This document shows, in pieces, positions 1 to 64,000 of a stretch of 64,000 bases of DNA (positions within the stretch are counted from its first letter, which is position 1; every line of letters begins with the position of its first letter). Both the position numbers and the translations under genes were made by a program. This stretch comes from Sphingopyxis sp. JAI128. Lineage in GTDB: Bacteria; Pseudomonadota; Alphaproteobacteria; Sphingomonadales; Sphingomonadaceae. A model generated the notes under the pieces. The model searched no databases, had not been told where the DNA came from, and saw only the letters and a program-made list of their open reading frames with translations. Location: positions 186,001 through 250,000 of the forward strand of contig NZ_JACHDA010000004.1 in assembly GCF_014207235.1 (NCBI RefSeq). Reading direction: 5' to 3'.

Positions 1-64
1 GCACGCGCTAAAGCCCTTCGGGTGAGCGACGCCGGCGGACGGCGCGCCAGACCGGAGGATGAAG

Positions 65-469
65 ATGATCAAGACCCATCATGGTTCGTGTCACTGCGGC
101 GCCGTCAAGTTCGAGGCCGAACTCGACCTCGACGCGGGGACGGGCAAGTGCAATTGCTCGATCTGCACCAAGAAAAGAAACTGGAGCGCGCAGATCAAGC
201 CCGAGGCGTTCCGCCTGCTGACCGATCCCGCGGCGCTCGGCGATTATCAGTTCGGGTCGAACAGCGCGCATCATATTTTCTGCAAGACGTGCGGCGTATC
301 GCCGTTTGGCCATGGCTATGTCGAAGAAATTGGCGGCGCCTATTATTCGGTGTCGATCGCGTGCCTCGATGACCTGACGCCGGCCGAGATGGCGGCGCTG
401 CCGGTGACGCATATGGACGGCGCGGGAAATAATTGGTGGAATCCGCCGACGGTGACCGCGCATATGTGA
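65..469 (+). CDS. GFA/CENP-V family zinc-binding protein
   Basis: A 134-residue protein of the glutathione-dependent formaldehyde-activating (GFA) fold. The family's zinc cysteines are visible: CHCG near residue 9, a CNCSIC cluster near residue 31, and CKTCG near residue 77. Family members bind structural zinc; very few have a proven enzyme activity, so formaldehyde chemistry should not be assumed. Two ATGs are in frame at 59 and 65. GGAGG at 54-58 directly abuts the first but sits six bases before the second, so 65 is the better start. The gene faces the cytochrome operon convergently, about 110 bases away. A second GFA paralogue lies at 51693-52244. Confidence 0.85.
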   Translation: MIKTHHGSCHCGAVKFEAELDLDAGTGKCNCSICTKKRNWSAQIKPEAFRLLTDPAALGDYQFGSNSAHHIFCKTCGVSPFGHGYVEEIGGAYYSVSIACLDDLTPAEMAALPVTHMDGAGNNWWNPPTVTAHM

Positions 470-579
470 GGGGCCGGATGGCGGAAAAGGGGGGGGGTCG
501 GAGGCTGCCGCTTCTGTCCCTTCGTCATCCTGGAATTGCCCAGCGCTTCCCTGCGACTCCGAAACCCGCCGCCGTCGGC

Positions 580-3500
580 TCAGTTCGCGTAAAGCAGCGG
601 CGGCCGCCACGCGCTTTCGTCAACCGCATCGCGGACCTTGTAGACCATCCCCTTGCTGTTCAGGAACAGCTTCTCCATTTCGGGCCGCGTGAACGGGCGC
701 GAGCCGAGGCGGCCGAACACCGCCATCTGGCCGCCCGTCTCGTCGACCGCGCGGTCGCGGTCGAGTCCCTTCGACAGCGCGAGCGCGGGCGACGGCGTCT
801 TGGCCCAGGCGATCAGTTCGGGTGTCGGCTTGGGCGAGAAGCCGTAGAGCCCCGGATTGTCGGGGCTGGTCAGCTGGAGCACCTTGATGCCATTCCGCCC
901 GTCGGCGACATAGCCGAACAGCGACGCGTTGGTCGACGCGACGATGACGTCCTCGGCATCGTTGAGCGCGCCGCCAAAGGTCAGCCCCGGCCAGGCGACC
1001 GGCGCGGCGGGGTGCGTGACATCGACGATGACCAGCCCGTCCTGCTTCGCCGCGACATACATATAGGTTCGCGCAAGGTAGATTTTACGCGCGTTGGCCA
1101 AGCGTACCGTGCCCTGCGGCACCGCAACCGGCTGTGCGAGATTGGTGACGTCGAACAGTTTTACGCCCTCGGCATCGGTGACCCACAGATAGCGGAATTG
1201 CAGCGCACTCGCGCGGGCGTCGGCCAGCGGCAGCTGCGCCGTGACCTTGGGCGCAAGCGGCGCCGTCAGGTCGAGCACGACGAGCCCGGCGTCGGTCGTG
1301 ATATAGGCCATGCTGCCGGCGAGCGTGATATGGCGCGCGCCGGCAAGAACATTGCCTTCGTTCCACGTCAGCGCGCGTTTCAGCTGGTTGTTGCGGAACT
1401 CGCCGTCGGCCATCGTGTCGATATCGACGAGGATCAGTCCTTCGACGCTGTCGGTGATGACGGCGTAGCGATAGATATCGTGCATCACCTGTTCGTGGTT
1501 CTCGGGGAAATTTTTCACGATATTCTCGTTGCGCGACACGCTGATCGGCTGCGTCGTCGCGATCGCCATGCAGGTTGCATTCTTCGTCTTCACATGCGTG
1601 TCGTGACCGAGCGGCGAGAAGGGCGCGCGAACGATGCGTTCGGAAAAGCCCTTGTTGCCGATCGAGGCGACGTCATAGACGCGGAAGCCGCCCTTGCCTT
1701 CGGCGACGAACATATATTCGCCGCGCTGCTGCAGGCAGTTTACCCGCCCGCCCGTGCCCTGGACGATGTTGGCGAATTCCTCGAGCGCATGGGTTTCGCC
1801 CGAGAGCTTCTTGTCGAAGGTCTTGCCGCGCACCCAGTCTTTGAGCTCGCGGCCATTCTGGTCGACGTGCAGCTTCCAATAGTCGGGATAGGCATATTTC
1901 TGGAGGTAACTGCCGATCACCGCCTGCGGCTCGTCCCATTCGGTGACGCGCGTGGCCTGAAAGCTGTTTTCCTGTCCCGACCAGACGTTCAGGCCGACGA
2001 AATTGACGAAGTTGGTGCCGAGCAGGTTCAGCTGCGCCATGATCGCATTATTGTCGTCGTTCGCCGACAAATGGCAGTCGCTGCACTGCTTGGTTTCAGA
2101 CCGGCGGACAGTGTGCGGGAAATGCGGCGCAAAGGCCTGGCTGGAATAGCCCGCCGAGCTGATCGGCGGTTGCTGCACATAGATGCGCTCGCGGTTGATA
2201 TTGGTCGACGACAGCACCAGCGCCGAGGTCGACCGCACCGGGGTGATGATGCCGCGTACCTCGCCGTCAGGACCCGGCTCGCCGGGCTTGGTGAGCTGGT
2301 GGCGGCCGAGCTGGAACATTTCGTCGCGCGCCACCTGCGGGTTATAGGTCGCGAAGTTCCGCGTCTCCTCTCCCTCGAAATGGTGCATCTTGGTTTTCCA
2401 GTTGGCCTCGATGGGCAAATGGCAACCGCCGCAACTGGTGGTCCAGCTGAGGTGGCAGGTGAAGCAGGTCATCTTGTCGTCGCCGTGCGCGCGATCTTCC
2501 TTCGCGACGCCCGGTCCCCATTCGAACTTGCCGTCCTCGCTGCCCGCGCGCGCCATCAGCTTCGCACGCGCTGCTTTGGCATTGAAATGCGGTCCTGGAG
2601 TCACCGCCTGCTTGACCAGGCTGACCTGCCATTCGAGCTTGGGGTCGACGATCGACCGCTGGATCAGGCCGATCACCTCGGCATCGTCATTATATTGGAA
2701 TTCGAAGCGGCGGCGCCCATCTGGATTGCGCAGCAGCGCCAGATTATTGCCCTGCGGCCGCGCGGCGACGTTCGAGGTGAGCAGGTTCGGCAGCGCATCG
2801 GCGGTGCCATGGCAATCCTTGCAACCGATTTCGACCGCGTTCGCGACCTCGCCCTGGATATAGCCGTTGCCGTGGCTGTCCTGCGCGAAATGGCAGTCGG
2901 CGCATTGCATCCCCTTTTCGGCGTGGATGTCCATCATATGGACCGCCTTGCCGGGATTCAGGCCCGGCGGCACGAACTTGCCCTCGACTCCCGGTCGTTC
3001 GGGATCGGCGCTGGCGAGGCAGAGTTCGCGCTGTTTTTCGTCGCTGTAGCTGGCGCAACTCTTGCGCCATTTTTCCGGGTCCTTCGGGTCGACGATATTC
3101 GCCGTGTCGGTGCCATAGGTCGACATATTGCCGTCGGCGTTGAGCAGGTTGCCGTTCCGGTCGCGTTTGAAGATGCCGCGGAAATTCCAGCCATGGCCGT
3201 GATAGTCGGCGAACTGCGTATCCTTGTTGCTGTCGTTGACGTCGTAGACGTCGCGCAGGAATTCGACGTCGGCCCACAGCCCGCGGGCGGCCGCTGCTTC
3301 CGGGTTGCGTTCGAGCACCTGATGCACTTCGGCGGCGGTCGGATAGCGCTGCTGCTTGTATTTCTTCCGATATTCCTCGTCGCTCATCCCCGGCGGGCGC
3401 GGCGCCGTATTATCCGGTCCCGGCCACATCTGCGGCGCGTCCGATTCATAATCCCACATCGTGTAGCCGAGGTAGGAGTTCAGGAAGATGTTCGGCTGGT

Positions 3501-4872
3501 GCATGTGGCAGGACATGCACTGCGAGGTCGGGATCGCGCGCGTGAAGGTGTGGCTGATCGGGTGGCCCGATTCGCCGCGCGCCGGGGCCCCGGGGCGTGC
3601 CGGAACGTCCGGATCGGCGGGGTCGATCAGCGCGCCATGACCGCCACCGGCTTGATGGCCGTCGTCGGCGCCGTGTCCGTCCTTGCCATATCCGCCTTCG
3701 GGCTTCCATTTTTTCTCCGATATCGTCGGATCGACCGTCGCCGTTTCGCCGTCGCGGCCAAACTTCGCATAGGTCAGGCTGTGCCGCGGTTCGCGGTCGT
3801 TGGCGTAGACGACGTGGCAGCCCGAACAGCCCGAATGGCGATAGTCGCCCGGCTGGTCGTTCGTCCCCATGAACCACGACAGCGGGTCGTTGAGGCGTGT
3901 CTTGTGGATGTTGAGCACGGGGATCGAGACGCGCAGGCCCGTGCCGGGACCGCGGTTCGATTGCTTGAGGTCGGGACGTCCCGGCTCTTCGAGCCGCTGG
4001 ATACTGCCCGTCGGGTTCGGCAGGCCGATTTCGGGAAATTGCGTGTTGATGTTGCGCCCGCCGCGCTCGAACACACGGAACACGTCGCCCGGCGGCAGCA
4101 CGCTCCAGCGCGGCAGCGGGTACATTTTGGCGAGCGCGCCGCGCTTCTTTTCCTCGTCGGTCAATATCTTGTCGAAACCGAAGCTCGGCTTGCAGGCTTC
4201 CTTATACTCCTCGGCGGTCAGCCGCGAGGAGGGGGACAGGATGCACGCGGGCTCGCCGGTGCGCGTGTAAGCCTCGCCGAAAATATAATTCTTATAGGGG
4301 ACGATGCCATTGTTATACGCCGCGCCCCCCCACAGCATCGCGCCGGTCGACATCATCGACCGTTCGGTCGCCTCGATCACCTCGAGGTGGCACGCGCCGC
4401 ACGCCTCGCGCGCGACGCGATAGTCGCTCGGGTTCACGAAGCGGATGAATTCGGGCGATTCCTTGTTGAGCAAAGTATAGCTGCGCTCGGGGTTCGCCGA
4501 GCTGTCGTGCCACGCGCCGGGCAGCGTCGGCTGCGGGTGCGCGAGCTTCATCGCCGCCTTGTTCGTCGGATGCCGGTAGCCGAGGCTGGGTGTCCCGCGC
4601 TGGCTGGCGTCGCCGCCATGACAGTCGGTACAGCCGAGCTTCACCGCGGGGGTCGCGTGCATCGAGGGCTGGTCGGTGCGCGTGTGACAGCTGTAGCAGC
4701 CTTCCGACTTCGCGCTCACCTCGGCGTCGCTCTGCTCGCGCGGTGCGGGCGGGGTGAAGCGATATTCGATCTTGAGCGGCTTCTCCTCCTCCGCGGCGCG
4801 GCCGACGCTCGCGCCGAAGGCGGCGCACATCGTCACGAAAGCGAGCAGAACGAAGAGTTTGCGCAGCAGCAT
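580..4872 (-). CDS. Decaheme cytochrome fused to LVIVD beta-propeller
   Basis: A 1430-residue exported protein. A signal peptide (about residues 1-26, ending VGRAA) precedes ten CXXCH heme sites starting near residues 59, 81, 158, 349, 452, 657, 684, 803, 814 and 930. After residue about 1050 the sequence changes to repeats of the kind GLVVLDLTAP and GLVIVDVTHP, the LVIVD pattern of a beta-propeller, to near residue 1360. Cytochrome c family knowledge implies periplasmic heme attachment and electron transfer; the propeller suggests docking or surface exposure, which is inference. It is the last gene of the operon, and its ATG follows the stop of the beta-barrel gene with no gap. Ten hemes recalls PioA/MtrA-type conduits, but those are far smaller and lack a propeller. 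Confidence 0.8.
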   Translation of the reverse strand: MLLRKLFVLLAFVTMCAAFGASVGRAAEEEKPLKIEYRFTPPAPREQSDAEVSAKSEGCYSCHTRTDQPSMHATPAVKLGCTDCHGGDASQRGTPSLGYRHPTNKAAMKLAHPQPTLPGAWHDSSANPERSYTLLNKESPEFIRFVNPSDYRVAREACGACHLEVIEATERSMMSTGAMLWGGAAYNNGIVPYKNYIFGEAYTRTGEPACILSPSSRLTAEEYKEACKPSFGFDKILTDEEKKRGALAKMYPLPRWSVLPPGDVFRVFERGGRNINTQFPEIGLPNPTGSIQRLEEPGRPDLKQSNRGPGTGLRVSIPVLNIHKTRLNDPLSWFMGTNDQPGDYRHSGCSGCHVVYANDREPRHSLTYAKFGRDGETATVDPTISEKKWKPEGGYGKDGHGADDGHQAGGGHGALIDPADPDVPARPGAPARGESGHPISHTFTRAIPTSQCMSCHMHQPNIFLNSYLGYTMWDYESDAPQMWPGPDNTAPRPPGMSDEEYRKKYKQQRYPTAAEVHQVLERNPEAAAARGLWADVEFLRDVYDVNDSNKDTQFADYHGHGWNFRGIFKRDRNGNLLNADGNMSTYGTDTANIVDPKDPEKWRKSCASYSDEKQRELCLASADPERPGVEGKFVPPGLNPGKAVHMMDIHAEKGMQCADCHFAQDSHGNGYIQGEVANAVEIGCKDCHGTADALPNLLTSNVAARPQGNNLALLRNPDGRRRFEFQYNDDAEVIGLIQRSIVDPKLEWQVSLVKQAVTPGPHFNAKAARAKLMARAGSEDGKFEWGPGVAKEDRAHGDDKMTCFTCHLSWTTSCGGCHLPIEANWKTKMHHFEGEETRNFATYNPQVARDEMFQLGRHQLTKPGEPGPDGEVRGIITPVRSTSALVLSSTNINRERIYVQQPPISSAGYSSQAFAPHFPHTVRRSETKQCSDCHLSANDDNNAIMAQLNLLGTNFVNFVGLNVWSGQENSFQATRVTEWDEPQAVIGSYLQKYAYPDYWKLHVDQNGRELKDWVRGKTFDKKLSGETHALEEFANIVQGTGGRVNCLQQRGEYMFVAEGKGGFRVYDVASIGNKGFSERIVRAPFSPLGHDTHVKTKNATCMAIATTQPISVSRNENIVKNFPENHEQVMHDIYRYAVITDSVEGLILVDIDTMADGEFRNNQLKRALTWNEGNVLAGARHITLAGSMAYITTDAGLVVLDLTAPLAPKVTAQLPLADARASALQFRYLWVTDAEGVKLFDVTNLAQPVAVPQGTVRLANARKIYLARTYMYVAAKQDGLVIVDVTHPAAPVAWPGLTFGGALNDAEDVIVASTNASLFGYVADGRNGIKVLQLTSPDNPGLYGFSPKPTPELIAWAKTPSPALALSKGLDRDRAVDETGGQMAVFGRLGSRPFTRPEMEKLFLNSKGMVYKVRDAVDESAWRPPLLYAN

Positions 4873-6804
4873 CTAGAAACTCAAAATCACATTGGCGAGG
4901 ATGGAGACATAGGCGTCATTCTTTTTCTTGTTGTCGAACAGATCCTTGAACCCCTTGCCGGGCAGCAACACCGCGGCGCTGAGACGGCCGACGATGTTCT
5001 GCGTCGCTTTCGGGCGCCAGATCGTCGCGAGCGACAGGTCGAAGCCGATATCCTTGGGAATTGAACCTTCGCTGCGCAGCACCTGCAGGCTCGACGTATT
5101 TTCGAACCAGAGATGATTGAGATTGGTGCTGACGCGAAATTCGGGGGTCAGGTCGAAATCGGCGCCCGCGCCGATGAAGACGGTGCCGGGATTGTTGAAG
5201 TTCGACTGTCCCTCCTCCTTCGACGAGCGCAGCGAGTTCAAAATGCCGTTGCGGCCGTTGATCGCAATCGCGCGCCCACCGCCCGCGAAGGGAATCGTCT
5301 GGCGAATCCAGTAGCTGGTGTCGGCGCCCCCGAAGATCGGGTTTTCGAAGATCGCGTCGAACCCGCCCTCGGTGTTGTTATAGGGATCGCCGTCGCCGGT
5401 CGCGTAGAGCCCCGACAGGCGGAAGCGCATCCAGTCCTGGTCGTAGCTGAGTTCGATCGCGCCGAAACCCGCACGGATTTCGGCGGGTTTGCTCGTGAAA
5501 AAGCTGTTCCGGTCTTCGCCGAGCGCGGCATAGAAGCTCGCCGTGAGGTTGATCCGTCCGATACGTCCGTCGGCGCTGTAGCCGAGGTAGACGACGTCAT
5601 ATTCGCGCCCGCGCAGGTCGCCGAGCAGCGCGGGGCGCACCGGGAAACCATTATGGTCGATCTGCACGTCGTTCTTTTCGCGGTTCATATTGTAAGTGAC
5701 GCTGACCTGACTGGTCAGCCCGACGACCGGGAAATCCTGGCGATAGAGGTTGCCGGTGAAGATGAAGTCGCTGCGCGGCGTCTGGGTAATGTCGTTGAGG
5801 CCGCTGTTGGTATCCTTTTCGAGCCGCCAGAAGGCCGCGAGATTATATTGGAAGCGGTTGTTGTCGCGGTTGCCGAAGAGGCGGATGCCGAGCTGGCTGT
5901 CGTTGAACAGGAAACCGCGGAAGTCGCTCTGGAACGGCTGGATGCCGAGGCGGATCGAGTAGAAATCATAGCGATCCGACGTGTTTCCGAGATGCCTGTC
6001 GACGAACAGTTCCTGCACGCCGAGAAAGCTGTCGTAGCGATGGCTCGCTTTCGACGGGCGCACGTCGAGCACGCGCCGTTCGGGCACGTCGACATAATTG
6101 GCCTGCCAGGCGAGCGTGACGCGATATTCGATATCGGGCGGCTTGAATGCCGTTGATCCCTTGATCAGCGCCGCGCCGGCGATGAAGGTCTGCGCAAAGA
6201 CGAAGCTGCGGTCCTTGCCGAACACGTCGAGGCTGCCCGGCCGCTCGGTCGTCTGGACGCCGACGGGGATCGGGAAGGTGCGCGGTTCGAACACGGTGTC
6301 GGACACCGCATTGGCGACGAAGAACCAGTCGTCGCCCTTGATCGGCAGCCATTTGACCTTGCTGCGGTCGATCGCGCGGTCGCCCTTGTACGTATTCTGG
6401 TGATAGGGGTCGAACCAGCGTTCCTTGACCACGCCCAAAGTCTCGATCAGGCGCCAGCGGTCGGGAACCGGCAGCTGGTCCTCCATGCCCGGAAAGGCCT
6501 GCGGCGGCGGCGGGCGCAGCGCGCCGACATTCTCCTGCGTCAGCGCGTCGGGAAGGTCGGGGCGATAGCCGGGCCGGCGGCGACCCTCGATAATCTGGGT
6601 GACCAGGTCGTCCTTGACCATGTCCTGCCAATCGACCGGCGGCGGCGGCGGTATCAATTCTTCGCCCGGCTGTTCGGACGGCGCCGCGTCGCCCGCGACC
6701 GGCGGCCCTTCGGGCGCGGGGGGCGGCGGCAATGCTTCGGCCCCGGGCGCGCCCTGCGCCGCGAGTGTCGCGATGACCGGCCAAAGGCTGCCCCCCGTCA
6801 TCAT
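4873..6804 (-). CDS. Outer-membrane beta-barrel protein of cytochrome operon
   Basis: A 643-residue protein with a short hydrophobic N-terminus, then about 75 residues rich in proline (PPPPAPEG, IPPPPPVDW). The remainder is alternating aromatic/polar strand sequence with many Asp/Asn turns and ends VILSF, the terminal phenylalanine typical of BAM-inserted outer-membrane barrels. I cannot assign a named family. It lies between a lipoprotein and a decaheme cytochrome, with a gap of 3 bases upstream and 0 downstream, so the products are probably made together. The natural guess is a barrel that sheathes or anchors the cytochrome, as MtrB/PioB do; it could also be a substrate-specific porin. Two ATGs (6804, 6801) are possible starts. 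Confidence 0.65.
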   Translation of the reverse strand: MMTGGSLWPVIATLAAQGAPGAEALPPPPAPEGPPVAGDAAPSEQPGEELIPPPPPVDWQDMVKDDLVTQIIEGRRRPGYRPDLPDALTQENVGALRPPPPQAFPGMEDQLPVPDRWRLIETLGVVKERWFDPYHQNTYKGDRAIDRSKVKWLPIKGDDWFFVANAVSDTVFEPRTFPIPVGVQTTERPGSLDVFGKDRSFVFAQTFIAGAALIKGSTAFKPPDIEYRVTLAWQANYVDVPERRVLDVRPSKASHRYDSFLGVQELFVDRHLGNTSDRYDFYSIRLGIQPFQSDFRGFLFNDSQLGIRLFGNRDNNRFQYNLAAFWRLEKDTNSGLNDITQTPRSDFIFTGNLYRQDFPVVGLTSQVSVTYNMNREKNDVQIDHNGFPVRPALLGDLRGREYDVVYLGYSADGRIGRINLTASFYAALGEDRNSFFTSKPAEIRAGFGAIELSYDQDWMRFRLSGLYATGDGDPYNNTEGGFDAIFENPIFGGADTSYWIRQTIPFAGGGRAIAINGRNGILNSLRSSKEEGQSNFNNPGTVFIGAGADFDLTPEFRVSTNLNHLWFENTSSLQVLRSEGSIPKDIGFDLSLATIWRPKATQNIVGRLSAAVLLPGKGFKDLFDNKKKNDAYVSILANVILSF

Positions 6805-6807
6805 CGC

Positions 6808-8775
6808 CTAAAGCCCGTCGCAGACATTTTGCTGCGCCGTATCGAGGAACGGAGCGAAGGGGCAGCTGATATAACGCAGGCGCACCCCGTCGCCGACGTT
6901 GACGACGATGGTGTCGGCGCGGATATTTTTCGGCGCGTTGCCGATACCGACGCGCGTCCCGGCATTATGGGTGCCCAGAAAGCTGATCATATCGTCCTGG
7001 TCGATACCGTCGCCCGACACGCCGATCGCGCCCACCAGCTGGTTGCCGCGATAGATGGGGACCGATCCGGGAAAGATCTGGATGCCGTTCTGCAACCGGT
7101 TCTGCCCCGGCGCGACGTCGGGCAAGGTCGTGCAGCGCGCCGGCGTGTCGGTGGGGCTGGCGCCCGAGACGAAACCCAGATGCGCGCCCAGATTGCCGAT
7201 GATGAGGGCCGATTGCAGCCCGGTCGAGAAGGGATTGAACTGTTCGATCGGGCGCGACAGCGGGCCGTGCGGGCGGCCGACTTCGCCATCGGGGAAATAG
7301 GGGCGCGACAGGTTGCCGCCCGACCGGTCGGCGAAGGCGATCGTGCCCGTCAGCGCGGCGGGATCGTTCAGGAAGGTCCGCAGGGCGGGCACGAACTGGC
7401 GGACGTCGGCGCTTGCATTGGCGCCGAGTTGGTTTCCCGCCTGGGCGCCCGAGAAGAAGGCGGCCGTGCGCGCTTTCTGCAAGCTGACGTCGGTGCCGAA
7501 GATCGGGGCGTCGGGCGATCGCACGATGCCGAGCACCGCGCCGTGCGTGTCTACGATGCTGATCGTCACCTGGGCGCGGCTGTCGAGCGGGCGGCGGATC
7601 TGCGCGCGCGCGCGGCTCATCACCGTGAACGCCTCTTCGAGCACCGCGCGCGCTTCGGCTTGCGTCAGCGGCGCGCTGTTGGTCGCGCTGTCGGTTCCGG
7701 CCCGGATCGGATAGCGGTTCGTCCCACTGCCATTGGTCAGGACAAAGGCGTCGCGGTTCGAAAATTCGGCCGGCGTCGAGGCGCGAATGCCCGATGCTTC
7801 GGTGCCATAGGCAATCCCCGCCGTCACCGCGGCATTGGCGTAGCCGATCACCGCGACGAGGTTGCCGGCGCTGCCGTTGAGGCTCGCAAAGCTGGCGCCG
7901 CCGCTCGACATCACCCCGGCGAAGGTCGCGTCCGAAAAGCGCAGGCTCGTTCCGTCGACGGTGATCTTGTCGGCGGTGATCGTGCCCGGTGCCTCGAACC
8001 CGCGCGTGCCCGCGAGCGCGATGAACTCCTCGGCGTCATTGTCGATGTCGAGGATGTTGGGATCGCTGCCGTAGACGCCGTCGCCCATTACGCCGATGCC
8101 GCCGACAAGCACGCCATTTTTATAGAGTGGCAATCCGCCGGGGTCGGCGGCGAGGCCGAGCGGCGAGCGTTTGGGCCCGATCAGCGCCGCCGCGCCGGGC
8201 GCGCCGAAGCGCGCCGACAGGTCGCTGCACGGCAGCTGGCTGAACTGCACGCCGAACAGGGGCCCGCTTTCGAGCCCGACGGTGGTCGGCGCCGGCGGGA
8301 AATGTTCCTGGACGATCTGGCTTGCGGTCCGGGTCGAAAAGGCGTTGCCGCCGCTCGAGAGATACGCGCCGGTCACCGCTTTCGCGATCGCGCCGCCCTC
8401 GGCCGGGAAGGTGACATTCTGCGCGTCGATGTTCACGCCGTTCGGTGCGGGCGAGGTCGTCGCGGTCGCGCGCGCGCCGTTCATGCGGAACACGCCGAGC
8501 ACATTGCCGACGCGGTCGGTCACCGCGATCACCGACGGCAGGCCGCGCGCCTGCGCCTCCGATATCGCTTGCGCGAGCACGCGCTCCACGTCGGCCGTGG
8601 TGAGCGCTTCGGCGGCGGGCGGGGCGTAAACCGTCGTCGGCGCAGGTGTCGGGGTCGGTGTGGGCGTCGGGGTCGGCGTACCGCCGCCGCCTCCGCCGCC
8701 GCCGCACGAGGTCAGCAGCAGCGCCCCTATCGCGGCGAAGGCGGCCGAACGGAAGAGGTGGGTCTTGCTTTGCAT
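6808..8775 (-). CDS. Lipoprotein with tandem GlcG/HbpS heme-binding domains
   Basis: A 655-residue lipoprotein. The lipobox is LLTSC with Cys24; Gly at +2 predicts outer-membrane sorting. The Cys is followed by eight glycines and seven Thr-Pro repeats, a flexible stalk. Two GlcG/HbpS-like units follow. The first starts near residue 55 (VIAVTDRVGNVLGVFR) and closes with VGGIGVMGDG; the second starts near 370 (ISIVDTHGAVLGIVR) and closes with VGAIGVSGDG. HbpS-type proteins bind heme and sense redox or iron state in other bacteria. Placed between two multiheme cytochromes, it could handle heme or act as a redox partner; this is inference. Its start is 5 bases after the upstream cytochrome stop. 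Confidence 0.8.
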   Translation of the reverse strand: MQSKTHLFRSAAFAAIGALLLTSCGGGGGGGGTPTPTPTPTPTPAPTTVYAPPAAEALTTADVERVLAQAISEAQARGLPSVIAVTDRVGNVLGVFRMNGARATATTSPAPNGVNIDAQNVTFPAEGGAIAKAVTGAYLSSGGNAFSTRTASQIVQEHFPPAPTTVGLESGPLFGVQFSQLPCSDLSARFGAPGAAALIGPKRSPLGLAADPGGLPLYKNGVLVGGIGVMGDGVYGSDPNILDIDNDAEEFIALAGTRGFEAPGTITADKITVDGTSLRFSDATFAGVMSSGGASFASLNGSAGNLVAVIGYANAAVTAGIAYGTEASGIRASTPAEFSNRDAFVLTNGSGTNRYPIRAGTDSATNSAPLTQAEARAVLEEAFTVMSRARAQIRRPLDSRAQVTISIVDTHGAVLGIVRSPDAPIFGTDVSLQKARTAAFFSGAQAGNQLGANASADVRQFVPALRTFLNDPAALTGTIAFADRSGGNLSRPYFPDGEVGRPHGPLSRPIEQFNPFSTGLQSALIIGNLGAHLGFVSGASPTDTPARCTTLPDVAPGQNRLQNGIQIFPGSVPIYRGNQLVGAIGVSGDGIDQDDMISFLGTHNAGTRVGIGNAPKNIRADTIVVNVGDGVRLRYISCPFAPFLDTAQQNVCDGL

Positions 8776-8780
8776 GATCT

Positions 8781-10244
8781 CTACCGCAGCGCCCCGATCG
8801 CGCGGACCGCGCTGTCGAATGACGCCTGGAATTCCGAGGGCTTGTATGCGTTGGGGTCCTTTACCGCCGCATAGGCGCGGTCGATATCGCCGCGGATACC
8901 GGCGGCGGCGCCGACGGTGATGCGCCCCGACGACACCATGGCGTCGAGCAAGGTATCGACCCCCATCACCGCCTGCTGCGATCCCGAATAGTCGGTGTAG
9001 CGATCGCTGGTCGCCTTTGCCGAAATCGCGTCGACCATTTGAAAGGCGTCGGCGCCCGAGAAGCTCCGCGACGCGAACGCGCCTTTGAGCGCCGCGACCG
9101 TCTGCGACAGCTGCGCCGCGGCGGCGACCGCGCTCTGGCGGTCGGTCGCCATCGCCTTGTGGAAGGCGGCGGTGCGCGCCGCGAGCTGGTCGGCGAGTGC
9201 GGGTGCGGCAAGCCGCGCGGCGGCGGCGAGCATGATCAGATTTTCGTCATTATAGGGGGGCATGCCTTCGGGCAGGTTTCGCCCCGGATTGTCGAGCCCG
9301 GTGCGCACCGGCTTTGCCTGGTCGAAGATGCGGCGGTGGCAGCTGTGGCAGTCGAGGAAATAAAATTCGGGGAACATCCCCTCGGTCCCGCGCCGCGTCT
9401 GGAAGAGCGCAAGGCTGCGCTCGATCGCGGTCGCCTGCCCGACCGCCCACATCTGCACATGGTCGGTGCGCCGGTTCGCGGCGCCGAACTTGCGCCAGCC
9501 ATAATCGGCGTCCTCCCGATGATGCGCCTGGAGCGACGAGAAAAGGTCGAGCTCGAACGAAATGCGCGGATGGCCGGCCGCCATGATCCGGTGGGTGACG
9601 AACTGGCCGTCCGCCGCCGATCCGAAGTGGCAATCGACGCACACGCCCGCGCGGACCACGGGGTCCTCGAGCTTCTTCAGCCCCGCCGACAGGTTGGCGA
9701 GATGCTTGGTCCGCATTTCGCGGTCGGGATCGGCGTTGGTGCCCACCCCGGCATAGTGGCTCGCAAGCCAGCCGCCGGCTGCGCCGTGGCACGATTCGCA
9801 GCCGACGCCATCTTCTGCCGGGACCGCGCGCGCGGTGCCGGCGGTGCTGTGGCAGCCGAGGCACATTTGCGCCTTGGCGGGATCGCCGATGCCGAGATTG
9901 CGCGCGATGAACTGGCTGCGGTTGTTGTTGAGAACGGCCCAAGCGCGGCTGTGCGCGCCGCCGGGGCTCGATGGCTCCTGCCAGCGCATCAGCTCATCCT
10001 GGCGAACGACGACCCCGTCGCCTTCCATCCGGCCGTGGCAGGTCGATCCCGCGCAGGAGGCAACGCCGGTATAGCGCGCGCCGCTTTCGCCTTGCGAGCG
10101 GGCAGGGGGAGCGAAGGCGAACGCCGCAATCGCTAGCGCCAGCAGCATCGCCCCGAGGACGGCGAATGCCGTGCGCGCGGGAACAAGGGCGGCCAACGCC
10201 GCCCGAGGTCGACCGGCGCGCTCCTTTCCAGCGTGCATCGTCAT
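8781..10244 (-). CDS. Membrane-anchored multiheme cytochrome c (five heme motifs)
   Basis: A 487-residue protein with an N-terminal hydrophobic segment at about residues 24-45, either a signal peptide or a single anchor. Heme sites: one unusual CX4CH (residues 64-70, CAGSTCH), then CXXCH at 128 (CLGCH), 149 (CESCH), 202 (CVDCH) and 299 (CHSCH). The spacing resembles cytochrome c-554/NrfA-type multiheme proteins; the C-terminal 150 residues are helical and lack heme sites. It should act in the periplasm, passing electrons between the inner membrane and the downstream operon partners. First gene of the four-gene operon; the gdhA stop is 49 bases upstream on the same strand, so read-through from gdhA is possible. 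Exact function unknown. Confidence 0.75.
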   Translation of the reverse strand: MTMHAGKERAGRPRAALAALVPARTAFAVLGAMLLALAIAAFAFAPPARSQGESGARYTGVASCAGSTCHGRMEGDGVVVRQDELMRWQEPSSPGGAHSRAWAVLNNNRSQFIARNLGIGDPAKAQMCLGCHSTAGTARAVPAEDGVGCESCHGAAGGWLASHYAGVGTNADPDREMRTKHLANLSAGLKKLEDPVVRAGVCVDCHFGSAADGQFVTHRIMAAGHPRISFELDLFSSLQAHHREDADYGWRKFGAANRRTDHVQMWAVGQATAIERSLALFQTRRGTEGMFPEFYFLDCHSCHRRIFDQAKPVRTGLDNPGRNLPEGMPPYNDENLIMLAAAARLAAPALADQLAARTAAFHKAMATDRQSAVAAAAQLSQTVAALKGAFASRSFSGADAFQMVDAISAKATSDRYTDYSGSQQAVMGVDTLLDAMVSSGRITVGAAAGIRGDIDRAYAAVKDPNAYKPSEFQASFDSAVRAIGALR

Positions 10245-10293
10245 CCGCAGAACCCCTTTACCCCCAACCCGGCGCCTCTACGCCTTGGTCCGA

Positions 10294-11649
10294 TTACACT
10301 ACCCCGAATGCCAGCATCGCGTCGGCCACTTTCTTGAAACCTGCGATGTTCGCGCCCCGGACATAGTCGATATAGCCGTCGCCCCGGTCGCCATAGGTCA
10401 GGCAGCGCGCGTGGATGCCGTCCATGATGTCCTTGAGCATCTGCTGCAATTCGCTTTCGTTCCAGCTGCGACGACCGCTGTTCTGGCTCATTTCGAGGCC
10501 CGATACAGCGACGCCGCCGGCATTCGCCGCCTTGCCTGGCGCGAACATGATCTTTGCATCCTTGAAGACATGCACGCCTTCGAGGTTGGTCGGCATGTTC
10601 GCGCCTTCGCTGACCGCGATGCAGCCGTTTGCGACGAGCGCCCTGGCGTCGTCGCCCAGCAGTTCGTTCTGCGTCGCGCACGGCAGCGCGACGTCGCACT
10701 TCACGCCCCACGGCGTCTTGCCCGCGGTGAAGCTGGCCGATTTATAAGCCTCGCAATATTCCTCGATCCGGCCGCGGCGGTGCGTCTTGTGCGCCTTGAC
10801 CCAGTCGATCTTTTCCTGCGTGATGCCGTCGGGATCATGGATGAAGCCGCCCGAATCGGACAGCGTCAGCACCTTGCCGCCGAGCTGGACGATCTTCTCC
10901 GCCGCGTGGGTCGCGACATTGCCCGAACCCGAGATGACGGCCGTCTTCCCGACAAGATCCTGCCCCTTCGCGGCGAGCATGTTGGCGAGGAAATAGACCG
11001 CGCCATAGCCCGTCGCCTCGGTGCGGATCAGCGAGCCGCCCCATTCGAGCCCCTTGCCCGTCAGCACGCCGGTAAATTCGTTGGTGATCCGCTTATACTG
11101 GCCGAACATGAAGCCGATTTCGCGCCCGCCGACGCCGATATCGCCCGCGGGCACGTCGACGTCGGCGCCGATATGGCGATAGAGCTCGGTCATGAAGCTC
11201 TGGCAAAAGCGCATGATCTCGCGCACGCTCTTGCCCTTGGGGTTGAAATTCGACCCGCCCTTGCCGCCGCCCATCGGCAGCCCGGTCAGCGCGTTCTTGA
11301 ACGTCTGTTCGAACGCCAGGAATTTGAGGACGCTTTCGGTCACGCTCGGGTGGAAACGGATGCCGCCCTTATACGGGCCGATCGCATTGTTGTTCTGGAC
11401 GCGCCAGCCGCGCTGAACGCGGATATTGCCGTTGTCGTCTTCCCAGCAGACGCGAAAAGACACGACCCGGTCGGGTTCGGCGATGCGGCGCAAAATCTGC
11501 TGCGCGTGATATTCTTCCTTGTCGGCGATGAAGTCGAAAATGTCCTCGGACACTTCCTGCACCGCCTGCACGAACTCGGGCTGCCCCGGGTTGCGCTTTT
11601 TCACGCCTTCCATGAACGTCGCAAAATCGACGTGATCCGAAATTGCCAT
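10294..11649 (-). CDS. gdhA: NADP-type glutamate dehydrogenase
   Basis: A 451-residue hexameric-type glutamate dehydrogenase, catalysing reductive amination of 2-oxoglutarate to glutamate in the cytosol. The family signature is clear: GGIRFHPSV, LPMGGGKGGSNF with the substrate Lys, PAGDIGVGGREIGFMFG, and a Rossmann nucleotide motif VISGSGNVATHAAEK. Length matches the roughly 450-residue bacterial enzymes. The start at 11649 has GGGGAGGGG just upstream. It diverges from the TPR gene at 11807 across 157 bases that must hold both promoters. Being directly upstream of the cytochrome operon on the same strand, it may share transcription with it. Confidence 0.95.
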   Translation of the reverse strand: MAISDHVDFATFMEGVKKRNPGQPEFVQAVQEVSEDIFDFIADKEEYHAQQILRRIAEPDRVVSFRVCWEDDNGNIRVQRGWRVQNNNAIGPYKGGIRFHPSVTESVLKFLAFEQTFKNALTGLPMGGGKGGSNFNPKGKSVREIMRFCQSFMTELYRHIGADVDVPAGDIGVGGREIGFMFGQYKRITNEFTGVLTGKGLEWGGSLIRTEATGYGAVYFLANMLAAKGQDLVGKTAVISGSGNVATHAAEKIVQLGGKVLTLSDSGGFIHDPDGITQEKIDWVKAHKTHRRGRIEEYCEAYKSASFTAGKTPWGVKCDVALPCATQNELLGDDARALVANGCIAVSEGANMPTNLEGVHVFKDAKIMFAPGKAANAGGVAVSGLEMSQNSGRRSWNESELQQMLKDIMDGIHARCLTYGDRGDGYIDYVRGANIAGFKKVADAMLAFGVV

Positions 11650-11806
11650 GCACCCCTCCCCTGATGACTGGGAAAGCCGGTGCGACCCCTGACGATTTTA
11701 TCGTTGACCGACCTCGTATGCCGAAGGCTACACCATCGCGAAGCAAAGGCAATATGACAGCGCGCACAGGCCGTACTTTTTCGCGGCGCGCGCAAAAGGG
11801 GCGAAA

Positions 11807-12733
11807 ATGAGCGAGAGCAAGGGCATGACAGGGACCAACCGCGCGATTCTGGTTGCGGCCTTCATCCTGCTGGCGGCGGCGGTGGGCTATGCAATCTGGC
11901 GCGATTCCGGCCCTGAGGCGTCCGATCCCGCAGTGCAGGCGGCAGCCGCACCGACCGATCAGCTCGCCGAACTGGAGGCGCGCACGCGGCGCGAGCCGAA
12001 CAGCACCGAAGCCTGGACCGCACTCGGCGCCGCCAAATTCGACCTCGGCGATTTTGTCGGTGCCGCCGCCGCATATGACAAAGCGGTTGCCTTGTCGCCC
12101 GAGTCGGCCGGACTATGGTCGGCGCTGGGCGAAGCGCGGGTGATGGGCAGCGACGGCGACCCGATGCCCGCCGCCGCATCGCAAGCGTTCGACAAGGCGA
12201 TCGCGCTCGACGCCAAAGACCCGCGTGCGCGCTATTTCCTTGCGGTGAAGAAAGACATCGGCGGCGATCACAAGGGCGCGATCGACGACTGGTTCGCGCT
12301 GCTCGCCGACACGCCGCAGGGCGCGCCGTGGGAGGCCGACCTGCGCCGCACGATCGAGCAGGTTGGGCAGATCCACAAGATCGACGTTGCCGCCCGGCTA
12401 GCCGCGACGCAGCCGCGACCGCTGACGCCGAATGAAATGCCGGTGGCGGCCCGCGCGATCCCGGGCCCGAGCCGCGCCGACATGGAAGCCGCATCGCAGC
12501 TGCCCAAGGGACAGCAGGATGCGATGATCGAAGGCATGGTGAACGGCCTCGAGGCCAAGCTGAAGGCCGATCCGACCGACGTCGACCGCTGGATCATGCT
12601 GATGCGCAGCCGCATGACGCTTGGCGAGACGGCGAAGGCTGCGCAGGCGCTGAAGGACGGCATTGCCGCCAATCCGGCGGCGGCAGCGCGGCTGAAAGCG
12701 CAGGCGCAATTATTGGGTGTGCCGGGGGCATGA
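11807..12733 (+). CDS. CcmI/NrfG-like TPR cytochrome c biogenesis protein
   Basis: A 308-residue protein with one N-terminal transmembrane helix (residues about 11-28), then a periplasmic region of TPR units (SAEAWTALGAAKFDLGDFVGAAAAYDKAV-type, about residues 60-165) and further helical pairs near 230-300. This is the layout of the C-terminal half of CcmI/CycH or NrfG proteins, which hold apocytochromes for the heme lyase. No other ccm genes are present here. Its proximity to an operon with 15 heme sites is suggestive. AGGGGC precedes the ATG at a good spacing. A generic TPR protein cannot be excluded. Confidence 0.65.
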   Translation: MSESKGMTGTNRAILVAAFILLAAAVGYAIWRDSGPEASDPAVQAAAAPTDQLAELEARTRREPNSTEAWTALGAAKFDLGDFVGAAAAYDKAVALSPESAGLWSALGEARVMGSDGDPMPAAASQAFDKAIALDAKDPRARYFLAVKKDIGGDHKGAIDDWFALLADTPQGAPWEADLRRTIEQVGQIHKIDVAARLAATQPRPLTPNEMPVAARAIPGPSRADMEAASQLPKGQQDAMIEGMVNGLEAKLKADPTDVDRWIMLMRSRMTLGETAKAAQALKDGIAANPAAAARLKAQAQLLGVPGA

Positions 12734-12752
12734 CTTGTCGAGGGGGAAAGAA

Positions 12753-13445
12753 ATGAAGGTGAAGACGATTCGCGCCGCGGCGACGGCGACGCTCGCGGTC
12801 GGTTTGGCGCTGTTGCCCGGGGCCGGCCACGCCGCCGATCCGCTGTCGATCCGTCTTGGCGATGTGCCGGTCAAGGGTGTCATTCCCGACGGTTATTGCC
12901 TGCCGACCGGGGCCGACGAGGCGGCGGCGGATATGCTCGCGAAGGGCGACCGGGACAACCGGACCCATGCGATGCTGATCCGCTGCGACCAGCGGAACAA
13001 GCCCGGCGGCACCAAATACGACTATTATCTGGTCAAGTCCCCGCATGCCCAGCCGCCCGCGATGAAGCGGGCCGAATTTATCGCGTTGATGACCGAGGAG
13101 CTGAAGCTGCCGGCCTATCAGAGCGGCGACGCGACTCGGCCCGAGATCGGCAAGGCCGGCGATAATCTGTCGACCGCGCTGGGCACCAGGGTGGACCTCA
13201 GCGGCGAGATCCGGCCGCGCGGCGCCGATGCGGTCTGCATCTATATGGGCGGCGAACTCGAGGTTCGCAGCGCGGTGGCATCCTATCCGATCGCGGTCGG
13301 CGGCTGCGGCACCGTCGTCGCTGGCCAGATCCTGTTCGTTTATGCCTATGACGACCCGGCGAAACCGAACAGCGGGGCGGCGCTGCTGCAACGCACGCGG
13401 TGGATCGCCGAGCGGCTGAACGCGACCGACGGCCGGGCCAATTGA
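12753..13445 (+). CDS. Secreted protein of unknown function
   Basis: A 230-residue protein with a clean signal peptide (residues 1-27, cleavage after AGHA). I do not recognise the mature domain. It has five or six cysteines, including the contexts GYCLPTG, LIRCDQR, DAVCIYM and GGCGTV, which could form disulfides. The start at 12753 is chosen because GAGGGGG lies just before it and the signal peptide begins there; an earlier in-frame ATG at 12717 would add 12 charged residues before it. It starts 19 bases after the TPR gene, so the two are probably co-transcribed, ending at the hairpin terminator at 13614. Confidence 0.6.
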   Translation: MKVKTIRAAATATLAVGLALLPGAGHAADPLSIRLGDVPVKGVIPDGYCLPTGADEAAADMLAKGDRDNRTHAMLIRCDQRNKPGGTKYDYYLVKSPHAQPPAMKRAEFIALMTEELKLPAYQSGDATRPEIGKAGDNLSTALGTRVDLSGEIRPRGADAVCIYMGGELEVRSAVASYPIAVGGCGTVVAGQILFVYAYDDPAKPNSGAALLQRTRWIAERLNATDGRAN

Positions 13446-13613
13446 GCCTCGCGAATCGCTTGGCACATCGCTGGGCAAAGGATATGATGGCGGGGCTGCG
13501 GGGGGAACCAGAACATAAGGTCGCCGCGGCAAAGCGCCGCGAGTCGCTTTCGGACGTATCGCCCGGGACAGCCGTCCACTCTGTATCGGGCCTCGCGGTC
13601 AGCCGGACCGGAC

Positions 13614-13645
13614 GGCGCGGGCCATCGACCCGCGCCTTTTCTTTG
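13614..13645 (+). terminator. Rho-independent terminator
   Basis: Perfect eight-pair stem GGCGCGGG / CCCGCGCC with a 7-base loop, followed by TTTTCTTT. It lies 168 bases after the secreted-protein gene and right at the end of the convergent putA gene. The 13446-13613 stretch between gene and terminator holds no ORF I can support. Confidence 0.8.
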
Positions 13646-13647
13646 CG

Positions 13648-16600
13648 CTAGCCTGCCATCAGCGCCGCATTGCCGCCGGCCGCGGTAATGTCGGTGCTGA
13701 TCGACTTTTCCTCTGCAAAGCGATGCAGATAATGCGGGCCGCCGGCCTTCGGGCCGGTTCCCGACAGCCCGCGGCCGCCAAAGGGCTGCGAGCCGACGAT
13801 CGCGCCGATCTGGTTGCGGTTGACATAGACGTTGCCGACCTGCGCCCGCGCCGCGATATGCGCCGCTACGCCGTCGATGCGCGTGTGGACGCCGAGCGTC
13901 AGGCCGTATCCCGACGCGTTGATCGCATCGATCAGCGCATCGAGCTCGCCGCCCTTCCATGTCGCGACGTGGAGGACAGGGCCGAATATCTCGCGCTTCA
14001 GGTCGGTGACATGGTCGAGCCGGATCAGGGTGGGCGGTACGAAATGGCCCTCGGCCGGCAGGTTCGTCCGCCCGGCCTCTGCAATCACGCGGCCCGCCGC
14101 GCGCGCTTCGGCGACATAGGCGGCGATGTTCGCCCGCGCCTCTTCGTCGATGATCGGGCCTACATCGGTCGCAAGGATCGACGGATCGCCGACGTTGAGC
14201 TCTGCCATCGCGCCCGCGACCATTTCGATCATCGTTTCGGCAACATCTTCCTGCACGCAGAGCAGGCGCAGCGCCGAACAGCGCTGGCCCGCCGACTGGA
14301 AGGCGCTGGCGACGGCATCGCGCGCGACCTGTTCGGGCAGCGCGGTCGAATCGACGATCATCGCATTCGCGCCGCCGGTCTCGGCGATCAACGTCGCGAT
14401 CGGGCCGTCGCGGCCGGCGAGGCTGCGGTTGATCATCCGCGCGACCTCCGTCGATCCGGTGAAGGCGACGCCGATGATGTCGTCATGGCTCGTCAATGCC
14501 GCGCCGACATTTTCGCCGCGGCCGGGGAGATAATGGAGCACGTCGCCGGGAATACCCGCTTCGAGCAACAACTCGACCGCGGCGTGCGCAATCAGCGGGG
14601 TCTGTTCGGCGGGCTTGGCGAGCACGGCATTGCCCGCGGCGAGCGCCGCCGACACCTGTCCGAGGAAGATCGCGAGCGGGAAGTTCCAGGGGCTGATGGC
14701 GACGAACACGCCCTTGCCCTCGAGCATCAATTCGTTGCGCTCGCCTGTCGGACCGGGCAGCGCGACGGGATAGGTGAAGTCGGCGCGCGCCTGCGCGGCG
14801 TAATAACGCAGGAAATCGACTGCCTCGCGCACCTCGGCGACCGCGTCGACGAGCGTCTTGCCCGCCTCGTCGATCGCGAGGCCGAGGAACAACGCGTCCC
14901 GCTCTTCGAGCAGGTCGGCGGCGCGTTCGAGCCGTTCGGCGCGGAAGGCCCCGCCGGCAAGGCTCCAGTCCTCCTGCGCCTGGCCCGCGGCAGCGACCGC
15001 ATCGGCGACCGTCGCCGCATCGGCCTCGACCACTTGCCCGACAACCGCCCCCGTCGCGGGATTGCGCACGGGCTCGGCCCTGCCGCTGCGCGCCACCCCG
15101 CCGACGATCGGCGCCGCGACGAGGTCGCCGCGCCGCGCCGCGCCGATCGCGGAAACGAGCGCCTCGGGGATTCCGGGCTCGCCGAGGTCGTAACCGCGCG
15201 AATTGCGCCGCACCGGATCGAACAGGCCGAGGCCGGTCGCGATACCGGTCGAGGCCACGCTGGCGACGCTGCGCGGATCGACCGCGAGCTGTTCGGCGGT
15301 GACGCCGGGGTCGGAGAATTGGTGGACGAAGCTGGAGTTCGCGCCGTTTTCGAGCAGGCGGCGGACGAGATAGGCGAGCAGGTCGCGGTGCGTGCCGACC
15401 GGCGCATAGACGCGCACCGGACGCGGCGGCGGGAACAGCGCGACGAGCGCGTCGTGCGCGCCCTCGCCCATGCCGTGCAGCCGCTGTAGCTCGTAATCGG
15501 CGCCTGCGAACAATTCGGACACAAAAGCGAGCGTCATCGCATTATGGCTCGCGAACGCCGGATAGATGCAATCCTGGCAGTCGCGCAAAAGCTGTGCGCA
15601 GCGCATATAGTTGAGGTCGGTGTGGAGTTTCGCGGTGAACACCGGGAAATCGCCTAAGCCCAGCATCTGCGCGCGCTTGATCTCGGTGTCCCAATAGGCC
15701 CCTTTGACGAGGCGCATGGACAGCTTGACCCCGCGCGTCCGCGCGCGATTGGCGAGCCAGTCGATCACCGCCGGCGCCCGCTTCTGATAAGCCTGGATCA
15801 CGATGCCGAGCCCGGTCCAGCCGTCGGCGATGCCCGCATCGATCAGCGCCGCGAACACATCCATATGCGGCTCGAGCCGGTCGCTTTCCTCGGCGTCGAT
15901 CATCAGCGGGATGTTCACCGCGCGCGCCGCCTTGGCGAGTTCGATGACATGGGGGATCAATTCGCCCTGGACTCGCGCCGCCTGCAGATATTCATAACGG
16001 GGATGGAGCGCCGACAGCTTGATCGAAATGCCGTGGTTCGCGTGCGGGTCGCCCGGTTTCGCGTCCCTGCCGATCCGCGCGATGGCGCCCGCATAGCTTT
16101 CGTAATAGCGCCGCGCATCCTCCGCCGTGCGCGCCGCCTCGCCGAGCATGTCGAAACTCGCGAGTTCGGATTTCTCCTTGTTCGCGCGCTTGACCGCCGC
16201 ATCGATCGTCTCGCCCATCACGAATTGCTGGCCGAGCATCTTCATCGCGGCGAGCGCGGCCTGCCGGATCACCGGCTCGCCCGAACGGCGGACCATCGAT
16301 TTGATCAGCGTGAGCGGATTCGCCTTGCTGCCCATCGCATCGAGCATCAGCGTCGCCGATCCAAGCGAAAGCCCGCGCGACGACAGCGCGACGATCAGCG
16401 GGCTGTCCTCCTCTTCGCCATCCGTCCAGTGGCGCCCGGCGATCTTGTCGCGGATCAGCGCATTGGCAGTCGCATTGTCGGGCACGCGCAGCAGCGCCTC
16501 GGCAAGGCACATCAGCACGACGCCTTCCTCGGTCGACAGGCGATAGCGGTTCATCAACTGCGCCACGAGCGTCTCGCGCTCGCCCTCGGCCTTCGCCTTG

Positions 16601-16743
16601 CGGATCAGGTCGAGCCCGCGGCGCGTCACGGCATCGACGCTCGCCGAAGAGGTTGCGAGGATGGCGCGCAGCTCGGCGACGATGTCGGCTTCGCTGCGGC
16701 GGGCGAGGGCGCGGATGGCGGCGCGGTCGGGGCTCTGGATCAT
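13648..16743 (-). CDS. putA: Bifunctional proline dehydrogenase / P5C dehydrogenase
   Basis: About 1031 residues. The N-terminal half is the FAD proline dehydrogenase barrel (for example NHGISIKLSALHPRYE, LMIDAEESDRLE, RLVKGAYWDTEIKRAQ); the C-terminal half is the aldehyde dehydrogenase that makes glutamate from P5C, with ISPWNFPLAIFLGQ, IAETGGANAM and catalytic Cys in GQRCSALR. There is no N-terminal ribbon-helix-helix domain, so this PutA is not its own repressor; control probably comes from the divergent Lrp-type gene. The start is placed at MIQSPDRAA (16743); in-frame starts at 16758 or 16824 would run into the operator region and lack a ribosome site. Confidence 0.95.
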   Translation of the reverse strand: MIQSPDRAAIRALARRSEADIVAELRAILATSSASVDAVTRRGLDLIRKAKAEGERETLVAQLMNRYRLSTEEGVVLMCLAEALLRVPDNATANALIRDKIAGRHWTDGEEEDSPLIVALSSRGLSLGSATLMLDAMGSKANPLTLIKSMVRRSGEPVIRQAALAAMKMLGQQFVMGETIDAAVKRANKEKSELASFDMLGEAARTAEDARRYYESYAGAIARIGRDAKPGDPHANHGISIKLSALHPRYEYLQAARVQGELIPHVIELAKAARAVNIPLMIDAEESDRLEPHMDVFAALIDAGIADGWTGLGIVIQAYQKRAPAVIDWLANRARTRGVKLSMRLVKGAYWDTEIKRAQMLGLGDFPVFTAKLHTDLNYMRCAQLLRDCQDCIYPAFASHNAMTLAFVSELFAGADYELQRLHGMGEGAHDALVALFPPPRPVRVYAPVGTHRDLLAYLVRRLLENGANSSFVHQFSDPGVTAEQLAVDPRSVASVASTGIATGLGLFDPVRRNSRGYDLGEPGIPEALVSAIGAARRGDLVAAPIVGGVARSGRAEPVRNPATGAVVGQVVEADAATVADAVAAAGQAQEDWSLAGGAFRAERLERAADLLEERDALFLGLAIDEAGKTLVDAVAEVREAVDFLRYYAAQARADFTYPVALPGPTGERNELMLEGKGVFVAISPWNFPLAIFLGQVSAALAAGNAVLAKPAEQTPLIAHAAVELLLEAGIPGDVLHYLPGRGENVGAALTSHDDIIGVAFTGSTEVARMINRSLAGRDGPIATLIAETGGANAMIVDSTALPEQVARDAVASAFQSAGQRCSALRLLCVQEDVAETMIEMVAGAMAELNVGDPSILATDVGPIIDEEARANIAAYVAEARAAGRVIAEAGRTNLPAEGHFVPPTLIRLDHVTDLKREIFGPVLHVATWKGGELDALIDAINASGYGLTLGVHTRIDGVAAHIAARAQVGNVYVNRNQIGAIVGSQPFGGRGLSGTGPKAGGPHYLHRFAEEKSISTDITAAGGNAALMAG

Positions 16744-16840
16744 GGCGGCTTCTACCATATTGGCCGAAGTCGATACGACTTGATTTGCAGCAAATGATAT
16801 ATGAATTGACCAAGGTTTGAGCATATCCTAGTCGATATGC
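16744..16840. promoter_or_regulatory. putA-lrp divergent control region with two palindromes
   Basis: AT-rich gap between divergent putA and the Lrp-type gene. Two perfect inverted repeats are present. ATTTGC-A-GCAAAT lies at 16783-16795. GCATATC-N6-GATATGC lies at 16821-16840, ending on the base before the lrp start codon. Lrp-family proteins bind such sites as dimers, and Lrp-type PutR activating a divergent putA is established in other alphaproteobacteria. Assignment to this regulator is inference. Confidence 0.6.
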
Positions 16841-17311
16841 ATGAAAAATTCCTCACATGCAGGCGAACTGGATGATTTCGACCGCAGGATCCTCGCGATT
16901 CTGGGCCGCGACGGACGGATCACCTTCACCGACCTGGCGGTGCAGGTCGGGCTTTCGAAAACGCCGTGCCAACAGCGCGTGAAGCGCCTCGTCGACAGCG
17001 GGTTGATCACCGGTTTTCGCGCGATCGTGGATCCGGCCAAGGTCGGGCTCGACCATGTCGCCTTCACCGAGGTCAAGCTGTCGGACACGCGCGAGGAAGC
17101 GCTCAAGCAATTCAACCATGCGGTGCGGAAAATCCCCGAGGTCGAGGAATGCCACATGATCGCGAGCAGCTTCGATTATCTGCTCAAGGTCCGCACCCCC
17201 GACATCCGCCGCTATCGCATCGTGCTGGGCGAAAAAATCTCGAGCCTGCCGCATGTGGCGAGCACCTCGACCTTCGTCGCGATGGAGACGATCCGCGAAG
17301 CGGCGCGCTGA
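16841..17311 (+). CDS. putR: Lrp/AsnC-family regulator, probable PutR
   Basis: 156 residues: an N-terminal winged HTH (LDDFDRRILAILGRDGRITFTDLAVQVGLSKTPCQQRVKRL split as helix-turn-helix, residues about 11-60) and a C-terminal RAM/AsnC effector domain (residues 70-150). Divergent placement next to putA strongly suggests a proline-responsive activator of proline catabolism. No Shine-Dalgarno is visible; the palindrome touches the ATG, and no later ATG/GTG/TTG precedes the HTH, so translation may be leaderless or from a very short leader. tRNA-Gly follows 61 bases downstream. Confidence 0.85.
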   Translation: MKNSSHAGELDDFDRRILAILGRDGRITFTDLAVQVGLSKTPCQQRVKRLVDSGLITGFRAIVDPAKVGLDHVAFTEVKLSDTREEALKQFNHAVRKIPEVEECHMIASSFDYLLKVRTPDIRRYRIVLGEKISSLPHVASTSTFVAMETIREAAR

Positions 17312-17372
17312 CGCAGGCCGGCGATGCAGGAGATTGACCGCCGCCCGCGCCTGTGCCAATCGCGCTTCCGAC

Positions 17373-17446
17373 GCGGGTGTAGCTCAATGGTAGAGCAGAA
17401 GCTTCCCAAGCTTACGACGAGGGTTCGATTCCCTTCACCCGCTCCA
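17373..17446 (+). tRNA. tRNA-Gly (anticodon CCC)
   Basis: A 74-base cloverleaf: acceptor GCGGGTG pairs with CACCCGC, D stem GCTC/GAGC, anticodon stem GAAGC/GCTTA around loop TTCCCAA (anticodon CCC at 17405-17407), T arm with GGTTCGATT, and encoded CCA at 17444-17446. The outermost anticodon-stem pair is a G-A mismatch. It reads the GGG codon. 17447-17567 contains nothing else I can support. Confidence 0.95.
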
Positions 17447-17567
17447 TCCCGCTATCGAATGCGCCCGGGACCGGCTTGCCGATGGCGAGCGCGACGATTG
17501 CGGGCAAGCGACGGGATCCGCCCGAGCGCCCCCGTTCCGGCGCCCATATCGCCGCGAAAAAGGGCGG

Positions 17568-18128
17568 CTAGAGCGGGCCCCGACCCTGCACGTGCCGCGC
17601 GGCGGCGCTGGTGTCGGCTTTGAGGATGAGGGGGAGGCCGGCGGCGAGCAGGACGACCTCGTCGGCGATCGCCGCAACCGACTGGTTGAGCCGCCCGGCG
17701 GCGTCGCCAAAGCGCCGTGCCAGCGCATTACCGGGCACGCCCCCCATGCCGACTTCGTTGGATACGAGGATGATCACGCCTTGGAAACGGCGGATCGCGT
17801 CGCATAATTCCTCGCCCGCGCGAGCGAGGTCGGCGTCGGCAAGCAGCAGGTTCGACAGCCACAGCGTCAGGCAGTCGACAAGGATCACGGCGCCGTCGCC
17901 GTTCAACGCGTCGATGGCGCCCGACAGGTCGTGCGGGGCTTCGACCGTGCGCCAGCGCGCGTCGCGGTCGGCGCGGTGCCGCGCGATTCGGTCCTTCATC
18001 TCGTCGTCGAACGCTTCGGCTGTCGCGACGAAGACCGGGAGGTCCCCTGCCATTTCGGCGCGCGTCTGCGCATAGCGGCTCTTGCCCGACCGCGCGCCGC
18101 CGATGACGAACAGCGACGACCCGCTCAA
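17568..18128 (-). CDS. cobU: Adenosylcobinamide kinase / phosphate guanylyltransferase
   Basis: 186 residues (CobU, called CobP in the aerobic pathway). It phosphorylates adenosylcobinamide and transfers GMP to form AdoCbi-GDP. P-loop GGARSGKS at residues 10-17; the guanylylated His candidate is H51 in [20 protein letters not shown] and [11 protein letters not shown] are family-specific. The start codon is TTG (18128-18126), overlapping the cobQ stop as TTGA, consistent with translational coupling. Last gene of the B12 operon. Confidence 0.95.
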
Positions 18129-19582
18129 GCGCCGACCCCTGCAATGCGCAGTAGCGCACCCAAATCGGCGTGGGCGGAAAATTCCGCCGCGATTTCGTCG
18201 AGCGCGGCATCGACATCGGCGGCATAGTCCCGCCCGCCGCCCGCGACTCCGATCCGTGCGAGCAGCGCGCGGCGCAGACGGGCGGACGCGAACAGGCCGT
18301 GGAGATAAGTTCCCATGACGTTGCCGTCGCGATTCACCGCGCCGTCGCTGCGGCCATCGTCGAGCAGCGCGAATGGTCGCGCCGCGGCACCGCCGCCGGT
18401 TTCGCCCATATGCATTTCATATCCCTCCACCGCGGCACCCAACGCCCTGCCGCGCACAGGCCGAAGGACTTTCGCCGGCGAGAGCGTCGTTTCGACGTCG
18501 AGCAGCCCAAGCCCCTCGACTTCGGCGGCCGCGCCCTCGATGCCCAGCGGGTCGGCGATCCGCCGCCCCAGCATCTGATATCCCCCGCACAGCCCGACGA
18601 TGATGCTGCCGCGCCGGTGATGCGCCCTGATGTCGATATCCCACCCCTCGGCGCGCAGCGCGGCCAAGTCGGCGATCGTCGCCTTGGATCCGGGGAGGAT
18701 GATCATCGCGGCCTCGGCGGGGATCGGCCGGCCGGGCGGCACCATCACGACCTCGACCCCCGGTTCGAGCTTCAGCGGGTCGAGGTCGTCGAAATTGGAA
18801 ATGCGCGGCAGGATCGGGCAAGCTATGATCCGGCGGCCCTCGCGCGGGTCGGCGGGACGCTCGAGGATCACCGCATCCTCGCTCGGCAAACGCGCCGCGG
18901 CGCGCAGCCACGGTATGACGCCGAGCCCCCGCCAGCCGGTCCGCTGCTCGATCGCACGATAGCCGTCGTCGAACAGCGCCGGGTCGCCGCGGAACTTGTT
19001 GATCAGAAAGCCGCGGACCATCGCCGCATCTTGCGGATCGATCACCGCGCGCGTGCCGACGATCGACGCGATTACCCCGCCGCGGTCGATATCGCCGATC
19101 AGCACGACGGGCACATGGGCGGCGCGCGCGAAGCCCATGTTCGCGATATCGCCCATGCGCAGATTGATCTCGGCGGGCGATCCCGCGCCCTCGACGATCA
19201 CGATGTCGCACTGGCTGCGCAGCCGATGATAGCTTTGGAGCACCTCGTTTATCAGCGCGCCGCGCGCTTCGCGGAAATTGCCGCTGCCCAGCGTGCCGCG
19301 CACGCGGCCATGAACAATCAACTGCGACGTGCGGTCGGCCTGCGGCTTCAGCAGCACCGGGTTCATGTCGCTGTGCGGTTCGGCGCGGCACGCGATAGCC
19401 TGCAATGCCTGCGCGCGCCCGATCTCGCCGCCGTCGGCGGTGACCGCCGCATTGTTCGACATATTCTGCGGCTTGAAGGGAAGGACCGTGAGCCCGCGCT
19501 GAGCCAGCGCGCGGCAAAGCGCGGCGACAAGCACCGACTTGCCGACATCGGAGCCGGTGCCTTGCAGCATCAGCGCAGCCAT
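18125..19582 (-). CDS. cobQ: Cobyric acid synthase
   Basis: 485 residues. Amidates adenosylcobyrinic acid a,c-diamide at four side chains using glutamine and ATP. The N-terminal dethiobiotin-synthetase-like domain starts [23 protein letters not shown] (P-loop variant) with [11 protein letters not shown]; the C-terminal glutaminase domain has the nucleophile Cys in [10 protein letters not shown] and a late GTYLHGLF His. Start chosen at [10 protein letters not shown] (19582); a longer reading would add 36 Arg-rich residues overlapping cbiB. It overlaps the cbiB end by 13 bases. Confidence 0.95.
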
Positions 19583-20508
19583 ACCGCACCTCCCGCGACC
19601 AGCCACAGCATCAGGCACGCGCGGCGATAGACGGCGAGCGCGCGGTCGATTTCTTCCCCGCCCGCTTCGCCTGTCCCGTCGCCGATCCATGATTTGTCGT
19701 GCATCACCCCGTCATAGGCGATCGGCCCCGCGAGCCGAAGCCCCAGCACGCCGGCCATCGCTGCTTCGGGCCAGCCGGCGTTGGGCGAGGCGTGTTTGCG
19801 CGCGTCGCGCCACAGGATGCGCCATCCGCCGCCGCCCGCGACGCAGATCAGCACGCCCGCCAGCCGCGCCGGAATCCAGTTCGCAAGATCGTCGAACCGC
19901 GCCGCCGCCCAGCCGAACGCGCGCCAGCGCGCCTCACGGTGGCCGATCAGGCTGTCGGCGGTGTTCACTGCCTTATACGCCCATATGCCCGGCAGCCCGA
20001 GCAGCAGCAGCCAGAAAAGGGGCGCGGCGACGCCGTCGCAAAAGCTTTCGGCAAGGCTTTCGATCGCGGCGCGCGCGACGCCGTTTTCGTCGAGTTCGGC
20101 GGTATCGCGGCCGACGATCATCGCGACCGCATCGCGTGCGCCCGCGAGGTCGCCCGCGTCGGACCGCTCGCCGACCGCGCGGACATGATCGAACAGGCTG
20201 CGCTGCGCGAGCGCCGGCCAGGCGAGGATCGCGACGCCGATCCACGTCCAATCGCGGAGGGTCGCAAGGAGCAGGTGTTGGATCGCGATGCCGAGGCCGC
20301 CCGCCACGAATAGCAGGATAAGCAGCGTCAATATGCCCAGCGCGCGGCGCGTTGCGAAGCCATATCTCGCCCGGTTCCACCGCGCCTCGCAGCCGGCGAC
20401 GATCCGCGCGAAAAGTCCGACCGGGTGGCCGATGCGGCGATAGAACGCATCCGGCCAGCCGAACGCCGCGTCGAGCGCGAGCGCGGTGAGCGCGACGGGC
20501 TCAGCCAT
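19570..20508 (-). CDS. cbiB: Adenosylcobinamide-phosphate synthase
   Basis: 312-residue integral membrane protein (CbiB, also called CobD in the aerobic nomenclature) that joins cobyric acid to aminopropanol or its phosphate. Family features: start [22 protein letters not shown], then [34 protein letters not shown] and [15 protein letters not shown]. Several membrane helices are evident (about residues 55-80, 150-170, 215-235, 290-310). Start MAEPVAL overlaps the cobC stop by 8 bases. Confidence 0.93.
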
Positions 20509-21469
20509 GGCCCAGCGCCGCGTCGAGCCGCGCCAGCGCGGCGGCGTCGGCGGGCAGCCCGAGGCGCAACCAGCGCGGCTGATCTTCAAAGGGGCGGGCG
20601 AGGATCCCGCGCCGGGCAAGCCGCTCGAACAAGGCCCGGCCATCATCGGTTTCGATCAGGCGAAACAGCGGGCACGCGCCCGACGCGCGATAGCCGTGCC
20701 GCGCCAGCACGGCATCGAGCGCGGCGGCGTCGCCGGGCAGGCGCCGCCGCGTCGCTTCGATCCAGCCGGCATCGGCATAGGCGGCGGTGCCGATCGCGAT
20801 CGCCGCTTCGGACAAGGGCCACGCGCCCAGCCGCTCGCGCAGCGCCGCGACCAACGCTTGCGGAGCCAGAACGAACCCGAGCCGCAACCCGGCGAGGCCG
20901 AAGAATTTGCCGAAGGATCGAAAGACGATCAGCCTTTTGCCGTCGGCGACCGACGCCGCGACGCTCAGCGCCGGATCGGTGTCGGCGAAGGCCTCGTCGA
21001 CGAGCAGCCAGCCGGTGCGATGTTCGAGCCATTCGACGACTGCATCGTGCGTCAGGGCACGTCCATCGGGATTGTTGGGATGGGCGAGGATCAGATTTCC
21101 TGTTGTATCGGGCGCTTCCGCCCAGCCGATCGCAAGGCTCCCCGACACCATCTCGCCATGCGTACGATAGCCCGGGGCGACATGGCACGCCCCGCCGCCG
21201 ATCAGCCTGCCGACAAGGCGCAACCCGATCTCGCTGCCAGGCACCGCGCAGACATGGCGCGGATCGATGGCGAAATAGTCCGCGGCGATGCGTTCGAGCC
21301 GCGCGAGATGTTCCGGGTCGGGCAGCCGCTGCCAGTCGAACGTCATTGCGGCGGCTCCGGGCCAGCGATGCGGATTGATGCCCGTCGACAGGTCGATCCA
21401 GTCGCCGTCGCCGAAATGGTGCTTTGCGGCCTCGATGCCCCCGCCGTGCCAGGTCCATGGATCGCTCAT
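20501..21469 (-). CDS. cobC: Threonine-phosphate decarboxylase (aminotransferase fold)
   Basis: 322 residues, PLP-dependent class I/II aminotransferase fold. In this context it is the CobD/CobC enzyme that makes (R)-1-amino-2-propanol phosphate for the nucleotide loop. Motifs: DLSTGINPHRWP near the N-terminus, NNPDGR, LLVDEAF with the PLP Asp, and the Schiff-base Lys in RSFGKFFGLAGLRLGF. Start MSDPWTWHGGG overlaps cobS's stop as ATGA. Naming is confusing in this pathway: CobC here is the decarboxylase, not the ribazole phosphatase. Confidence 0.9.
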   Translation of the reverse strand: MSDPWTWHGGGIEAAKHHFGDGDWIDLSTGINPHRWPGAAAMTFDWQRLPDPEHLARLERIAADYFAIDPRHVCAVPGSEIGLRLVGRLIGGGACHVAPGYRTHGEMVSGSLAIGWAEAPDTTGNLILAHPNNPDGRALTHDAVVEWLEHRTGWLLVDEAFADTDPALSVAASVADGKRLIVFRSFGKFFGLAGLRLGFVLAPQALVAALRERLGAWPLSEAAIAIGTAAYADAGWIEATRRRLPGDAAALDAVLARHGYRASGACPLFRLIETDDGRALFERLARRGILARPFEDQPRWLRLGLPADAAALARLDAALGHG

Positions 21470-22185
21470 GCCAGATGCGCCCACAGCAGCGCGGCGGCCA
21501 GCAGCAGGCTTTCGCCGATCTCGATCCCCGCGCCATGCCCGTCGCCCGAAATGCCCCCGATCCGGCGCAGCAGCCACCAGCCCCAGACAAGGAAGACCAG
21601 CGGTGCGGCGAGCAGCGACGGCGATGCCCAGGCCGCGGTAACGAGCAGGAGGGCCCATGCCGCGAAATCGACCGGGCGCACCGCATGGCGAAAGCGCGAT
21701 CCCAGCCCGGCGTGCAGATCGGGCAGCGTGCGCGACCAGATCAGCGGGCCGATCCGCGCCGCGAAGGGAACGAGCAGGGCGGTGACGAACGCATCGCGCT
21801 CAATCAGCGCGTGGAGCAGTACGAGCTTCGCGATCAGTTGCAAGCCGATCGTCACCACGGCGAAGCTGCCGGAATGGGGATCGCCGAGCGCGGCGAGCAA
21901 TTTTTTGCGGTCCTTGTGCGCCGCGCCGCTCGCATCGGCGATGTCGCCGAGCCCGTCGAGGTGCAGCGCGCCCGTGACCGCGACCCAGATAATCAGCGCG
22001 GCGAGCGCGCCCGTCCATGGGTCGATCCGTGCGCCCGCCCAGCCCGCACCCGCGACGAGCACGCCGACGATCAGCCCGACTGCCGGGAACCAGCGCATCG
22101 ACGCGGCGAACTCGTCGCCCGATACCGTGATGCGCGGCGTCGGCAGCCGCGTCAGGAACTGGATCGCCACGATCAGTCCCTTCAT
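21466..22185 (-). CDS. cobS: Adenosylcobinamide-GDP ribazoletransferase
   Basis: 239-residue polytopic membrane protein (CobS/CobV) catalysing the last joining of AdoCbi-GDP with alpha-ribazole (phosphate). Family motifs: FLTRLPTPRI at the N-terminus and HLDGLGDIADASGA with the metal-binding acidic residues, then a GDPHSGSFAV stretch. Five to seven helices. It overlaps both neighbours by four bases (ATGA), a typical coupled operon. Confidence 0.95.
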   Translation of the reverse strand: MKGLIVAIQFLTRLPTPRITVSGDEFAASMRWFPAVGLIVGVLVAGAGWAGARIDPWTGALAALIIWVAVTGALHLDGLGDIADASGAAHKDRKKLLAALGDPHSGSFAVVTIGLQLIAKLVLLHALIERDAFVTALLVPFAARIGPLIWSRTLPDLHAGLGSRFRHAVRPVDFAAWALLLVTAAWASPSLLAAPLVFLVWGWWLLRRIGGISGDGHGAGIEIGESLLLAAALLWAHLA

Positions 22186-22751
22186 GCGCAAAGCCTCGCG
22201 ATTTGAGCGCTCGGCCGTTCGCCGGGCCAGACGTTGAGCGAGAGCAGCGACGCATAGGGCAGGTCGAACGCCCAAGTCTGGCGCTGCTCGAATCCGCACA
22301 GGATATGCAAAGCCGCGCGCATCGCGCCGCCATGGGTGACGACCAGCGTCGGCACGGGCGCGAGATCGGCGATGGCGGCAGAAACGCGCGAAACGAGCGC
22401 CGACCAGCACTCGCCGCCGGGCGGCGGATTGGCGTCAGGGTCGTCCCAGAAACGGCCCAGCGCCTCGCGGTCGATCATGCGCGCAGTCCGGCCATCCCAG
22501 TCGCCGAAATCGAGTTCGCGCCAGCGCGGGTCGATCGCGAGCGACAGCCCGGCGGCCCGCCCGATCTTCTCGCCCGCCGCGCGGCAGCGCCGCAGGTCCG
22601 AAGCGATCAGGCTTTCGAAATCGAGGCTTTCCGCCTGCGCTGCGCACCCCGCAATTCCTTCGCACGTCGGCGCACCGTCGGTTCGCCCCATCAGCAGGCC
22701 GGGCATCGCGGGCGCGCCGTGGCGCAGCAGGTGGAGCGCGAAGCCGGTCAC
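22182..22751 (-). CDS. Histidine phosphatase, probable alpha-ribazole phosphatase
   Basis: 189 residues, phosphoglycerate-mutase superfamily. The phosphohistidine motif LLRHG has catalytic H11, the second His is in VVTHGGAMRA, and acidic WRELDFGDWDG matches the ribazole phosphatase group. In the B12 operon it most likely dephosphorylates alpha-ribazole-5'-phosphate or cobalamin-5'-phosphate. Start is GTG at 22751, overlapping the cobT stop as GTGA. A broader histidine phosphatase role is possible. Confidence 0.85.
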   Translation of the reverse strand: MTGFALHLLRHGAPAMPGLLMGRTDGAPTCEGIAGCAAQAESLDFESLIASDLRRCRAAGEKIGRAAGLSLAIDPRWRELDFGDWDGRTARMIDREALGRFWDDPDANPPPGGECWSALVSRVSAAIADLAPVPTLVVTHGGAMRAALHILCGFEQRQTWAFDLPYASLLSLNVWPGERPSAQIARLCA

Positions 22752-23764
22752 AGCGATGCCGACACCGCGGCCTCGGCAAAGGTCGCCATCCGCTCGTGCG
22801 CGGCGAGCGCGCTGCGCACGATATTCGCCGCGACCGCCGCGCCGCTGCCTTCGCCCAGCCGCATGTCGAGCGCCAGCAAGGGGTCGAGCCCGAGCAGGGC
22901 GAGCAGGCGTCGATGTCCCGGTTCGGCCGAACAATGGCCCGCGATGCAATGTGCCGTGATCGCGGGATTTTCCGCCGCGAGCGGGGCGATGGCCGAGGTG
23001 CAGATGAAGCCGTCGAGCAGCACCGGCACGCGCAGCTGGCGCGCGCAGAGGACTGCGCCCGCCAGCCCTGCGATCTCGCGACCGCCGACGCGGCGCAGCG
23101 TTTCGAACGCCGACCGCGGTGCACCGGCGTGGCAGGCAAGCGCGCGTTCGATCACGGCGACCTTGCGCCCGACGCCGTGCCCATCGACGCCGGTCCCTGG
23201 ACCGACCCACGCGGCCGCGTCGCCACCGAAGCTGCGCGCGCAGAGCGCGGCGGCGGCGGTCGAATTGCCGATGCCCATCTCGCCGAGCACGAGCAGGTCG
23301 AGATCGGGCTCGACCACCGCCGCGCCGCGGTTCAGCGCGTCGAGACATTCGGCTTCGGTCATCGCCGGTGCGGCGGTGAAATCGGCGGTCGGCCGGTCGA
23401 GGTCGAGCGCGACGACCGCCAGCTCGAGCCCCGCCGCCTCCGACAGCGCGTTGATCGCTGCGCCCCCGCTCTCGAAATTGGCGACCATCTGTGCGGTCAC
23501 GCTCGGCGGAAAGGCGCTCACGCCGTGGACGGCGATGCCGTGATTGCCTGCGAAGATGGCGGCGCGCGCGCGGTCGATGTGTGGCCGCGCGCGGCCCTGC
23601 CAGCCGGCAAAAAAGATCGCGAGATCTTCGAGCCGGCCCAGCGACCCCGCCGGCTTGGTGAGTTTGGCCTGCCGCACCCGCGCGTCGGCGACGGCACCGG
23701 CGTCGGGTTCGCGAAGGTCGGCGAGTGCGGCCTCGAAGGCGGCGATCGAGGAAAAGCTGGTCAT
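22748..23764 (-). CDS. cobT: Nicotinate-nucleotide:DMB phosphoribosyltransferase
   Basis: 338 residues. Activates the lower-ligand base 5,6-dimethylbenzimidazole to alpha-ribazole phosphate. Clear family motifs: KPAGSLGRLEDLA, FAGNHGIAVHGVSAFP, LGEMGIGNSTAAAAL, and the catalytic Glu region DMRLGEGSGAA near the C-terminus. Length is typical. Start overlaps the DUF1636 stop as ATGA. Confidence 0.95.
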   Translation of the reverse strand: MTSFSSIAAFEAALADLREPDAGAVADARVRQAKLTKPAGSLGRLEDLAIFFAGWQGRARPHIDRARAAIFAGNHGIAVHGVSAFPPSVTAQMVANFESGGAAINALSEAAGLELAVVALDLDRPTADFTAAPAMTEAECLDALNRGAAVVEPDLDLLVLGEMGIGNSTAAAALCARSFGGDAAAWVGPGTGVDGHGVGRKVAVIERALACHAGAPRSAFETLRRVGGREIAGLAGAVLCARQLRVPVLLDGFICTSAIAPLAAENPAITAHCIAGHCSAEPGHRRLLALLGLDPLLALDMRLGEGSGAAVAANIVRSALAAHERMATFAEAAVSASL

Positions 23765-24168
23765 TCGGCGACAAATCCTGGCGGCGGGGTGCGAGCGATG
23801 AAATGGCCCTTGATGCCCTCGGGCCACAGCGAATAGGCGACGCGGCCGTGCGGACTCGCCGCATAATGGACCGCATAGTCGAGGATCGCGCGCGCCGATT
23901 CCGCGTCGCCGCGAAAGCGGCCGAGCACATAGCCGATCTTGTCCGGCGCGCGCAGGTGGACGGTGCAATGATCCTGGCAGGCGAAGAGGCACGCCATCTC
24001 CTGCACCGCAATCCCGGCGTAGCGCGGCTCGGCATCCTTGAGCCGTTTCAGCTCGGCGACGAGCTGCGCGCCGCCGCGCAGGCCCGCCGCGTCGACCTGC
24101 GCCTCGCGGCTGTGGCGGCAGCTGTTGCACACCACGACTGCGGGACCAGGATCGACGCGCGTCAGCAT
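23761..24168 (-). CDS. DUF1636 Cys-rich metal-binding protein
   Basis: 135 residues. Five cysteines: C14 and C17 (VCNSC), then C60, C64 and C68 (CLFACQDHC). The CX3C pair following an early Cys pair is like the thioredoxin-fold [2Fe-2S] ferredoxins, a comparison rather than an assignment. DUF1636 has no established function but recurs in B12 gene clusters. Located between a membrane protein and cobT under the riboswitch, so a role in cobalt handling or reduction is plausible. Start shares one base with the upstream stop (TGATG). Confidence 0.75.
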   Translation of the reverse strand: MLTRVDPGPAVVVCNSCRHSREAQVDAAGLRGGAQLVAELKRLKDAEPRYAGIAVQEMACLFACQDHCTVHLRAPDKIGYVLGRFRGDAESARAILDYAVHYAASPHGRVAYSLWPEGIKGHFIARTPPPGFVAE

Positions 24169-24710
24169 CAGACGGTAGCTGCTTGCGGCGGAGCGGGAAC
24201 GCCCGCCGCGACGAAGGCGCGATAGAGGGCGTAAAGCCCGATCAGGATCGCGGCGTTCCGCACGAACTGCTCGGCGAGCAGGTCGGGCGCCATCGCGGTG
24301 TGCAGCCCGCCGAGGACGAGCGCCCAGCCGAGGATGATCGCCTTGAACGCGGTAAATCCCGCCGCATAGGCGAGGCTGAGCCGCGCCGCGACCGATCGGT
24401 ATCGGAGTGCGCCGAGCGCGGCATAGCTCGCGAGCGCCGATCCGACCGCCGCGGTTCCGAGCCCCGCCGCCCAGCCGAGCGTGCTGCCGTCGCGCGGATA
24501 GCCGAGCAGGAGGAAGCCGACGAGCTGGCTGACCGTCCAGGCGAGCAGCATCAGCGCCAGCCCGTCGCGGCGGCGCAAATGCACCGCCGCGAGCGCCGCG
24601 AGCGAGGGGAAGGGCGTCGCGCAGCCGAGCGCGAGCGTCGTCACGCTGCTCGCCGCGGTGAGCAGCGCGACCCACAGCCCCGATCTGCTCCGGTTCGACA
24701 AAGCCGCCAT
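24168..24710 (-). CDS. Integral membrane protein in B12 operon, putative transporter
   Basis: 180 residues, five or six predicted helices (about residues 11-32, 50-70, 78-100, 112-135, 150-170). No conserved motif that I can name. Size and topology resemble the substrate-binding S components of ECF transporters or small cobalt permeases; no ATPase or T component is nearby. Being second gene behind btuB under the riboswitch argues for inner-membrane uptake of cobalt, a corrinoid or the lower ligand. Overlaps btuB's stop as TGATG. Confidence 0.6.
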   Translation of the reverse strand: MAALSNRSRSGLWVALLTAASSVTTLALGCATPFPSLAALAAVHLRRRDGLALMLLAWTVSQLVGFLLLGYPRDGSTLGWAAGLGTAAVGSALASYAALGALRYRSVAARLSLAYAAGFTAFKAIILGWALVLGGLHTAMAPDLLAEQFVRNAAILIGLYALYRAFVAAGVPAPPQAATV

Positions 24711-26662
24711 CAGAAACGCCCCCTGATGCCGGCGTAGATGCTGCGGCCGAGCGCGCCGTAACGATAGGCGGTCATATACTCCTCGTCGAAGATATTCTCG
24801 GCGCGCGCGAACAGCGTCACCGCTTCGGACAGCGCAAATTCGGCGCGCAGGTCGACGAGCATATAATCGTCGAGCCGCTGGGCATTGCTCGCATTGTCAT
24901 AGCTTTTGCCCGACCAGCGTAGCGCGGCACCAAGTTCGAATCCGAAGCCGAAGGCATAGCTTGCCGATGCATTGGCGCTGTGGCGCGGACGCCGCGGCAG
25001 CGCGTTGCCGAAATTGGCGCTACCTTCGGAACGATCCTCGGCGACGATCCAGCTGTAATTGCCGTCCACCGTCAGCCCGCCGAGCGTCAACGCCGCGGCG
25101 CCCTCGATGCCATGCGCCTCGCTGCGCGCGACGTTGAGATAATAGCCGAAGCGCGGCACCGGCGGATTGCTGCCCGGAATGGTGCAGAGCGGGTCGTCGG
25201 GGTCGGTGCAGCTGTTGAAGATGATCTGGTTCTTCGTCGTGCGGTCGAACCAGGTCGCCCCGACAACGAGCCGATTTTCGAACAAATGCTGCTCGACCCC
25301 CGCTTCCCAGCCATGCGCTTCCTCGGGATCGAGCCCGACATTCCCATATTCGCTGAACAACTGATAGAGCCCCGGCGCCTTGAACCCCTCGCCATAGCTC
25401 GCGCGGAGCACGGTGCCGGTCGAAAGGCGCCACACGCCGCCCGCCGCAAACAAAGTCTGGCCGCCATAGCGATCGTGATCGTCGTAACGGACGCCGCCGT
25501 TGAGCGTCAGCCCCTCGATCGGCTCGACGCTGAGCTGGCCGTAAACGCTGGTAATCTCTGCCTTGCCGCGCACGAAGTCTGGAAGCGGGGTGGCGAGCGA
25601 CGCCGAAGGCGAACGGCTGCGGAAGGTCGACCGCTCATTCTCGGCCCCGAAGATCGCGGTGATGCGGTCGCTGACGTCGAAGCTGCCCTGATATTCCCAG
25701 CGCTTGTTCTTGCCGTCGGCCTCGAAGCTGCGCGGCCGCGCGCGGTCGGGGTTGAAATTGTCGCGGTTGGTGTCGGTATAGGCGTAGGCGATCCGGTTGC
25801 GGAAGCGCCCGTCGACGAGGTCGAAATTGAGCCCCGCATAGCCGACGAACTCCTTGTTGAGCCCGAAGTCGTTGCTGTCGGTGTTGAACCCGTCGAACTC
25901 GACGCGGCCGCTCGAATAATATCCGCGCACTTCGGCGCTGATATTGTCGGCAAGCGCCAGTTCGGCGCGGCCCGAGACGTTGGTATTGCGATAGCCGTCG
26001 CGCTCGGTCCCGCCGAACGCCTTGGCGTGCGACGAAATGCCGTCGGTGGTAAAGCGCTGGCCGCCGAGGCGCCAGTTCAGCGGTCCGGTGCGACCGCCGA
26101 TCGCGGCGCGCGCGCTCACCGTCTGGCGCGACCCCGCCTCGAGGTCGAAGCTGCCTTCGAGTTCCTTCGCGGGCGACGCGGTGACAATGTTGACCACGCC
26201 GCCGATCGCCTGGCTGCCCCACAGGATCGACTGCGGCCCGCGCAGCACCTCGATCCGGTCGATGTCGCCCGCGAGCAGGTTGGCGAAGTTGAAGCCGCCG
26301 CCGGTCGACGACGGATCGTTGAGCTTGACCCCGTCGATCACCGTGACCGTGTGCTCGGACTCGGCGCCGCGGATGCGCAGCGAGGTCGAGGTGCCGTAGC
26401 CGCCGTTGCGCGAAATGCTGATCCCCGGCGTGCGGAGCAGCAGTTCGGTGACGCCGATATCCTGCGCGCGGTCGATCGCCGCCTTGTCGAGCACCGCGAC
26501 CGACGACGGGATCTCGTCGAGCGTCAGCGGCGCGCGTGTTGCGGTGACGACGATGCTGTCGGCATCGGAGGCGACAGCATGCGCCGCTTCGTCGGCGGAG
26601 GCGGTGGAGGAAGCCGCGACGGCGGCGAGGCAGATCGAACTTCGGTAAATAACTTTGAACAT
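24710..26662 (-). CDS. btuB: TonB-dependent vitamin B12 receptor
   Basis: 650 residues. Signal peptide (about 1-23), TonB box region DSIVVTATRAP, plug domain with LRIRGAESEHTVTVIDGVKLND and IEVLRGPQSILWGSQAIGGVVNI, then a 22-strand-type barrel ending GIRGRF with the terminal Phe. Among TonB receptors, the plug sequence and the riboswitch upstream identify BtuB. Start at MFKVIYRSS gives a proper signal peptide; the ribosome site is weak, which fits riboswitch control of initiation. First gene of the operon that runs to 17568. Confidence 0.93.
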   Translation of the reverse strand: MFKVIYRSSICLAAVAASSTASADEAAHAVASDADSIVVTATRAPLTLDEIPSSVAVLDKAAIDRAQDIGVTELLLRTPGISISRNGGYGTSTSLRIRGAESEHTVTVIDGVKLNDPSSTGGGFNFANLLAGDIDRIEVLRGPQSILWGSQAIGGVVNIVTASPAKELEGSFDLEAGSRQTVSARAAIGGRTGPLNWRLGGQRFTTDGISSHAKAFGGTERDGYRNTNVSGRAELALADNISAEVRGYYSSGRVEFDGFNTDSNDFGLNKEFVGYAGLNFDLVDGRFRNRIAYAYTDTNRDNFNPDRARPRSFEADGKNKRWEYQGSFDVSDRITAIFGAENERSTFRSRSPSASLATPLPDFVRGKAEITSVYGQLSVEPIEGLTLNGGVRYDDHDRYGGQTLFAAGGVWRLSTGTVLRASYGEGFKAPGLYQLFSEYGNVGLDPEEAHGWEAGVEQHLFENRLVVGATWFDRTTKNQIIFNSCTDPDDPLCTIPGSNPPVPRFGYYLNVARSEAHGIEGAAALTLGGLTVDGNYSWIVAEDRSEGSANFGNALPRRPRHSANASASYAFGFGFELGAALRWSGKSYDNASNAQRLDDYMLVDLRAEFALSEAVTLFARAENIFDEEYMTAYRYGALGRSIYAGIRGRF

Positions 26663-26822
26663 TGGACAAACCCATCGACAATGCCGCCATGCGCGCGGCC
26701 GATGGCTCGTCCTTTGGGGACGCACGACATCGCCCGCGCACCTGCGCAGCCAGCTTTGTCGTCATGCGGGTTCACCCCCGTCCGCCCGGCACACCCTGTC
26801 CGCGCGAAAGACGACGGCGACG

Positions 26823-26982
26823 GGCAGGTCTCCTGGCTTGCGGGTCAGCGCCGGTCGGCCGCCTTCTCGGGACTTGGGATCCCAATGGCATATGGCCGAT
26901 GGCTCGCCGCGTACAGTTGCAGGGGCAGCCGGGGTTTTCCCGTTCCCTATTAATCCCCGTCGCCGGGGAACCTGTCGCTTGC
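26823..26982 (-). promoter_or_regulatory. Cobalamin (B12) riboswitch
   Basis: Read on the minus strand. Conserved pieces in order: a 5' GCGACAGGTTCCCCGG near 26982-26963; the B12 box GGCTGCCCCTGCAACTGTA at about 26930-26912; an AAGTCCCGAGAAGGCGG segment; and the 3' CCAGGAGACCTGCC at 26836-26823, whose GGAGACCTG pairs back with the 5' end (P1). It sits 160 bases before btuB; no ORF or clear U-tract terminator fills 26663-26822, so translational control is somewhat more likely. Together they explain the 361-base gap between btuB and the S41 gene. Confidence 0.93.
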
Positions 26983-27023
26983 CGCGGCCGATAGCCCCAT
27001 TCGGTGGCCGCGGTCAATCGCCG

Positions 27024-28490
27024 CTAGAATAGCCCCGGCAATTCGCGCTGCGCCGCGCTGGGCCGGTAGGGCATCAGAATTTCGGGGGCGACCGGTGCCG
27101 CAGACCGGCTGCGCGCGGCTGCGCCGGCGCTGGCGTCTGCGATCCGAACCGTGCACGCATTGCCCGCGAGGAAATCGATCGCCGTGCGCAGCGACGATTC
27201 GCGCGGATCGCCAAGTGGAAAGGCGAGATCGTCGAAGGCGGCGCAACTGTTCGGGATCTTCGATGCCAGCCCGTCGTAATAGTCGCTCTGGCCGGTGGAA
27301 TTGCCGGTCGCAAAGGCGACGACGCGCATCCGGTCGTCGCATTCGGCCTTGTCGAGCGCGACCTGGCCGACCGGTTTGCCATAGGTGTTGCTGCCGACCA
27401 GCGTCATGTTGGTGCCCAGATAGGGCAGCATCGAATTGATCACCAGTTCGCTCGCCGACGCGGTCGAACCGGTCCCGATGAAGGCGATGCGCGTCGGCGC
27501 GATCGATTCGGGCCGGGCGGCGAAATAATGGACATCGTCGTTCTCGGCCGCCTTCGACGGACGGAATCGCGTTTGCGAGAATATTTCGCTCGAATTGCGG
27601 TTGCGGCCGAGCAGGTCGCCCATCAGTTCGGCGGTCGATACCAGTCCGCCGCCATTATAGCGGAAATCGACGACGATGTCGGTGACGCCCTGATTGCGGA
27701 AATTCAGGAAGGCGGCGCGCAGTTGGGGGTCGGCCGATGAGATGAAGGTGCGCAGGTTGATATAACCATAGTTCCGCCCGCCTTCGGCGATGATCTTGGC
27801 GCCATAGCGGTCGGAGACGGGGTCGAGTTCATAGTCGGCTTTGGCGACGGTGACATCGCTGACCATGCCGGAATTGTTGATGCGCAGCACGCGGGTAACG
27901 CCCGGGTCGTTCGGTCCAAGTGCGTCGGTGATGCCCGCCGTGCCTTCGGCCGCGACGATCGCGCCGATGCTGCGTAGATTCGCGGTGCTCGTCCCGATTG
28001 CGATGATCCGCGTGCCGCGGTCGATGCCGGCGGCCAGCGCCGGAGCGCCTTCATAGGCCTCGATCACTGCGATTTCCTGGGCGCCCGGATCATAGGCCAT
28101 GCGAACCCCGAAACCCGCGCTCGACCCGCTCGAGAAAAAGGCATTCTCTTCGGCAATGGAGGTGATGTAGGTGAAATAACGGTCCTTGCCGAGCGCCCGC
28201 GCCGGCGCGACCAGCGCGTCGATATAGGATTCGACGTCGCCATAGCTTGCCGCGTTCACTCCGGTCGCGACGTCGCCCGGGAACAGATACCATTCGTCGA
28301 TGACCGCCTTGGCAAAGGCCTGGCGCGTCGACAGGTTGCAGTTGCCGGTCGGCGTAGGTGTGGGTGAGGGCGTCGGAGTGACCGTGACCGGACCGCCGCC
28401 CCCGCCGCTCGAACCGCCGCCGCCGCCGCACGATGCGAGCATCAGCGCGGCCAGCGTTACTGCAGCCACCGACTGTTTCGACCGACCCAT
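27024..28490 (-). CDS. S41-family C-terminal-processing peptidase, lipoprotein
   Basis: 488 residues. Lipobox LASC (Cys 22 counted from the first of two ATGs), followed by a Gly-rich/Thr-Pro stalk like the one in the lipoprotein at 6808-8775. A PDZ-like segment lies near residues 110-200, then the S41 core: VDFRYNGGG, nucleophile Ser in GSTASASELVINS, and general-base Lys in SNTYGKPVGQ. Acts at the envelope on unknown protein targets. Two adjacent ATGs; GGGGGAG is six bases before the second (28490) and three before the first, favouring the second. Followed by the riboswitch region downstream. Confidence 0.88.
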   Translation of the reverse strand: MGRSKQSVAAVTLAALMLASCGGGGGSSGGGGGPVTVTPTPSPTPTPTGNCNLSTRQAFAKAVIDEWYLFPGDVATGVNAASYGDVESYIDALVAPARALGKDRYFTYITSIAEENAFFSSGSSAGFGVRMAYDPGAQEIAVIEAYEGAPALAAGIDRGTRIIAIGTSTANLRSIGAIVAAEGTAGITDALGPNDPGVTRVLRINNSGMVSDVTVAKADYELDPVSDRYGAKIIAEGGRNYGYINLRTFISSADPQLRAAFLNFRNQGVTDIVVDFRYNGGGLVSTAELMGDLLGRNRNSSEIFSQTRFRPSKAAENDDVHYFAARPESIAPTRIAFIGTGSTASASELVINSMLPYLGTNMTLVGSNTYGKPVGQVALDKAECDDRMRVVAFATGNSTGQSDYYDGLASKIPNSCAAFDDLAFPLGDPRESSLRTAIDFLAGNACTVRIADASAGAAARSRSAAPVAPEILMPYRPSAAQRELPGLF

Positions 28491-28506
28491 CATAGTCTCC
28501 CCCGGC

Positions 28507-29217
28507 TCATTCTATCGATTGATCCCCCTGGCGATCGCCGCGGCCCTTGAAGCCCTGCGCGATGACGTAAAGCTCGGGCGATCCCTTGCGGCTCGCCGGC
28601 GGCTTGGCATGCTTTACCGTCGTGAAATTCTGTTTGAGGACCGTCAGCAGCTCGCGGTCGGCGCCGCCGGCGAAGACCTTGGCGACGAACGCGCCGCCGG
28701 GCACGAGGTTCTGGACCGCGAAATCGGCAGCGGTCTCGGCCAACCCGATGGTGCGCAGGTGATCGGTCTGCTGATGCCCGACGGTGTTCGCCGCCATATC
28801 CGAAATGACGAGGTCAGGGGCGCTGCCCAGCGCCTCGATCAGCGCATCGGGCGCCGCATCGTCCATGAAATCCATTTCCAGGATTTCGACACCTTCGATC
28901 GGCTCGCAATGGAGCAGGTCGATCCCCGCGACGCGCGCGCGGGGGTTCGCCTTGCGCACGACCTGCGACCAGCCGCCCGGCGTGATACCCAGGTCGACGA
29001 CCGCGCGCGCCTTCTTGAGGAAACCGAATTTCTCGTCGAGCTCGATCAGCTTGTAGGCGGCGCGCGATCGATAGCCTTCGGCCTGCGCGCGCCGCACATA
29101 GGGATCGTTCAATTGCCGTTGCAGCCAGCGCGTCGACGACACGCTGCGCCGCTTCGCGGTCTTGACGCGCACGTGCAGCCCGCCGCGGCCGCCGCCCTTT
29201 CCGCCGCTGCCGCTCAT
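28507..29217 (-). CDS. rlmE: 23S rRNA 2'-O-methyltransferase RlmE (FtsJ)
   Basis: 236 residues. Methylates the ribose of U2552 in 23S rRNA. SAM-binding VVDLGITPGGWSQV at residues 73-86; the K-D-K-E catalytic tetrad is visible at K56, D140 (ISDMAAN), K180 (FVAKVF) and E215 (ELYVIA). A Gly/Arg-rich N-terminal tail of about 12 residues is extra. Start overlaps the ppx stop as ATGA, so the two are coupled. Confidence 0.95.
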   Translation of the reverse strand: MSGSGGKGGGRGGLHVRVKTAKRRSVSSTRWLQRQLNDPYVRRAQAEGYRSRAAYKLIELDEKFGFLKKARAVVDLGITPGGWSQVVRKANPRARVAGIDLLHCEPIEGVEILEMDFMDDAAPDALIEALGSAPDLVISDMAANTVGHQQTDHLRTIGLAETAADFAVQNLVPGGAFVAKVFAGGADRELLTVLKQNFTTVKHAKPPASRKGSPELYVIAQGFKGRGDRQGDQSIE

Positions 29218-30317
29218 TTGCGATACTCGCGGCGCGTGACGGGAATGTCGCGGCCCTGCATCGCCAGCGTGCGCAAGATGCCTTCGCGGATGCCGCGGTC
29301 GGCGACGCCGACGCGCGCGGCGGGCCACAGGTCGATGATGCTTTCGAGGATCGCGCAGCCGGCGACGACCAGGTCGGCGCGCTCGCGCCCGATGCACGCG
29401 ATTTCGGCGCGGTCGGCGATGCTCGCATCGGCCAGCCGGCGACTGATGTCGCGCATCGCGTCGGCGGGTACGACCAGCCCGTCGACCGCGCGCCGGTCGT
29501 ATCGCGGCAGGTTCAGGAACACGCTGGCAAGCGTCGTGACGGTGCCGCTGGTGCCCAGCAGCCGCAGCGGCTGGCCGGCAAAGCGTTCGGCGCGCGCGGC
29601 AAAGGCGGCAAAGGCATCGCGCGTGACGTCGCGCATGCGGCTGTAGGCGGCTTGGCGCGCCGCAAGGCTGTCGTCGGGCAGGGGGGCATATTCAGTCAGC
29701 GACACGACGCCCCACGGCACGCTGACCCAGTCGCGGATTTTCACGTCATGGTCGGTCACATCGACGTGCATCAACTCGGTCGATCCGCCGCCGATGTCGA
29801 AGATCAGGGCAGGACCCTCGCCGGGCTCCATCAGATTGTGGCAGCCGAGCACCGCCAGCTTGGCTTCTTCGGCCGCCGATATGATGTCGAGCACGATACC
29901 CGTTTCGCGCCGGACGCGTTCGGCCAGTTCGCGGCCGTTGCTGGCGCGGCGGCACGCTTCGGTCGCGACCGCGCGCGACAGCGACACGTGGCGGCGGCGC
30001 AGCTTGTCGGCACAGATCGACAGCGCCGCGACGGTCCGGTCCATCGCCGCCTGGCTGATCCGGCCGGTGCCGTGCAGGCCTTCGCCGAGACGGACGATGC
30101 GTGAAAAGGCGTCGATCACGACCAGCTCGCCGTCCTGCGGTCTCGCGATCAGCAGCCTGCAATTATTTGTGCCAAGGTCGATCGCGGCATAGCTGCGCGG
30201 ACGGATGACCGGCACCGGTCGCGCGTCGCCGCCTGCCCTGTTTCGTCCTTTCGCCGCCGGGCCCGTCCTTGAATCCGGTCGCGGCGGTCGCCCTGATGGC
30301 GCTGCCATTTGCCGCAT
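29214..30317 (-). CDS. ppx: Ppx/GppA-family exopolyphosphatase
   Basis: 367 residues of the actin-like ASKHA fold. Motifs: YAAIDLGTNNCRLLIA, catalytic Glu region ISAAEEAKLAVLG, and FDIGGGSTELMHVD. The protein has only the two N-terminal domains, like the short alphaproteobacterial Ppx/GppA enzymes; whether polyphosphate or pppGpp is the substrate cannot be told from sequence. The first 35 residues are basic and disordered; a downstream start at 30308 is possible. Coupled to rlmE. Confidence 0.88.
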   Translation of the reverse strand: MRQMAAPSGRPPRPDSRTGPAAKGRNRAGGDARPVPVIRPRSYAAIDLGTNNCRLLIARPQDGELVVIDAFSRIVRLGEGLHGTGRISQAAMDRTVAALSICADKLRRRHVSLSRAVATEACRRASNGRELAERVRRETGIVLDIISAAEEAKLAVLGCHNLMEPGEGPALIFDIGGGSTELMHVDVTDHDVKIRDWVSVPWGVVSLTEYAPLPDDSLAARQAAYSRMRDVTRDAFAAFAARAERFAGQPLRLLGTSGTVTTLASVFLNLPRYDRRAVDGLVVPADAMRDISRRLADASIADRAEIACIGRERADLVVAGCAILESIIDLWPAARVGVADRGIREGILRTLAMQGRDIPVTRREYRK

Positions 30318-30435
30318 GGCTAGTATAACCTGTTCTGCTCACGCGTCCGCAAGACCGCGAACGTGCACTTGGCGCGGAGCCTAGGCTTCCCCCGCGATTA
30401 TGGCAAGGCCTCCTCCCGATGGCGGCTGCGGGCAA

Positions 30436-30468
30436 GAAAAACCCCGCCCGGCGCAGGGCCGGACGGGG
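30436..30468 (-). terminator. Rho-independent terminator of glycine-zipper gene
   Basis: On the minus strand, CCCCGTCCGGC / GCCGGGCGGGG forms a strong stem followed by TTTTTC (T run 30441-30437). It lies about 40 bases past the stop of the 30507-30908 gene. Confidence 0.85.
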
Positions 30469-30506
30469 AAGGAGGGAAGGAACTTGTTGGGGATCGGGTC
30501 TGCCCC

Positions 30507-30908
30507 TTAACGGCAGCCGTCATTTCCCTTGTCGATCGCGCGGCCGGCGATGGCGCCGACGGCGCCGCCGATGATCGTGCCGACCGTCTTGTCGCCGCGG
30601 CCGGCGATTTCATGACCGGCAAGGCCGCCTGCGATCGCGCCGATCACGGTCCCGCCGGTGCCGTTGTCGCACTGGCGATAATGGCGGCGGTCGCCCCGGT
30701 AATAACGGCGATCGTTGCGATAATCGCGGCGGTCGTAACGGCGATGGTCGCGGCGGTCATAGCGACGGTCGTCGCGGTCGTAGCCGCTGTAATAGCTCGA
30801 ATAGCCGTCGCGGTCATAATAGCCGTTCTGCGCCGCGGCGGGGGTCGCGATGCCCAGTGTCGCGGTGGACATCAGGGCGGCGATCGAGAGAGTCACCATC
30901 TTTTTCAT
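30507..30908 (-). CDS. Glycine-zipper 2TM outer-membrane-type protein
   Basis: 133 residues. Signal peptide (1-26, cleaved after PAAA), then a low-complexity stretch of Tyr-Asp-Arg-Arg units (residues about 30-78), then a glycine-zipper 2TM domain (GGTVIGAIAGGLAGHEIAG and TVGTIIGGAVGAIAGRAI). The domain is that of the 17-kDa surface antigen family, whose members insert in or associate with the outer membrane. Function unknown. Followed by its own terminator; divergent from the phytase-like gene across 163 bases. Confidence 0.8.
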   Translation of the reverse strand: MKKMVTLSIAALMSTATLGIATPAAAQNGYYDRDGYSSYYSGYDRDDRRYDRRDHRRYDRRDYRNDRRYYRGDRRHYRQCDNGTGGTVIGAIAGGLAGHEIAGRGDKTVGTIIGGAVGAIAGRAIDKGNDGCR

Positions 30909-31071
30909 CGTCGTTCTCCTTCTTTCGTCGTTGGGCCCTTCTGGGCGTTGTCGATGAACTGCTTATGGGCCCATCGCATTGAGCGAAGCCTGAACATCCT
31001 TGTTGGCTGGCGTTCAGCTTGCCGCGCCGAAATGCTTCCCTTTCCGGCGGCTCGGCCGTAACCCCCGGCCG

Positions 31072-32082
31072 ATGCGCCGCCTGTTTTTCGCCGCCCTGAT
31101 CTTTTTTTTCCTCGGTCCGGTGCCGGGCACGGCTTTTCGCTATCCAGCGATCGACCTGACGCAGCGCGCCACCGCGCGCCCGCTTGTTTTCGCGCCGCAG
31201 GATGCAGGCGTAATGCGATTCGTCCGCGGCTGGCGGCTTGAAAGCCCGCACAGCCGGTTCGGCGGCTTTTCGGCGCTCGCCCGCACCGGCCCGGGCGGCT
31301 TCCTGCTGGTTGGCGACAATGGCTATTGGACCCGTCTCGGCATCGGCGCGGACGGAGCGGTTTCGGACGTGCGGATCGACGCGCTGCCGACCCCCGACGG
31401 ACGCCCCCGGCGCAAGGCGATGGTCGATTCGGAAGCGCTCGCGCGCGACCCGGCGAGCGGGCGCGTGTGGATCGCGCTGGAAGGGATCAACCAGATATGG
31501 CGGATCGATCCCGATCTTTCGGCGATCGAGGCGCGCCGCAAGCTGCCCGGCTCGCGCTGGCCCGCGAATCGCGGGCCCGAAGCGATGGCCCGGCTCGCCG
31601 ACGGTCGGACTGTCGTTTTTTCGGAGGATGCCGACGACGATCCGCGCGGGCGCGAGGCGCTGCTCTTTACCGGCGATCCCGCCGAGCCGGGGGCGGCGCC
31701 GATTCGCTTCCTCTATGATTCGGACGGACGCGGGCTCGTCAGCGATGCCGCGCCGCTTCCCGACGGGCGCATCCTGCTGGTCCACCGGCGGCTGGGGTTC
31801 GATCCCGTGTTCACGACGATCCTCGCGATTCTCGACCCGGCCGATATCGCCAAGGACGCGGTGGTTCGTGCGCGGACGATCGGCCGCGTTCCCGTGCCGC
31901 TCGCCGAAAATTACGAAGGCGCGGCGGTTTCGGTCGAAGGCGGCCGCACTTTGCTGTGGCTTGTCGCCGACGATAATTTCAACGTCTGGCAGCGCAGCCT
32001 GCTGCTGCAATTCCAGCTCGTCGACCTGCCGCCCCGAAAGGTCCCGGACAGCAAAAAGGCCGCGCGGAAACCGGCGGCCTGA
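31072..32082 (+). CDS. Exported phytase-like / esterase-like beta-propeller protein
   Basis: 336 residues. N-terminal hydrophobic segment (residues 4-21) consistent with a signal peptide. The body matches the esterase-like activity of phytase domain: FGGFSALARTGPGGFLLVGDNG, DSEALARDPASGRVWIALEG, GPEAMARLADGRTVVFSED and NYEGAAVSVEGGRTLLWLVADDN. Such proteins are periplasmic six-bladed propellers often of unknown substrate. Start at MRRLFFAAL is preferred to an upstream ATG at 31000 because it begins the signal peptide. Confidence 0.8.
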   Translation: MRRLFFAALIFFFLGPVPGTAFRYPAIDLTQRATARPLVFAPQDAGVMRFVRGWRLESPHSRFGGFSALARTGPGGFLLVGDNGYWTRLGIGADGAVSDVRIDALPTPDGRPRRKAMVDSEALARDPASGRVWIALEGINQIWRIDPDLSAIEARRKLPGSRWPANRGPEAMARLADGRTVVFSEDADDDPRGREALLFTGDPAEPGAAPIRFLYDSDGRGLVSDAAPLPDGRILLVHRRLGFDPVFTTILAILDPADIAKDAVVRARTIGRVPVPLAENYEGAAVSVEGGRTLLWLVADDNFNVWQRSLLLQFQLVDLPPRKVPDSKKAARKPAA

Positions 32083-32139
32083 TTGCGTTTTGGTGACCTT
32101 GAAACGGTTTCAGCCCGCTCCTCCACCAGATGAAAGCGC

Positions 32140-32433
32140 TTAAGCGGCCTTTTCGGCCAGCTTCTTCGCGACTTCCTTCTTCACCTTGCGGGCGTTTGCC
32201 GACAGCTGGTCGTCGCCGGCCTTGAGCAGCCAGTTGTCGAGGCCGCCATTATGCTCGACCGAGCGCAGGCCGTGGGTGGATACGCGCAGCTTCACGCCCT
32301 TGCCGAGCGCGTCCGACAGCAACGTCACATTCTGCAGGTTGGGCAGGAAGGTGCGCTTGGTCTTGTTGTTGGCGTGGCTGACATTGTGGCCAACCTGGCG
32401 GCCTTTGCCGGTCAGTTCGCAGATGCGCGACAT
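32140..32433 (-). CDS. rpmB: 50S ribosomal protein L28
   Basis: 97 residues, length and sequence typical of L28: [32 protein letters not shown] and [21 protein letters not shown]. Divergent from tadA, with 153 bases between them that contain a small CCCG/CGGG hairpin but no ORF I can support. Confidence 0.97.
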
Positions 32434-32586
32434 CGTCTTCGTCCTTGTCCAATAACTGGGTCAAAAAAATTTCGGATCGGCGTCCGGGCACTTCCCGTAA
32501 AACGGGGAGCAGAAGACCGGAGTGAGCCGGGAAAGGCGCGCGCTTATCGGCTTGCCGGAGATTCGTCAAGCGAATAGGGCGGCTTT

Positions 32587-33042
32587 ATGCCCTCGTTTCC
32601 GCTCCCCGAACCGATGCGTCGCGCGCTGGACTTGGCCCGCATCGCCGCCGAATGGGGCGAAGTGCCCGTCGGCGCGGTGATCGTCAAGGATGGCGTCATT
32701 GTCGCCGAAGGCCATAACCGCCCACGCGAATCGCACGACCCGACCGCGCATGCCGAAATCGTCGCGATTCGCATGGCGGCGGCAAAGCTCGGCAACGAAC
32801 GGCTGGATGGCTGCGACCTCTACGTCACGCTCGAACCCTGCGCGATGTGCGCGGGTGCGATCGCCCATGCGCGGATCGCGCGGCTCTATTATGGCGCCGA
32901 CGACCCGAAGGGCGGCGCGGTCGTTCACGGCCCGCGCACCTTTGCGCAACCGACGATCCACCATCGGCCGGAGATTTACGACGGCATTGGCGAACGGGAA
33001 GCCGCGGCGTTGCTTCGCGATTTTTTTGCCGCCCGGCGGTGA
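32587..33042 (+). CDS. tadA: tRNA-specific adenosine(34) deaminase
   Basis: 151 residues. Converts A34 to inosine in tRNA-Arg(ACG). Zinc and proton-shuttle motif HAEIVAI (H55, E57) and PCAMCAGA with C85 and C88; the family's C-terminal ALLRDFFAARR helix is present. Essential in most bacteria. Start follows TAGGGCGG. Confidence 0.95.
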   Translation: MPSFPLPEPMRRALDLARIAAEWGEVPVGAVIVKDGVIVAEGHNRPRESHDPTAHAEIVAIRMAAAKLGNERLDGCDLYVTLEPCAMCAGAIAHARIARLYYGADDPKGGAVVHGPRTFAQPTIHHRPEIYDGIGEREAAALLRDFFAARR

Positions 33043-33157
33043 CCGCCGATGTCCGCTCTGGGATCGGGGCGGACGATAGCGCTTGATCGGCGCGCGCGCG
33101 CGGAGTCGGCGGCGGCGGCTGTAATCGCTCGCCAGCCGACGTCGCCCCCTTCAAACC

Positions 33158-33190
33158 CGAAAGGCCCACCTTCCTTTCGGAAGGCGGGCC
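33158..33190 (-). terminator. Probable terminator of DUF4136 gene
   Basis: On the minus strand, GGCCCGCCTTCC pairs with GGAAGGTGGGCC around a short loop, followed by TTTC. One G-U wobble in this orientation is an A-C mismatch on the other strand. About 20 bases after the DUF4136 stop. The U tract is short. Confidence 0.6.
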
Positions 33191-33210
33191 AGTTGTTGGA
33201 TCCAGAATCC

Positions 33211-33900
33211 TCAGCCCTTTTCGGGCGGTGCCACCGTGATGCGCACGCGTTCGCCCGAATTGCCCGGGAAGCCGGTGAACATCGCCTCGACAAGGTTCGG
33301 GACGATCGTCTGCAGGTTGTTGTCGCGCGACTGCGCCTCGGCATGGCCTTCAAACAGGCGCGAGCCGTCGGCGGCGCGATTGATCTGGAGGTTGAGGCCG
33401 CTGGTGTAGACGGTGTAGCTGCTGACGTCGTTATAGCCCCAGTTCGGCCCGAAACCACCCCAAAGGAACGGATCGCGATAGCCATAGACATAGCGCCGCC
33501 CGCCGCGGCCGGTGACGATCACCGGGCGATAGAAGCCGCGGCCGTAATAGCCGCCGTACCAGGGGTCGCCAAAGCCGGGGCTCGACACGACGCGTTCGCG
33601 GCCCTTGTCCACGCCATAATCCATGCGCACGATCAGGTCGGCGCGTTCGCCGTTCGCCGCGGGACGATAGCCGTAGCGCGTCAGTTCGCCCGCCACCATA
33701 TTCGCATATTGGCCGAACTCGATCCCGCCCTGTAGCGCGGGGTTGCCCGCCTCGACGACGAAGCTCTGGCCCTGCGGCGTGGGAAGCTGCGACTGAAAGC
33801 GCGCGACATCGGCCTTGAACGGCGTCGCGCAGCCCGCGAGCGCAAGCGCCGCGCCCGTCATGGCGGCCAGCGCCAGTCGCCGGAAATTGATCTTGTTCAT
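33211..33900 (-). CDS. DUF4136 lipoprotein
   Basis: 229 residues. Lipobox LAGC at Cys24, Ala at +2, so outer-membrane sorting is expected. DUF4136 features: DVARFQSQLPTPQGQSFVVEAG, GYRPAANGERADLIVRMDYG, a Gly/Tyr-rich middle (GDPWYGGYYGRGFYRP), and a C-terminal FPGNSGERVRI. Function unknown in the family; common in Proteobacteria envelopes. Stands alone between tadA (convergent) and trpS. TTAACC at 33970-33975 upstream could be a CtrA half-site, which I do not rely on. Confidence 0.85.
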   Translation of the reverse strand: MNKINFRRLALAAMTGAALALAGCATPFKADVARFQSQLPTPQGQSFVVEAGNPALQGGIEFGQYANMVAGELTRYGYRPAANGERADLIVRMDYGVDKGRERVVSSPGFGDPWYGGYYGRGFYRPVIVTGRGGRRYVYGYRDPFLWGGFGPNWGYNDVSSYTVYTSGLNLQINRAADGSRLFEGHAEAQSRDNNLQTIVPNLVEAMFTGFPGNSGERVRITVAPPEKG

Positions 33901-34083
33901 CGTCTTGGCTCCGTGATTCGGGTGCGCATACCTGTTGCGCGATCATACCATAGACTATGCCGCTGCGACTTAACCTTGGTTGAACCCGTTTCGTCGCAGG
34001 GCGGTTCCATCTCCCGATATGGGGACGGGAGACGCGGAAACAAGGATTTCCGCTCGCGGAACAGCGCCCAAGCGGCGTGGAAC

Positions 34084-35082
34084 TCAGCGGCAGAGCCCCA
34101 GCGCCGTATAGGCGGCGTCGAGGGTTGGCTTGGCGAGGGCCGAAGCGCGCGCCGCGCCCGCCTCCAGCGCCGCGTCGATCGCCGCCGGATCGGCCTTGAG
34201 CTCGGTCAGCCGCGTCGCGATCGGGCGCAGCGTCTCGACCAGCAACTCGCCGAGCGCGGGTTTGAACGCGCCGAAGCCCTGTCCGGCAAAGCGCGCGAGC
34301 ACCTGGTCGACGCTTTCGTCGGCCATCGCGGCATAGATCGACACCAGATTCTTCGCCTCGGGCCGCCCGTCGAGTCCCGCGGCCTCCGACGGCAGCGGTT
34401 CGGGGTCGGTCTTTGCCTTGCGAATCTTCGCCATGATCGTGTCGGCATCGTCGACCAGGTTGATCCGGCTCGCATCGCTCGGGTCCGATTTCGACATTTT
34501 CGCCGACCCGTCGCGCAGGCTCATGATGCGCGCCGCGGCGGCCGGGATTGTCGGTTCGGGCAGGGTGAAGGTCTCGGTCCCGGTGTCGAGGTTGAACTTG
34601 GTCGCGATGTCGCGCGCCAGCTCCAGATGCTGTTTCTGGTCGTCGCCGACGGGGACATGCGTCGTCTGATAGAGCAGGACGTCGGCGGCCTGCAGGACCG
34701 GATAGGCATAGAGCCCGACGCTCGCGCCTTCGCGGTTCTTGCCCGACTTTTCCTTGAACTGCGTCATCCGGTTCAACCAGCCGATGCGTGCGGTGCAGAA
34801 CAAGAGCCAGGCGAGTTCGGCGTGCGCCGGCACGCGCGCCTGGTTGAACAATATCGCCTTCGCGGGGTCGATCCCTGCCGCCATCAGCGCCGCCGCCATC
34901 TCGCGCGTGTTCGCGGTCAGCTCGGCGGGGTCGTTGTGGACGGTGATCGCGTGCAGGTCGGCTAGGAAATAGAGCTTCTCGCCCGGCATGTCGTCCTGCA
35001 TGCGCACCCAGTTGCGGATCGCGCCCAGATAATTGCCGAGGTGCAAGTTTCCGGTGGGCTGGATGCCCGATAGCGTCCGCAT
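34084..35082 (-). CDS. trpS: Tryptophanyl-tRNA synthetase
   Basis: 332 residues, class I synthetase. HIGH-like GNLHLGN at residues 11-17 and KMSKS at 195-199; [16 protein letters not shown] is the Trp-binding signature. Length matches bacterial TrpRS. AGGA is nine bases before the ATG. The murJ stop is 13 bases upstream, so they are probably co-transcribed. Confidence 0.97.
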
Positions 35083-35095
35083 GATGATTATCCTG

Positions 35096-36673
35096 TTAAA
35101 GTGTGCGCCGGCGCAGCTGGCCGACGGTGTCGCGATTGACCACGCCGAACAGCATGGCGCAACCAAAGAATATGATCGCGCCCGCCGCGACGAGCGCCCC
35201 CAGCGCCGCGATCCGTTCGAACACGCCGGCGGTGAAAGCGTCGCCCGCCAGCGGGATCGCGTAATGGAGCGCCGCCGCCATCGCCGCCGCGGCAAGGATG
35301 ATGCGCGCGATCCGCCCCGCGACCCGGCCCGACAGGTGGAACAGCCCCTTGCGGTGCAGGATCGCGTACAGCATCGCCACATTGCACCAGGCGGCGATCG
35401 ATCCCGCCAGCGCGAGCCCGACGATCCCCAGTCGCGGGATCAGCAACAGGTTCAGGCCGATGTTGACCGCGAGCGAAATCGCCGCTGTCCAGACCGGCGT
35501 GCGCGTGTCCTTGCGCGCGAAGAAATTGGGGACGAGCACCTTGACCAGCACATAGGCGGGCAGGCCGACGACGAGTCCGCCGACGACCGCGCCGGTCGCG
35601 AGCCCGTCGGCCGCGCTATATTGCCCGCCGACATAGAAGGCGCTGGTGATCGCGGGCCCCGCAACGAACAGGGCGACCGCGGCGGGGACGGTGAGCAGCA
35701 TCGCGAGCTCGACCGCATTGCTTTGCAGCCGGAAGGCGCCGTCGCGATCGTCCTGCGCGACGAAGCGCGACAGCGCGGGCAGGATCGCGGTGCCGAGCGC
35801 GATGCCGATGATCCCGAGCGGCAGCTGGTTGAGCCGGTCGGCCATCGCCAGATAGGTGATGCTCTTGTCGGGGAGCGAGGCGATGAAGAACAGGTCGATG
35901 AATCGGCTGATCTGATAGACGCCGGCGCCGAACACCGCGGGCAGGATCAGCACCCCCATCTCGCGCACATCTGCGGTCAGGCGCGGACGGCGCAGCGCGG
36001 GCCGGAAACCCGATCGCCGGATCCAGTAATAAAGCCAGCCGAGCTGGAACAGCCCCGACAGCGACACCGAAATCGCAAGATAGAGCCCGGTCGCGGCCTT
36101 CGCCGCTTCGCTACCGTCGCCGGTGGCGAGCCCGAGCAGCAGCGCGCCGATCAGGCAGATGTTGAGCAGGATCGGCGCGGCGGCAGCGGCGGCGAAGCGC
36201 GACAGGCTGTTGAGGATGGCCGCGAACAAGGTCGCGATGCTCATGAAGGCCAGATAAGGAAAGGCGACACGCGCCATCAGGACCGCGAGGTCAAAGGTTT
36301 CGCCATCGGCCTGCAACGCGTCGCTCGCGAACAGGCCCATCACCCACGGCATGACGATCAGCAGCAGCGCCGAAAACACGATCAGGATTGGGATCAGCAC
36401 CGCCAGCACTGCATCGGCAAAGGCGCGCGCCTCGCCATGGTCGCCCTCTTTGGTCATCCGCTGGTTGAACAGCGGGACAAAGGCGGCGGCAAAGGCGCCT
36501 TCGGCGAACAGGCGGCGAAAGATGTTGGGCAGCTGGAACGCCAGCTGCCACGCATCGGCGACCCCGCCCGCGCCGAGGATGCGGCTGAGCAGCATGTCGC
36601 GCGCAAAGCCGAAGATGCGGCTGACCATCGTCAGCCCGCCGATCGTCCCAACGCTTCTGAGCAGGCCGCTCAT
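35096..36673 (-). CDS. murJ: Lipid II flippase MurJ (MviN)
   Basis: 525 residues with about 14 membrane helices. N-terminal [30 protein letters not shown] and [22 protein letters not shown] are the MurJ signature. Flips the peptidoglycan precursor across the inner membrane; essential. Located between trpS and secB, all on the minus strand. Confidence 0.96.
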
Positions 36674-36700
36674 GGGGTCAGCCTACCCGCCGGATCGAGG

Positions 36701-37222
36701 TTATGCCTGGCCAACCGGCACGGTGTCACCCAGTTCCCCGGCTTCGGCCTGCGCCTGAACCTGCTGCATGAACAAGCCGTGGAAATCGATGGGTTCAAGC
36801 AGCAGCGGCGCAAAACCGCCGTCGCGCACGGCGTCGGCGACGACGCGGCGGGCAAAGGGGAACAGGATGCGCGGCGCTTCGGCCAGGAAAAAGGGCTGCA
36901 ACTGGTCCTCGGGAACGTTGCGGACGCCGAACAGGCCGGCATATTTCAGGTCGATCACAAAGCTCGTGCCGCTGTCGGTTTTCGAGGTCACGTCGATCTT
37001 CAGCGTCACTTCGAACAGATTTTCGCCGACGCTTTCGGCGGCGATATTGAACTGCACGTCGACCTGCGGGGCGTCCTGCCATTGATAGACGGCGGGCGCG
37101 TTCGGATTTTCGAACGACAAATCCTTCACATATTGCGAAATCAGTCCGATCGCCGGGCTCGTGTCTTCGCCGTTCGGCTGCAAGGCGGGATTGTTGATGT
37201 CGGCGCTGGTCTCGTCGGCCAT
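36701..37222 (-). CDS. secB: Protein-export chaperone SecB
   Basis: 173 residues. Tetrameric chaperone keeping preproteins unfolded for SecA. Typical motifs: ISQYVKDLSFENPNAP, QVDVQFNIAAESV, LFEVTLKIDVT, and LLLEPIDFHGLFMQQ. N-terminal 22 residues are an acidic extension common in alphaproteobacteria. The 244-base gap 37223-37466 to the divergent Tim44-like gene contains no gene I can support, only the two promoters. Confidence 0.96.
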   Translation of the reverse strand: MADETSADINNPALQPNGEDTSPAIGLISQYVKDLSFENPNAPAVYQWQDAPQVDVQFNIAAESVGENLFEVTLKIDVTSKTDSGTSFVIDLKYAGLFGVRNVPEDQLQPFFLAEAPRILFPFARRVVADAVRDGGFAPLLLEPIDFHGLFMQQVQAQAEAGELGDTVPVGQA

Positions 37223-37472
37223 GGTGCAGATGCTTTCGCTGGTAAGATGGAAACAAAATCCGGGCCGCAGACCGTGCAAGGGCCGCGGCGGACGGTTGCC
37301 GCGGCGCTTAGCAGCGCCCGGCTGCCAGCACAATGGGGCGTAACTCCGCGATCCAGAGGGCGTCTGGCCGTTGACCTGCCGCCCGGCAGCGGCCATGGCT
37401 ATTTGAAAATGGGCGGCGTATCGCCTATGTATCAGACAAGATGTTTCCGCCATCCGCATTGGACTGTTGCCC

Positions 37473-38135
37473 GTGACCGCTTTTTCGATCGTCCTGCTCG
37501 CCATGATTGCCGCTTTCCTCGGCATGCGGCTCTACTCGGTCCTCGGCAAGCGCACGGGGCACGAACAGGAACCCGTGCTGCCGCGCGAGCGCAGCACCAC
37601 GCCGCCGGTCCGGCTCGACGACGGCGACACGCCGCCTTCGATGCTCGCCGCGGCGCCCGATGCGTCGGGGCTGGTCTATGAACCTGCCGCCGAGGCCGGG
37701 CTGCGCCAGCTGCTCGCGACCGACCGCAGTTTCGATGCCGGGCGGTTCATGGAAGGGGCCGAGGCCGCCTATCGTATGATTTCGGAAGCCTATTGGAAGG
37801 GCGACCGCGACACGCTGCGCGACCTTTGCGATAAGGACAGCTACGAAGCCTTTGTCGCGGCGATCGAAGCGCGCGCGGCGCGCGGCGAAACGCTCGACAA
37901 TCGCCTGATCGGAATCGATTCGGCCAAGATCACGGCCGTCGACCTCGACCGGAACGAAGCGCGCATCACGGTGCGGTATCGCGCCGACATCAGCGCGGTT
38001 ACCCACGATGCCGACGGCAAGCTGATCGCCGGGTCGATGAGCGACGCGTCGCAGACCGACGACCTCTGGACCTTCCGCCGCCAGATCGGCAGCAGCGATC
38101 CCAATTGGCTGCTCGACGAAATCGAAGCCGCCTGA
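37473..38135 (+). CDS. Tim44/TimA-domain protein
   Basis: About 220 residues. One N-terminal membrane helix (residues 3-20), a Pro/Thr-rich linker, and a C-terminal Tim44-like domain (FDAGRFMEGAEAAYRMISEAYWKGDRDTLRDLCDKDSYEAF and WTFRRQIGSSDPNWLLDEI). The conserved alphaproteobacterial order secB / Tim44 / mltA / smr supports the call. A role in envelope protein handling is suggested by homology only. Start is unusual: GTG at 37473 or TTG at 37467; no in-frame ATG exists upstream. Confidence 0.85.
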   Translation: MTAFSIVLLAMIAAFLGMRLYSVLGKRTGHEQEPVLPRERSTTPPVRLDDGDTPPSMLAAAPDASGLVYEPAAEAGLRQLLATDRSFDAGRFMEGAEAAYRMISEAYWKGDRDTLRDLCDKDSYEAFVAAIEARAARGETLDNRLIGIDSAKITAVDLDRNEARITVRYRADISAVTHDADGKLIAGSMSDASQTDDLWTFRRQIGSSDPNWLLDEIEAA

Positions 38136-38139
38136 CCCG

Positions 38140-39474
38140 ATGCCGGCCGACCTGACGCCCGGGGCGCGCCGGGCGCGCATTTTCGGGCTCGCCTTCTGTG
38201 CCGCGCTGCCGCTGCTGTCGGGCTGCGCATCGGTGATTCCCGATGCGGGGGGAACCCGCCCCGGTGCCGCTGCCCCAACGTCGTCGTCGCGCCCGACCAC
38301 CGCGCCGCGCCCCTATCAGCCGCGTCCGTCGGAACAGCCTGGCGCCGCGGCCAAACCGATCCCGGCAACCCCGCGCGCACCGCTTCCCGCCCCCGCCGTG
38401 CCCGCCGGTGCGACAACTGCTGCGGCCAGCGGCGTGATCGCCGGCCCCGACTTCGCCGCGCTCGGCGTTACCGCCGAACAGGCGTCCGCCGCGCTCAAGG
38501 CCTTCCGGCTCAGCTGCCCTTCGGTCCAGCGCCGCACCGATGCTAGCGGCCTGACGCGGGGCGCCGACTGGGCGGACAGTTGCAGCGCCGCGAAAAACTG
38601 GAAGGATGCAGACGCTTCGGCCTTCTTCACCCGCTATTTCGGCACGGTTCAGGTCGGTGCGGGCGCCGCCTTCGTCACCGGCTATTATGAACCCGAAATC
38701 GCGGCATCGCGCACAAAGCAGCCGGGGTATGACGTTCCCGTCTATCGCCGTCCCGCGGACCTTGTCGAAGTCGATCTTGGCCAGTTCGCCGACGACCTTA
38801 AAGGGCGCAAGATCCGTGGGCGCGCCGAGGGCCCCAATTTCGTGCGATATTACGATCGCGCGGCGATCGAGGGTGGGGCGCTCGCGGGGCGCGGGCTCGA
38901 ACTTGCCTGGGCGGCCGACGCCGCGGAATTTTTCTTCCTGCAGGTGCAGGGTTCGGGCCGGCTGCGGCTGCCCGACGGCAGTGTCATGCGCATCGGCTAC
39001 GACAGCCAGAACGGCCGCGATTATGTCGGCATCGGCAAGCTGTTGCTCGATCGCGGTGAACTTCAGCGCGGGCAGGCCTCGATGCAGGGCATCCTCGATT
39101 ATCTGCGCGCCGACCCGGTGCGCGGCGCCGCGGTGATGAACGAAAATCCCAGCTGGGTGTTTTTCCGCGAGATCACCGGCCCCGGCCCGCTCGGCGCTCT
39201 GGGCGTTCCGGTAACCGGCCGCGCGAGCGTCGCCGCCGATCCCAAATATGTGCCCTTGGGCGCCCCCGTCTTTCTGTCGCTCGACCGCGCCGAACCCAAT
39301 GGACTGTGGATTGCGCAGGACACCGGCGGCGCGATCAAGGGCGCGAACCGCTTCGACAGCTTCTGGGGCGCAGGCGACGAAGCGCGCGCGATCGCCGGCG
39401 GCATGTCGGCGCGCGGTTCGGCGCTGCTGCTGCTCCCGCGCGCCAGCATCGCGCGGCTGATCCCGGCCGGCTGA
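38140..39474 (+). CDS. mltA: Membrane-bound lytic murein transglycosylase A
   Basis: 444 residues. Lipobox LSGC with Cys29, then a Pro/Ala-rich linker to about residue 100, then the MltA domain (TGYYEPEIAASRTK, FFLQVQGSGRLRLPDG) and the C-terminal 3D domain with the catalytic Asp in IAQDTGGAIKGANRFDSFWG. Cleaves peptidoglycan to 1,6-anhydromuropeptides at the outer membrane. Starts 4 bases after the Tim44-like stop; smr follows 7 bases later. Confidence 0.95.
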   Translation: MPADLTPGARRARIFGLAFCAALPLLSGCASVIPDAGGTRPGAAAPTSSSRPTTAPRPYQPRPSEQPGAAAKPIPATPRAPLPAPAVPAGATTAAASGVIAGPDFAALGVTAEQASAALKAFRLSCPSVQRRTDASGLTRGADWADSCSAAKNWKDADASAFFTRYFGTVQVGAGAAFVTGYYEPEIAASRTKQPGYDVPVYRRPADLVEVDLGQFADDLKGRKIRGRAEGPNFVRYYDRAAIEGGALAGRGLELAWAADAAEFFFLQVQGSGRLRLPDGSVMRIGYDSQNGRDYVGIGKLLLDRGELQRGQASMQGILDYLRADPVRGAAVMNENPSWVFFREITGPGPLGALGVPVTGRASVAADPKYVPLGAPVFLSLDRAEPNGLWIAQDTGGAIKGANRFDSFWGAGDEARAIAGGMSARGSALLLLPRASIARLIPAG

Positions 39475-39481
39475 TTGCGCG

Positions 39482-40054
39482 ATGCCGCGCCGCCTCGACC
39501 CCGACGAAAGCGCGCTGTGGAAAAAGGTCGCGGCGACGGTCAAGCCGCTGGTGAAAACCCCGCGAGCGCCCGTCTCTCCGCCGACGATCAAGCCGCCTAA
39601 GCCAACCCCGCGCAGCACCGCTGCCCCTGCCGCCGCGCCGCGCGCCGCGCCGACGAAGCTGCCGCCGCCGCGCCGGGCGCACCAGGCGGCGACGCTCGAC
39701 GGTCATTGGGACCGCCGCCTGCGCAAGGGGCTCGTACGCCCCGACATGAGCATCGACCTTCACGGCCACACGCTCGCCTCGGCGCAGGCGCTGCTCGACG
39801 ATGCGATCGGCCGCGCGCTGCTGCGCGGCGCGCGCGTGCTGCTTGTCGTCGCGGGGCGGCTGCGCCCCGGTGCCGACCGCCTGCCGGTGATGCACGGTGA
39901 CCCGCGGCCGCGCGGCGCGATCCGCGCGTCATTGCCCGACTGGCTTGCCTATTCGCCCCATGCCGACCAGATCGTCGCGCTGCGCCCCGCGCATATCAGC
40001 CACGGCGGCGCGGGCGCAGTCTATGTGATCCTGCGCCGCGGGCGCGACGACTAG
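39482..40054 (+). CDS. smr: Smr-domain protein
   Basis: 190 residues. The N-terminal half is Pro/Ala-rich and disordered. The C-terminal Smr domain carries the DLHG motif (IDLHGHTLASAQALL) and the HGGAGAVYVILRR end. Stand-alone Smr proteins are nucleases or nucleic-acid binders; the substrate here is unknown. Co-directional with mltA and convergent with dapE, whose stop codon overlaps by 4 bases. Confidence 0.9.
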   Translation: MPRRLDPDESALWKKVAATVKPLVKTPRAPVSPPTIKPPKPTPRSTAAPAAAPRAAPTKLPPPRRAHQAATLDGHWDRRLRKGLVRPDMSIDLHGHTLASAQALLDDAIGRALLRGARVLLVVAGRLRPGADRLPVMHGDPRPRGAIRASLPDWLAYSPHADQIVALRPAHISHGGAGAVYVILRRGRDD

Positions 40055-41178
40055 AGGAAAGCGCGCATCAAAATGCCGCGATAGATGGCGGCGAGCGTGT
40101 GCAGGTCCTCGACCGCCACCGCCTCGTCGAGCTTGTGCATCGTCGCATTGGTCAGGCCGAACTCGACCACGGGGCATAAAGCGTGGAGGAAACGCGCGTC
40201 CGATGTCCCGCCGGTCGTCGACATTTCGGGCGTCAGGTCGGTTTCGGCATGGATCGCTTCGGCGACCAGTCCGGACAGCGCGCCCGGCGGGGTCAGGAAG
40301 GCCTCGCCCGAAATCTTGCCCAACACCTTCGCCGCCGGTTCGACCTCATGCGCGATCCGTTCGACCATCGCGACCAACTCGGCGCCCTTATGACGGTCGT
40401 TGAAACGGATCGACAGCCGCGCGCGCGCCGAGGCAGGGATGACATTGGTCGCGCCATTGCCGACCTCGATATCGGTGAATTCGATGTTCGACGGCTGGAA
40501 CCAGTCGGTGCCGGCATCGAGGCTGACCGAATCGATTTCCGACAATATCTTGACCAGCTTGGGGATCGGATTGTCGGCGAGGTGCGGATAGGCGACATGC
40601 CCCTGCGTCCCCGGCACGTCGATCCAGATATTGACCGACCCGCGCCGCCCGATCTTCACCATGTCGCCAAGGCGGTTCACCGACGTCGGTTCGCCGACGA
40701 CGATCATGTCGGGCTTCACGCCGCGCGCGTCCATATGCTCCATCAGCGCGCGCGTGCCGAAAATCGCGGGGCCTTCCTCGTCGCCGGTGATGATCAGGCT
40801 GATCGTGCCCGCGTCGGCGGGCGTCGCTGCGGCGGCGGCAACGAAGGCCGCGATCGATCCCTTCATGTCGACCGCGCCGCGGCCGTAGAGCAGGTCGCCG
40901 CGAATCTCTGGCGCAAAGGCATCGCCCGTCCAGCCCACACCCGGCGGCACGACGTCGAGATGCCCGGCAAAGCCGAAATGCTTGGGCCCCTTCCCGGCCC
41001 GGACCGCGAGCAGATTCTCGACCGGCCCGTCGGGCTCGACCCCGTCGATGAAGCGCTCGACGGTGAAGCCGAGCGGTACCAGCGCGGCCTCGAGCGCGTC
41101 GAACACGGCGCCCATGGCGGGAGTGACGCTGGGCGCGGCGATCAGCGCCTTGGCCAGTTCTACGGGATCGATATTCAT
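40051..41178 (-). CDS. dapE: Succinyl-diaminopimelate desuccinylase
   Basis: 375 residues, M20 metallopeptidase family. Makes LL-DAP for lysine and peptidoglycan. Metal ligands are visible: AGHLDVVPPG (His, Asp-related), YGRGAVDMKGS (bridging Asp), ITGDEEGPA (Glu/catalytic Glu), and a C-terminal FGLTNATMHKLDE His. Length typical for DapE. Confidence 0.95.
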   Translation of the reverse strand: MNIDPVELAKALIAAPSVTPAMGAVFDALEAALVPLGFTVERFIDGVEPDGPVENLLAVRAGKGPKHFGFAGHLDVVPPGVGWTGDAFAPEIRGDLLYGRGAVDMKGSIAAFVAAAAATPADAGTISLIITGDEEGPAIFGTRALMEHMDARGVKPDMIVVGEPTSVNRLGDMVKIGRRGSVNIWIDVPGTQGHVAYPHLADNPIPKLVKILSEIDSVSLDAGTDWFQPSNIEFTDIEVGNGATNVIPASARARLSIRFNDRHKGAELVAMVERIAHEVEPAAKVLGKISGEAFLTPPGALSGLVAEAIHAETDLTPEMSTTGGTSDARFLHALCPVVEFGLTNATMHKLDEAVAVEDLHTLAAIYRGILMRAFL

Positions 41179-41191
41179 GGCACCCCTTTAT

Positions 41192-41274
41192 CCGTTCGTG
41201 TCGAGCGAAGTCGAGACACCATTCGTCTTGGCGCGATTGGCGCGGGGCATCTCGACTTCGCTCGATGCGAACGG
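41192..41274. repeat. Intergenic inverted repeat (TCGAGCGAAGTCGAGA type)
   Basis: Two arms of about 29 bases, CCGTTCG..TCGAGCGAAGTCGAGA.., in inverted orientation around a 25-base spacer, four mismatches. Fills most of the gap between divergent dapE and the cupin gene. A dispersed repeat of this type is familiar in sphingomonad genomes. Confidence 0.75.
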
Positions 41275-41298
41275 CAAATTGAAGGAAGGAGGACTGCC

Positions 41299-41766
41299 AT
41301 GCCCAAGCTCGATCTCGACGCCATCCCGCAAACCAATGTCACCGGCTATCCCGCACCCTATGACGCGCCCGTCGAAGGCCGCTGGTACCGCCGCCTCGCG
41401 CCGCCGACGGGGCTCAGCGATTTTGCCGCGAGCCATGTCGTGCTCAAACCCGGCGCCTGGTCGTCGCAGCGCCACTGGCACGATGGCGAGGACGAGATGC
41501 TGGTGATGATTTCGGGCGAGGCGGTGCTGGTCGAGGATGACGGGCGCCACCCGATGCGCGCGGGCGACATCGCGGTGTGGCCGAAGGGCAGCACCAACGG
41601 CCATCACCTGATCAACGAATCGGACGCCGACTGCGTCTTCGTCGCGCTGGGCGGCGGCAAGCAACATGACACCGGGGGCGGCTATTCGGACATCGACATG
41701 ATCTTCACGCCCGATGGCTATTTCCACAAGGACGGTACGCCTTATCCGACCAGCCGGATTCCCTAG
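41299..41766 (+). CDS. Cupin-domain protein
   Basis: 155 residues, single cupin. Metal-binding pattern QRHWHDGEDEMLVMISGEAVLVEDDGRHPMRAGDIAVWPKG split as motif 1 (H, H, E) and motif 2. The C-terminal tail GGGYSDIDMIFTPDGYFHKDG is found in a group of small cupins of unknown enzyme role. GAAGGAGGA precedes the ATG. Its stop overlaps the convergent 216-residue gene by four bases. Confidence 0.85.
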   Translation: MPKLDLDAIPQTNVTGYPAPYDAPVEGRWYRRLAPPTGLSDFAASHVVLKPGAWSSQRHWHDGEDEMLVMISGEAVLVEDDGRHPMRAGDIAVWPKGSTNGHHLINESDADCVFVALGGGKQHDTGGGYSDIDMIFTPDGYFHKDGTPYPTSRIP

Positions 41767-42413
41767 CGTATCTCGAAACTCAGCAAGGTAAAGCGGGCCG
41801 GGCGCGTCGCAAAGACGCCGTGCCCGCGTCCGCCCGCCGATCCGAACACCAGCCCGATCCGGCCCATATCGTCGAGCGCGACATCCATCGCCGCGCGATG
41901 GGTCGAGGCGCGGTCGGCCATCACCGAACTCCAGTCGGGGTCATCGAGCCGGACGATCATTTCGGCCTCGCCCGGTGCGAGCGCATTCATCGTCGCGACC
42001 GGCGCATACCAGCGATAATATCGATATGCGCCCTTCGCGGTCCAGCTATCGCCGCGGCGCTGCATATAGAGCGCAACGGTCGCGGTGCGGTCCGGATATT
42101 GCTGCGGCACGAAGCGGGTGCCGGGTGCCGCGTCGATGCGGTAACGCACGACGAGCCGCGACTTGCCGCGCAGCGATCCCGGGTCGAAAGTGACATAATG
42201 AACGTGCCCGGCAGCGGCATCGGGCGCCGGAAAATCGAAAGCCCAGCCACCGCCGCGTGTCGGATAGGGCGCGGCGGGCATCCCTTGCGAATAATTCTTG
42301 CCGCGGATGACCGGGCCGATTTCCCAGCTTTGGGCGCCCGGCATCGCCGCGCTCCCGGCCGCGGGAAGCGCGAGGGCGAGGACGGCGAGCGAGGCGATTG
42401 GGCGTTTCGTCAT
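41763..42413 (-). CDS. Secreted protein of unknown function
   Basis: 216 residues. Signal peptide (1-23, cleaved after GSAA). I do not recognise a named domain; the sequence is strand-rich (WEIGPVIRGKNYSQG, HVHYVTFDPGSLRGKSRLVVRYRID, GRIGLVFGSAGGRGHGVFA), suggesting a beta-sandwich, possibly carbohydrate-binding-like. Start at MTKRPIASL. Downstream of the GST gene on the same strand with 68 bases between them. Confidence 0.55.
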   Translation of the reverse strand: MTKRPIASLAVLALALPAAGSAAMPGAQSWEIGPVIRGKNYSQGMPAAPYPTRGGGWAFDFPAPDAAAGHVHYVTFDPGSLRGKSRLVVRYRIDAAPGTRFVPQQYPDRTATVALYMQRRGDSWTAKGAYRYYRWYAPVATMNALAPGEAEMIVRLDDPDWSSVMADRASTHRAAMDVALDDMGRIGLVFGSAGGRGHGVFATRPARFTLLSFEIR

Positions 42414-42481
42414 CGCCCCCGAATAGCAGGCAGGCCGCGACCTGTCCTGAACGCCCGGTTCATTGCCGCGCCAGCTTCGCT

Positions 42482-43153
42482 TCAACCTTCGATCGGCCCT
42501 TCGAACTGCTCGATCACCCAATCCTCGGCCTGCGCGCCGCCGATCCATTCCTGCATGCACGGATGGCTGATCACCGCCTGCGCATAGGCGGCGGCAAAGC
42601 GCGGCAGCGGGATCGAATAGGTGACGAAGCGCGTCACGACCGGCGCGAACATGATGTCGGCGGCCGACCAGTCGCCGAACAGATAATCGCCTTCGCCGCC
42701 GAACCGCGCGCGCGCCTCGGCCCAGATCTGGAAGATACGCGCGACATCGGCCTGCACTTCGGGCGACAGTTCGGCCGCCGGATAGATGCGCCGGATATTC
42801 ATGCTGTGGTTGCGGCGGAGCGCGGCAAAGCTCGAGTGCATTTCGGCCGCCATCGACCGCGCCATCGCGCGCGCCGCCATGTCCGCGGGCCAGAAATGCT
42901 TCGTCCCGCCGGTCTTTTCGTTGAGATAATCGACGATCGCGAGGCTGTCCCACACGACGATATCGTCGCCGTCCCACAATATCGGCACCTTGCCGCCCGA
43001 CGGCGCAAATTCGTCGCCCTCGCGCCGGTTCGACCAATCCTCGTCATAAAGCGGGACGGTGACTTCCTCGAAGGGCAGGCCGCTGTGCTTCGCCGCGAGC
43101 CAGCCGCGCAGGCTCCAGCTCGAATAGGCCTTGTTACCGATGAATAATTTCAT
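42482..43153 (-). CDS. Glutathione S-transferase family protein
   Basis: 223 residues. Thioredoxin-fold N-terminal domain: KLFIGNKAYSSWSLRGWLAAKHSG, with GGKVPILWDGDDIVVWDSLAIVDYLNE carrying the cis-Pro and the glutathione-binding Asp-Ser. The C-terminal helical domain has the YLFGDWSAADIMFAPVV N-capping motif. The active-site Ser region SSWS is typical of a bacterial GST branch. Substrate unknown. Confidence 0.88.
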   Translation of the reverse strand: MKLFIGNKAYSSWSLRGWLAAKHSGLPFEEVTVPLYDEDWSNRREGDEFAPSGGKVPILWDGDDIVVWDSLAIVDYLNEKTGGTKHFWPADMAARAMARSMAAEMHSSFAALRRNHSMNIRRIYPAAELSPEVQADVARIFQIWAEARARFGGEGDYLFGDWSAADIMFAPVVTRFVTYSIPLPRFAAAYAQAVISHPCMQEWIGGAQAEDWVIEQFEGPIEG

Positions 43154-43166
43154 GGGGTCTCCAAAA

Positions 43167-43266
43167 TCCTCCTCCTGTTTGCGGGAGGGGCGAGGGGAGG
43201 GCCTGTCCAGACCCCGTTCGGAAGGTAACATGCCCTCCCCCAACCCCTCCCGCAAGCGGGAGGGGA
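43167..43266. repeat. Intergenic inverted repeat (CTCCCGCAAGCGGGAG type)
   Basis: Arms of about 35 bases (GCGGGAGGGG..GGGGAGGGC and its complement) around a 29-base spacer, a few mismatches; the right arm also contains the short palindrome CTCCCGCAAGCGGGAG. Lies between engB and the GST gene. Confidence 0.75.
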
Positions 43267-43271
43267 GCGGA

Positions 43272-43931
43272 TCAACTCTCGACCGCCTCCAGCACCGCGG
43301 TGCGCAGATCGGCGATGCCCAGCCCCTTTTCGCTGCTCGTCGCGATCACCTCGGGGTGCGCGGCGGGGTGCTTGCGCGCCTCCGCCTCGGTTGCGGCCTG
43401 AACCTCGGCGAGCGCGCTGGCCTTGATCTTGTCGGCCTTGGTCAGCACGATGCGGTAACTCACCGCCGCCACGTCGAGCATTTCGAGGACTTCGCGGTCG
43501 ACGTCCTTGATCCCGTGACGGCTGTCGATCAGCACCAAGGTGCGCTTCAGCACCGCGCGGCCGCGCAGATAATCGTTAATCAGAAAGCGCCATTTCCGGA
43601 CGACATCTTTTGGCGCCTTGGCGAAACCATAGCCGGGCATGTCGACGAGGCGGAACACCAGGGGTTCGCCGACATCGAAATAATTTAGTTCCTGCGTTCG
43701 CCCCGGCGTCACCGACGTGCGCGCCAGGCTGTTGCGGTTGGTGAGCGCGTTGAGCAGCGACGATTTGCCGACATTCGACCGTCCCGCAAAAGCGATTTCG
43801 GGCATCGACGGCGCGGGGAGATGCTCAAGCGCCGGGGCCGATTTCAGGAAGCTAATCGGCCCCGAAAACAGCTTGCGCGCCCGCTCGGCCCGATCGGGAT
43901 CGGTCCCCGGATCAGCTTCGACGCCGCTCAC
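43272..43931 (-). CDS. engB: Ribosome biogenesis GTP-binding protein EngB (YihA/YsxC)
   Basis: 219 residues. G1 GRSNVGKS at residues 50-57, G3 DMPGYGFA, G4 TKAD, and TSSEKGLG. Essential GTPase for 50S assembly. Start is GTG at 43931, overlapping the yidC stop as GTGA; this includes the family's N-terminal [11 protein letters not shown] segment, which an ATG start at MPEIAFAG would lose. Confidence 0.93.
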
Positions 43932-45682
43932 TTCGCGGGCGCCGCCTTCAGCGCCGGGAATTTGCGATACATCCACTGCTGCTGTCCGATCGACAGGATA
44001 TTGTTGGTGATCCAGTAGAGGAGCAGACCCGCCGCGAACGGCGCCATGATGAACATGAACAGCCACGGCATGATCTTGAACACCTGCTGCTGCACGGGGT
44101 CGGTTGCTTGCGGATTGAGGCGGAACTGCAGCCACATGGTAATGCCGAGGATCACCGCGAGCACGCCGATCGACAGGATCGACGGCGGGGTGAAGGGCAG
44201 GAGGCCGAACAGGTTGAGGATATGCAGCGGATCGGGCGCCGACAGATCCTTGATCCACAGGATGAACGGCTGGTGCCGCATTTCGATCGTCAGCATCAGC
44301 ACCTTGTAGAGGGCGTAGAAGATCGGGATCTGGATGACGATCGGCAGGCAGCCGGCGAGCGGATTGATCTTCTCGTCCTTGTAGAGCTTCATCAGCTCCT
44401 GCTGCATCTTCGGCTTATCGTCCTTATAGCGCTCCTGCAGCGCCTTCATCTTCGGCTGGACGAGGCGCATCTGCGCCATCGACGAGAATTGCCGGTTGGC
44501 GATCGGGAACATCAAGAGGCGGATGATCAAGGTCAGCGCCATGATCGCGACGCCGAAATTGCCGACCTGCCTGAACAGCCAGTCGAGCAGTTTGAAGATC
44601 GGCACCTCGAAAAATTCGAACCAGCCCCAGTCGATCGCGTTCGACAGGCGCGTGATGCCTTGGTCATCCTGATATTGCGACAGGATGCTGACCTCTTTGG
44701 CGCCAGCGAAGATGCGGCTGGTGGTCGACACCTGCTTGCCCGGCGCAACCTGCGTAAAGTCGCGCGCGAAAAGCGTCTGGTAATTGTTCGCGGCGGGCGA
44801 ACTGATCGCGGCGGTCACGCGCTCGCCCTTCGCCGGCACGATCGCGGCGAGCCAATATTTGTCGGTAAAGCCGAGCCATCCCGCCGAGTTATAGCGCACG
44901 GTGCGGTTCGGCGCTTCCTCAACATCGTCATAGTCGGTGTCGAACACCGACTTGCCGTCGAGATAGCCGGTCGGGCCGACGTGGATCGTCCAGCTGTCCT
45001 GCTCGTGCGGGTCGGTCGGCTTGCCGAGCCGGTCGATCAGCGCAAAGCTGCTCGCGCTCACCGGCGCGGCGCCGGTGTTAGCGATCGTCTGCTTGGCCGT
45101 GATCAGATAATCGGCGTCGATGCTATATTCGATGCGGAAGGTCTGGCCGGTCGTGTTCGCCCAGCTCAGCGTCACCGGCGTCGTCGGGGTCAGCTTGGTC
45201 CCGCTCGCGGTCCACACCGTATTGGCGTTCGGTACCGCGATGCCCTGCGCCGACCAGCCGAGGCTCGCGAAATAGGCTGCGGGCGTCCCGCCGGGCGCGA
45301 ACAGGCGCACAGCGGGCGAATCCTTCTTGATCGTCTGGCGATATTTGCTGAGCGTGATGTCGTCGACACGCGCGCCGACAAGGTTGATCGATCCCTTGAT
45401 CGCGGGAGTCTCGATCGGAATGCGCTGCCCTTCGGCAAGCACCGCGTCAACCGGACGGATTGCCTGCGGCGCGGCTGCTGCGGGCGCGCCCGGTGCCGGC
45501 AGCGCGCTCGGCTGGCCCTGCGTCGCGGGTGTTGCGGCGGGAGCGCCGTTGGCGCCCGCGACCGTTTTGGTCACGTCGGGTTTGTCGGGCGTCGGGAAAA
45601 ATTTCTCGGAGACGAAATTCCAGCCGATCAAAATGGCCACCGACAGCAAAATTGCCGCGATCATGTTCCGCTTGTCGTCCAC
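43928..45682 (-). CDS. yidC: Membrane protein insertase YidC
   Basis: 584 residues. N-terminal helix ([18 protein letters not shown]), Ala/Pro-rich linker, large periplasmic beta domain, then five helices of the conserved core ([88 protein letters not shown]). Inserts and folds inner-membrane proteins with or without Sec. Start codon is GTG. Confidence 0.97.
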
Positions 45683-45728
45683 GCTCTTCGGTCTCTCTTC
45701 GTGTCAAAAATGTCGGGATGGGCCGTCT

Positions 45729-45873
45729 AGGCTGTGTCGTCATTTCGCTCGTGGTGAGCCGAAAATGGTGGATTCTCGGGACCCGGAGCGCAGCGTACGA
45801 TCAGTACGTGAGCACCGGAAGCCCGGGAATCCGCCATTTGCAGGCCGCCATGGGCGGAATGGCGATACAGCCT
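45729..45873. repeat. 145-bp long imperfect palindrome between yidC and yidD
   Basis: The left arm begins AGGCTGTGTCGTCATTTCGC, and the reverse complement of the right arm begins AGGCTGTATCGCCATTCCGC. The arms stay aligned for over 55 bases and close through an inner CGTAC stem around GATCA. Of ten transition-type differences I count, eight leave G-U pairs in plus-strand RNA and two in minus-strand RNA. The right end overlaps the yidD stop codon. Nature unknown; MITE-like or structured-RNA element. Confidence 0.75.
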
Positions 45874-46084
45874 AAGGGACGGGGTCGTAGCCATGGCCTC
45901 CCCAAGGATGGCAGCGCAATAGCCGCTTTGTCGCCAGCCAGCCACCCTTGATCGCACCATATTTCCGGAGCGCGGTGATCGCATAGGCGCTGCACGACGG
46001 TGCATAACGACAGGTCGGCGGCAGGATACGCGACGGGCCGAGCTGCCAGCCGCGCGCGATCAGGATGAGCAATTTCGCGATCAT
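45872..46084 (-). CDS. yidD: Membrane protein insertion efficiency factor YidD
   Basis: 70 residues. Starts with a hydrophobic/amphipathic helix (MIAKLLILIARGWQLG), then CRYAPSCSAYAITAL and the C-terminal CHPWGGHGYDPVP, all diagnostic of YidD. Its TAG stop is shared with the outer end of the 145-bp palindrome. Part of the rpmH-rnpA-yidD-yidC block. Confidence 0.95.
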   Translation of the reverse strand: MIAKLLILIARGWQLGPSRILPPTCRYAPSCSAYAITALRKYGAIKGGWLATKRLLRCHPWGGHGYDPVP

Positions 46085-46139
46085 GGGAATAGCCCGGAAA
46101 ACTGCGCAACTTCACCCGTGATCGCCGCTTTTCTCCCTT

Positions 46140-46212
46140 CGTCACCCCGGACTTGATCCGGGGTCCATGCAACGGCCGTGACTATGGACCCCGGATCAAG
46201 TCCGGGGTGACG
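46140..46212. repeat. Perfect 29-bp inverted repeat between yidD and rnpA
   Basis: Arms 46140-46168 and 46184-46212 are exact inverted copies (CGTCACCCCGGACTTGATCC.. and complement) with a 15-base spacer. Each arm also contains the inner palindrome CCGGACTTGATCCGG. It is transcribed within the rnpA-yidD interval (46085-46235) and could form a stable RNA hairpin. Confidence 0.85.
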
Positions 46213-46235
46213 ATAAAAAGAAAGGGAGGGAATGG

Positions 46236-46580
46236 TCACGCCTTCGCCGCCAGCTTCTTCGCCGCGCGTTTCAGCGCCGAATCGAGATGCTCGCCCAATT
46301 CGGCAAACGGCATGTCGTTGGCGCCGGGGCGGCCGATCAGCACATGGTCGGCGCCCGATATGCCCGATTCGGGAAGCGCGGCGCGCGCGAGTTCGCGAAA
46401 GCGCCGCTTCATCCGGTTGCGCGTGACCGCGTTGCCGACCTTCTTGCTGACCGTATAGCCGATGCCCAGCGCCTCCTCTTCGTCGCCGCGATGACGGACG
46501 AGCAGGACGAAGCCGGGCATGGGAAAGCGAAGGCCGCGGTTCGCGGCCAGAAATTCGCTACGTTTCGAAAGCGTTCGCAC
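46236..46580 (-). CDS. rnpA: Ribonuclease P protein component
   Basis: 114 residues. N-terminal RTLSKRSEFLAANRGLRFP and the RNR motif VSKKVGNAVTRNRMKRRFRELAR identify RnpA, the protein subunit of RNase P. Start chosen at GTG 46580, which aligns with the usual RnpA beginning; the gap to rpmH is 29 bases. C-terminus is Lys/Ala-rich. Confidence 0.93.
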   Translation of the reverse strand: MRTLSKRSEFLAANRGLRFPMPGFVLLVRHRGDEEEALGIGYTVSKKVGNAVTRNRMKRRFRELARAALPESGISGADHVLIGRPGANDMPFAELGEHLDSALKRAAKKLAAKA

Positions 46581-46609
46581 CAGACGCGCTGGCGGCGAAG
46601 CGTTGGCGA

Positions 46610-46744
46610 TCAGGCCGACAGCTTCTTGCGGCCGCGGGCGCGACGGTTGGTGAGAACCTTGCGGCCGCCGACGGTTGCCTTGCGGGCGCGGAAGCCGTGA
46701 CGGCGCTTGCGCACGAGGCGGCTCGGTTGATAGGTGCGCTTCAT
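46610..46744 (-). CDS. rpmH: 50S ribosomal protein L34
   Basis: 44 residues, beginning [18 protein letters not shown] and ending GRKKLSA, the invariant L34 pattern ([19 protein letters not shown]). Start 46744 on the minus strand, first gene of the rpmH-rnpA-yidD-yidC-engB block. Confidence 0.97.
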
Positions 46745-46845
46745 CGCGGTTTTCCCTAGATCTCGTCAAATGCTGCAACAGAAAAGGGCCGCCAAGCGTG
46801 GGCGGCCACTGTTGGAGGCGCGGATAAGCAAGAGTCGGTGGAAAG

Positions 46846-47154
46846 TCAATCGCCATCTAGCTTGTCCAGCGCACGCCGCGCCCGGCGCCGCGCGGCGCTG
46901 ACACGGCGCATGATCCGGTCGGCCCAGTCGCCATAGCGGGGGTGGCGCCATTTGAAGCGGACATAGGCGCGCTTCGCCCAAGCGCTGTTTTGCAGGCACA
47001 GCATCAGCCCCAGCGGAAAGACGATCAGGAATCCGGGGCCGGGTAGCGGCCCGATCGCGACGCCCGTGATCATCAGCAGGATGCCGAGCGCGAACAGCGC
47101 GGTGCGCATGTGCGCGTTCGACCGCAATCGCTGATAGAGGCTGCGTTTCGCCAT
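46846..47154 (-). CDS. PGPGW-motif transmembrane protein
   Basis: 102 residues with one or two helices (about residues 18-52) and the motif GVAIGPLPGPGFLIVFPLGLMLCLQNS, which marks the PGPGW family of small membrane proteins of unknown function. The C-terminal 45 residues are highly basic. Start at MAKRSLYQRL. 47155-47378 upstream holds no gene, only a small inverted repeat at about 47264-47298 (ATCGTCAT..ATGACGAT). Confidence 0.75.
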   Translation of the reverse strand: MAKRSLYQRLRSNAHMRTALFALGILLMITGVAIGPLPGPGFLIVFPLGLMLCLQNSAWAKRAYVRFKWRHPRYGDWADRIMRRVSAARRRARRALDKLDGD

Positions 47155-47378
47155 GAGGGCGATGTGGGGCAGCGGGCGGCGTGTTACAAGGCTAAAGCAG
47201 CTTGAAGCGCGGTCGATGAAATGGCGAACGCAGACTTTGCAGGGCAAGCTGCCGTTTTCCATCATCGTCATCCCCGCTTTGACGGGAATGACGATGTCAT
47301 GTGTGGCAATGCCGGTCGATCAGTCCGATCACCTGACGCCGATACACGCCAACTCCGCAAGCCGCGTACGGTGGGCGC

Positions 47379-47516
47379 CTAGCAGTTGCCTTTAACTCCG
47401 TCGGCACAGTCGCCAACGGACTCGACGTCTTTTCCGGCACCTTCGACGGTGTTGCAGGCCGACATCAGCAGCATCGAGCTGCCAATTGCGAAAATTGTCA
47501 GAAGCTTTTTCATCAT
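47379..47516 (-). CDS. Entericidin-like small lipoprotein
   Basis: 45 residues: MMKKLLTIFAIGSSMLLMSA then lipobox Cys21, followed by NTVEGAGKDVESVGDC. The NTVEGAGKDVE pattern is that of entericidin A/B, small stress-induced lipoproteins. GGAGAG precedes the tandem ATGs (47516 and 47513). Two further cysteines near the C-terminus are unusual for the family. Stands alone; 47517-47655 has no gene. Confidence 0.85.
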   Translation of the reverse strand: MMKKLLTIFAIGSSMLLMSACNTVEGAGKDVESVGDCADGVKGNC

Positions 47517-47655
47517 GTCTCTCCGACAGCGAGGGCGAACCACCCTCTATTGAGGCGGAACGGCTGTGCGCAGCGATTGTTCCGCTGCGCCGGCGTCACG
47601 TTAGCCGAAGCGTTCGAAATGATCGTCAGGCCGGGAAAAGGCGCGGCGACGCTGT

Positions 47656-48438
47656 TCAGTCGAGCGCGACGAAGCGCGCCATATCATCGCGGGTCAGGTA
47701 ACGGACGTCGTCGAACGGGGTCGCGTTGGTCAGCGCGTAAAAGGCGCGTGCCTTCGCGGCGTCCATTCCCATTTCGCGGTAATAGCCCAGATATTCGGCG
47801 TGGACGGGGTCGCTCGCGGGATAGTCGTTCGCCTCGCGGCCATATTCGTCAGCCCAGCTATGCACGCCGAATTCGGCGTCGGGTGCCGCGCGGCGCGTGG
47901 TGCCCGCCAGCCAAAGCTCGACCGCGCCCGATCGGATCGATCCGCCCGCGGGGACGACCGTTTCCATGCCCTGCCGCCGGATCGCGCGCGCGAGGATCAG
48001 GTTTGCTTCCTCGTCGAGGCTGCCCGGACAGTCGACCATCTCGAGCCGCTTGAGCCCCGGAAAGGCCGCGAGCATCGCCGCGAACTGGCGCGGGGTTGCC
48101 GAGGTGACGTCGCCCGCCATGCGGACGGTCGCGCCGTCGATCACCGCGAAAGGCCCGAAGCGCGCTTTCGCATGGCCGAGCGTCGCGAGCGTCGGCGCGG
48201 GTGCGTAACGCCGCGCCGCCGCGAAATCGGCCTCTTCGGCGAGCGCCTCGTCGTCGAGCAGCGCGGCATCCTCGTCGATATAGTCGGCGTCGTCACCGTC
48301 GCTGTCGTCGGTATAAGTCCACGTCACCGTCGTCGTGGTGATCGTCACCACCTGCTGCGCGTGCGCCGGCGCGAACGCCAGCACCGCCGCGAAAACGGCG
48401 ACGATGAGCGTGCGGAGCAAGGCGGACGGCGCAACCAT
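47656..48438 (-). CDS. Exported COG3904-like (ClpP-fold) periplasmic protein
   Basis: 260 residues. Signal peptide (1-27, cleaved after AHA). A Thr-rich then acidic linker (residues 30-75) leads to a domain with VRMAGDVTSATPRQFAAMLAAFPGLKRLEMVDCPGSLDEEANLILARAIRRQGMETVV-type layout, GSIRSGAVELWLAGTTRRA and FGVHSWADEYGREANDYP. This looks like the COG3904 predicted periplasmic proteins with a ClpP/crotonase-like fold; the usual catalytic Ser is not obvious. Last gene of the minus-strand detoxification run. Confidence 0.6.
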   Translation of the reverse strand: MVAPSALLRTLIVAVFAAVLAFAPAHAQQVVTITTTTVTWTYTDDSDGDDADYIDEDAALLDDEALAEEADFAAARRYAPAPTLATLGHAKARFGPFAVIDGATVRMAGDVTSATPRQFAAMLAAFPGLKRLEMVDCPGSLDEEANLILARAIRRQGMETVVPAGGSIRSGAVELWLAGTTRRAAPDAEFGVHSWADEYGREANDYPASDPVHAEYLGYYREMGMDAAKARAFYALTNATPFDDVRYLTRDDMARFVALD

Positions 48439-48523
48439 GAACCCGCCTTCGCGCGGGCGCGATGATCAACCGGCAAACAGGCAATGTCAGCGGCCCGTTA
48501 ACCCCGTTTCGGGACGCCCGCCT

Positions 48524-49177
48524 TCAATCGCGATCGGGGGCGCCGAGCGGGAAATAGGCGCGGTACGGCCGCGCCTCCTCGACGCAGCGCGATATGCTCG
48601 GATGCGCAAGCAGCCGCGCGCGATAGGCGCGCAGATTCTCGTATTTTTGGGGGATCGGGTGCACCCAGTCGGCATAGAAGAGCGACGGGGCCGCCGCGCA
48701 GTCGGCGAGGCTGAAGCCATAAAGCGTCGCCCAGCCGCCGCCCGCCAGTTCGCCGTCGAGCCAGCCATAGATGGTATCGAGCGCCGCCTTCGACTGTTCG
48801 ACGATGACCGGGACATGATTTTCGGGGCCGCGAATCGCGTCGGCGACGACCGCCTGCATCCGGCCCATCACATGATTGTCGAAAATGCGGTCGAACAGCC
48901 GCACCTTCAGTGCCGCTTCGAAATCCTGCGGGATCATTCGCGGTTCGGGCGTCAGATGGTCGAGATATTCGATGATGATCGACGATTCGAACCAGGGCAC
49001 GCCGTCGTGGACGAGCAGCGGGAATTGCCCGACCGGCCAATGCGCCCTCAACTCGGGCATATGGTCGGGGAAGGCGGGATCGACTGAGCGATAGTCGAAT
49101 CCGATCCCCTTTTCGTACAGCGCGATCAGCACTTTCCACGTGTAGGAGGAAAAGGGGTGGCCATAGAAAATCAGCAT
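48524..49177 (-). CDS. Glutathione S-transferase family protein
   Basis: 217 residues. N-terminal thioredoxin fold: LIFYGHPFSSYTWKVLIALYEKGIGFDYRSVD and GQFPLLVHDGVPWFESSIIIEYLDHL with cis-Pro and Glu-Ser glutathione motif; C-terminal YGFSLADCAAAPSLFYADWV. Start overlaps the upstream membrane-protein stop as TGATG. Substrate unknown. Confidence 0.88.
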   Translation of the reverse strand: MLIFYGHPFSSYTWKVLIALYEKGIGFDYRSVDPAFPDHMPELRAHWPVGQFPLLVHDGVPWFESSIIIEYLDHLTPEPRMIPQDFEAALKVRLFDRIFDNHVMGRMQAVVADAIRGPENHVPVIVEQSKAALDTIYGWLDGELAGGGWATLYGFSLADCAAAPSLFYADWVHPIPQKYENLRAYRARLLAHPSISRCVEEARPYRAYFPLGAPDRD

Positions 49178-49626
49178 CAACGGGTATCCTTGCGCGTCAG
49201 CAAGGCAAGCGGCCAGCCGACGAAGAAAATATGCGGGAAGAGCGCGATGGCGCCCCTCACGAGGTCGGTCGGCGGGAAGGGCGTTCCGAAGCGCAGTGGC
49301 AGCACTACGCCGTTCATGACGATATAGAGCAATAGGCCGTAGAGCGTGCCCGTCAGCCACCAAGGCCATGCGGTGAGCGCGCTCCAGCGCCGCAGGGCGA
49401 AGAACCACGCCGCGACCATCGCGCCCATGATCGCATAATGCGTCGCCAGCCCCGCGATCGCGCCGCCGAAGCCCCAATCGCCGGCGCCGTCGCCGAACGG
49501 CCCTGTGGCAACGCCGCGCAGCATGCCGCCGACGCTGCCGCCCGCGAGCACGCTCCACACCATCGCATAGGCGATGTCGAGCGTGCCGCAGAGCGCCCAG
49601 GCGAAGAGCGCCGGGCTACGCCGCAC
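49177..49626 (-). CDS. Small integral membrane protein, unknown
   Basis: 149 residues with four predicted helices (about residues 6-28, 55-80, 88-110, 125-143). No named domain recognised. The start is GTG at 49626 or TTG at 49629, both inside the end of the upstream VOC gene; the tight overlaps on both sides indicate translational coupling in the run. Confidence 0.6.
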   Translation of the reverse strand: MRRSPALFAWALCGTLDIAYAMVWSVLAGGSVGGMLRGVATGPFGDGAGDWGFGGAIAGLATHYAIMGAMVAAWFFALRRWSALTAWPWWLTGTLYGLLLYIVMNGVVLPLRFGTPFPPTDLVRGAIALFPHIFFVGWPLALLTRKDTR

Positions 49627-50128
49627 CAATTTCTTCGCCCCGCACCGCCGCCTCGATCGCGGCGATGTCGATCTTTTTCATCGTCATCATCGCGTCGAAC
49701 GCGCGCTTCGCGACTTCGGGATCGCCGCCCATCGTCGCATCGGTCAGCACGCGCGGGGTGATCTGCCAGTTGAGGCCCCATTTGTCCTTGCACCAGCCGC
49801 ACGCGCTTTCCTTGCCGCCATTGCCGACGATCGCGTTCCAGTAACGGTCGGTTTCCTCCTGCGTGTCGGTGTGGACCTGAAAGGAGAAGGCTTCGCTGTG
49901 CGGAAAGATCGGGCCGCCGTTAAGCCCGACGCACGGGACGCCGAGTATGGTGAAATCGACCGTCAGCGCGTCGCCTTTTTTGCCGCCGGGGAAATCGCCC
50001 GGCGCCTTGTGGACCGCGCCCACGCTGCTGTTCGGGAAGGTCGCGGCATAGAAATTCGCCGCCTCCTCGGCATCCCTGTCGTACCAGAGGCACAGGCTCA
50101 CGGGCTGGCTTGTCGGTTGGTTCGTCAT
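49616..50128 (-). CDS. VOC/PhnB-like (3-demethylubiquinone methyltransferase fold) protein
   Basis: 170 residues. VSLCLWYDRDAEEAANFYAATFPNSSVGAVHKAP and LGVPCVGLNGGPIFPHSEAFSFQV, CGWCKDKWGLNWQITP and MMTMKKIDIAAIEAAV are the PhnB/3-dmu-9_3-mt signature in the glyoxalase superfamily. Despite the family name, members are not proven methyltransferases. Stop overlaps the next gene's start. Confidence 0.88.
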   Translation of the reverse strand: MTNQPTSQPVSLCLWYDRDAEEAANFYAATFPNSSVGAVHKAPGDFPGGKKGDALTVDFTILGVPCVGLNGGPIFPHSEAFSFQVHTDTQEETDRYWNAIVGNGGKESACGWCKDKWGLNWQITPRVLTDATMGGDPEVAKRAFDAMMTMKKIDIAAIEAAVRGEEIGAA

Positions 50129-50130
50129 CG

Positions 50131-50949
50131 TCACTCTCCTGTATTTTTCTTGGGGGAATAAGCCTTGCGCGGGCCGACGAAGCCGATGGCCGCGCCCAGC
50201 GGGTCGATCGCGTTCATCGCATATTCGCCGCCGGGGATTTCCATCGGTTCGTTGGTGATCGTGCCGCCGTTCGCGGCCACGGCACCCCGTGCGCGGTCGA
50301 TGTCGTCGACGCCGATATAGAAATTCCACACCGGCGCCGGATAACCGTCCATCAGCGGCATCACCGCGCCCAGCCCGACATCGCCGCGCTGGATGAAGCG
50401 ATAGGAACCAAGCTCGCCCATCGGCATCGCGCCTTCCTGCCCCCAGCCGAAATGCTTTTTATAGAAGGCGATGGCGGCATCGGGATCGCTCGTCGCCAGT
50501 TCGTTCCAGCGGACATGCTGCGCCTCGGTCACCGAAAACACGTCGCTCTCGCCGCCGCCTTCGGGCGGGATCGGGTCCATGATATAGAAGGGCGCGCCCT
50601 GCGGGTCGCTGACCATCGCGATGCGCCCGACGGGCAGGTCGGTCGCGGGCATGTGCACCGCACCGCCGTCGGCCTCGATCGCGTCGATCGCCTTGTCGAC
50701 GTCGGCGACATGCAGATAGCCGAGCCAGCCCGGCCGCGCCCCGCCTGCGAGCATGTCGGCGTTCAGCGCGAGCACGCCGCCCGCATGGCCGCCGTCGGCG
50801 CGTACGATCATGCGGTAATCCATCGCGCCCGCCGCGGGATCGCGCTCCGACGCGATCGTCCAGCCGGTGACCGCGCCGTAAAAGCGCGCCGCGCCGGCCG
50901 GGTCGGGGGTCATCAGTTCGTACCAGATGAAGTTCGATGCTTCGCTCAT
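50131..50949 (-). CDS. Two-domain VOC (glyoxalase-superfamily) protein
   Basis: 272 residues, two tandem VOC units: residues about 5-120 (FIWYELMTPDPAGAARFYGAVTGW ... PFYIMDPIPPEG) and 140-260 (VRWNELATSDPDAAIAFYKKHFGW ... IGFVGPRKAY). Resembles the CFP-30B/hydroxylase-like glyoxalase proteins. Two bases separate it from the next gene. Confidence 0.9.
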   Translation of the reverse strand: MSEASNFIWYELMTPDPAGAARFYGAVTGWTIASERDPAAGAMDYRMIVRADGGHAGGVLALNADMLAGGARPGWLGYLHVADVDKAIDAIEADGGAVHMPATDLPVGRIAMVSDPQGAPFYIMDPIPPEGGGESDVFSVTEAQHVRWNELATSDPDAAIAFYKKHFGWGQEGAMPMGELGSYRFIQRGDVGLGAVMPLMDGYPAPVWNFYIGVDDIDRARGAVAANGGTITNEPMEIPGGEYAMNAIDPLGAAIGFVGPRKAYSPKKNTGE

Positions 50950-50970
50950 CGTCTTTCTCCTCGGTTGGTG

Positions 50971-51696
50971 TCAGTAAGTCAGGCTCGGGAACCAGTCGCC
51001 GCGCCCCTCGGGCGTCATGTCGAGCAAGCCCCACAGTGGATCGACCAGATCGCCCGCACGGTGGTGCTGGCCGGGATCCTCGGGCGCATAGGCCATCTCG
51101 CTGGCCCAGAAATGGCGGATGGTTTCGCCGTCGCGCCGAAAGACGTTGAAGATCGTCTCGTCCCAATTCTCGCCGGGCTTCATGCCATGCTCGACGCGCT
51201 TGGCGTCGCCCAGTTTCGACGTGTCGCCGAAATAATCGGCCGAATAGCGCCCGTCGACGTCGGACAGAAAGATAAGGTGCGGCCAGCGGCGCTGCTTCGC
51301 CCAGGCCTCCAGCCGCGCGATCGGCGATTTGGCGACGACATAGAAGGACGCGCGTTGGCCGACATGGCGCGCGCTGCCGTCGATCGCGTCGAGCATATGG
51401 GTGCAGCCGTTGCACGGCTTGTCGCGCTCGGGCCCGAACATATAGCTTTGCAGGATGATGCTCGGCTTGCCGTCGAACAGCGCGGACAGCCTCACCCGCT
51501 CGGGGCGCTGATGCGCGCCGATCCACTCGAAACTGTAATCCTCGGGCACCGCGCCGCCCGGCGGCAGCGCGCGGCGCTTCGCCGCGACCGCCTCGATCTG
51601 GCGGCGAAGCGCGATTTCGTCGGCGAGCAGCGCAGCGCGCGCGGCCCGATATTCGGCGCTTTCGTTCGGGAAAGACAGATGTTCGATAGCCGTCAC
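50971..51696 (-). CDS. DUF899 thioredoxin-like protein
   Basis: 241 residues of the DUF899 family, thioredoxin/AhpC-like. IILQSYMFGPERDKPCNGCTHMLDAIDG carries the CXXC, and FNVFRRDGETIRHFWASEMAYAPEDPGQHHRAGDLVDPLWGLLDMTPEGRGDW is family-specific (shown here as separate blocks of one conserved region). Likely cytosolic redox function, unproven. Start is GTG at 51696, overlapping the GFA stop as GTGA. Confidence 0.88.
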   Translation of the reverse strand: MTAIEHLSFPNESAEYRAARAALLADEIALRRQIEAVAAKRRALPPGGAVPEDYSFEWIGAHQRPERVRLSALFDGKPSIILQSYMFGPERDKPCNGCTHMLDAIDGSARHVGQRASFYVVAKSPIARLEAWAKQRRWPHLIFLSDVDGRYSADYFGDTSKLGDAKRVEHGMKPGENWDETIFNVFRRDGETIRHFWASEMAYAPEDPGQHHRAGDLVDPLWGLLDMTPEGRGDWFPSLTY

Positions 51697-52244
51697 CGCG
51701 CAAATCCTTTCGTTGCCTCGATCGGCGGGGCGCGAAAGCCCATCGCCGCCCATGCCTTCAGCAGCCGCCAGAGGAACCTGCCCGACGGTGTCCGGTAATT
51801 GGGGATGTCGTCGGGCAGGTCGACGCCCGCGGGCCGGTCGCCGACGATTGTCCGCATTTCGGCCGCCGGCCGCGCTTCGGCGGCGATGCGGTCGGAATAG
51901 ACGCTGAGCCAGTGCCCCTTGGTGAATTCGAGCGCGATCGGCGCATTGCAGCATCGCGCGACGAAGCGCCGCGTCGGCGACTCGGGCTTCAGCCGGTGCT
52001 CGCTCAGCCGGTCGGACCCGGACAGCCACGCGAGCCGGTCCTTGCGCATCAGCACATAGGGCGTGCCGCCATCGGCGCCGACGACGGCGGGCGCGCCGGA
52101 GAGCGCTTCGAACGCATGCCCCGCCTGCTGGCAGCTATGGCAGTAACAGGTCGCCGCGACGATCGGCTTGCCCGTGAGTTCGAGGCTCACCGTGCCGCAT
52201 TGGCATGCGGCGATCCGGTATTCGGATTTTTGTATATCGGACAT
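51693..52244 (-). CDS. GFA-family zinc-binding protein
   Basis: 183 residues. IAACQCGTVSLELTG, CYCHSCQQAGHAFEALSG and FVARCCNAPIALEF supply the zinc cysteines of the GFA fold. The C-terminal 60 residues (RFLWRLLKAWAAMGFRAPP) are an extra tail. Coupled to DUF899. The gap upstream to DUF1428 is the largest in the run and holds an inverted repeat. Confidence 0.85.
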   Translation of the reverse strand: MSDIQKSEYRIAACQCGTVSLELTGKPIVAATCYCHSCQQAGHAFEALSGAPAVVGADGGTPYVLMRKDRLAWLSGSDRLSEHRLKPESPTRRFVARCCNAPIALEFTKGHWLSVYSDRIAAEARPAAEMRTIVGDRPAGVDLPDDIPNYRTPSGRFLWRLLKAWAAMGFRAPPIEATKGFAR

Positions 52245-52259
52245 CGGCTCTCTCCCAGT

Positions 52260-52394
52260 GATCCTCCCTGTCGCGAAGCGATGGGGAGGGGGACCATCCG
52301 AAGGATGGTGGAGGGGCTGAGGCAGTGCGTCGCGAGCCCCTCCGTCGGCGCTGCGCCGCTGCCACCTCCCCATGCCTCCGGCACAGGGAGGATC
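52260..52394. repeat. 135-bp intergenic inverted repeat
   Basis: Outer arms GATCCTCCCTGT / ACAGGGAGGATC, middle arms GGGGAGGGGGA / CACCTCCCC-type, plus nested short palindromes (ACCATCCGAAGGATGGT and GAGGGGCT..AGCCCCTC). Sits between the DUF1428 stop and the GFA start. Confidence 0.75.
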
Positions 52395-52400
52395 GGAGCA

Positions 52401-53120
52401 TCACGCCTCGACGATCGGCGCGAAGCCGCCATAGATCATGCGCGCGCCATCGAACGGATTGGTTTCCGGGTCGTGCTTCATCCGCTCGTCGGTCATCATC
52501 TTTTCCCAGCCGGCGGCCCGCGTTTCCTTGTTCGGCCATTCGACCCAGCTGTAGACGACGCTCTCGCCGTCCTTCTTGTGCGCGGCGCGGGCATAGTCGG
52601 TTACCTTGCCGTCGGGGACATCGTCGGCCCACGCCTCGACGACGCGCGTCGCGCCATAATCGCGAAACACTTCGGACGCCTGTTGCGCCATCGTGCGATA
52701 GGCGTCCTTGTTGCCGTCGGGGACGGGAACGATATATCCGTCGACATAACCCATCTTGCCGTCGGCGGCATCGTCGACGATCGAATCGAACCCGCCGATG
52801 ATCATGCGCTTCGCGTCGAACGGCATCGCTTCGCCCATGCTCTGCATGCGCGGATCGGCCATCATCTTTTCGTTCGCCGCGTCGCGCGTCGCCTTGTCTG
52901 GATATTCGAACCAACTGAATACGACGGTTTCGTCGGGCTTGGCCTGCACCGCGCCCTTGAAATCGTTGACCTTGCCGTCGGGGACGTCGTCGCCCCAGCA
53001 TTCGACCATGCGCGCGACGCCGAATTCCTTGAACAGGGGCGCCGCGTCGGCGGCATGCTTGCGATAGGCTTCCTTGTTGGCGGTCGGCACCGCGACCACA
53101 AATCCTTCTACATAGGTCAT
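52401..53120 (-). CDS. Tandem DUF1428 protein
   Basis: 239 residues made of two DUF1428 (dimeric alpha-beta barrel) units: residues 1-118 (YVEGFVVAVPTANKEAYRKHA ... FDAKRMIIGGF) and 123-236 (YVDGYIVPVPDGNKDAYRTMA ... FDGARMIYGGF). The usual protein, for example YbaA, is a single unit of about 117 residues that dimerises; this one is a covalent dimer. Function of the family is unknown. Confidence 0.9.
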   Translation of the reverse strand: MTYVEGFVVAVPTANKEAYRKHAADAAPLFKEFGVARMVECWGDDVPDGKVNDFKGAVQAKPDETVVFSWFEYPDKATRDAANEKMMADPRMQSMGEAMPFDAKRMIIGGFDSIVDDAADGKMGYVDGYIVPVPDGNKDAYRTMAQQASEVFRDYGATRVVEAWADDVPDGKVTDYARAAHKKDGESVVYSWVEWPNKETRAAGWEKMMTDERMKHDPETNPFDGARMIYGGFAPIVEA

Positions 53121-53151
53121 CTTGTCTCTCCTTGGGGGGTGGGAGGGGGTT

Positions 53152-53826
53152 TCAGGCGGCGGGAGGACCCGCTTCTTCGCTGAAGGCGGCCAGTTGCGCG
53201 TCCATCGCGCGCTGGAAGGCGGGGCGGGCGAGGCAACGGTCCAGATAGGCCTGCAACCGCGGCTGCTCGGCGATCAGCCCGGCCTCGACGGCTTCGCGCA
53301 GCACGGTCGCCATCGCGATGTCGGCGACGGTGAACTCGCCCGTCAGATAATCCTTGTCGCCGATCGCGTCGTTCAGGCGGCCGAGCCGGCCCTGAATAAA
53401 CTCGATCAGGCTCGGACGGCGCAGCTTCGCCCATTCCTCGTCGGTCGAAAAGATATCGACATTGCCGAGTTCGAACAGCATCGGCTCGACGCTGTTGTAG
53501 GCCGCGAACAGCCACGCGAGCGTGTTGGCGCGCGCCTGCGCGTCGCGGGGCATCAGCCGCGCATCCTTCTCGGCGAGGTGGAGCAGGATCGCGCCGCTTT
53601 CGAACAGGCGGATGCCGCCGTCGTTGAGTACCGGCACCTGACCCCATGGCTGGAACAGGAAATGGTCGGCGGGCCGGTTGATCGCGCTGATCAGATGTTC
53701 GGCATAGTCGAGCCCGATTTCCTCGCACGCCCAGCGCGGGCGCAGGTCGCGGACATAGCCGCGCGCGAAATCGGGGACCCAGTCGAAGGCGGTGACTTCA
53801 AGGCTGCTGTCGGGATTGACGGGCAT
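53152..53826 (-). CDS. Glutathione S-transferase family protein
   Basis: 224 residues. WGQVPVLNDGGIRLFESGAILLHLAEK is the cis-Pro/Glu-Ser motif; YLTGEFTVADIAMATVLREAVEAG is the helical-domain signature. N-terminus is atypical: DWVPDFARGYVRDLRPRWACEEIGLDY, lacking an obvious Ser/Cys at the usual position. Third GST in the window. 31 bases to each neighbour. Confidence 0.87.
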   Translation of the reverse strand: MPVNPDSSLEVTAFDWVPDFARGYVRDLRPRWACEEIGLDYAEHLISAINRPADHFLFQPWGQVPVLNDGGIRLFESGAILLHLAEKDARLMPRDAQARANTLAWLFAAYNSVEPMLFELGNVDIFSTDEEWAKLRRPSLIEFIQGRLGRLNDAIGDKDYLTGEFTVADIAMATVLREAVEAGLIAEQPRLQAYLDRCLARPAFQRAMDAQLAAFSEEAGPPAA

Positions 53827-53857
53827 GGGGAACTCCTCTCGTTTTTCTTGCTGGGGA

Positions 53858-54814
53858 TCAGAAGGACGGCGGCGGCGGCGCCTTGTCGTCGAGGAAAGGC
53901 ACGACCATCGCCGCGATCGCGGGGATTTCGCCCATGATCCCGATGTGCGAGGTCGCAGGCAGGATCGCGAGCCGCGCCTTCGGCGCCGCGGTCAGGAAGC
54001 CCTGCGTCGCCGCGGCGACATCGCCGCCGCCGCGCAGCTTGAAAAGCTCGACCGCATGGTCGAGCGTGACGCCGTCGGCGTCGCCGATGATTACCATCGT
54101 CTTGCCGGCGATCGCCTGCACCGCGGCGTCGGACCAGCCGAAGGGCGTCGCGTCGAGCGCCTTGATGTTGGCGACCAGTTTCGGGAATTTGTCGGGGGCG
54201 GGCGACAGGCGCTGATATTCGGCATCGATCGGGCTGCCCGCAAAGATTTCGGGGGTCAGTCTGGAAATGCCCGCCAGCACTTCGGGATACCAGCCGTCGA
54301 GCCGCGAGGTCGCCGACAATATCACCTGCTTGCCGATCTTGTCGGGATGCCCCACCGCCAGCGCGACCGCGGTCGAGCCGCCCATCGAGTAACCGAGGAC
54401 GTCGGCCTTTTCGACGCCGAGCTTGTCGAGCACGGCGGCGGCGTCGTCGGCCATCCGGTCATAGCTCAGCGGCGTATCGACACCGCCTGACCGGCCATGA
54501 CCGCGCGCATCGACCGCGATCACCGGCCGCGATGCGGCGAGCGCGCCGATCAGCGGCTTCATCGCATCGGCGGACATGAAGGCGCCGTGCAGGATCAGCA
54601 GCGGGGTAGGGCCGGATTGGACGTCGCCATATAGCTGATAATGGATCGCCGCGCCGGCGACATCGACCTGCCCCGTTTGCGGGGCATTTGCGGTTGGGTG
54701 GCTTGCGCCGGCGATTTGCGCCGCCGCCGGTTGCGCTGCGGCCGCGATCGTCGCTGCGGCAGCGACCAGGGCGAAGGCGGAGGCGAGCCTGGGGAGGGGA
54801 GAGCGCCGTGTCAT
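53858..54814 (-). CDS. Exported alpha/beta hydrolase
   Basis: 318 residues. Signal peptide (1-32, AAAQPAAAQ). Alpha/beta-hydrolase core: LLILHGAFMSADA oxyanion loop, nucleophile in LGYSMGGSTAV, acid Asp in IGDADGVTLDHAVE region, and His in PATSHIGIM. Substrate unknown; resembles peroxidase/epoxide-hydrolase branch proteins. Part of the detoxification run. Confidence 0.88.
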   Translation of the reverse strand: MTRRSPLPRLASAFALVAAAATIAAAAQPAAAQIAGASHPTANAPQTGQVDVAGAAIHYQLYGDVQSGPTPLLILHGAFMSADAMKPLIGALAASRPVIAVDARGHGRSGGVDTPLSYDRMADDAAAVLDKLGVEKADVLGYSMGGSTAVALAVGHPDKIGKQVILSATSRLDGWYPEVLAGISRLTPEIFAGSPIDAEYQRLSPAPDKFPKLVANIKALDATPFGWSDAAVQAIAGKTMVIIGDADGVTLDHAVELFKLRGGGDVAAATQGFLTAAPKARLAILPATSHIGIMGEIPAIAAMVVPFLDDKAPPPPSF

Positions 54815-54844
54815 CGAACCATCCTCTTCTGTGTAAGACGGAGC

Positions 54845-55063
54845 CTAGCTCCGTTTGCCTTTGAAATAGGCGACGATCGACATTGCGTGCCCGTGGCCGA
54901 GATCGAAATCGCGCTTCAGCCAGTCGATGATCGCGCCGGGCTTGACGCCGGGGGCAAGGCCGCTTTCGTCGGCAAGGCCCTTGTCGATCGCGATGGCTTG
55001 CAGCGCGTCCGCCGATTTTCCGGTCTTGGCTTCGACATTGTCGAGATAGGCCTGGAAGCTCAT
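54845..55063 (-). CDS. DUF4287-domain small protein
   Basis: 72 residues: FQAYLDNVEAKTGKS, then GLAPGVKPGAIIDWLKRDFDLGHGHAMSIVAYF, the DUF4287 signature. Small helical protein of unknown role. Start overlaps the DoxX stop as ATGA. Confidence 0.88.
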   Translation of the reverse strand: MSFQAYLDNVEAKTGKSADALQAIAIDKGLADESGLAPGVKPGAIIDWLKRDFDLGHGHAMSIVAYFKGKRS

Positions 55064-55476
55064 GCCGCGGCTGCTTTCGAAAAGGGGATCAACGCGCGGA
55101 CGCGGGAATCGCGCAGCCACAGGCCGCCCCACAGCATGACGCCCAGATAAACGCCGAACAGGCTGTGGCTGAACAGCGGGCTGCCGATCCGCACATGCGT
55201 GCCGATCGCGCCGCCGAGATAGCCGGTGATCAGGATTGCGCCGAGGATCGCGGTGCGCGGCCAGATGTAAAGCAAAGTCGGGATCAGCAGCAGGAGTCCG
55301 AGCATCGTCATCGTCGGCACGTCGAGCGGCCAGCCAAGGCCCGGCGGGCTATATTTGATCGCCGTCTCGGGCGACACCAGCTTGAGCCCGGCGTCGAAGA
55401 GGAGGAAAAGGATCACAAGGCCGCTCAAAACATGGCCTGCGATCGCCTGACCCTTGGCGGGGACTGCGTCGGTCAT
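55060..55476 (-). CDS. DoxX-like membrane protein
   Basis: 138 residues, four helices (about 13-33, 55-75, 80-100, 108-125) with LFLLFDAGLKLVSPETAIKYS and ILITGYLGGAIGTHVRIG as in DoxX-like proteins. DoxX family members are linked to redox stress but mostly uncharacterised. Coupled to DUF4287. Confidence 0.85.
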   Translation of the reverse strand: MTDAVPAKGQAIAGHVLSGLVILFLLFDAGLKLVSPETAIKYSPPGLGWPLDVPTMTMLGLLLLIPTLLYIWPRTAILGAILITGYLGGAIGTHVRIGSPLFSHSLFGVYLGVMLWGGLWLRDSRVRALIPFSKAAAA

Positions 55477-55500
55477 CTCTTCCTCCTCCCTATGCGCTCG

Positions 55501-55935
55501 TTATGCCGTGGCTTCTGCCGGGGCGTCGGTCGGGATCGCAGTGGGGTCCATCCACATCACTTCCCAGATATGGCCGTCGGGGTCCTCGAAGCTGCGGCCG
55601 TACATGAAGCCGAAATCCTGCGTTGGGGTCGGGTCGGCCTTGCCCCCGGCCTTGGCCGCCTTGTCGACCTGTCCGTCGACTTCCTCGCGGCTGTCGGCCG
55701 ACACGCAGAGCAGCACCTGCGCCGTCGTGTGCGCGTCGGGGATCGCCTTCGACGTGAAGGTCGCCCATTTTTCATGCGTCAGCAGCATGACGTGGATCGA
55801 CCCTTCCTCGACCACCATGCAGGCGGCGGTGTCGTCGGTGAAGGCCGGGTTGTTGACCGCGCCGACCGCCTCGTAAAAGGCCTTCGACTTGTCGAGGTCG
55901 GTGACCGGCAGGTTCACGAAAATCATCTGGGGCAT
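55501..55935 (-). CDS. VOC (glyoxalase-superfamily) protein
   Basis: 144 residues, one VOC unit: MIFVNLPVTDLDKSKAFYEAVGAV at the N-terminus and DFGFMYGRSFEDPDGHIWEVMWMDP at the C-terminus, with conserved metal-site His/Glu contexts. First structural gene behind the TetR gene, 61 bases away. Substrate unknown. Confidence 0.9.
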   Translation of the reverse strand: MPQMIFVNLPVTDLDKSKAFYEAVGAVNNPAFTDDTAACMVVEEGSIHVMLLTHEKWATFTSKAIPDAHTTAQVLLCVSADSREEVDGQVDKAAKAGGKADPTPTQDFGFMYGRSFEDPDGHIWEVMWMDPTAIPTDAPAEATA

Positions 55936-55996
55936 CTACTCTCTCCTGGGGGGTAGTGGGGGTTTGAACGGCAGCGTGGGCGGCGCGCGGCTGCAA

Positions 55997-56701
55997 TTAC
56001 CTGTCGCGTGATCCGGCACCTCCGCGCCCGAACAGCATCCGAACATAACGCTTCAAATGGGTGACCGTGCCGCGCGCAATCGCCGGGTCGTTCGTCGTTT
56101 TTGCCAGAACGAAGGCGCCCTGCAGCACCGACTGGACATGCTGCGCGAGGCCGATCGCGGTGACATCTTCGGGCGCGCCGTAAACTTCGATCGCCGCGGC
56201 AATGTCGGGGGCGAGCGCCTCGCAATAGGCATTGATGCTCGCCTCGCACGCGGCGCGGATGCGGTCGCTCGTCGCATAGGCTTCCTGCACCATCGTGCCG
56301 ACGAAGCAGGTATAATCCTCGGTGGGTCCGTCGAGCATCGACAGGCGGAAATCGATATGGCCGAGCAGGCGATCCAGCGGATCGTCGAGCTTCACATGCG
56401 GCGCCAGCTCGAACATCGGTCGCGCGCGCTCGGTCCAGCCCTCGGCCGCCGCCACCGCCAGCTCTTCCTTCGACGCGAAATGATGAAAGAAGGCGCCCTT
56501 GGTCACGCCGGCAGCGGCGCAGATCTGGTCGACCGTCGTCGCCGAATAGCCTTGCCTCCGCACCGTCGCATGCGCCGCTGCGATCAGCTTTGCCCGCGCG
56601 CTGCCGCGCGGCGCGCGCTGGTCCGGGGTGCCGCCGCCCGCCCGGGCGGCGTCGCGGGCGGCGGTTGCTGCCGGGACCGAAGGAGGCTGATTCGTCGTCA
56701 T
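55997..56701 (-). CDS. TetR-family regulator of the detoxification run
   Basis: 234 residues. HTH at about residues 35-80 (KLIAAAHATVRRQGYSATTVDQICAAAGVTKGAFFHHFASKEEL), followed by a TetR_C ligand domain with LDGPTEDYTCFVGTMVQEAYA. Start at 56701 is chosen because earlier in-frame starts (56713, 56737) fall inside the promoter palindrome. With TATGTC at 56714-56709, transcription would begin close to the ATG, so this mRNA may be leaderless. Likely autoregulator and repressor of the run downstream; inference from position. Confidence 0.88.
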   Translation of the reverse strand: MTTNQPPSVPAATAARDAARAGGGTPDQRAPRGSARAKLIAAAHATVRRQGYSATTVDQICAAAGVTKGAFFHHFASKEELAVAAAEGWTERARPMFELAPHVKLDDPLDRLLGHIDFRLSMLDGPTEDYTCFVGTMVQEAYATSDRIRAACEASINAYCEALAPDIAAAIEVYGAPEDVTAIGLAQHVQSVLQGAFVLAKTTNDPAIARGTVTHLKRYVRMLFGRGGAGSRDR

Positions 56702-56708
56702 GCGAATC

Positions 56709-56737
56709 GACATACCGACTAGTTGGTATGTTGTCAA
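56709..56737 (-). promoter_or_regulatory. TetR promoter with embedded operator
   Basis: TTGACA (minus strand, 56737-56732), 17-base spacer, TATGTC (56714-56709). A 22-bp palindrome, ACATACC-N8-GGTATGT with inner ACTAGT, spans 56710-56731, differing from perfect symmetry at one pair only. Bound TetR would block polymerase. 56738-56864 to comM has nothing else I can support. Confidence 0.7.
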
Positions 56738-56864
56738 ATCTGCAATCGGAGCCGACGCTGCGCGACACTTTCGCCAACGTCCGAAAAAGACTCGACCTTC
56801 CCGCCGCTTCGCCTAAAGAGGAGCTGGAACAAAGGGGGCACATCGGCGCAGTTCCGGGGGGGAT

Positions 56865-58373
56865 ATGGTCGCGATCGTTTCAACCACAGCCTATCTCGGC
56901 ATCGAAGCCCGCGGGGTCGAGGTGCAGTGCCAGATCACGCCGGGCGTCCCGCGCTTCGTCGTTGTCGGCCTGCCCGACAAGGCGGTGGGCGAAAGCCGCG
57001 AGCGCGTCCGCGCCGCGATCGCCGCGATCGGCCTGTCGCTGCCGCCCAAGGTCATCACGGTCAACCTCTCCCCCGCCGACCTGCCCAAGGAAGGCTCGCA
57101 TTACGACTTGCCGATCGCGCTCGCGCTGCTGGGCGCGATGGGGGTGATCGATGCCGAGACGCTCGCTTCCTATGTGGTGGTCGGCGAACTCGGGCTCGAC
57201 GGGCGCGTTGCGCCGTCGCCCGGCGTGCTGCTCGCCGCGATCCATGCTGGAAGCGAAGAGCGCGGCCTGATCTGCCCCGCCGCGCAGGGGCCCGAGGCCG
57301 CTTGGGCGGGCAATGTCGAAGTATTGGGCGCGCCCGACCTCCTCGCACTGCTCAATCATTTCAAGGGCCATGCACCTCTCGCGCCGCCGATACCCGGAGA
57401 GATCGAAATCCCGGCGCGGACCGCCGACCTGCGCCAGGTGAAAGGGCAGGAGACCGCGAAGCGCGCGCTCGAAATCGCCGCGGCGGGCGCGCACAACCTG
57501 ATGATGTCGGGGCCGCCGGGTGCGGGCAAGTCGCTGATGGCGGCGTGCATGCCCGGCATTCTTCCCGACCTCACTCCCGCCGAAGCGCTCGAAGTGTCGA
57601 TGATCGCCTCGGTCGCGGGAACGCTCGAGGGCGGGCGCCTCGTTCGCGCCCGGCCGTTTCGCAGTCCCCATCATTCGGCGTCGATGCCGGCGCTCGTCGG
57701 CGGCGGGCTGCGCGTGCGCCCCGGCGAGGTAAGCCTCGCGCATCTCGGCGTGCTGTTCCTCGACGAACTGCCCGAATTTCAGCGCGGCGTACTCGATTCG
57801 CTCCGCCAGCCGCTCGAAACGGGCGAGGTCAGCGTCGCGCGCGCCAACGCGCATGTGACCTTCCCGGCGCGCGTGCAACTCGTCGCGGCGATGAACCCGT
57901 GCCGCTGCGGGCACCTCGGCGACCCGGCGCTCGCATGCAGCCGTGCGCCGCGCTGCGCCGCCGACTATCAGGCGAAGCTCTCGGGGCCGCTGCTCGACCG
58001 CATCGACCTGCATGTCGAGGTGCAGGCGGTGAGCGCTGCCGACCTCGTCCTGCCGCCGCCGGCCGAGGGCAGCGCCGAAGTCGCCGCGCGCGTCGCGGCG
58101 GCGCGCGATGTGCAAACGGCGCGCTATGCGGCGCACAAGGCGCGAACCAACGCCGAAATCGACGGCGACCTGCTCGATGCGGTGGCGACGCCCGACGAGC
58201 CGGGACGCAAGCTGCTCGCGCAGGCGGCGGAAGCGATGCGGCTGTCGGCACGCGGCTACACGCGGATATTGCGGGTCGCCCGGACGATCGCGGACCTTGC
58301 CGGGGCAGCCGACGTCGGGCGCATCCATATCGCCGAGGCGCTGAGCTATCGCCGGCAGGCGCCGAGAAACTGA
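56865..58373 (+). CDS. comM: ComM / YifB family Mg-chelatase-like AAA ATPase
   Basis: 502 residues. N-terminal Lon-like ChlI domain (GIEARGVEVQCQITPGVPRFVVVGLPDKAVGESRERVR), Walker A GPPGAGKS at residues 216-223, Walker B FLDELPEF, and the C-terminal MNPCRCGHLGD zinc-like region. ComM is a hexameric branch-migration helicase in natural transformation. Length typical. TetR is divergent upstream; the DUF1905 start overlaps its stop. Confidence 0.95.
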   Translation: MVAIVSTTAYLGIEARGVEVQCQITPGVPRFVVVGLPDKAVGESRERVRAAIAAIGLSLPPKVITVNLSPADLPKEGSHYDLPIALALLGAMGVIDAETLASYVVVGELGLDGRVAPSPGVLLAAIHAGSEERGLICPAAQGPEAAWAGNVEVLGAPDLLALLNHFKGHAPLAPPIPGEIEIPARTADLRQVKGQETAKRALEIAAAGAHNLMMSGPPGAGKSLMAACMPGILPDLTPAEALEVSMIASVAGTLEGGRLVRARPFRSPHHSASMPALVGGGLRVRPGEVSLAHLGVLFLDELPEFQRGVLDSLRQPLETGEVSVARANAHVTFPARVQLVAAMNPCRCGHLGDPALACSRAPRCAADYQAKLSGPLLDRIDLHVEVQAVSAADLVLPPPAEGSAEVAARVAAARDVQTARYAAHKARTNAEIDGDLLDAVATPDEPGRKLLAQAAEAMRLSARGYTRILRVARTIADLAGAADVGRIHIAEALSYRRQAPRN

Positions 58374-58681
58374 TGTCGGGAAAGCCCATCCGGTTCGACG
58401 CGGCGATCATCGAGTGGCGGGGCCCCGCGCCCTTTCTGTTTGCCGCGGTCCCCGACGATCTTGTCGCCGAGATACGCTACGCCGCGCTTTCGGAAAGCTA
58501 TGGCTGGGGCGTTGTGCCCGTCGTGGCGACGGTCGGCAAAACCGAATTCACGACCTCGCTTTTCCCGCGCGACGGAAGCTATCTGCTGCCCCTCAAGGTT
58601 GCGGTGCAGCGCGCCGAGGGGGTCGGTATCGGCGATCGGATCGACGTCAGCATGCGGATCGGACGCGCCGACCGGCGGTGA
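58373..58681 (+). CDS. DUF1905 protein
   Basis: 102 residues: FDAAIIEWRGPAPFLFAAVPDDLVAEI and GWGVVPVVATVGKTEFTTSLFPRDGSYLLPLKVAVQRAEGVGIGD contexts identify DUF1905, a small beta-barrel-like domain of unknown function. ATG overlaps the comM stop as TGATG. Confidence 0.88.
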   Translation: MSGKPIRFDAAIIEWRGPAPFLFAAVPDDLVAEIRYAALSESYGWGVVPVVATVGKTEFTTSLFPRDGSYLLPLKVAVQRAEGVGIGDRIDVSMRIGRADRR

Positions 58682-58744
58682 AATCGCGTGATTTTCCGCG
58701 ATGGCAATATATTTTTTCTAAGCTTTTGGTGCGATAGGGCGGAT

Positions 58745-60496
58745 ATGACCGGGGCGGGAGACATTTTGGGGCAGGTGTGCGGCCGGCTTGGCCTTGCGCT
58801 TCTTGCGCTTGCCTTGTGGGCGGTTCCGGCGGCCGCCGCGACGCTCGATATCGATCGCAGCCTGTGTCATGCGACAAGCGGCGTGGACCGGCCCGACGCG
58901 ATCGCGTCGACGATCCGCTTTTCATGCAGCGGAGCACCTACGGGCTATCGGCAGGGGAGTCTCTTCCTGCGCGCGCCGCTCAAAGGAGCCGCCGCCCGGC
59001 GCGGCGACATCGCGCTGATGGTCCATCAATCGCGTTTCGACCGGCTGGCCGTCGCCTTTTCCTATGCCGACGGCGCGACGCGCTGGCAGCAGGTGCGCGC
59101 GGGCGACTATGGGCCGCACTGGCGGGCCGGCGGTCAAATCCTGTTCGAAGCTCCCGATCGCGACGTGGCACTGACCGCGGTCACCATGCGCTTCGATGGT
59201 CTTTCGAGCCATCGCTTCGTCCGCGCGCGTATCCTTTCGACCGGCGAGGCGGGGATGCAGTCCGCAGGCATGGCTGCGGCGGTCGGCGCGGCGCTGACGC
59301 TGTTGCTGGTCAGCTGTATCTACAGCCTGTCGCTCGCCTTTGCGGTGCGCCGCCAATATCTCGCATGGCAAGCCGCCTGGTCGGGAACGATGCTGCTGTG
59401 GGGCGGGCTCTGGTCACAGGTCCATCTCGCGCTGCTGCCCGGCATGGCGGGAACCGTTACTGCGCAAATCTGCACTTTTCTCGCCTGTCTTGCAATCGCG
59501 CTGGCAACCGTCAGCGCCGCGACCGCGATCGATCGCGGCACGGCGCCGGCGTGGCTCAGGACCACGGCCTTGGCCCTTGGTGTCGGGGTCGGGCTTGCGG
59601 GCATACCGCTCGCGCTGATCCGCGGCAGCAGCCTCGGCCTGCTTGCCGATAGTCTCGGCCTTGTCGTTATCGCCGATCTGCTGGTCGTCACGATCTGTCT
59701 CGGCTGGGCGTGGCGCCGCGGATCGATCGAGGCGCGCGATTTCCTGGCGGCGTGGGGGCTGCCGATGGCGATGCTTGCCTTCATCCATATCGTCGATGTC
59801 GATGACGGCTTCTGGGGTGGCGGATCCAAGCTTTTGATACTCGTCGCGGCGACCTGGCAAGCGCTGTGGCTGGCCGCTGCGGCGACGCGCCGGCTGGCGC
59901 ACCTCAGGATCGAGCGCGATCATGCGCTGAGCGCCGAGGCACAGGCACAGGCGCTCGCGCGGCGCGACCCGCTCACCGGCTTGCCCAACCGGCGCGGCTT
60001 CGTCGAAAGCGTAACGCCGCTGCTCGAACGCGCGCGCGCCGATAACCTGCCTGCCGCCCTGCTGCTCGTCGATATCGACCGGTTCAAGTCGATCAACGAC
60101 ATCCATGGTCACGATGCCGGCGACGTCGTGCTGTGCGGCATCGCGCAGCGGATCGCGCGCTGGGAAGGTCCGATGTGCACCGTCGCGCGGCTGGGCGGCG
60201 AGGAATTCGGCCTGCTGACGGTCGGAATGGAGGGGATCATTCTCAGCCGGTTCGCCGAGAGCATCCGGCGCGGCATTGCCGGATGCGATCATAGCGACGC
60301 GATCGGCGACCGGTTGGTTACCGCCAGCGTCGGCGTCGCCGAGGTCCGGCCCGCGTGCGATTTCCGGCAGCTTTACCGGCTCGCCGACGGAGCGCTCTAC
60401 GATGCGAAGCACGGTGGTCGGAACAGGGTCGTCGTCCAGCGGCACCGCGACGGACCGGGCGCACCGCAGGACCGCGAGGTCGCCATTTCGAATTGA
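58745..60496 (+). CDS. GGDEF diguanylate cyclase with 7TM-type sensor
   Basis: 583 residues. Signal peptide, a periplasmic DISM-like sensory domain (about 25-165), seven or so helices (about 170-385), coiled linker (ERDHALSAEAQAQALARRDPLTGLPN), then a GGDEF domain with GGEEF at 484-488 and VDIDRFKSINDIHGHDAGD. The active-site loop is intact, so c-di-GMP synthesis is expected. The inhibitory RxxD I-site is replaced by GPMC. No EAL domain. Start at MTGAGDIL. Confidence 0.9.
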   Translation: MTGAGDILGQVCGRLGLALLALALWAVPAAAATLDIDRSLCHATSGVDRPDAIASTIRFSCSGAPTGYRQGSLFLRAPLKGAAARRGDIALMVHQSRFDRLAVAFSYADGATRWQQVRAGDYGPHWRAGGQILFEAPDRDVALTAVTMRFDGLSSHRFVRARILSTGEAGMQSAGMAAAVGAALTLLLVSCIYSLSLAFAVRRQYLAWQAAWSGTMLLWGGLWSQVHLALLPGMAGTVTAQICTFLACLAIALATVSAATAIDRGTAPAWLRTTALALGVGVGLAGIPLALIRGSSLGLLADSLGLVVIADLLVVTICLGWAWRRGSIEARDFLAAWGLPMAMLAFIHIVDVDDGFWGGGSKLLILVAATWQALWLAAAATRRLAHLRIERDHALSAEAQAQALARRDPLTGLPNRRGFVESVTPLLERARADNLPAALLLVDIDRFKSINDIHGHDAGDVVLCGIAQRIARWEGPMCTVARLGGEEFGLLTVGMEGIILSRFAESIRRGIAGCDHSDAIGDRLVTASVGVAEVRPACDFRQLYRLADGALYDAKHGGRNRVVVQRHRDGPGAPQDREVAISN

Positions 60497-60527
60497 AGGC
60501 CGCGTGTACGACGCCCGCGGCGCGGCG

Positions 60528-60995
60528 TCAGATGCCGACCGCCTTGTTTTCGACGACCTCGAGCGGCGGCGGCGCCTTGGCGGCGGCCGCACCGTGACGG
60601 CGATGGCTCAGCTTGCCCTCGACCTTGCCGCCATTTTCGATCGTGATATTTTCATAGGTCACGTCGCCGGTGATTCGCGCGGTCGCGTGGACGATCAGCG
60701 TCTTGGCCTCGATCGCGCCGTCGAGCAGACCGGCGATCTTCGCGGTCTCGGCGACGACCGATCCCTTGATCTCGCTCGCCTCGCCCTGGACAAGGTTGGC
60801 GCATTTCAGGTCGCCGTCGATCTTGCCGTCGACATGCAGGTCGACGCTGGCGGCCACATTGCCGGTGACGACGACATCCGATCCCAGAATCGAAAAGGTC
60901 GTGTGACGTGCGCCGGTCGCCATCTTAGCGGGCACCGCGGGCGGCAGCGACGGAACCGACTCGCTGTCGGGCGTCGTCTTTGACTTCGAGAACAT
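60528..60995 (-). CDS. Bactofilin
   Basis: 155 residues. DUF583/bactofilin core at about residues 30-135 (DVVVTGNVAASVDLHVDGKIDGDLKC, ITGDVTYENITIENGGKVEGKLS), polymerising into cytoskeletal filaments. N-terminal 25 residues are disordered. Start is either 60995 (71-base overlap with the M23 gene) or 60923 (MATGARH, one base after the M23 stop). M23-bactofilin pairs shape cell wall in several bacteria. Confidence 0.92.
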   Translation of the reverse strand: MFSKSKTTPDSESVPSLPPAVPAKMATGARHTTFSILGSDVVVTGNVAASVDLHVDGKIDGDLKCANLVQGEASEIKGSVVAETAKIAGLLDGAIEAKTLIVHATARITGDVTYENITIENGGKVEGKLSHRRHGAAAAKAPPPLEVVENKAVGI

Positions 60996-62136
60996 CGGCT
61001 TTTGCCTCCAGAAATCTGCGTGGATTGACCGCTTCGCCGTTCAGGCGGACTTCGAAATGCAGGTGGCTGCCGGTCGAACGGCCGGTCGAGCCCATTTTGG
61101 CGATTTGCTGGCCCGCGGTAACCTGCGTACCGACCTTGGTGGTGAAACCCGACAAGTGGGCATAGCGGGTCAAGATTCCCTGCCCATGATCGACCTCGAC
61201 GACATTGCCATAACCCGATTTGACGCCGACGAAGCTGACGCGGCCGGGCGCGGCGGCAAGGATCGGCGTGCCGATCGGACCGCGGAAATCGAGGCCTGCA
61301 TGCATTGCGCCAGCGCCCGTGAACGGGTCGCGGCGATAGCCGAAGCCCGACGACATCATCAGCACGTTGGCGGGGTTGCCCGAGGGCACCGCGACGAGCG
61401 TGCGTTCGAGCACTTCCATGCGGAACAGCGCGCCGTCGAGCGCGGCGAAACTTGGGCCGAGCGCCTTGGCCTTACCCATCCGGCCGCGGTAGGGAATGAA
61501 CGGACCACCACGACCCGCCGCGGCGCTGCGCACGAGCGCATCGGGGTTTAGGCCGAGCGCAGCGACCGCGGTTTCCGCCTTTGTCACCCGGCCGCGAACC
61601 GCCGCGAGCAGGCGCGCCGAAAAGGCTTCCTGCCGCGCTTCGAGGCGCGCGAGGACCCGCGCTTCGGGGGGCAAGTCGGGGTTGATCGCGCTCGTCTTGA
61701 TCGGCACGGTCGATGTTGCGGTGTGGCCGTCGGCCTTGGTCGAGGCTTCGGCAGGAACGGCAGACGGATCGATCCCGAAATGGGTTTCGGCGACGCTTTC
61801 GAGCAGCGCCTGGCGTTCTTCGAGGTCGGCAGCGGTTTCGGCGACGCGGTCGCGATATTTGGCGATTCGCGCCTCGGACGCCGCAGCGGCGGCCTGCTGC
61901 TGCGCGACGGCTGCCCGCTCGTCGGCCGTGAGCAACTGGTTGACGAGCACCGCCAATGTCGCGCCCGCCCATGCAAGCAGGACGAGCCCCGCGATCAGGG
62001 CAACGCGTTTTTGCCAGACGGCACTGACACGCAGAAAGCGGACATGCCCGTGCGTGCGAACGAAGATTTCATGGTCCTGGAACAGCGCGGATACGCGCTG
62101 GCGCCAGTGGCGCAGGCCCGTCGTTTTGGAAGACAA
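60925..62136 (-). CDS. M23 (LytM) peptidoglycan peptidase
   Basis: 403 residues. Cytoplasmic basic segment, one helix (about 45-66), coiled coil (70-118), linker, then the M23 domain with HAGLD and HLHFE zinc/catalytic motifs intact (about 265-375). Probable DD-endopeptidase on the periplasmic side, working with bactofilin. Start is TTG at 62136; no better ATG is found. Ends inside the bactofilin start region. Confidence 0.92.
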   Translation of the reverse strand: MSSKTTGLRHWRQRVSALFQDHEIFVRTHGHVRFLRVSAVWQKRVALIAGLVLLAWAGATLAVLVNQLLTADERAAVAQQQAAAAASEARIAKYRDRVAETAADLEERQALLESVAETHFGIDPSAVPAEASTKADGHTATSTVPIKTSAINPDLPPEARVLARLEARQEAFSARLLAAVRGRVTKAETAVAALGLNPDALVRSAAAGRGGPFIPYRGRMGKAKALGPSFAALDGALFRMEVLERTLVAVPSGNPANVLMMSSGFGYRRDPFTGAGAMHAGLDFRGPIGTPILAAAPGRVSFVGVKSGYGNVVEVDHGQGILTRYAHLSGFTTKVGTQVTAGQQIAKMGSTGRSTGSHLHFEVRLNGEAVNPRRFLEAKADVLEVKDDARQRVGSVAAARGAR

Positions 62137-62206
62137 GTCACGACCCCGTCTTAGTTTTATGGAGCCCTCCGCCCCGACTTGGATGGCGCCTTATCAGCGA
62201 GATCGC

Positions 62207-62244
62207 GACTCCGCGAATCTTTGGGCTGCGAGTCGGGGCGAGTC
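62207..62244. promoter_or_regulatory. Cluster of four GAnTC methylation sites
   Basis: GACTC at 62207, GAATC at 62215, GAGTC at 62230 and 62240. In GC-rich DNA such a site is expected about once per 300 bases. It sits in the shared upstream region of the M23/bactofilin operon and the ICMT-like gene. CcrM methylation of GAnTC couples promoters to the cell cycle in alphaproteobacteria; relevance here is inference. Confidence 0.5.
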
Positions 62245-62366
62245 GAACCCATCATGCGGTGAACGGTGTCAAGATGGGCGAATGCTGCCATTTATGCAGT
62301 AAATGGCGCGCGAATCGGCCAAATTCATTGACGGCTTGCTTACCATTTTTGGCTAGGTCTAAGCGG

Positions 62367-63773
62367 ATGAATATCATGGCCGAATCCGCTCCTTCCGGTC
62401 CCGCCGAATCGGCGATCGACCCGCTCGCAAAGGCCGGCGCGCGGCCGCGCTCGGCGGTCAGCGCGGGGGTGGGTATCGTCGGGCTGGCGGGGCTTGTCGC
62501 CTATCTGTCGATCGCCCGTTTCGCGCCCGACATCGCGGCCTTCCTCGGAATCGACTGGGGCGACCGCGGGCGGATGGACGGGCCCAGTTCGGCGATCGCG
62601 AGCGTGCTCGCCTGCGGCTTGCCGATGGTGCTGTGGTCGGTGCTGGTCGACAAGGTGCACCGCAATCCGTCGACGGGGATCGACTGGTCGCTGCGCCGTC
62701 CGTGGCGCGAAACGATCGATATCAGCCTGACCAAGCTCGCCGGCATGTGGGCGACCTGGGGGCTGATCGCGCTCATCTATGCGACGATGCGCTATTATTG
62801 GGAGGGCAATTACGCCTTTTCGATGAACCTGCTCGAAACGGTTGCGCCCTGGCTGCTGCTCGTCTCGGTGCCCTATATGCTGTGGCTCGACCGCCGCATG
62901 GTCGAACCGCGCGACGGATGCTGGCAATTCGGCCGCTGGCTGATCGCACCGGGGCAGCCGGTCGATGGCCGCGCGATCGGCCATCACCTGCGCGCCTGGG
63001 CGGTGAAAGGGTTTTTCACGGCCTTCATGCTGTCGATCGTGCCGGGGAATTTCTCCTCACTGGTCACGGTGCCGATGAGCGAGGTGTTCGCGAACCCCTA
63101 TATGACCGGCATCTGGGCGATCAATTTCCTCTATCTGGTCGACGTCCATATCGCGACCGTCGGCTATATCCTGACGTTGAAGCCGCTCGACGCGCATATC
63201 CGCACCGCCAACCCCTATGGCATGGCATGGGTCGCCGCGCTCGTCTGTTACCCGCCCTTCATCCTGATGAACGGCGGCCCGCTCGACTATCAAGTGAACG
63301 GGTCGGACTGGGGCTATTGGCTCCAAGGACACGACCTTCTGATGATCCTTTGGGGGATCGTGCTCGTCGGCCTGACCGCGGTCTACAGCTGGGCGACGAT
63401 GGCGTTTGGCATTCGCTTTTCGAACCTGACGCACCGCGGCGTGATCACGCACGGGCCGTACAAATATACGCGCCACCCGGCCTATATTTCCAAGAATTTG
63501 AGCTGGTGGGTCGGCTCGCTCCCCTTCCTCGTCACCGCAGGGGGCTGGGTCGAGGGCGCGCGCAACGTCGTGCTGCTCGGCCTCGTCAGCGGCGTCTATT
63601 ATTGGCGCGCCAAGACCGAGGAGAAGCATCTCCTCGCCGATCCCGCCTATGTCGCCTACTGGAACTGGGCGCAGGACAATGCGCTGGTCCCGCGCTTCTT
63701 CGCCAGGTTGACGGGCCGCAAGCGCCCGCTGGTCCGGCTGGAGCCCGATCCGCGCGTCGGGCCGGTCGCCTGA
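62367..63773 (+). CDS. ICMT/PEMT-family membrane methyltransferase
   Basis: 468 residues, about ten helices. The C-terminal 100 residues hold the ICMT/PEMT signature HGPYKYTRHPAYISKNLSWW and YYWRAKTEEKHLLADPAYVAYW. Isoprenylcysteine methyltransferases are eukaryotic enzymes; bacterial homologues methylate phospholipids or unknown targets. The N-terminal 300 residues have no match I recognise. Start at MNIMAES, or at 62376. Confidence 0.82.
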   Translation: MNIMAESAPSGPAESAIDPLAKAGARPRSAVSAGVGIVGLAGLVAYLSIARFAPDIAAFLGIDWGDRGRMDGPSSAIASVLACGLPMVLWSVLVDKVHRNPSTGIDWSLRRPWRETIDISLTKLAGMWATWGLIALIYATMRYYWEGNYAFSMNLLETVAPWLLLVSVPYMLWLDRRMVEPRDGCWQFGRWLIAPGQPVDGRAIGHHLRAWAVKGFFTAFMLSIVPGNFSSLVTVPMSEVFANPYMTGIWAINFLYLVDVHIATVGYILTLKPLDAHIRTANPYGMAWVAALVCYPPFILMNGGPLDYQVNGSDWGYWLQGHDLLMILWGIVLVGLTAVYSWATMAFGIRFSNLTHRGVITHGPYKYTRHPAYISKNLSWWVGSLPFLVTAGGWVEGARNVVLLGLVSGVYYWRAKTEEKHLLADPAYVAYWNWAQDNALVPRFFARLTGRKRPLVRLEPDPRVGPVA

Positions 63774-63812
63774 TCCGCGCGGGAGAAACCTCCCGCGCGG
63801 CCAGGTCATGCG

Positions 63813-64000
63813 TCAGAATTTGAAGCCTGCCTCGATCCCGTAGATGCGGGGTTCGTTGACGTAGCTGGTCAGATTGTTGAAATCGATGCCGCCGGTCGGC
63901 GATTCATCGCCCGTGATGTTGCGCACGAAGCCGGCAATGTCGAAGCGGTCGGTCTTGTAACCGACGCGGACGCCGCCCTCGATCAGCTTGTCGTCCGAAA
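63813..64000 (-). CDS. TonB-dependent receptor, C-terminal fragment (cut by window edge)
   Basis: About 62 residues of barrel C-terminus, ending GFKF with the terminal Phe. FDIAGFVRNITGDESPTG and FNNLTSYVNEPRIYGIEAG match TonB-dependent receptors of the sphingomonad type. The gene continues past the window edge. Convergent with the ICMT-like gene; a GC hairpin at 63777-63800 lies between them but has no U tract. Confidence 0.8.
   Translation of the reverse strand, partial: SDDKLIEGGVRVGYKTDRFDIAGFVRNITGDESPTGGIDFNNLTSYVNEPRIYGIEAGFKF

Follow-up and report, generated by a model that had tools for sequence, protein, structure and literature searches.

The four-gene cluster

The window analysed here is a stretch of 64,000 nucleotides from Sphingopyxis sp. 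JAI128. Near its start, four consecutive open reading frames (ORFs) run on the minus strand from position 10244 to position 580, and ORF calling leaves gaps of 5, 3 and 0 bases between them. They are listed below with a nearby gene on the opposite strand.

8781..10244, minus strand: five-heme cytochrome, 487 aa, Cytochrome_C554-like (PF13435 and heme motifs), secreted and probably periplasmic
6808..8775, minus strand: tandem HbpS-like lipoprotein, 655 aa (PF03928 and lipobox LTSC)
4873..6804, minus strand: predicted outer-membrane beta-barrel, 643 aa (18-strand model; no sequence family above cut-off)
580..4872, minus strand: ten-heme cytochrome with a C-terminal LVIVD beta-propeller, 1430 aa (CXXCH motifs, Pfam LVIVD, structure model)
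11807..12733, plus strand: CcmH/CycH-type TPR protein (PF23914, 6.4e-17)

A first-pass annotation had described four tightly packed genes with heme motifs, a tandem HbpS lipoprotein, an LVIVD propeller and a barrel. All of these elements were confirmed by the ORFs, motif counts, Pfam searches and structure models. The annotation had also named a failure of the genes to stay together in relatives as evidence against its reading. Instead, the neighbourhood is conserved as a unit: the full set is present in 68 of the 80 loci compared (the best 80 among 210 relatives), in identical order in all 68, and the remaining 12 are interrupted by contig ends. The script scored the order in 67 loci; the 68th, L085, was missed only because of an over-extended ORF start. 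The core of lipoprotein, barrel and ten-heme cytochrome is found in 19 of 20 wider loci from other families, the twentieth being truncated by a contig end, and in nine of ten loci from a second class, where the tenth is truncated.

Composition, conservation of motifs and ligands, co-occurrence and operon structure in relatives were all computed. Gene calls in relatives are crude ORFs with uncertain start positions. Alignment rows are loci, and some loci share a genome; matches with less than 80% coverage were dropped, as were ten-heme propeller ORFs shorter than 1150 aa. The rows retained number 113 of 119 for the ten-heme propeller cytochrome, 85 of 88 for the five-heme cytochrome and 96 of 101 for the HbpS protein. 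For the inner genes described below, they number 50 of 53 (FHA-like cytochrome), 46 of 50 (heme-b protein) and 34 of 46 (flavoprotein).

The two cytochromes

The ten-heme propeller cytochrome carries ten CXXCH motifs spread over residues 59-934, compared with a mean of 0.0155 in shuffled versions of the protein. Each motif is retained in 112-113 of 113 aligned loci, and all ten occur in each of the ten second-class proteins examined. Pfam finds LVIVD at 1.5e-10. A model of residues 231-1430 contains a confident beta-propeller at about 1030-1340 (block pLDDT up to 95) and a poorly modelled heme region, with an overall mean pLDDT of 47. Among the 50 Foldseek matches listed for this model are beta-propeller-like proteins without clear relevance. 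Assignment to the compact MtrA/DmsE type was rejected, given the spread of the motifs and a TIGR03508 score of 15.7 bits (cut-off 192.2).

The five-heme cytochrome has four CXXCH motifs and one CX4CH motif, where shuffling gives a mean of 0.0075 CXXCH. They are retained in 84-85 of 85 aligned loci, and Pfam assigns Cytochrome_C554 (PF13435) at 1.4e-9. The protein had been described as membrane-anchored with five motifs. The motifs stand, and the anchoring is doubtful: among 18 N-termini of homologues judged by eye, sequences resembling cleavable signal peptides are seen, some of the 18 being unjudgeable because their ORFs extend too far upstream. The protein is probably periplasmic.

The lipoprotein and the barrel

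Pfam matches the 655-residue protein to the HbpS-like family (PF03928, 2.7e-24) across four stretches, and its N- and C-terminal halves align to each other (E 3.9e-10). A lipobox, LTSC, is visible by eye at residues 21-24. A loose lipobox pattern occurs in 72 of 80 rows from the window's family and near relatives and in two of 17 rows from the distant set; in the other 15, the protein may thus be soluble. At a threshold of 95% or more, one of six His residues is conserved, compared with four Cys. The earlier label of a heme-binding-type lipoprotein stands as to the lipoprotein with tandem HbpS domains; as to heme binding, it derives from the family name and needs correction.

The barrel contains no Cys. 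Pfam gave no family for it at E <= 1, nor for five homologues at E <= 10, Alginate_exp included (HMMER's filters lose most matches above about 0.1). MtrB_PioB (PF11854) had no Pfam match in the barrel and none across its own genome, and profile-profile comparison with 12 MtrB proteins gave a probability of 0.3; homology to MtrB was rejected on these grounds. Membership of the AlgE family by sequence was likewise rejected, with no match to Alginate_exp (PF13372) and an hhalign probability of 1.9 against eight proteins, some of them below the Alginate_exp cut-off. The barrel alignment found nothing among PDB sequences at E <= 1, and the cytochrome alignment nothing at E <= 0.01. Two homologous barrels weakly match an NCBIfam Desulfovibrio-type porin model, at 18.3 and 23 bits (cut-off 250). 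An apparent profile similarity between the HbpS protein and the barrel was rejected as an artefact, since the HbpS alignment contains over-long ORFs such as that of L104, which at 1288 aa could span both genes.

The barrel was modelled with 18 strands in a porin-like fold, at low confidence (mean pLDDT 57). Foldseek matches this model to AlgE with an E of 4.8e-12 and VIA with a Z of 20.4, and OprD/Occ porins score similarly; against AlgE/Occ-type porins Z is about 20 over 364 residues, with an rmsd of 4.1 and 14% identity. MtrB is absent among the 50 fold matches listed. A near-invariant stretch of about 50 residues within the barrel is missing from the model. Membership of a characterised porin family had been named as a point against a conduit, and here the two lines part: sequence families all stay below cut-off, and the low-confidence fold is AlgE/Occ-like.

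One alternative is a reductase that works in the periplasm and is served by a porin of its own. The barrel would admit a small organic or metal-complex acceptor, which would be reduced by the ten-heme propeller cytochrome, and no electrons would cross the outer membrane. The AlgE/Occ-like model, the missing MtrB homology and the weak Desulfovibrio-type matches agree with such a role, as do the large, sparsely hemed cytochrome and the distant HbpS proteins that may be soluble. However, the barrel model is of low confidence, a near-invariant stretch of this kind would be unusual for a general porin, and the window's family retains the lipobox. We consider this alternative unlikely, though it deserves serious attention.

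The inner module

Three further genes lie elsewhere in this genome, on a separate contig (G000:C6, about 127.5-132.8 kb). They code for a flavo-Fe-S protein with cyclic-nucleotide-binding (cNMP) domains, a membrane protein with pairs of His residues, and an FHA-like ten-heme cytochrome. These inner genes are unlinked to the outer cluster in Sphingopyxis, and in several second-class genomes inner and outer genes form one collinear run.

Both the FHA-like and the heme-b gene are strongly matched in 41 of the 42 family genomes that have the ten-heme propeller cytochrome and in none of the 77 that lack it (Fisher p 2.9e-31 over 119 family genomes, kinship being ignored). A match was called strong at E <= 1.5e-68 for the FHA-like cytochrome and E <= 1.5e-78 for the heme-b protein; the counts cover these two genes and not the flavoprotein. 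Scored as absent were weak FHA-like matches in G669, G701 and G730 (E 3.8e-5 to 5.5e-4) and a weak heme-b match in G669 (E 1.4e-4). The sole ten-heme genome without either inner gene, G674, is 67% complete. By treating barrel and decaheme cytochrome as the whole conduit, the first-pass annotation missed this inner half. The TPR gene at 11807..12733 has strong matches (E <= 2.8e-35) in 41 of the 42 genomes with the ten-heme cytochrome and three of the 77 without; if weaker TPR-type matches are included, the total is 110 of 119. Its product is probably a cytochrome maturation factor belonging to the system.

The flavoprotein is of the pyridine-nucleotide type, YpdA-like, and has two cyclic-nucleotide-binding domains. 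Sixteen Cys are conserved, with no further Cys at 95% (34 rows), and would leave room for four 4Fe-4S clusters. The gene is missing beside the cluster in two second-class copies (L227 and L228).

In the membrane protein, His107/121 and His275/289 are kept in all 47 rows, query included, and the four residues are also found in nine of nine second-class proteins, one of them a divergent paralogue. The His of each pair are 14 residues apart. When hydropathy is averaged over the alignment, five peaks result, and the pairs fall within two of them, taken as predicted helices; the protein thus appears to have room for two hemes b. Known families score below cut-off: Ferric_reduct (PF01794) reaches 19.2 bits in L147 (cut-off 28), and Ni_hydr_CYTB (PF01292) 18.2 bits in the genome's own protein (cut-off 30.1).

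The FHA-like cytochrome keeps its ten motifs in 50 of 50 rows. Its FHA domain is below threshold in Pfam (18.3 bits in L147, cut-off 20.7), and other FHA-type models likewise stay below cut-off in the genome's own protein. The family profile recovers true FHA proteins (1.8e-16 for L222:4050-5240). Judged by eye, the FHA domain seems to be absent from the 480-aa homologue in L224.

The proposed electron-transfer chain

We think it reasonably probable that the four genes encode the outer end of a single electron-transfer chain through the cell envelope, the inner part of which is encoded on the other contig. The likely role of such a chain is to move electrons from inside the cell toward the surface. 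Judged by its motifs and ligands, it would hold 27 hemes, two hemes b and 25 hemes c.

In this chain, electrons would pass from NAD(P)H, the putative donor, to FAD and then to 4Fe-4S clusters within the cytosolic flavoprotein. They would continue through heme b of the membrane protein to the FHA-like protein, predicted to sit in the inner membrane with ten periplasmic hemes. The soluble five-heme cytochrome would follow, and then the ten-heme propeller cytochrome, if the contact order is as we infer. Barrel and lipoprotein would hold this last cytochrome at the outer membrane, and the outer surface is a candidate location for it. The outward path would cross the outer membrane, and the final acceptor, at or beyond it, may be Fe(III), a quinone or humic substance, oxygen or a small molecule.

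Two features of the outer part argue against this chain. The 18-strand model barrel resembles substrate channels, with a pore perhaps too tight to take a heme wire (mean pLDDT 57), and the ten-heme propeller protein, with few hemes for its large size, does not look like a compact wire of the MtrA type. In the inner module, the two second-class copies with no flavoprotein gene beside the cluster and the sub-threshold FHA domain also count against it. With no MtrB homology and a low-confidence AlgE/Occ-like fold, a heme wire running through the barrel as in MtrAB is unproven and perhaps unlikely. The earlier suggestion that the four genes could move electrons across the outer membrane is plausible as a chain that includes the inner module, and does not extend to such a wire. 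Alternatively, the barrel may admit the acceptor to the cytochrome; the opposite direction has been proposed for Fe(II) and Cyc2.

The same components could also work as an inward conduit: Fe(II), Mn(II) or some other external donor would supply electrons by way of the outer module, and these would reduce NAD(P)+ or a different carrier in the cytosol. Multiheme chains can in principle run either way, and the first-pass annotation drew a parallel to PioAB/MtoAB. Yet with a cytosolic pyridine-nucleotide-type flavoprotein at the chain end, inward transfer would be uphill and without a visible coupling site. The named hosts are mostly sphingomonads (best 80 of 210 relatives), which are known as heterotrophs. 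Inward transfer is very unlikely.

A more detailed form of the outward chain can be put forward tentatively. It would be a two-membrane conduit of a class not described before, one that bypasses quinones, in which a cNMP-gated NAD(P)H flavo-Fe-S protein feeds two hemes b and 25 hemes c leading to the surface. The FHA-like cytochrome would act as a second, phosphorylation-dependent switch.

Signalling neighbours and regulation

In 35 of 53 loci, the FHA-like gene is accompanied by a cAMP-phosphodiesterase-like gene, and CHASE2-cyclase genes are close to two second-class clusters. Cyclic nucleotides and phosphorylation may control the chain.

Upstream regions were scanned with the consensus sites of FNR, CRP, Fur and sigma-54; no site was common to the loci, and thus no physiological cue emerged. 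FNR-like sites with two mismatches occur in 12 of 84 five-heme upstreams (4.1% in shuffles) and 10 of 93 HbpS upstreams (3.1%), none having zero or one mismatch; their positions vary, and the loci are partly related or identical. Fur-like matches with up to 7 mismatches of 19 occur in 13 of 84 five-heme upstreams (3.9% in shuffles) and 16 of 93 HbpS upstreams (1.8%), the best with 5 mismatches. Since single bases were shuffled for the control, with kinship left out of account, nothing is concluded from either excess.

The Fur-like matches bear on another alternative, reductive iron or heme uptake, in which heme or an iron complex would be captured by the HbpS-like lipoprotein at the outer membrane and reduced by the chain before import. 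Besides the more frequent distant Fur-box-like matches, it could draw on HbpS family membership, the weak ferric-reductase likeness of the L147 membrane protein and a FecR-domain gene near the second-class cluster L145. However, just one HbpS His is conserved at 95%, even the closest Fur-like match carries 5 mismatches, and no family for iron or heme uptake appears among the recurring neighbours run through Pfam, a subset of those that recur. This alternative is highly improbable.

Comparison with known systems

The cluster had been called possibly undescribed, and this agrees with the literature searched, in which no description of the system, nor a name or substrate for it, was found. In MtrCAB, PioAB and MtoAB, as here, the gene for an outer-membrane barrel adjoins that for a ten-heme cytochrome, and a multiheme path runs through the envelope, in the present system a proposed one. 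Their inner partner is a CymA-type quinol dehydrogenase, whereas the inner module here consists of flavo-Fe-S and heme-b proteins, and the propeller and tandem HbpS lipoprotein are further differences. The barrel here lacks MtrB_PioB homology and is modelled with 18 strands (mean pLDDT 57), compared with 26 in MtrCAB (excerpts of PMC8406198). The parallel to MtrAB/PioAB drawn earlier is accordingly weak.

Cyc2, like the low-confidence model here, has a small barrel, and entry of a substrate into its pore has been proposed; according to the same excerpts (PMC8406198), one heme is fused to its 16-strand barrel. Here, barrel and ten-heme cytochrome are separate proteins, and the 643-residue barrel has no Cys and so no fused heme domain.

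The transmembrane cytochromes b of NOX enzymes and ferric reductases also have paired His in two hydrophobic stretches, with a spacing of 13-14 residues in each of the two pairs, and a cytosolic flavin donor. The protein here differs in falling below the cut-offs of PF01794 and PF01292, and it is accompanied by a ten-heme cytochrome and by a YpdA-like flavo-4Fe-4S protein that is a separate chain. The 18-strand AlgE/Occ (OprD) porins resemble the low-confidence fold predicted for the barrel and differ from it in sequence, as described above.

The Geobacter ext selenite/tellurite operon is linked by a match of the ten-heme propeller cytochrome to the ExtM model (NF040943), best at about residues 647-697. 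At 67.4 bits this is far under the cut-off of 800, and identity with ExtM was rejected. To our knowledge, Ext has no propeller, HbpS protein or inner module.

Distribution and significance

The system is found in 42 of the 119 genomes sampled from the window's family, about a third. A strong match (E <= 1.1e-62) is present in 20 of 289 genomes of the class, three of them from the window's family and the others from further families. In the second class, 12 of 274 genomes have matches that are nearly full-length, or partial but large.

The quinone pool feeds the best-known electron conduits of the outer membrane, which have been studied mostly in metal-respiring specialists. Here, a single module combines signalling domains with a flavoprotein of the pyridine-nucleotide type and a set of outer-membrane components, and the heme motifs are retained. 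If it exports electrons, extracellular electron transfer would occur in organisms not normally regarded as electroactive, and its control layer would be open to testing in ordinary laboratory strains. If quinones are bypassed, common heterotrophic sphingomonads and at least one other class would have a signal-controlled outlet for reducing power. Even as a periplasmic reductase, it would be a widespread 27-heme system with no name or substrate in the literature searched.

Distant relatives of the heme core, with ten to twelve hemes, occur at loci L205-L211. These stretches contain no barrel, HbpS, FHA-cytochrome or heme-b genes (L207, 13.2 kb, and L208, 5.7 kb, are short contigs). The other profile matches in distant loci were limited to two: L208's own cytochrome matched the five-heme profile (5e-4), and L212 gave a match to the flavoprotein profile (1.8e-6). 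Two of the distant heme-core relatives adjoin a protein with five motifs that, judged by eye, resembles NapC.

Four genes of the outer module

Between positions 10244 and 580 of the window, four successive genes lie on the minus strand as open reading frames, with intergenic gaps of 5, 3 and 0 bases.

Genes of the outer module, window 10244-580
Gene 1 of 4, minus strand: five-heme cytochrome, 487 aa; four CXXCH motifs and one CX4CH
Gene 2 of 4, minus strand: HbpS-like lipoprotein, 655 aa; HbpS-like domains repeated
Gene 3 of 4, minus strand: barrel protein, 643 aa; no Cys and no Pfam family
Gene 4 of 4, minus strand: ten-heme propeller cytochrome, 1430 aa; ten CXXCH motifs and an LVIVD region at the C-terminus

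The first-pass annotation listed these genes correctly, and its gene spacing, heme motifs, HbpS domains and LVIVD region were all confirmed. Shuffled control proteins hold a mean of 0.0155 CXXCH motifs or fewer. The five-heme protein had also been called membrane-anchored. It is more likely soluble, since homologues start with signal-peptide-like N-termini, as judged by eye.

Each of the five heme motifs of the small cytochrome is retained in 84-85 of 85 aligned loci, and each of the ten in the large one in 112-113 of 113. Both proteins have enough additional conserved histidines that these could serve as second heme ligands. The predicted model of the large cytochrome is good in the propeller and poor in the heme part; its fold matches, among those listed, are mostly propellers with no link to electron transfer. 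Distant ten- to twelve-heme relatives of the heme core have no barrel or HbpS genes within the stretches seen.

Conservation of the gene order

The set of four picked out by the annotation holds together in relatives. Barrel relatives were collected from named genome contigs, and the best 80 of 210 come from Sphingopyxis, Sphingobium, Sphingomonas, Novosphingobium, Erythrobacter, Croceicoccus and other hosts. All four genes occur on a single strand and in a single order in 68 of these 80 loci, and the remaining 12 are interrupted by a contig end. A script passed 67 loci; L085 was added, its failure being due solely to a reading frame over-extended upstream. The barrel of the window is 98% identical to that of Sphingopyxis sp. 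H115, which places the genome close to Sphingopyxis.

A wider set of 20 stretches takes in two from the family of the window, Sphingomonadaceae, and 18 from outside it, of which one is in another class. All 20 have the barrel and ten-heme propeller genes, 19 have the HbpS gene, and 13 have a complete or partial five-heme gene. The sole locus without an HbpS gene, L136, begins within the barrel gene.

Other features of these loci were observed. In a contig from a metagenome-assembled genome (L104:1292-5017), HbpS and barrel form one open frame of 1288 aa, either a true fusion or a sequence error. Thirteen large Sphingobium and Sphingopyxis plasmid records hold barrel relatives (NZ_CP076395.1, NZ_CP020539.1 and 11 others), two of them predicted to be conjugative. 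Sequence clustering places genes resembling a T2SS ATPase and a prepilin peptidase close to the five-heme gene in six distant loci (L140, 1-5638; L129, L137, L139, L141, L142), of which L140 and L141 were the ones compared with Pfam. Such type II secretion-like neighbours might aid export of the large cytochrome.

The inner module

Three more genes recur beside the core of HbpS, barrel and ten-heme propeller genes in the distant loci: a ten-heme cytochrome that begins with an FHA-like part (17/20), a small membrane protein (17/20) and a flavoprotein (16/20). In the genome of the window they are grouped apart from the outer genes, on contig C6 (L168, 7502-12790).

The flavoprotein has a pyridine-nucleotide-oxidoreductase region, closest to YpdA (125 bits, cut-off 339.9), together with two cNMP-binding stretches and 4Fe-4S domains. 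It conserves exactly 16 Cys at 95% (34 aligned rows) and no further ones, so a role as disulphide reductase seems unlikely. The hydropathy profile of the membrane protein, averaged over the alignment, shows five peaks, and His107, 121, 131, 275 and 289 occur in 47/47 rows. A spacing of 14 within a His pair is typical of diheme cytochromes b. All ten heme motifs of the FHA-like cytochrome are found in 50/50 rows, and a single hydrophobic stretch separates its FHA-like part from the hemes. The FHA assignment scores under the Pfam cut-off; the family profile nevertheless retrieves true FHA proteins.

Evidence that the two modules belong together

Of 119 genomes sampled from the family, 42 carry the ten-heme propeller cytochrome. 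Strong matches to the FHA-like cytochrome (E <= 1.5e-68) are found in 41 genomes, all within these 42, and three others have weak matches only (E >= 3.8e-5). The heme-b membrane protein matches strongly in the same 41 (E <= 1.5e-78) and weakly in one elsewhere. The sole exception, G674, has the propeller cytochrome without inner genes in a genome that is 67% complete. Fisher's test on the 119 genomes gives p = 2.9e-31 for this co-occurrence, ignoring kinship. The modules lie within 10 kb of each other in 21 of the 41 genomes, farther apart on the same contig in 13, and on different contigs in seven, the genome of the window included.

The best evidence that the unlinked Sphingopyxis halves belong together is collinear gene order in a second class, that of genome G626. 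Several of its loci, such as that of G626 itself (L145), carry flavoprotein, heme-b protein, FHA-like cytochrome, HbpS, barrel, ten-heme and five-heme genes in that order. Ten loci were taken from nine of the 12 genomes (of 274) with near-full-length or large partial relatives; 58 have any match, most of them weak. The core is contiguous in 9/10, and the tenth begins within the barrel gene. Upstream of the core, 8/10 carry the genes for the FHA-like cytochrome and the membrane protein, the other two (L222, L230) being cut. The flavoprotein adjoins the cluster in 5/10; it is absent beside both copies in G865 (L227, L228), and L222, L230 and L231 are cut so that the gene is not visible. The propeller proteins keep ten motifs in 10/10 (nine loci and G626). 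The membrane proteins keep His 107, 121, 275 and 289 in 9/9, a divergent paralogue included, and 131 in eight. In L224 the FHA-like part of the cytochrome seems, by eye, to be missing.

Inner and outer genes very probably form one functional system. A gene for a CcmH/CycH-type TPR protein (window 11807-12733) has strong matches (E <= 2.8e-35) in 41/42 genomes with the propeller cytochrome against 3/77 others; with weaker TPR-type matches included, the count is 110/119. This protein probably assists heme attachment and belongs with the system, and would therefore be a fifth part within the window.

In samples of the class (Alphaproteobacteria) and the phylum, 25/289 genomes match, 20 strongly (E <= 1.1e-62), and 23/398 match, 11 strongly (E <= 3.3e-262), the remaining matches being weak ones to isolated heme pairs or to the propeller.

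Related modules were also seen. Weak matches to the FHA-like cytochrome and heme-b protein lie side by side in three family genomes (G705:C2 ~180484-181391, G669:C5 ~74733-75646, G756:C2 ~157679-158592), which suggests another related module. Next to a complete second-class cluster, L229:1150-7522 holds a second, divergent set of five-heme-like, cNMP/4Fe-4S, heme-b-like and ten-heme FHA-like proteins; the cNMP/4Fe-4S protein has no Pfam flavin domain and the heme-b-like one keeps the four His. Paralogous inner modules serving another use seem to exist.

Comparison with known systems

The barrel, modelled from a 39-sequence alignment, has 18 strands over residues 160-641 (mean pLDDT 57); residues ~486-540 are near-invariant and poorly modelled. 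The model groups with AlgE and Occ/OprD porins (Foldseek E 4.8e-12; VIA Z 20.4 over 364 residues, 4.1 A, 14% identity). No homology with 12 MtrB proteins (probability 0.3) or eight AlgE-type proteins (1.9) emerges from profile comparison, in which the two reference sets also fail to match one another (0.4). The genome of the window has no MtrB_PioB match.

According to PMC8406198, MtrCAB has a 26-stranded porin, and Cyc2 is predicted to have 16 strands, with Fe(II) entering the pore. An 18-strand barrel would be closer to the Cyc2 case. The first-pass annotation had proposed a possible four-gene electron conduit and compared it with MtrAB/PioAB. A multiheme system is indeed present and strongly conserved; it is larger than those four genes and built differently from MtrAB. 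With no MtrB homology found and the modelled 18-strand, AlgE/Occ-like barrel nearer to Cyc2, the likeness to MtrAB is not established, and electrons may or may not pass through the barrel. The heme core of the large cytochrome scores 67 bits against ExtM, where the cut-off is 800.

Envelope multiheme electron transfer is a known kind of system; the present composition was matched to no described one. No description was found among the open-access PMC papers searched, and an earlier report elsewhere is possible. Open-access searches found no paper joining LVIVD to a multiheme cytochrome, or to a cytochrome and the outer membrane; none on a multiheme cytochrome with FHA and cyclic nucleotide-binding domains, or with the latter; and none on a multiheme cytochrome in Novosphingobium. 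The sections consulted of decaheme and porin-cytochrome papers touching on sphingomonads (PMC10654088, PMC8963506) give no description of it, and PMC12133095 contains none of six terms looked up. In the sections consulted of PMC8258643, Sphingopyxis is named solely among genomes without acetate activation; uncharacterised porin-cytochrome clusters are reported there in other genomes.

Proposed electron path and possible control

Conserved ligands suggest every cofactor of a chain, and the predicted protein locations suggest its order. Electrons would enter from pyridine nucleotide through FAD to the 4Fe-4S clusters of the flavoprotein, cross the inner membrane via two hemes b, and reach the FHA-like protein with its ten hemes. 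From there the five-heme carrier would take them to the outer membrane, where the ten-heme propeller protein would receive them. It is modestly favoured that they then move outward to an acceptor at the outer membrane or outside it; that the chain serves a periplasmic reductase instead is rather unlikely.

Signalling genes are found nearby. In the genome of the window, a cyclic-nucleotide phosphodiesterase-like gene adjoins the FHA-like gene (81.8 bits with the cAMP phosphodiesterase model, cut-off 225; 141.4 with that of SpdA, cut-off 400). Its homologue shares the locus in 35/53 loci with the FHA-like cytochrome, none of them in distant families. Two second-class clusters have CHASE2-adenylate/guanylate cyclase genes in their vicinity, and one further cluster has a PP2C phosphatase together with an FHA protein nearby. 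As cNMP and FHA-like domains also lie within the chain itself, it is reasonable to suppose that cyclic nucleotides and phosphorylation may control it.

Two cluster copies occur in G865 (G865:C12, L228; G865:C14, L227), each without an adjoining flavoprotein gene. Both adjoin a CHASE2-like-looking protein, with Pfam CHASE2 and cyclase matches for the L227 one. Adjoining another second-class cluster, L223:3621-5705 encodes a sulfate-permease-family transporter that has a STAS domain and carries a fused FHA domain.
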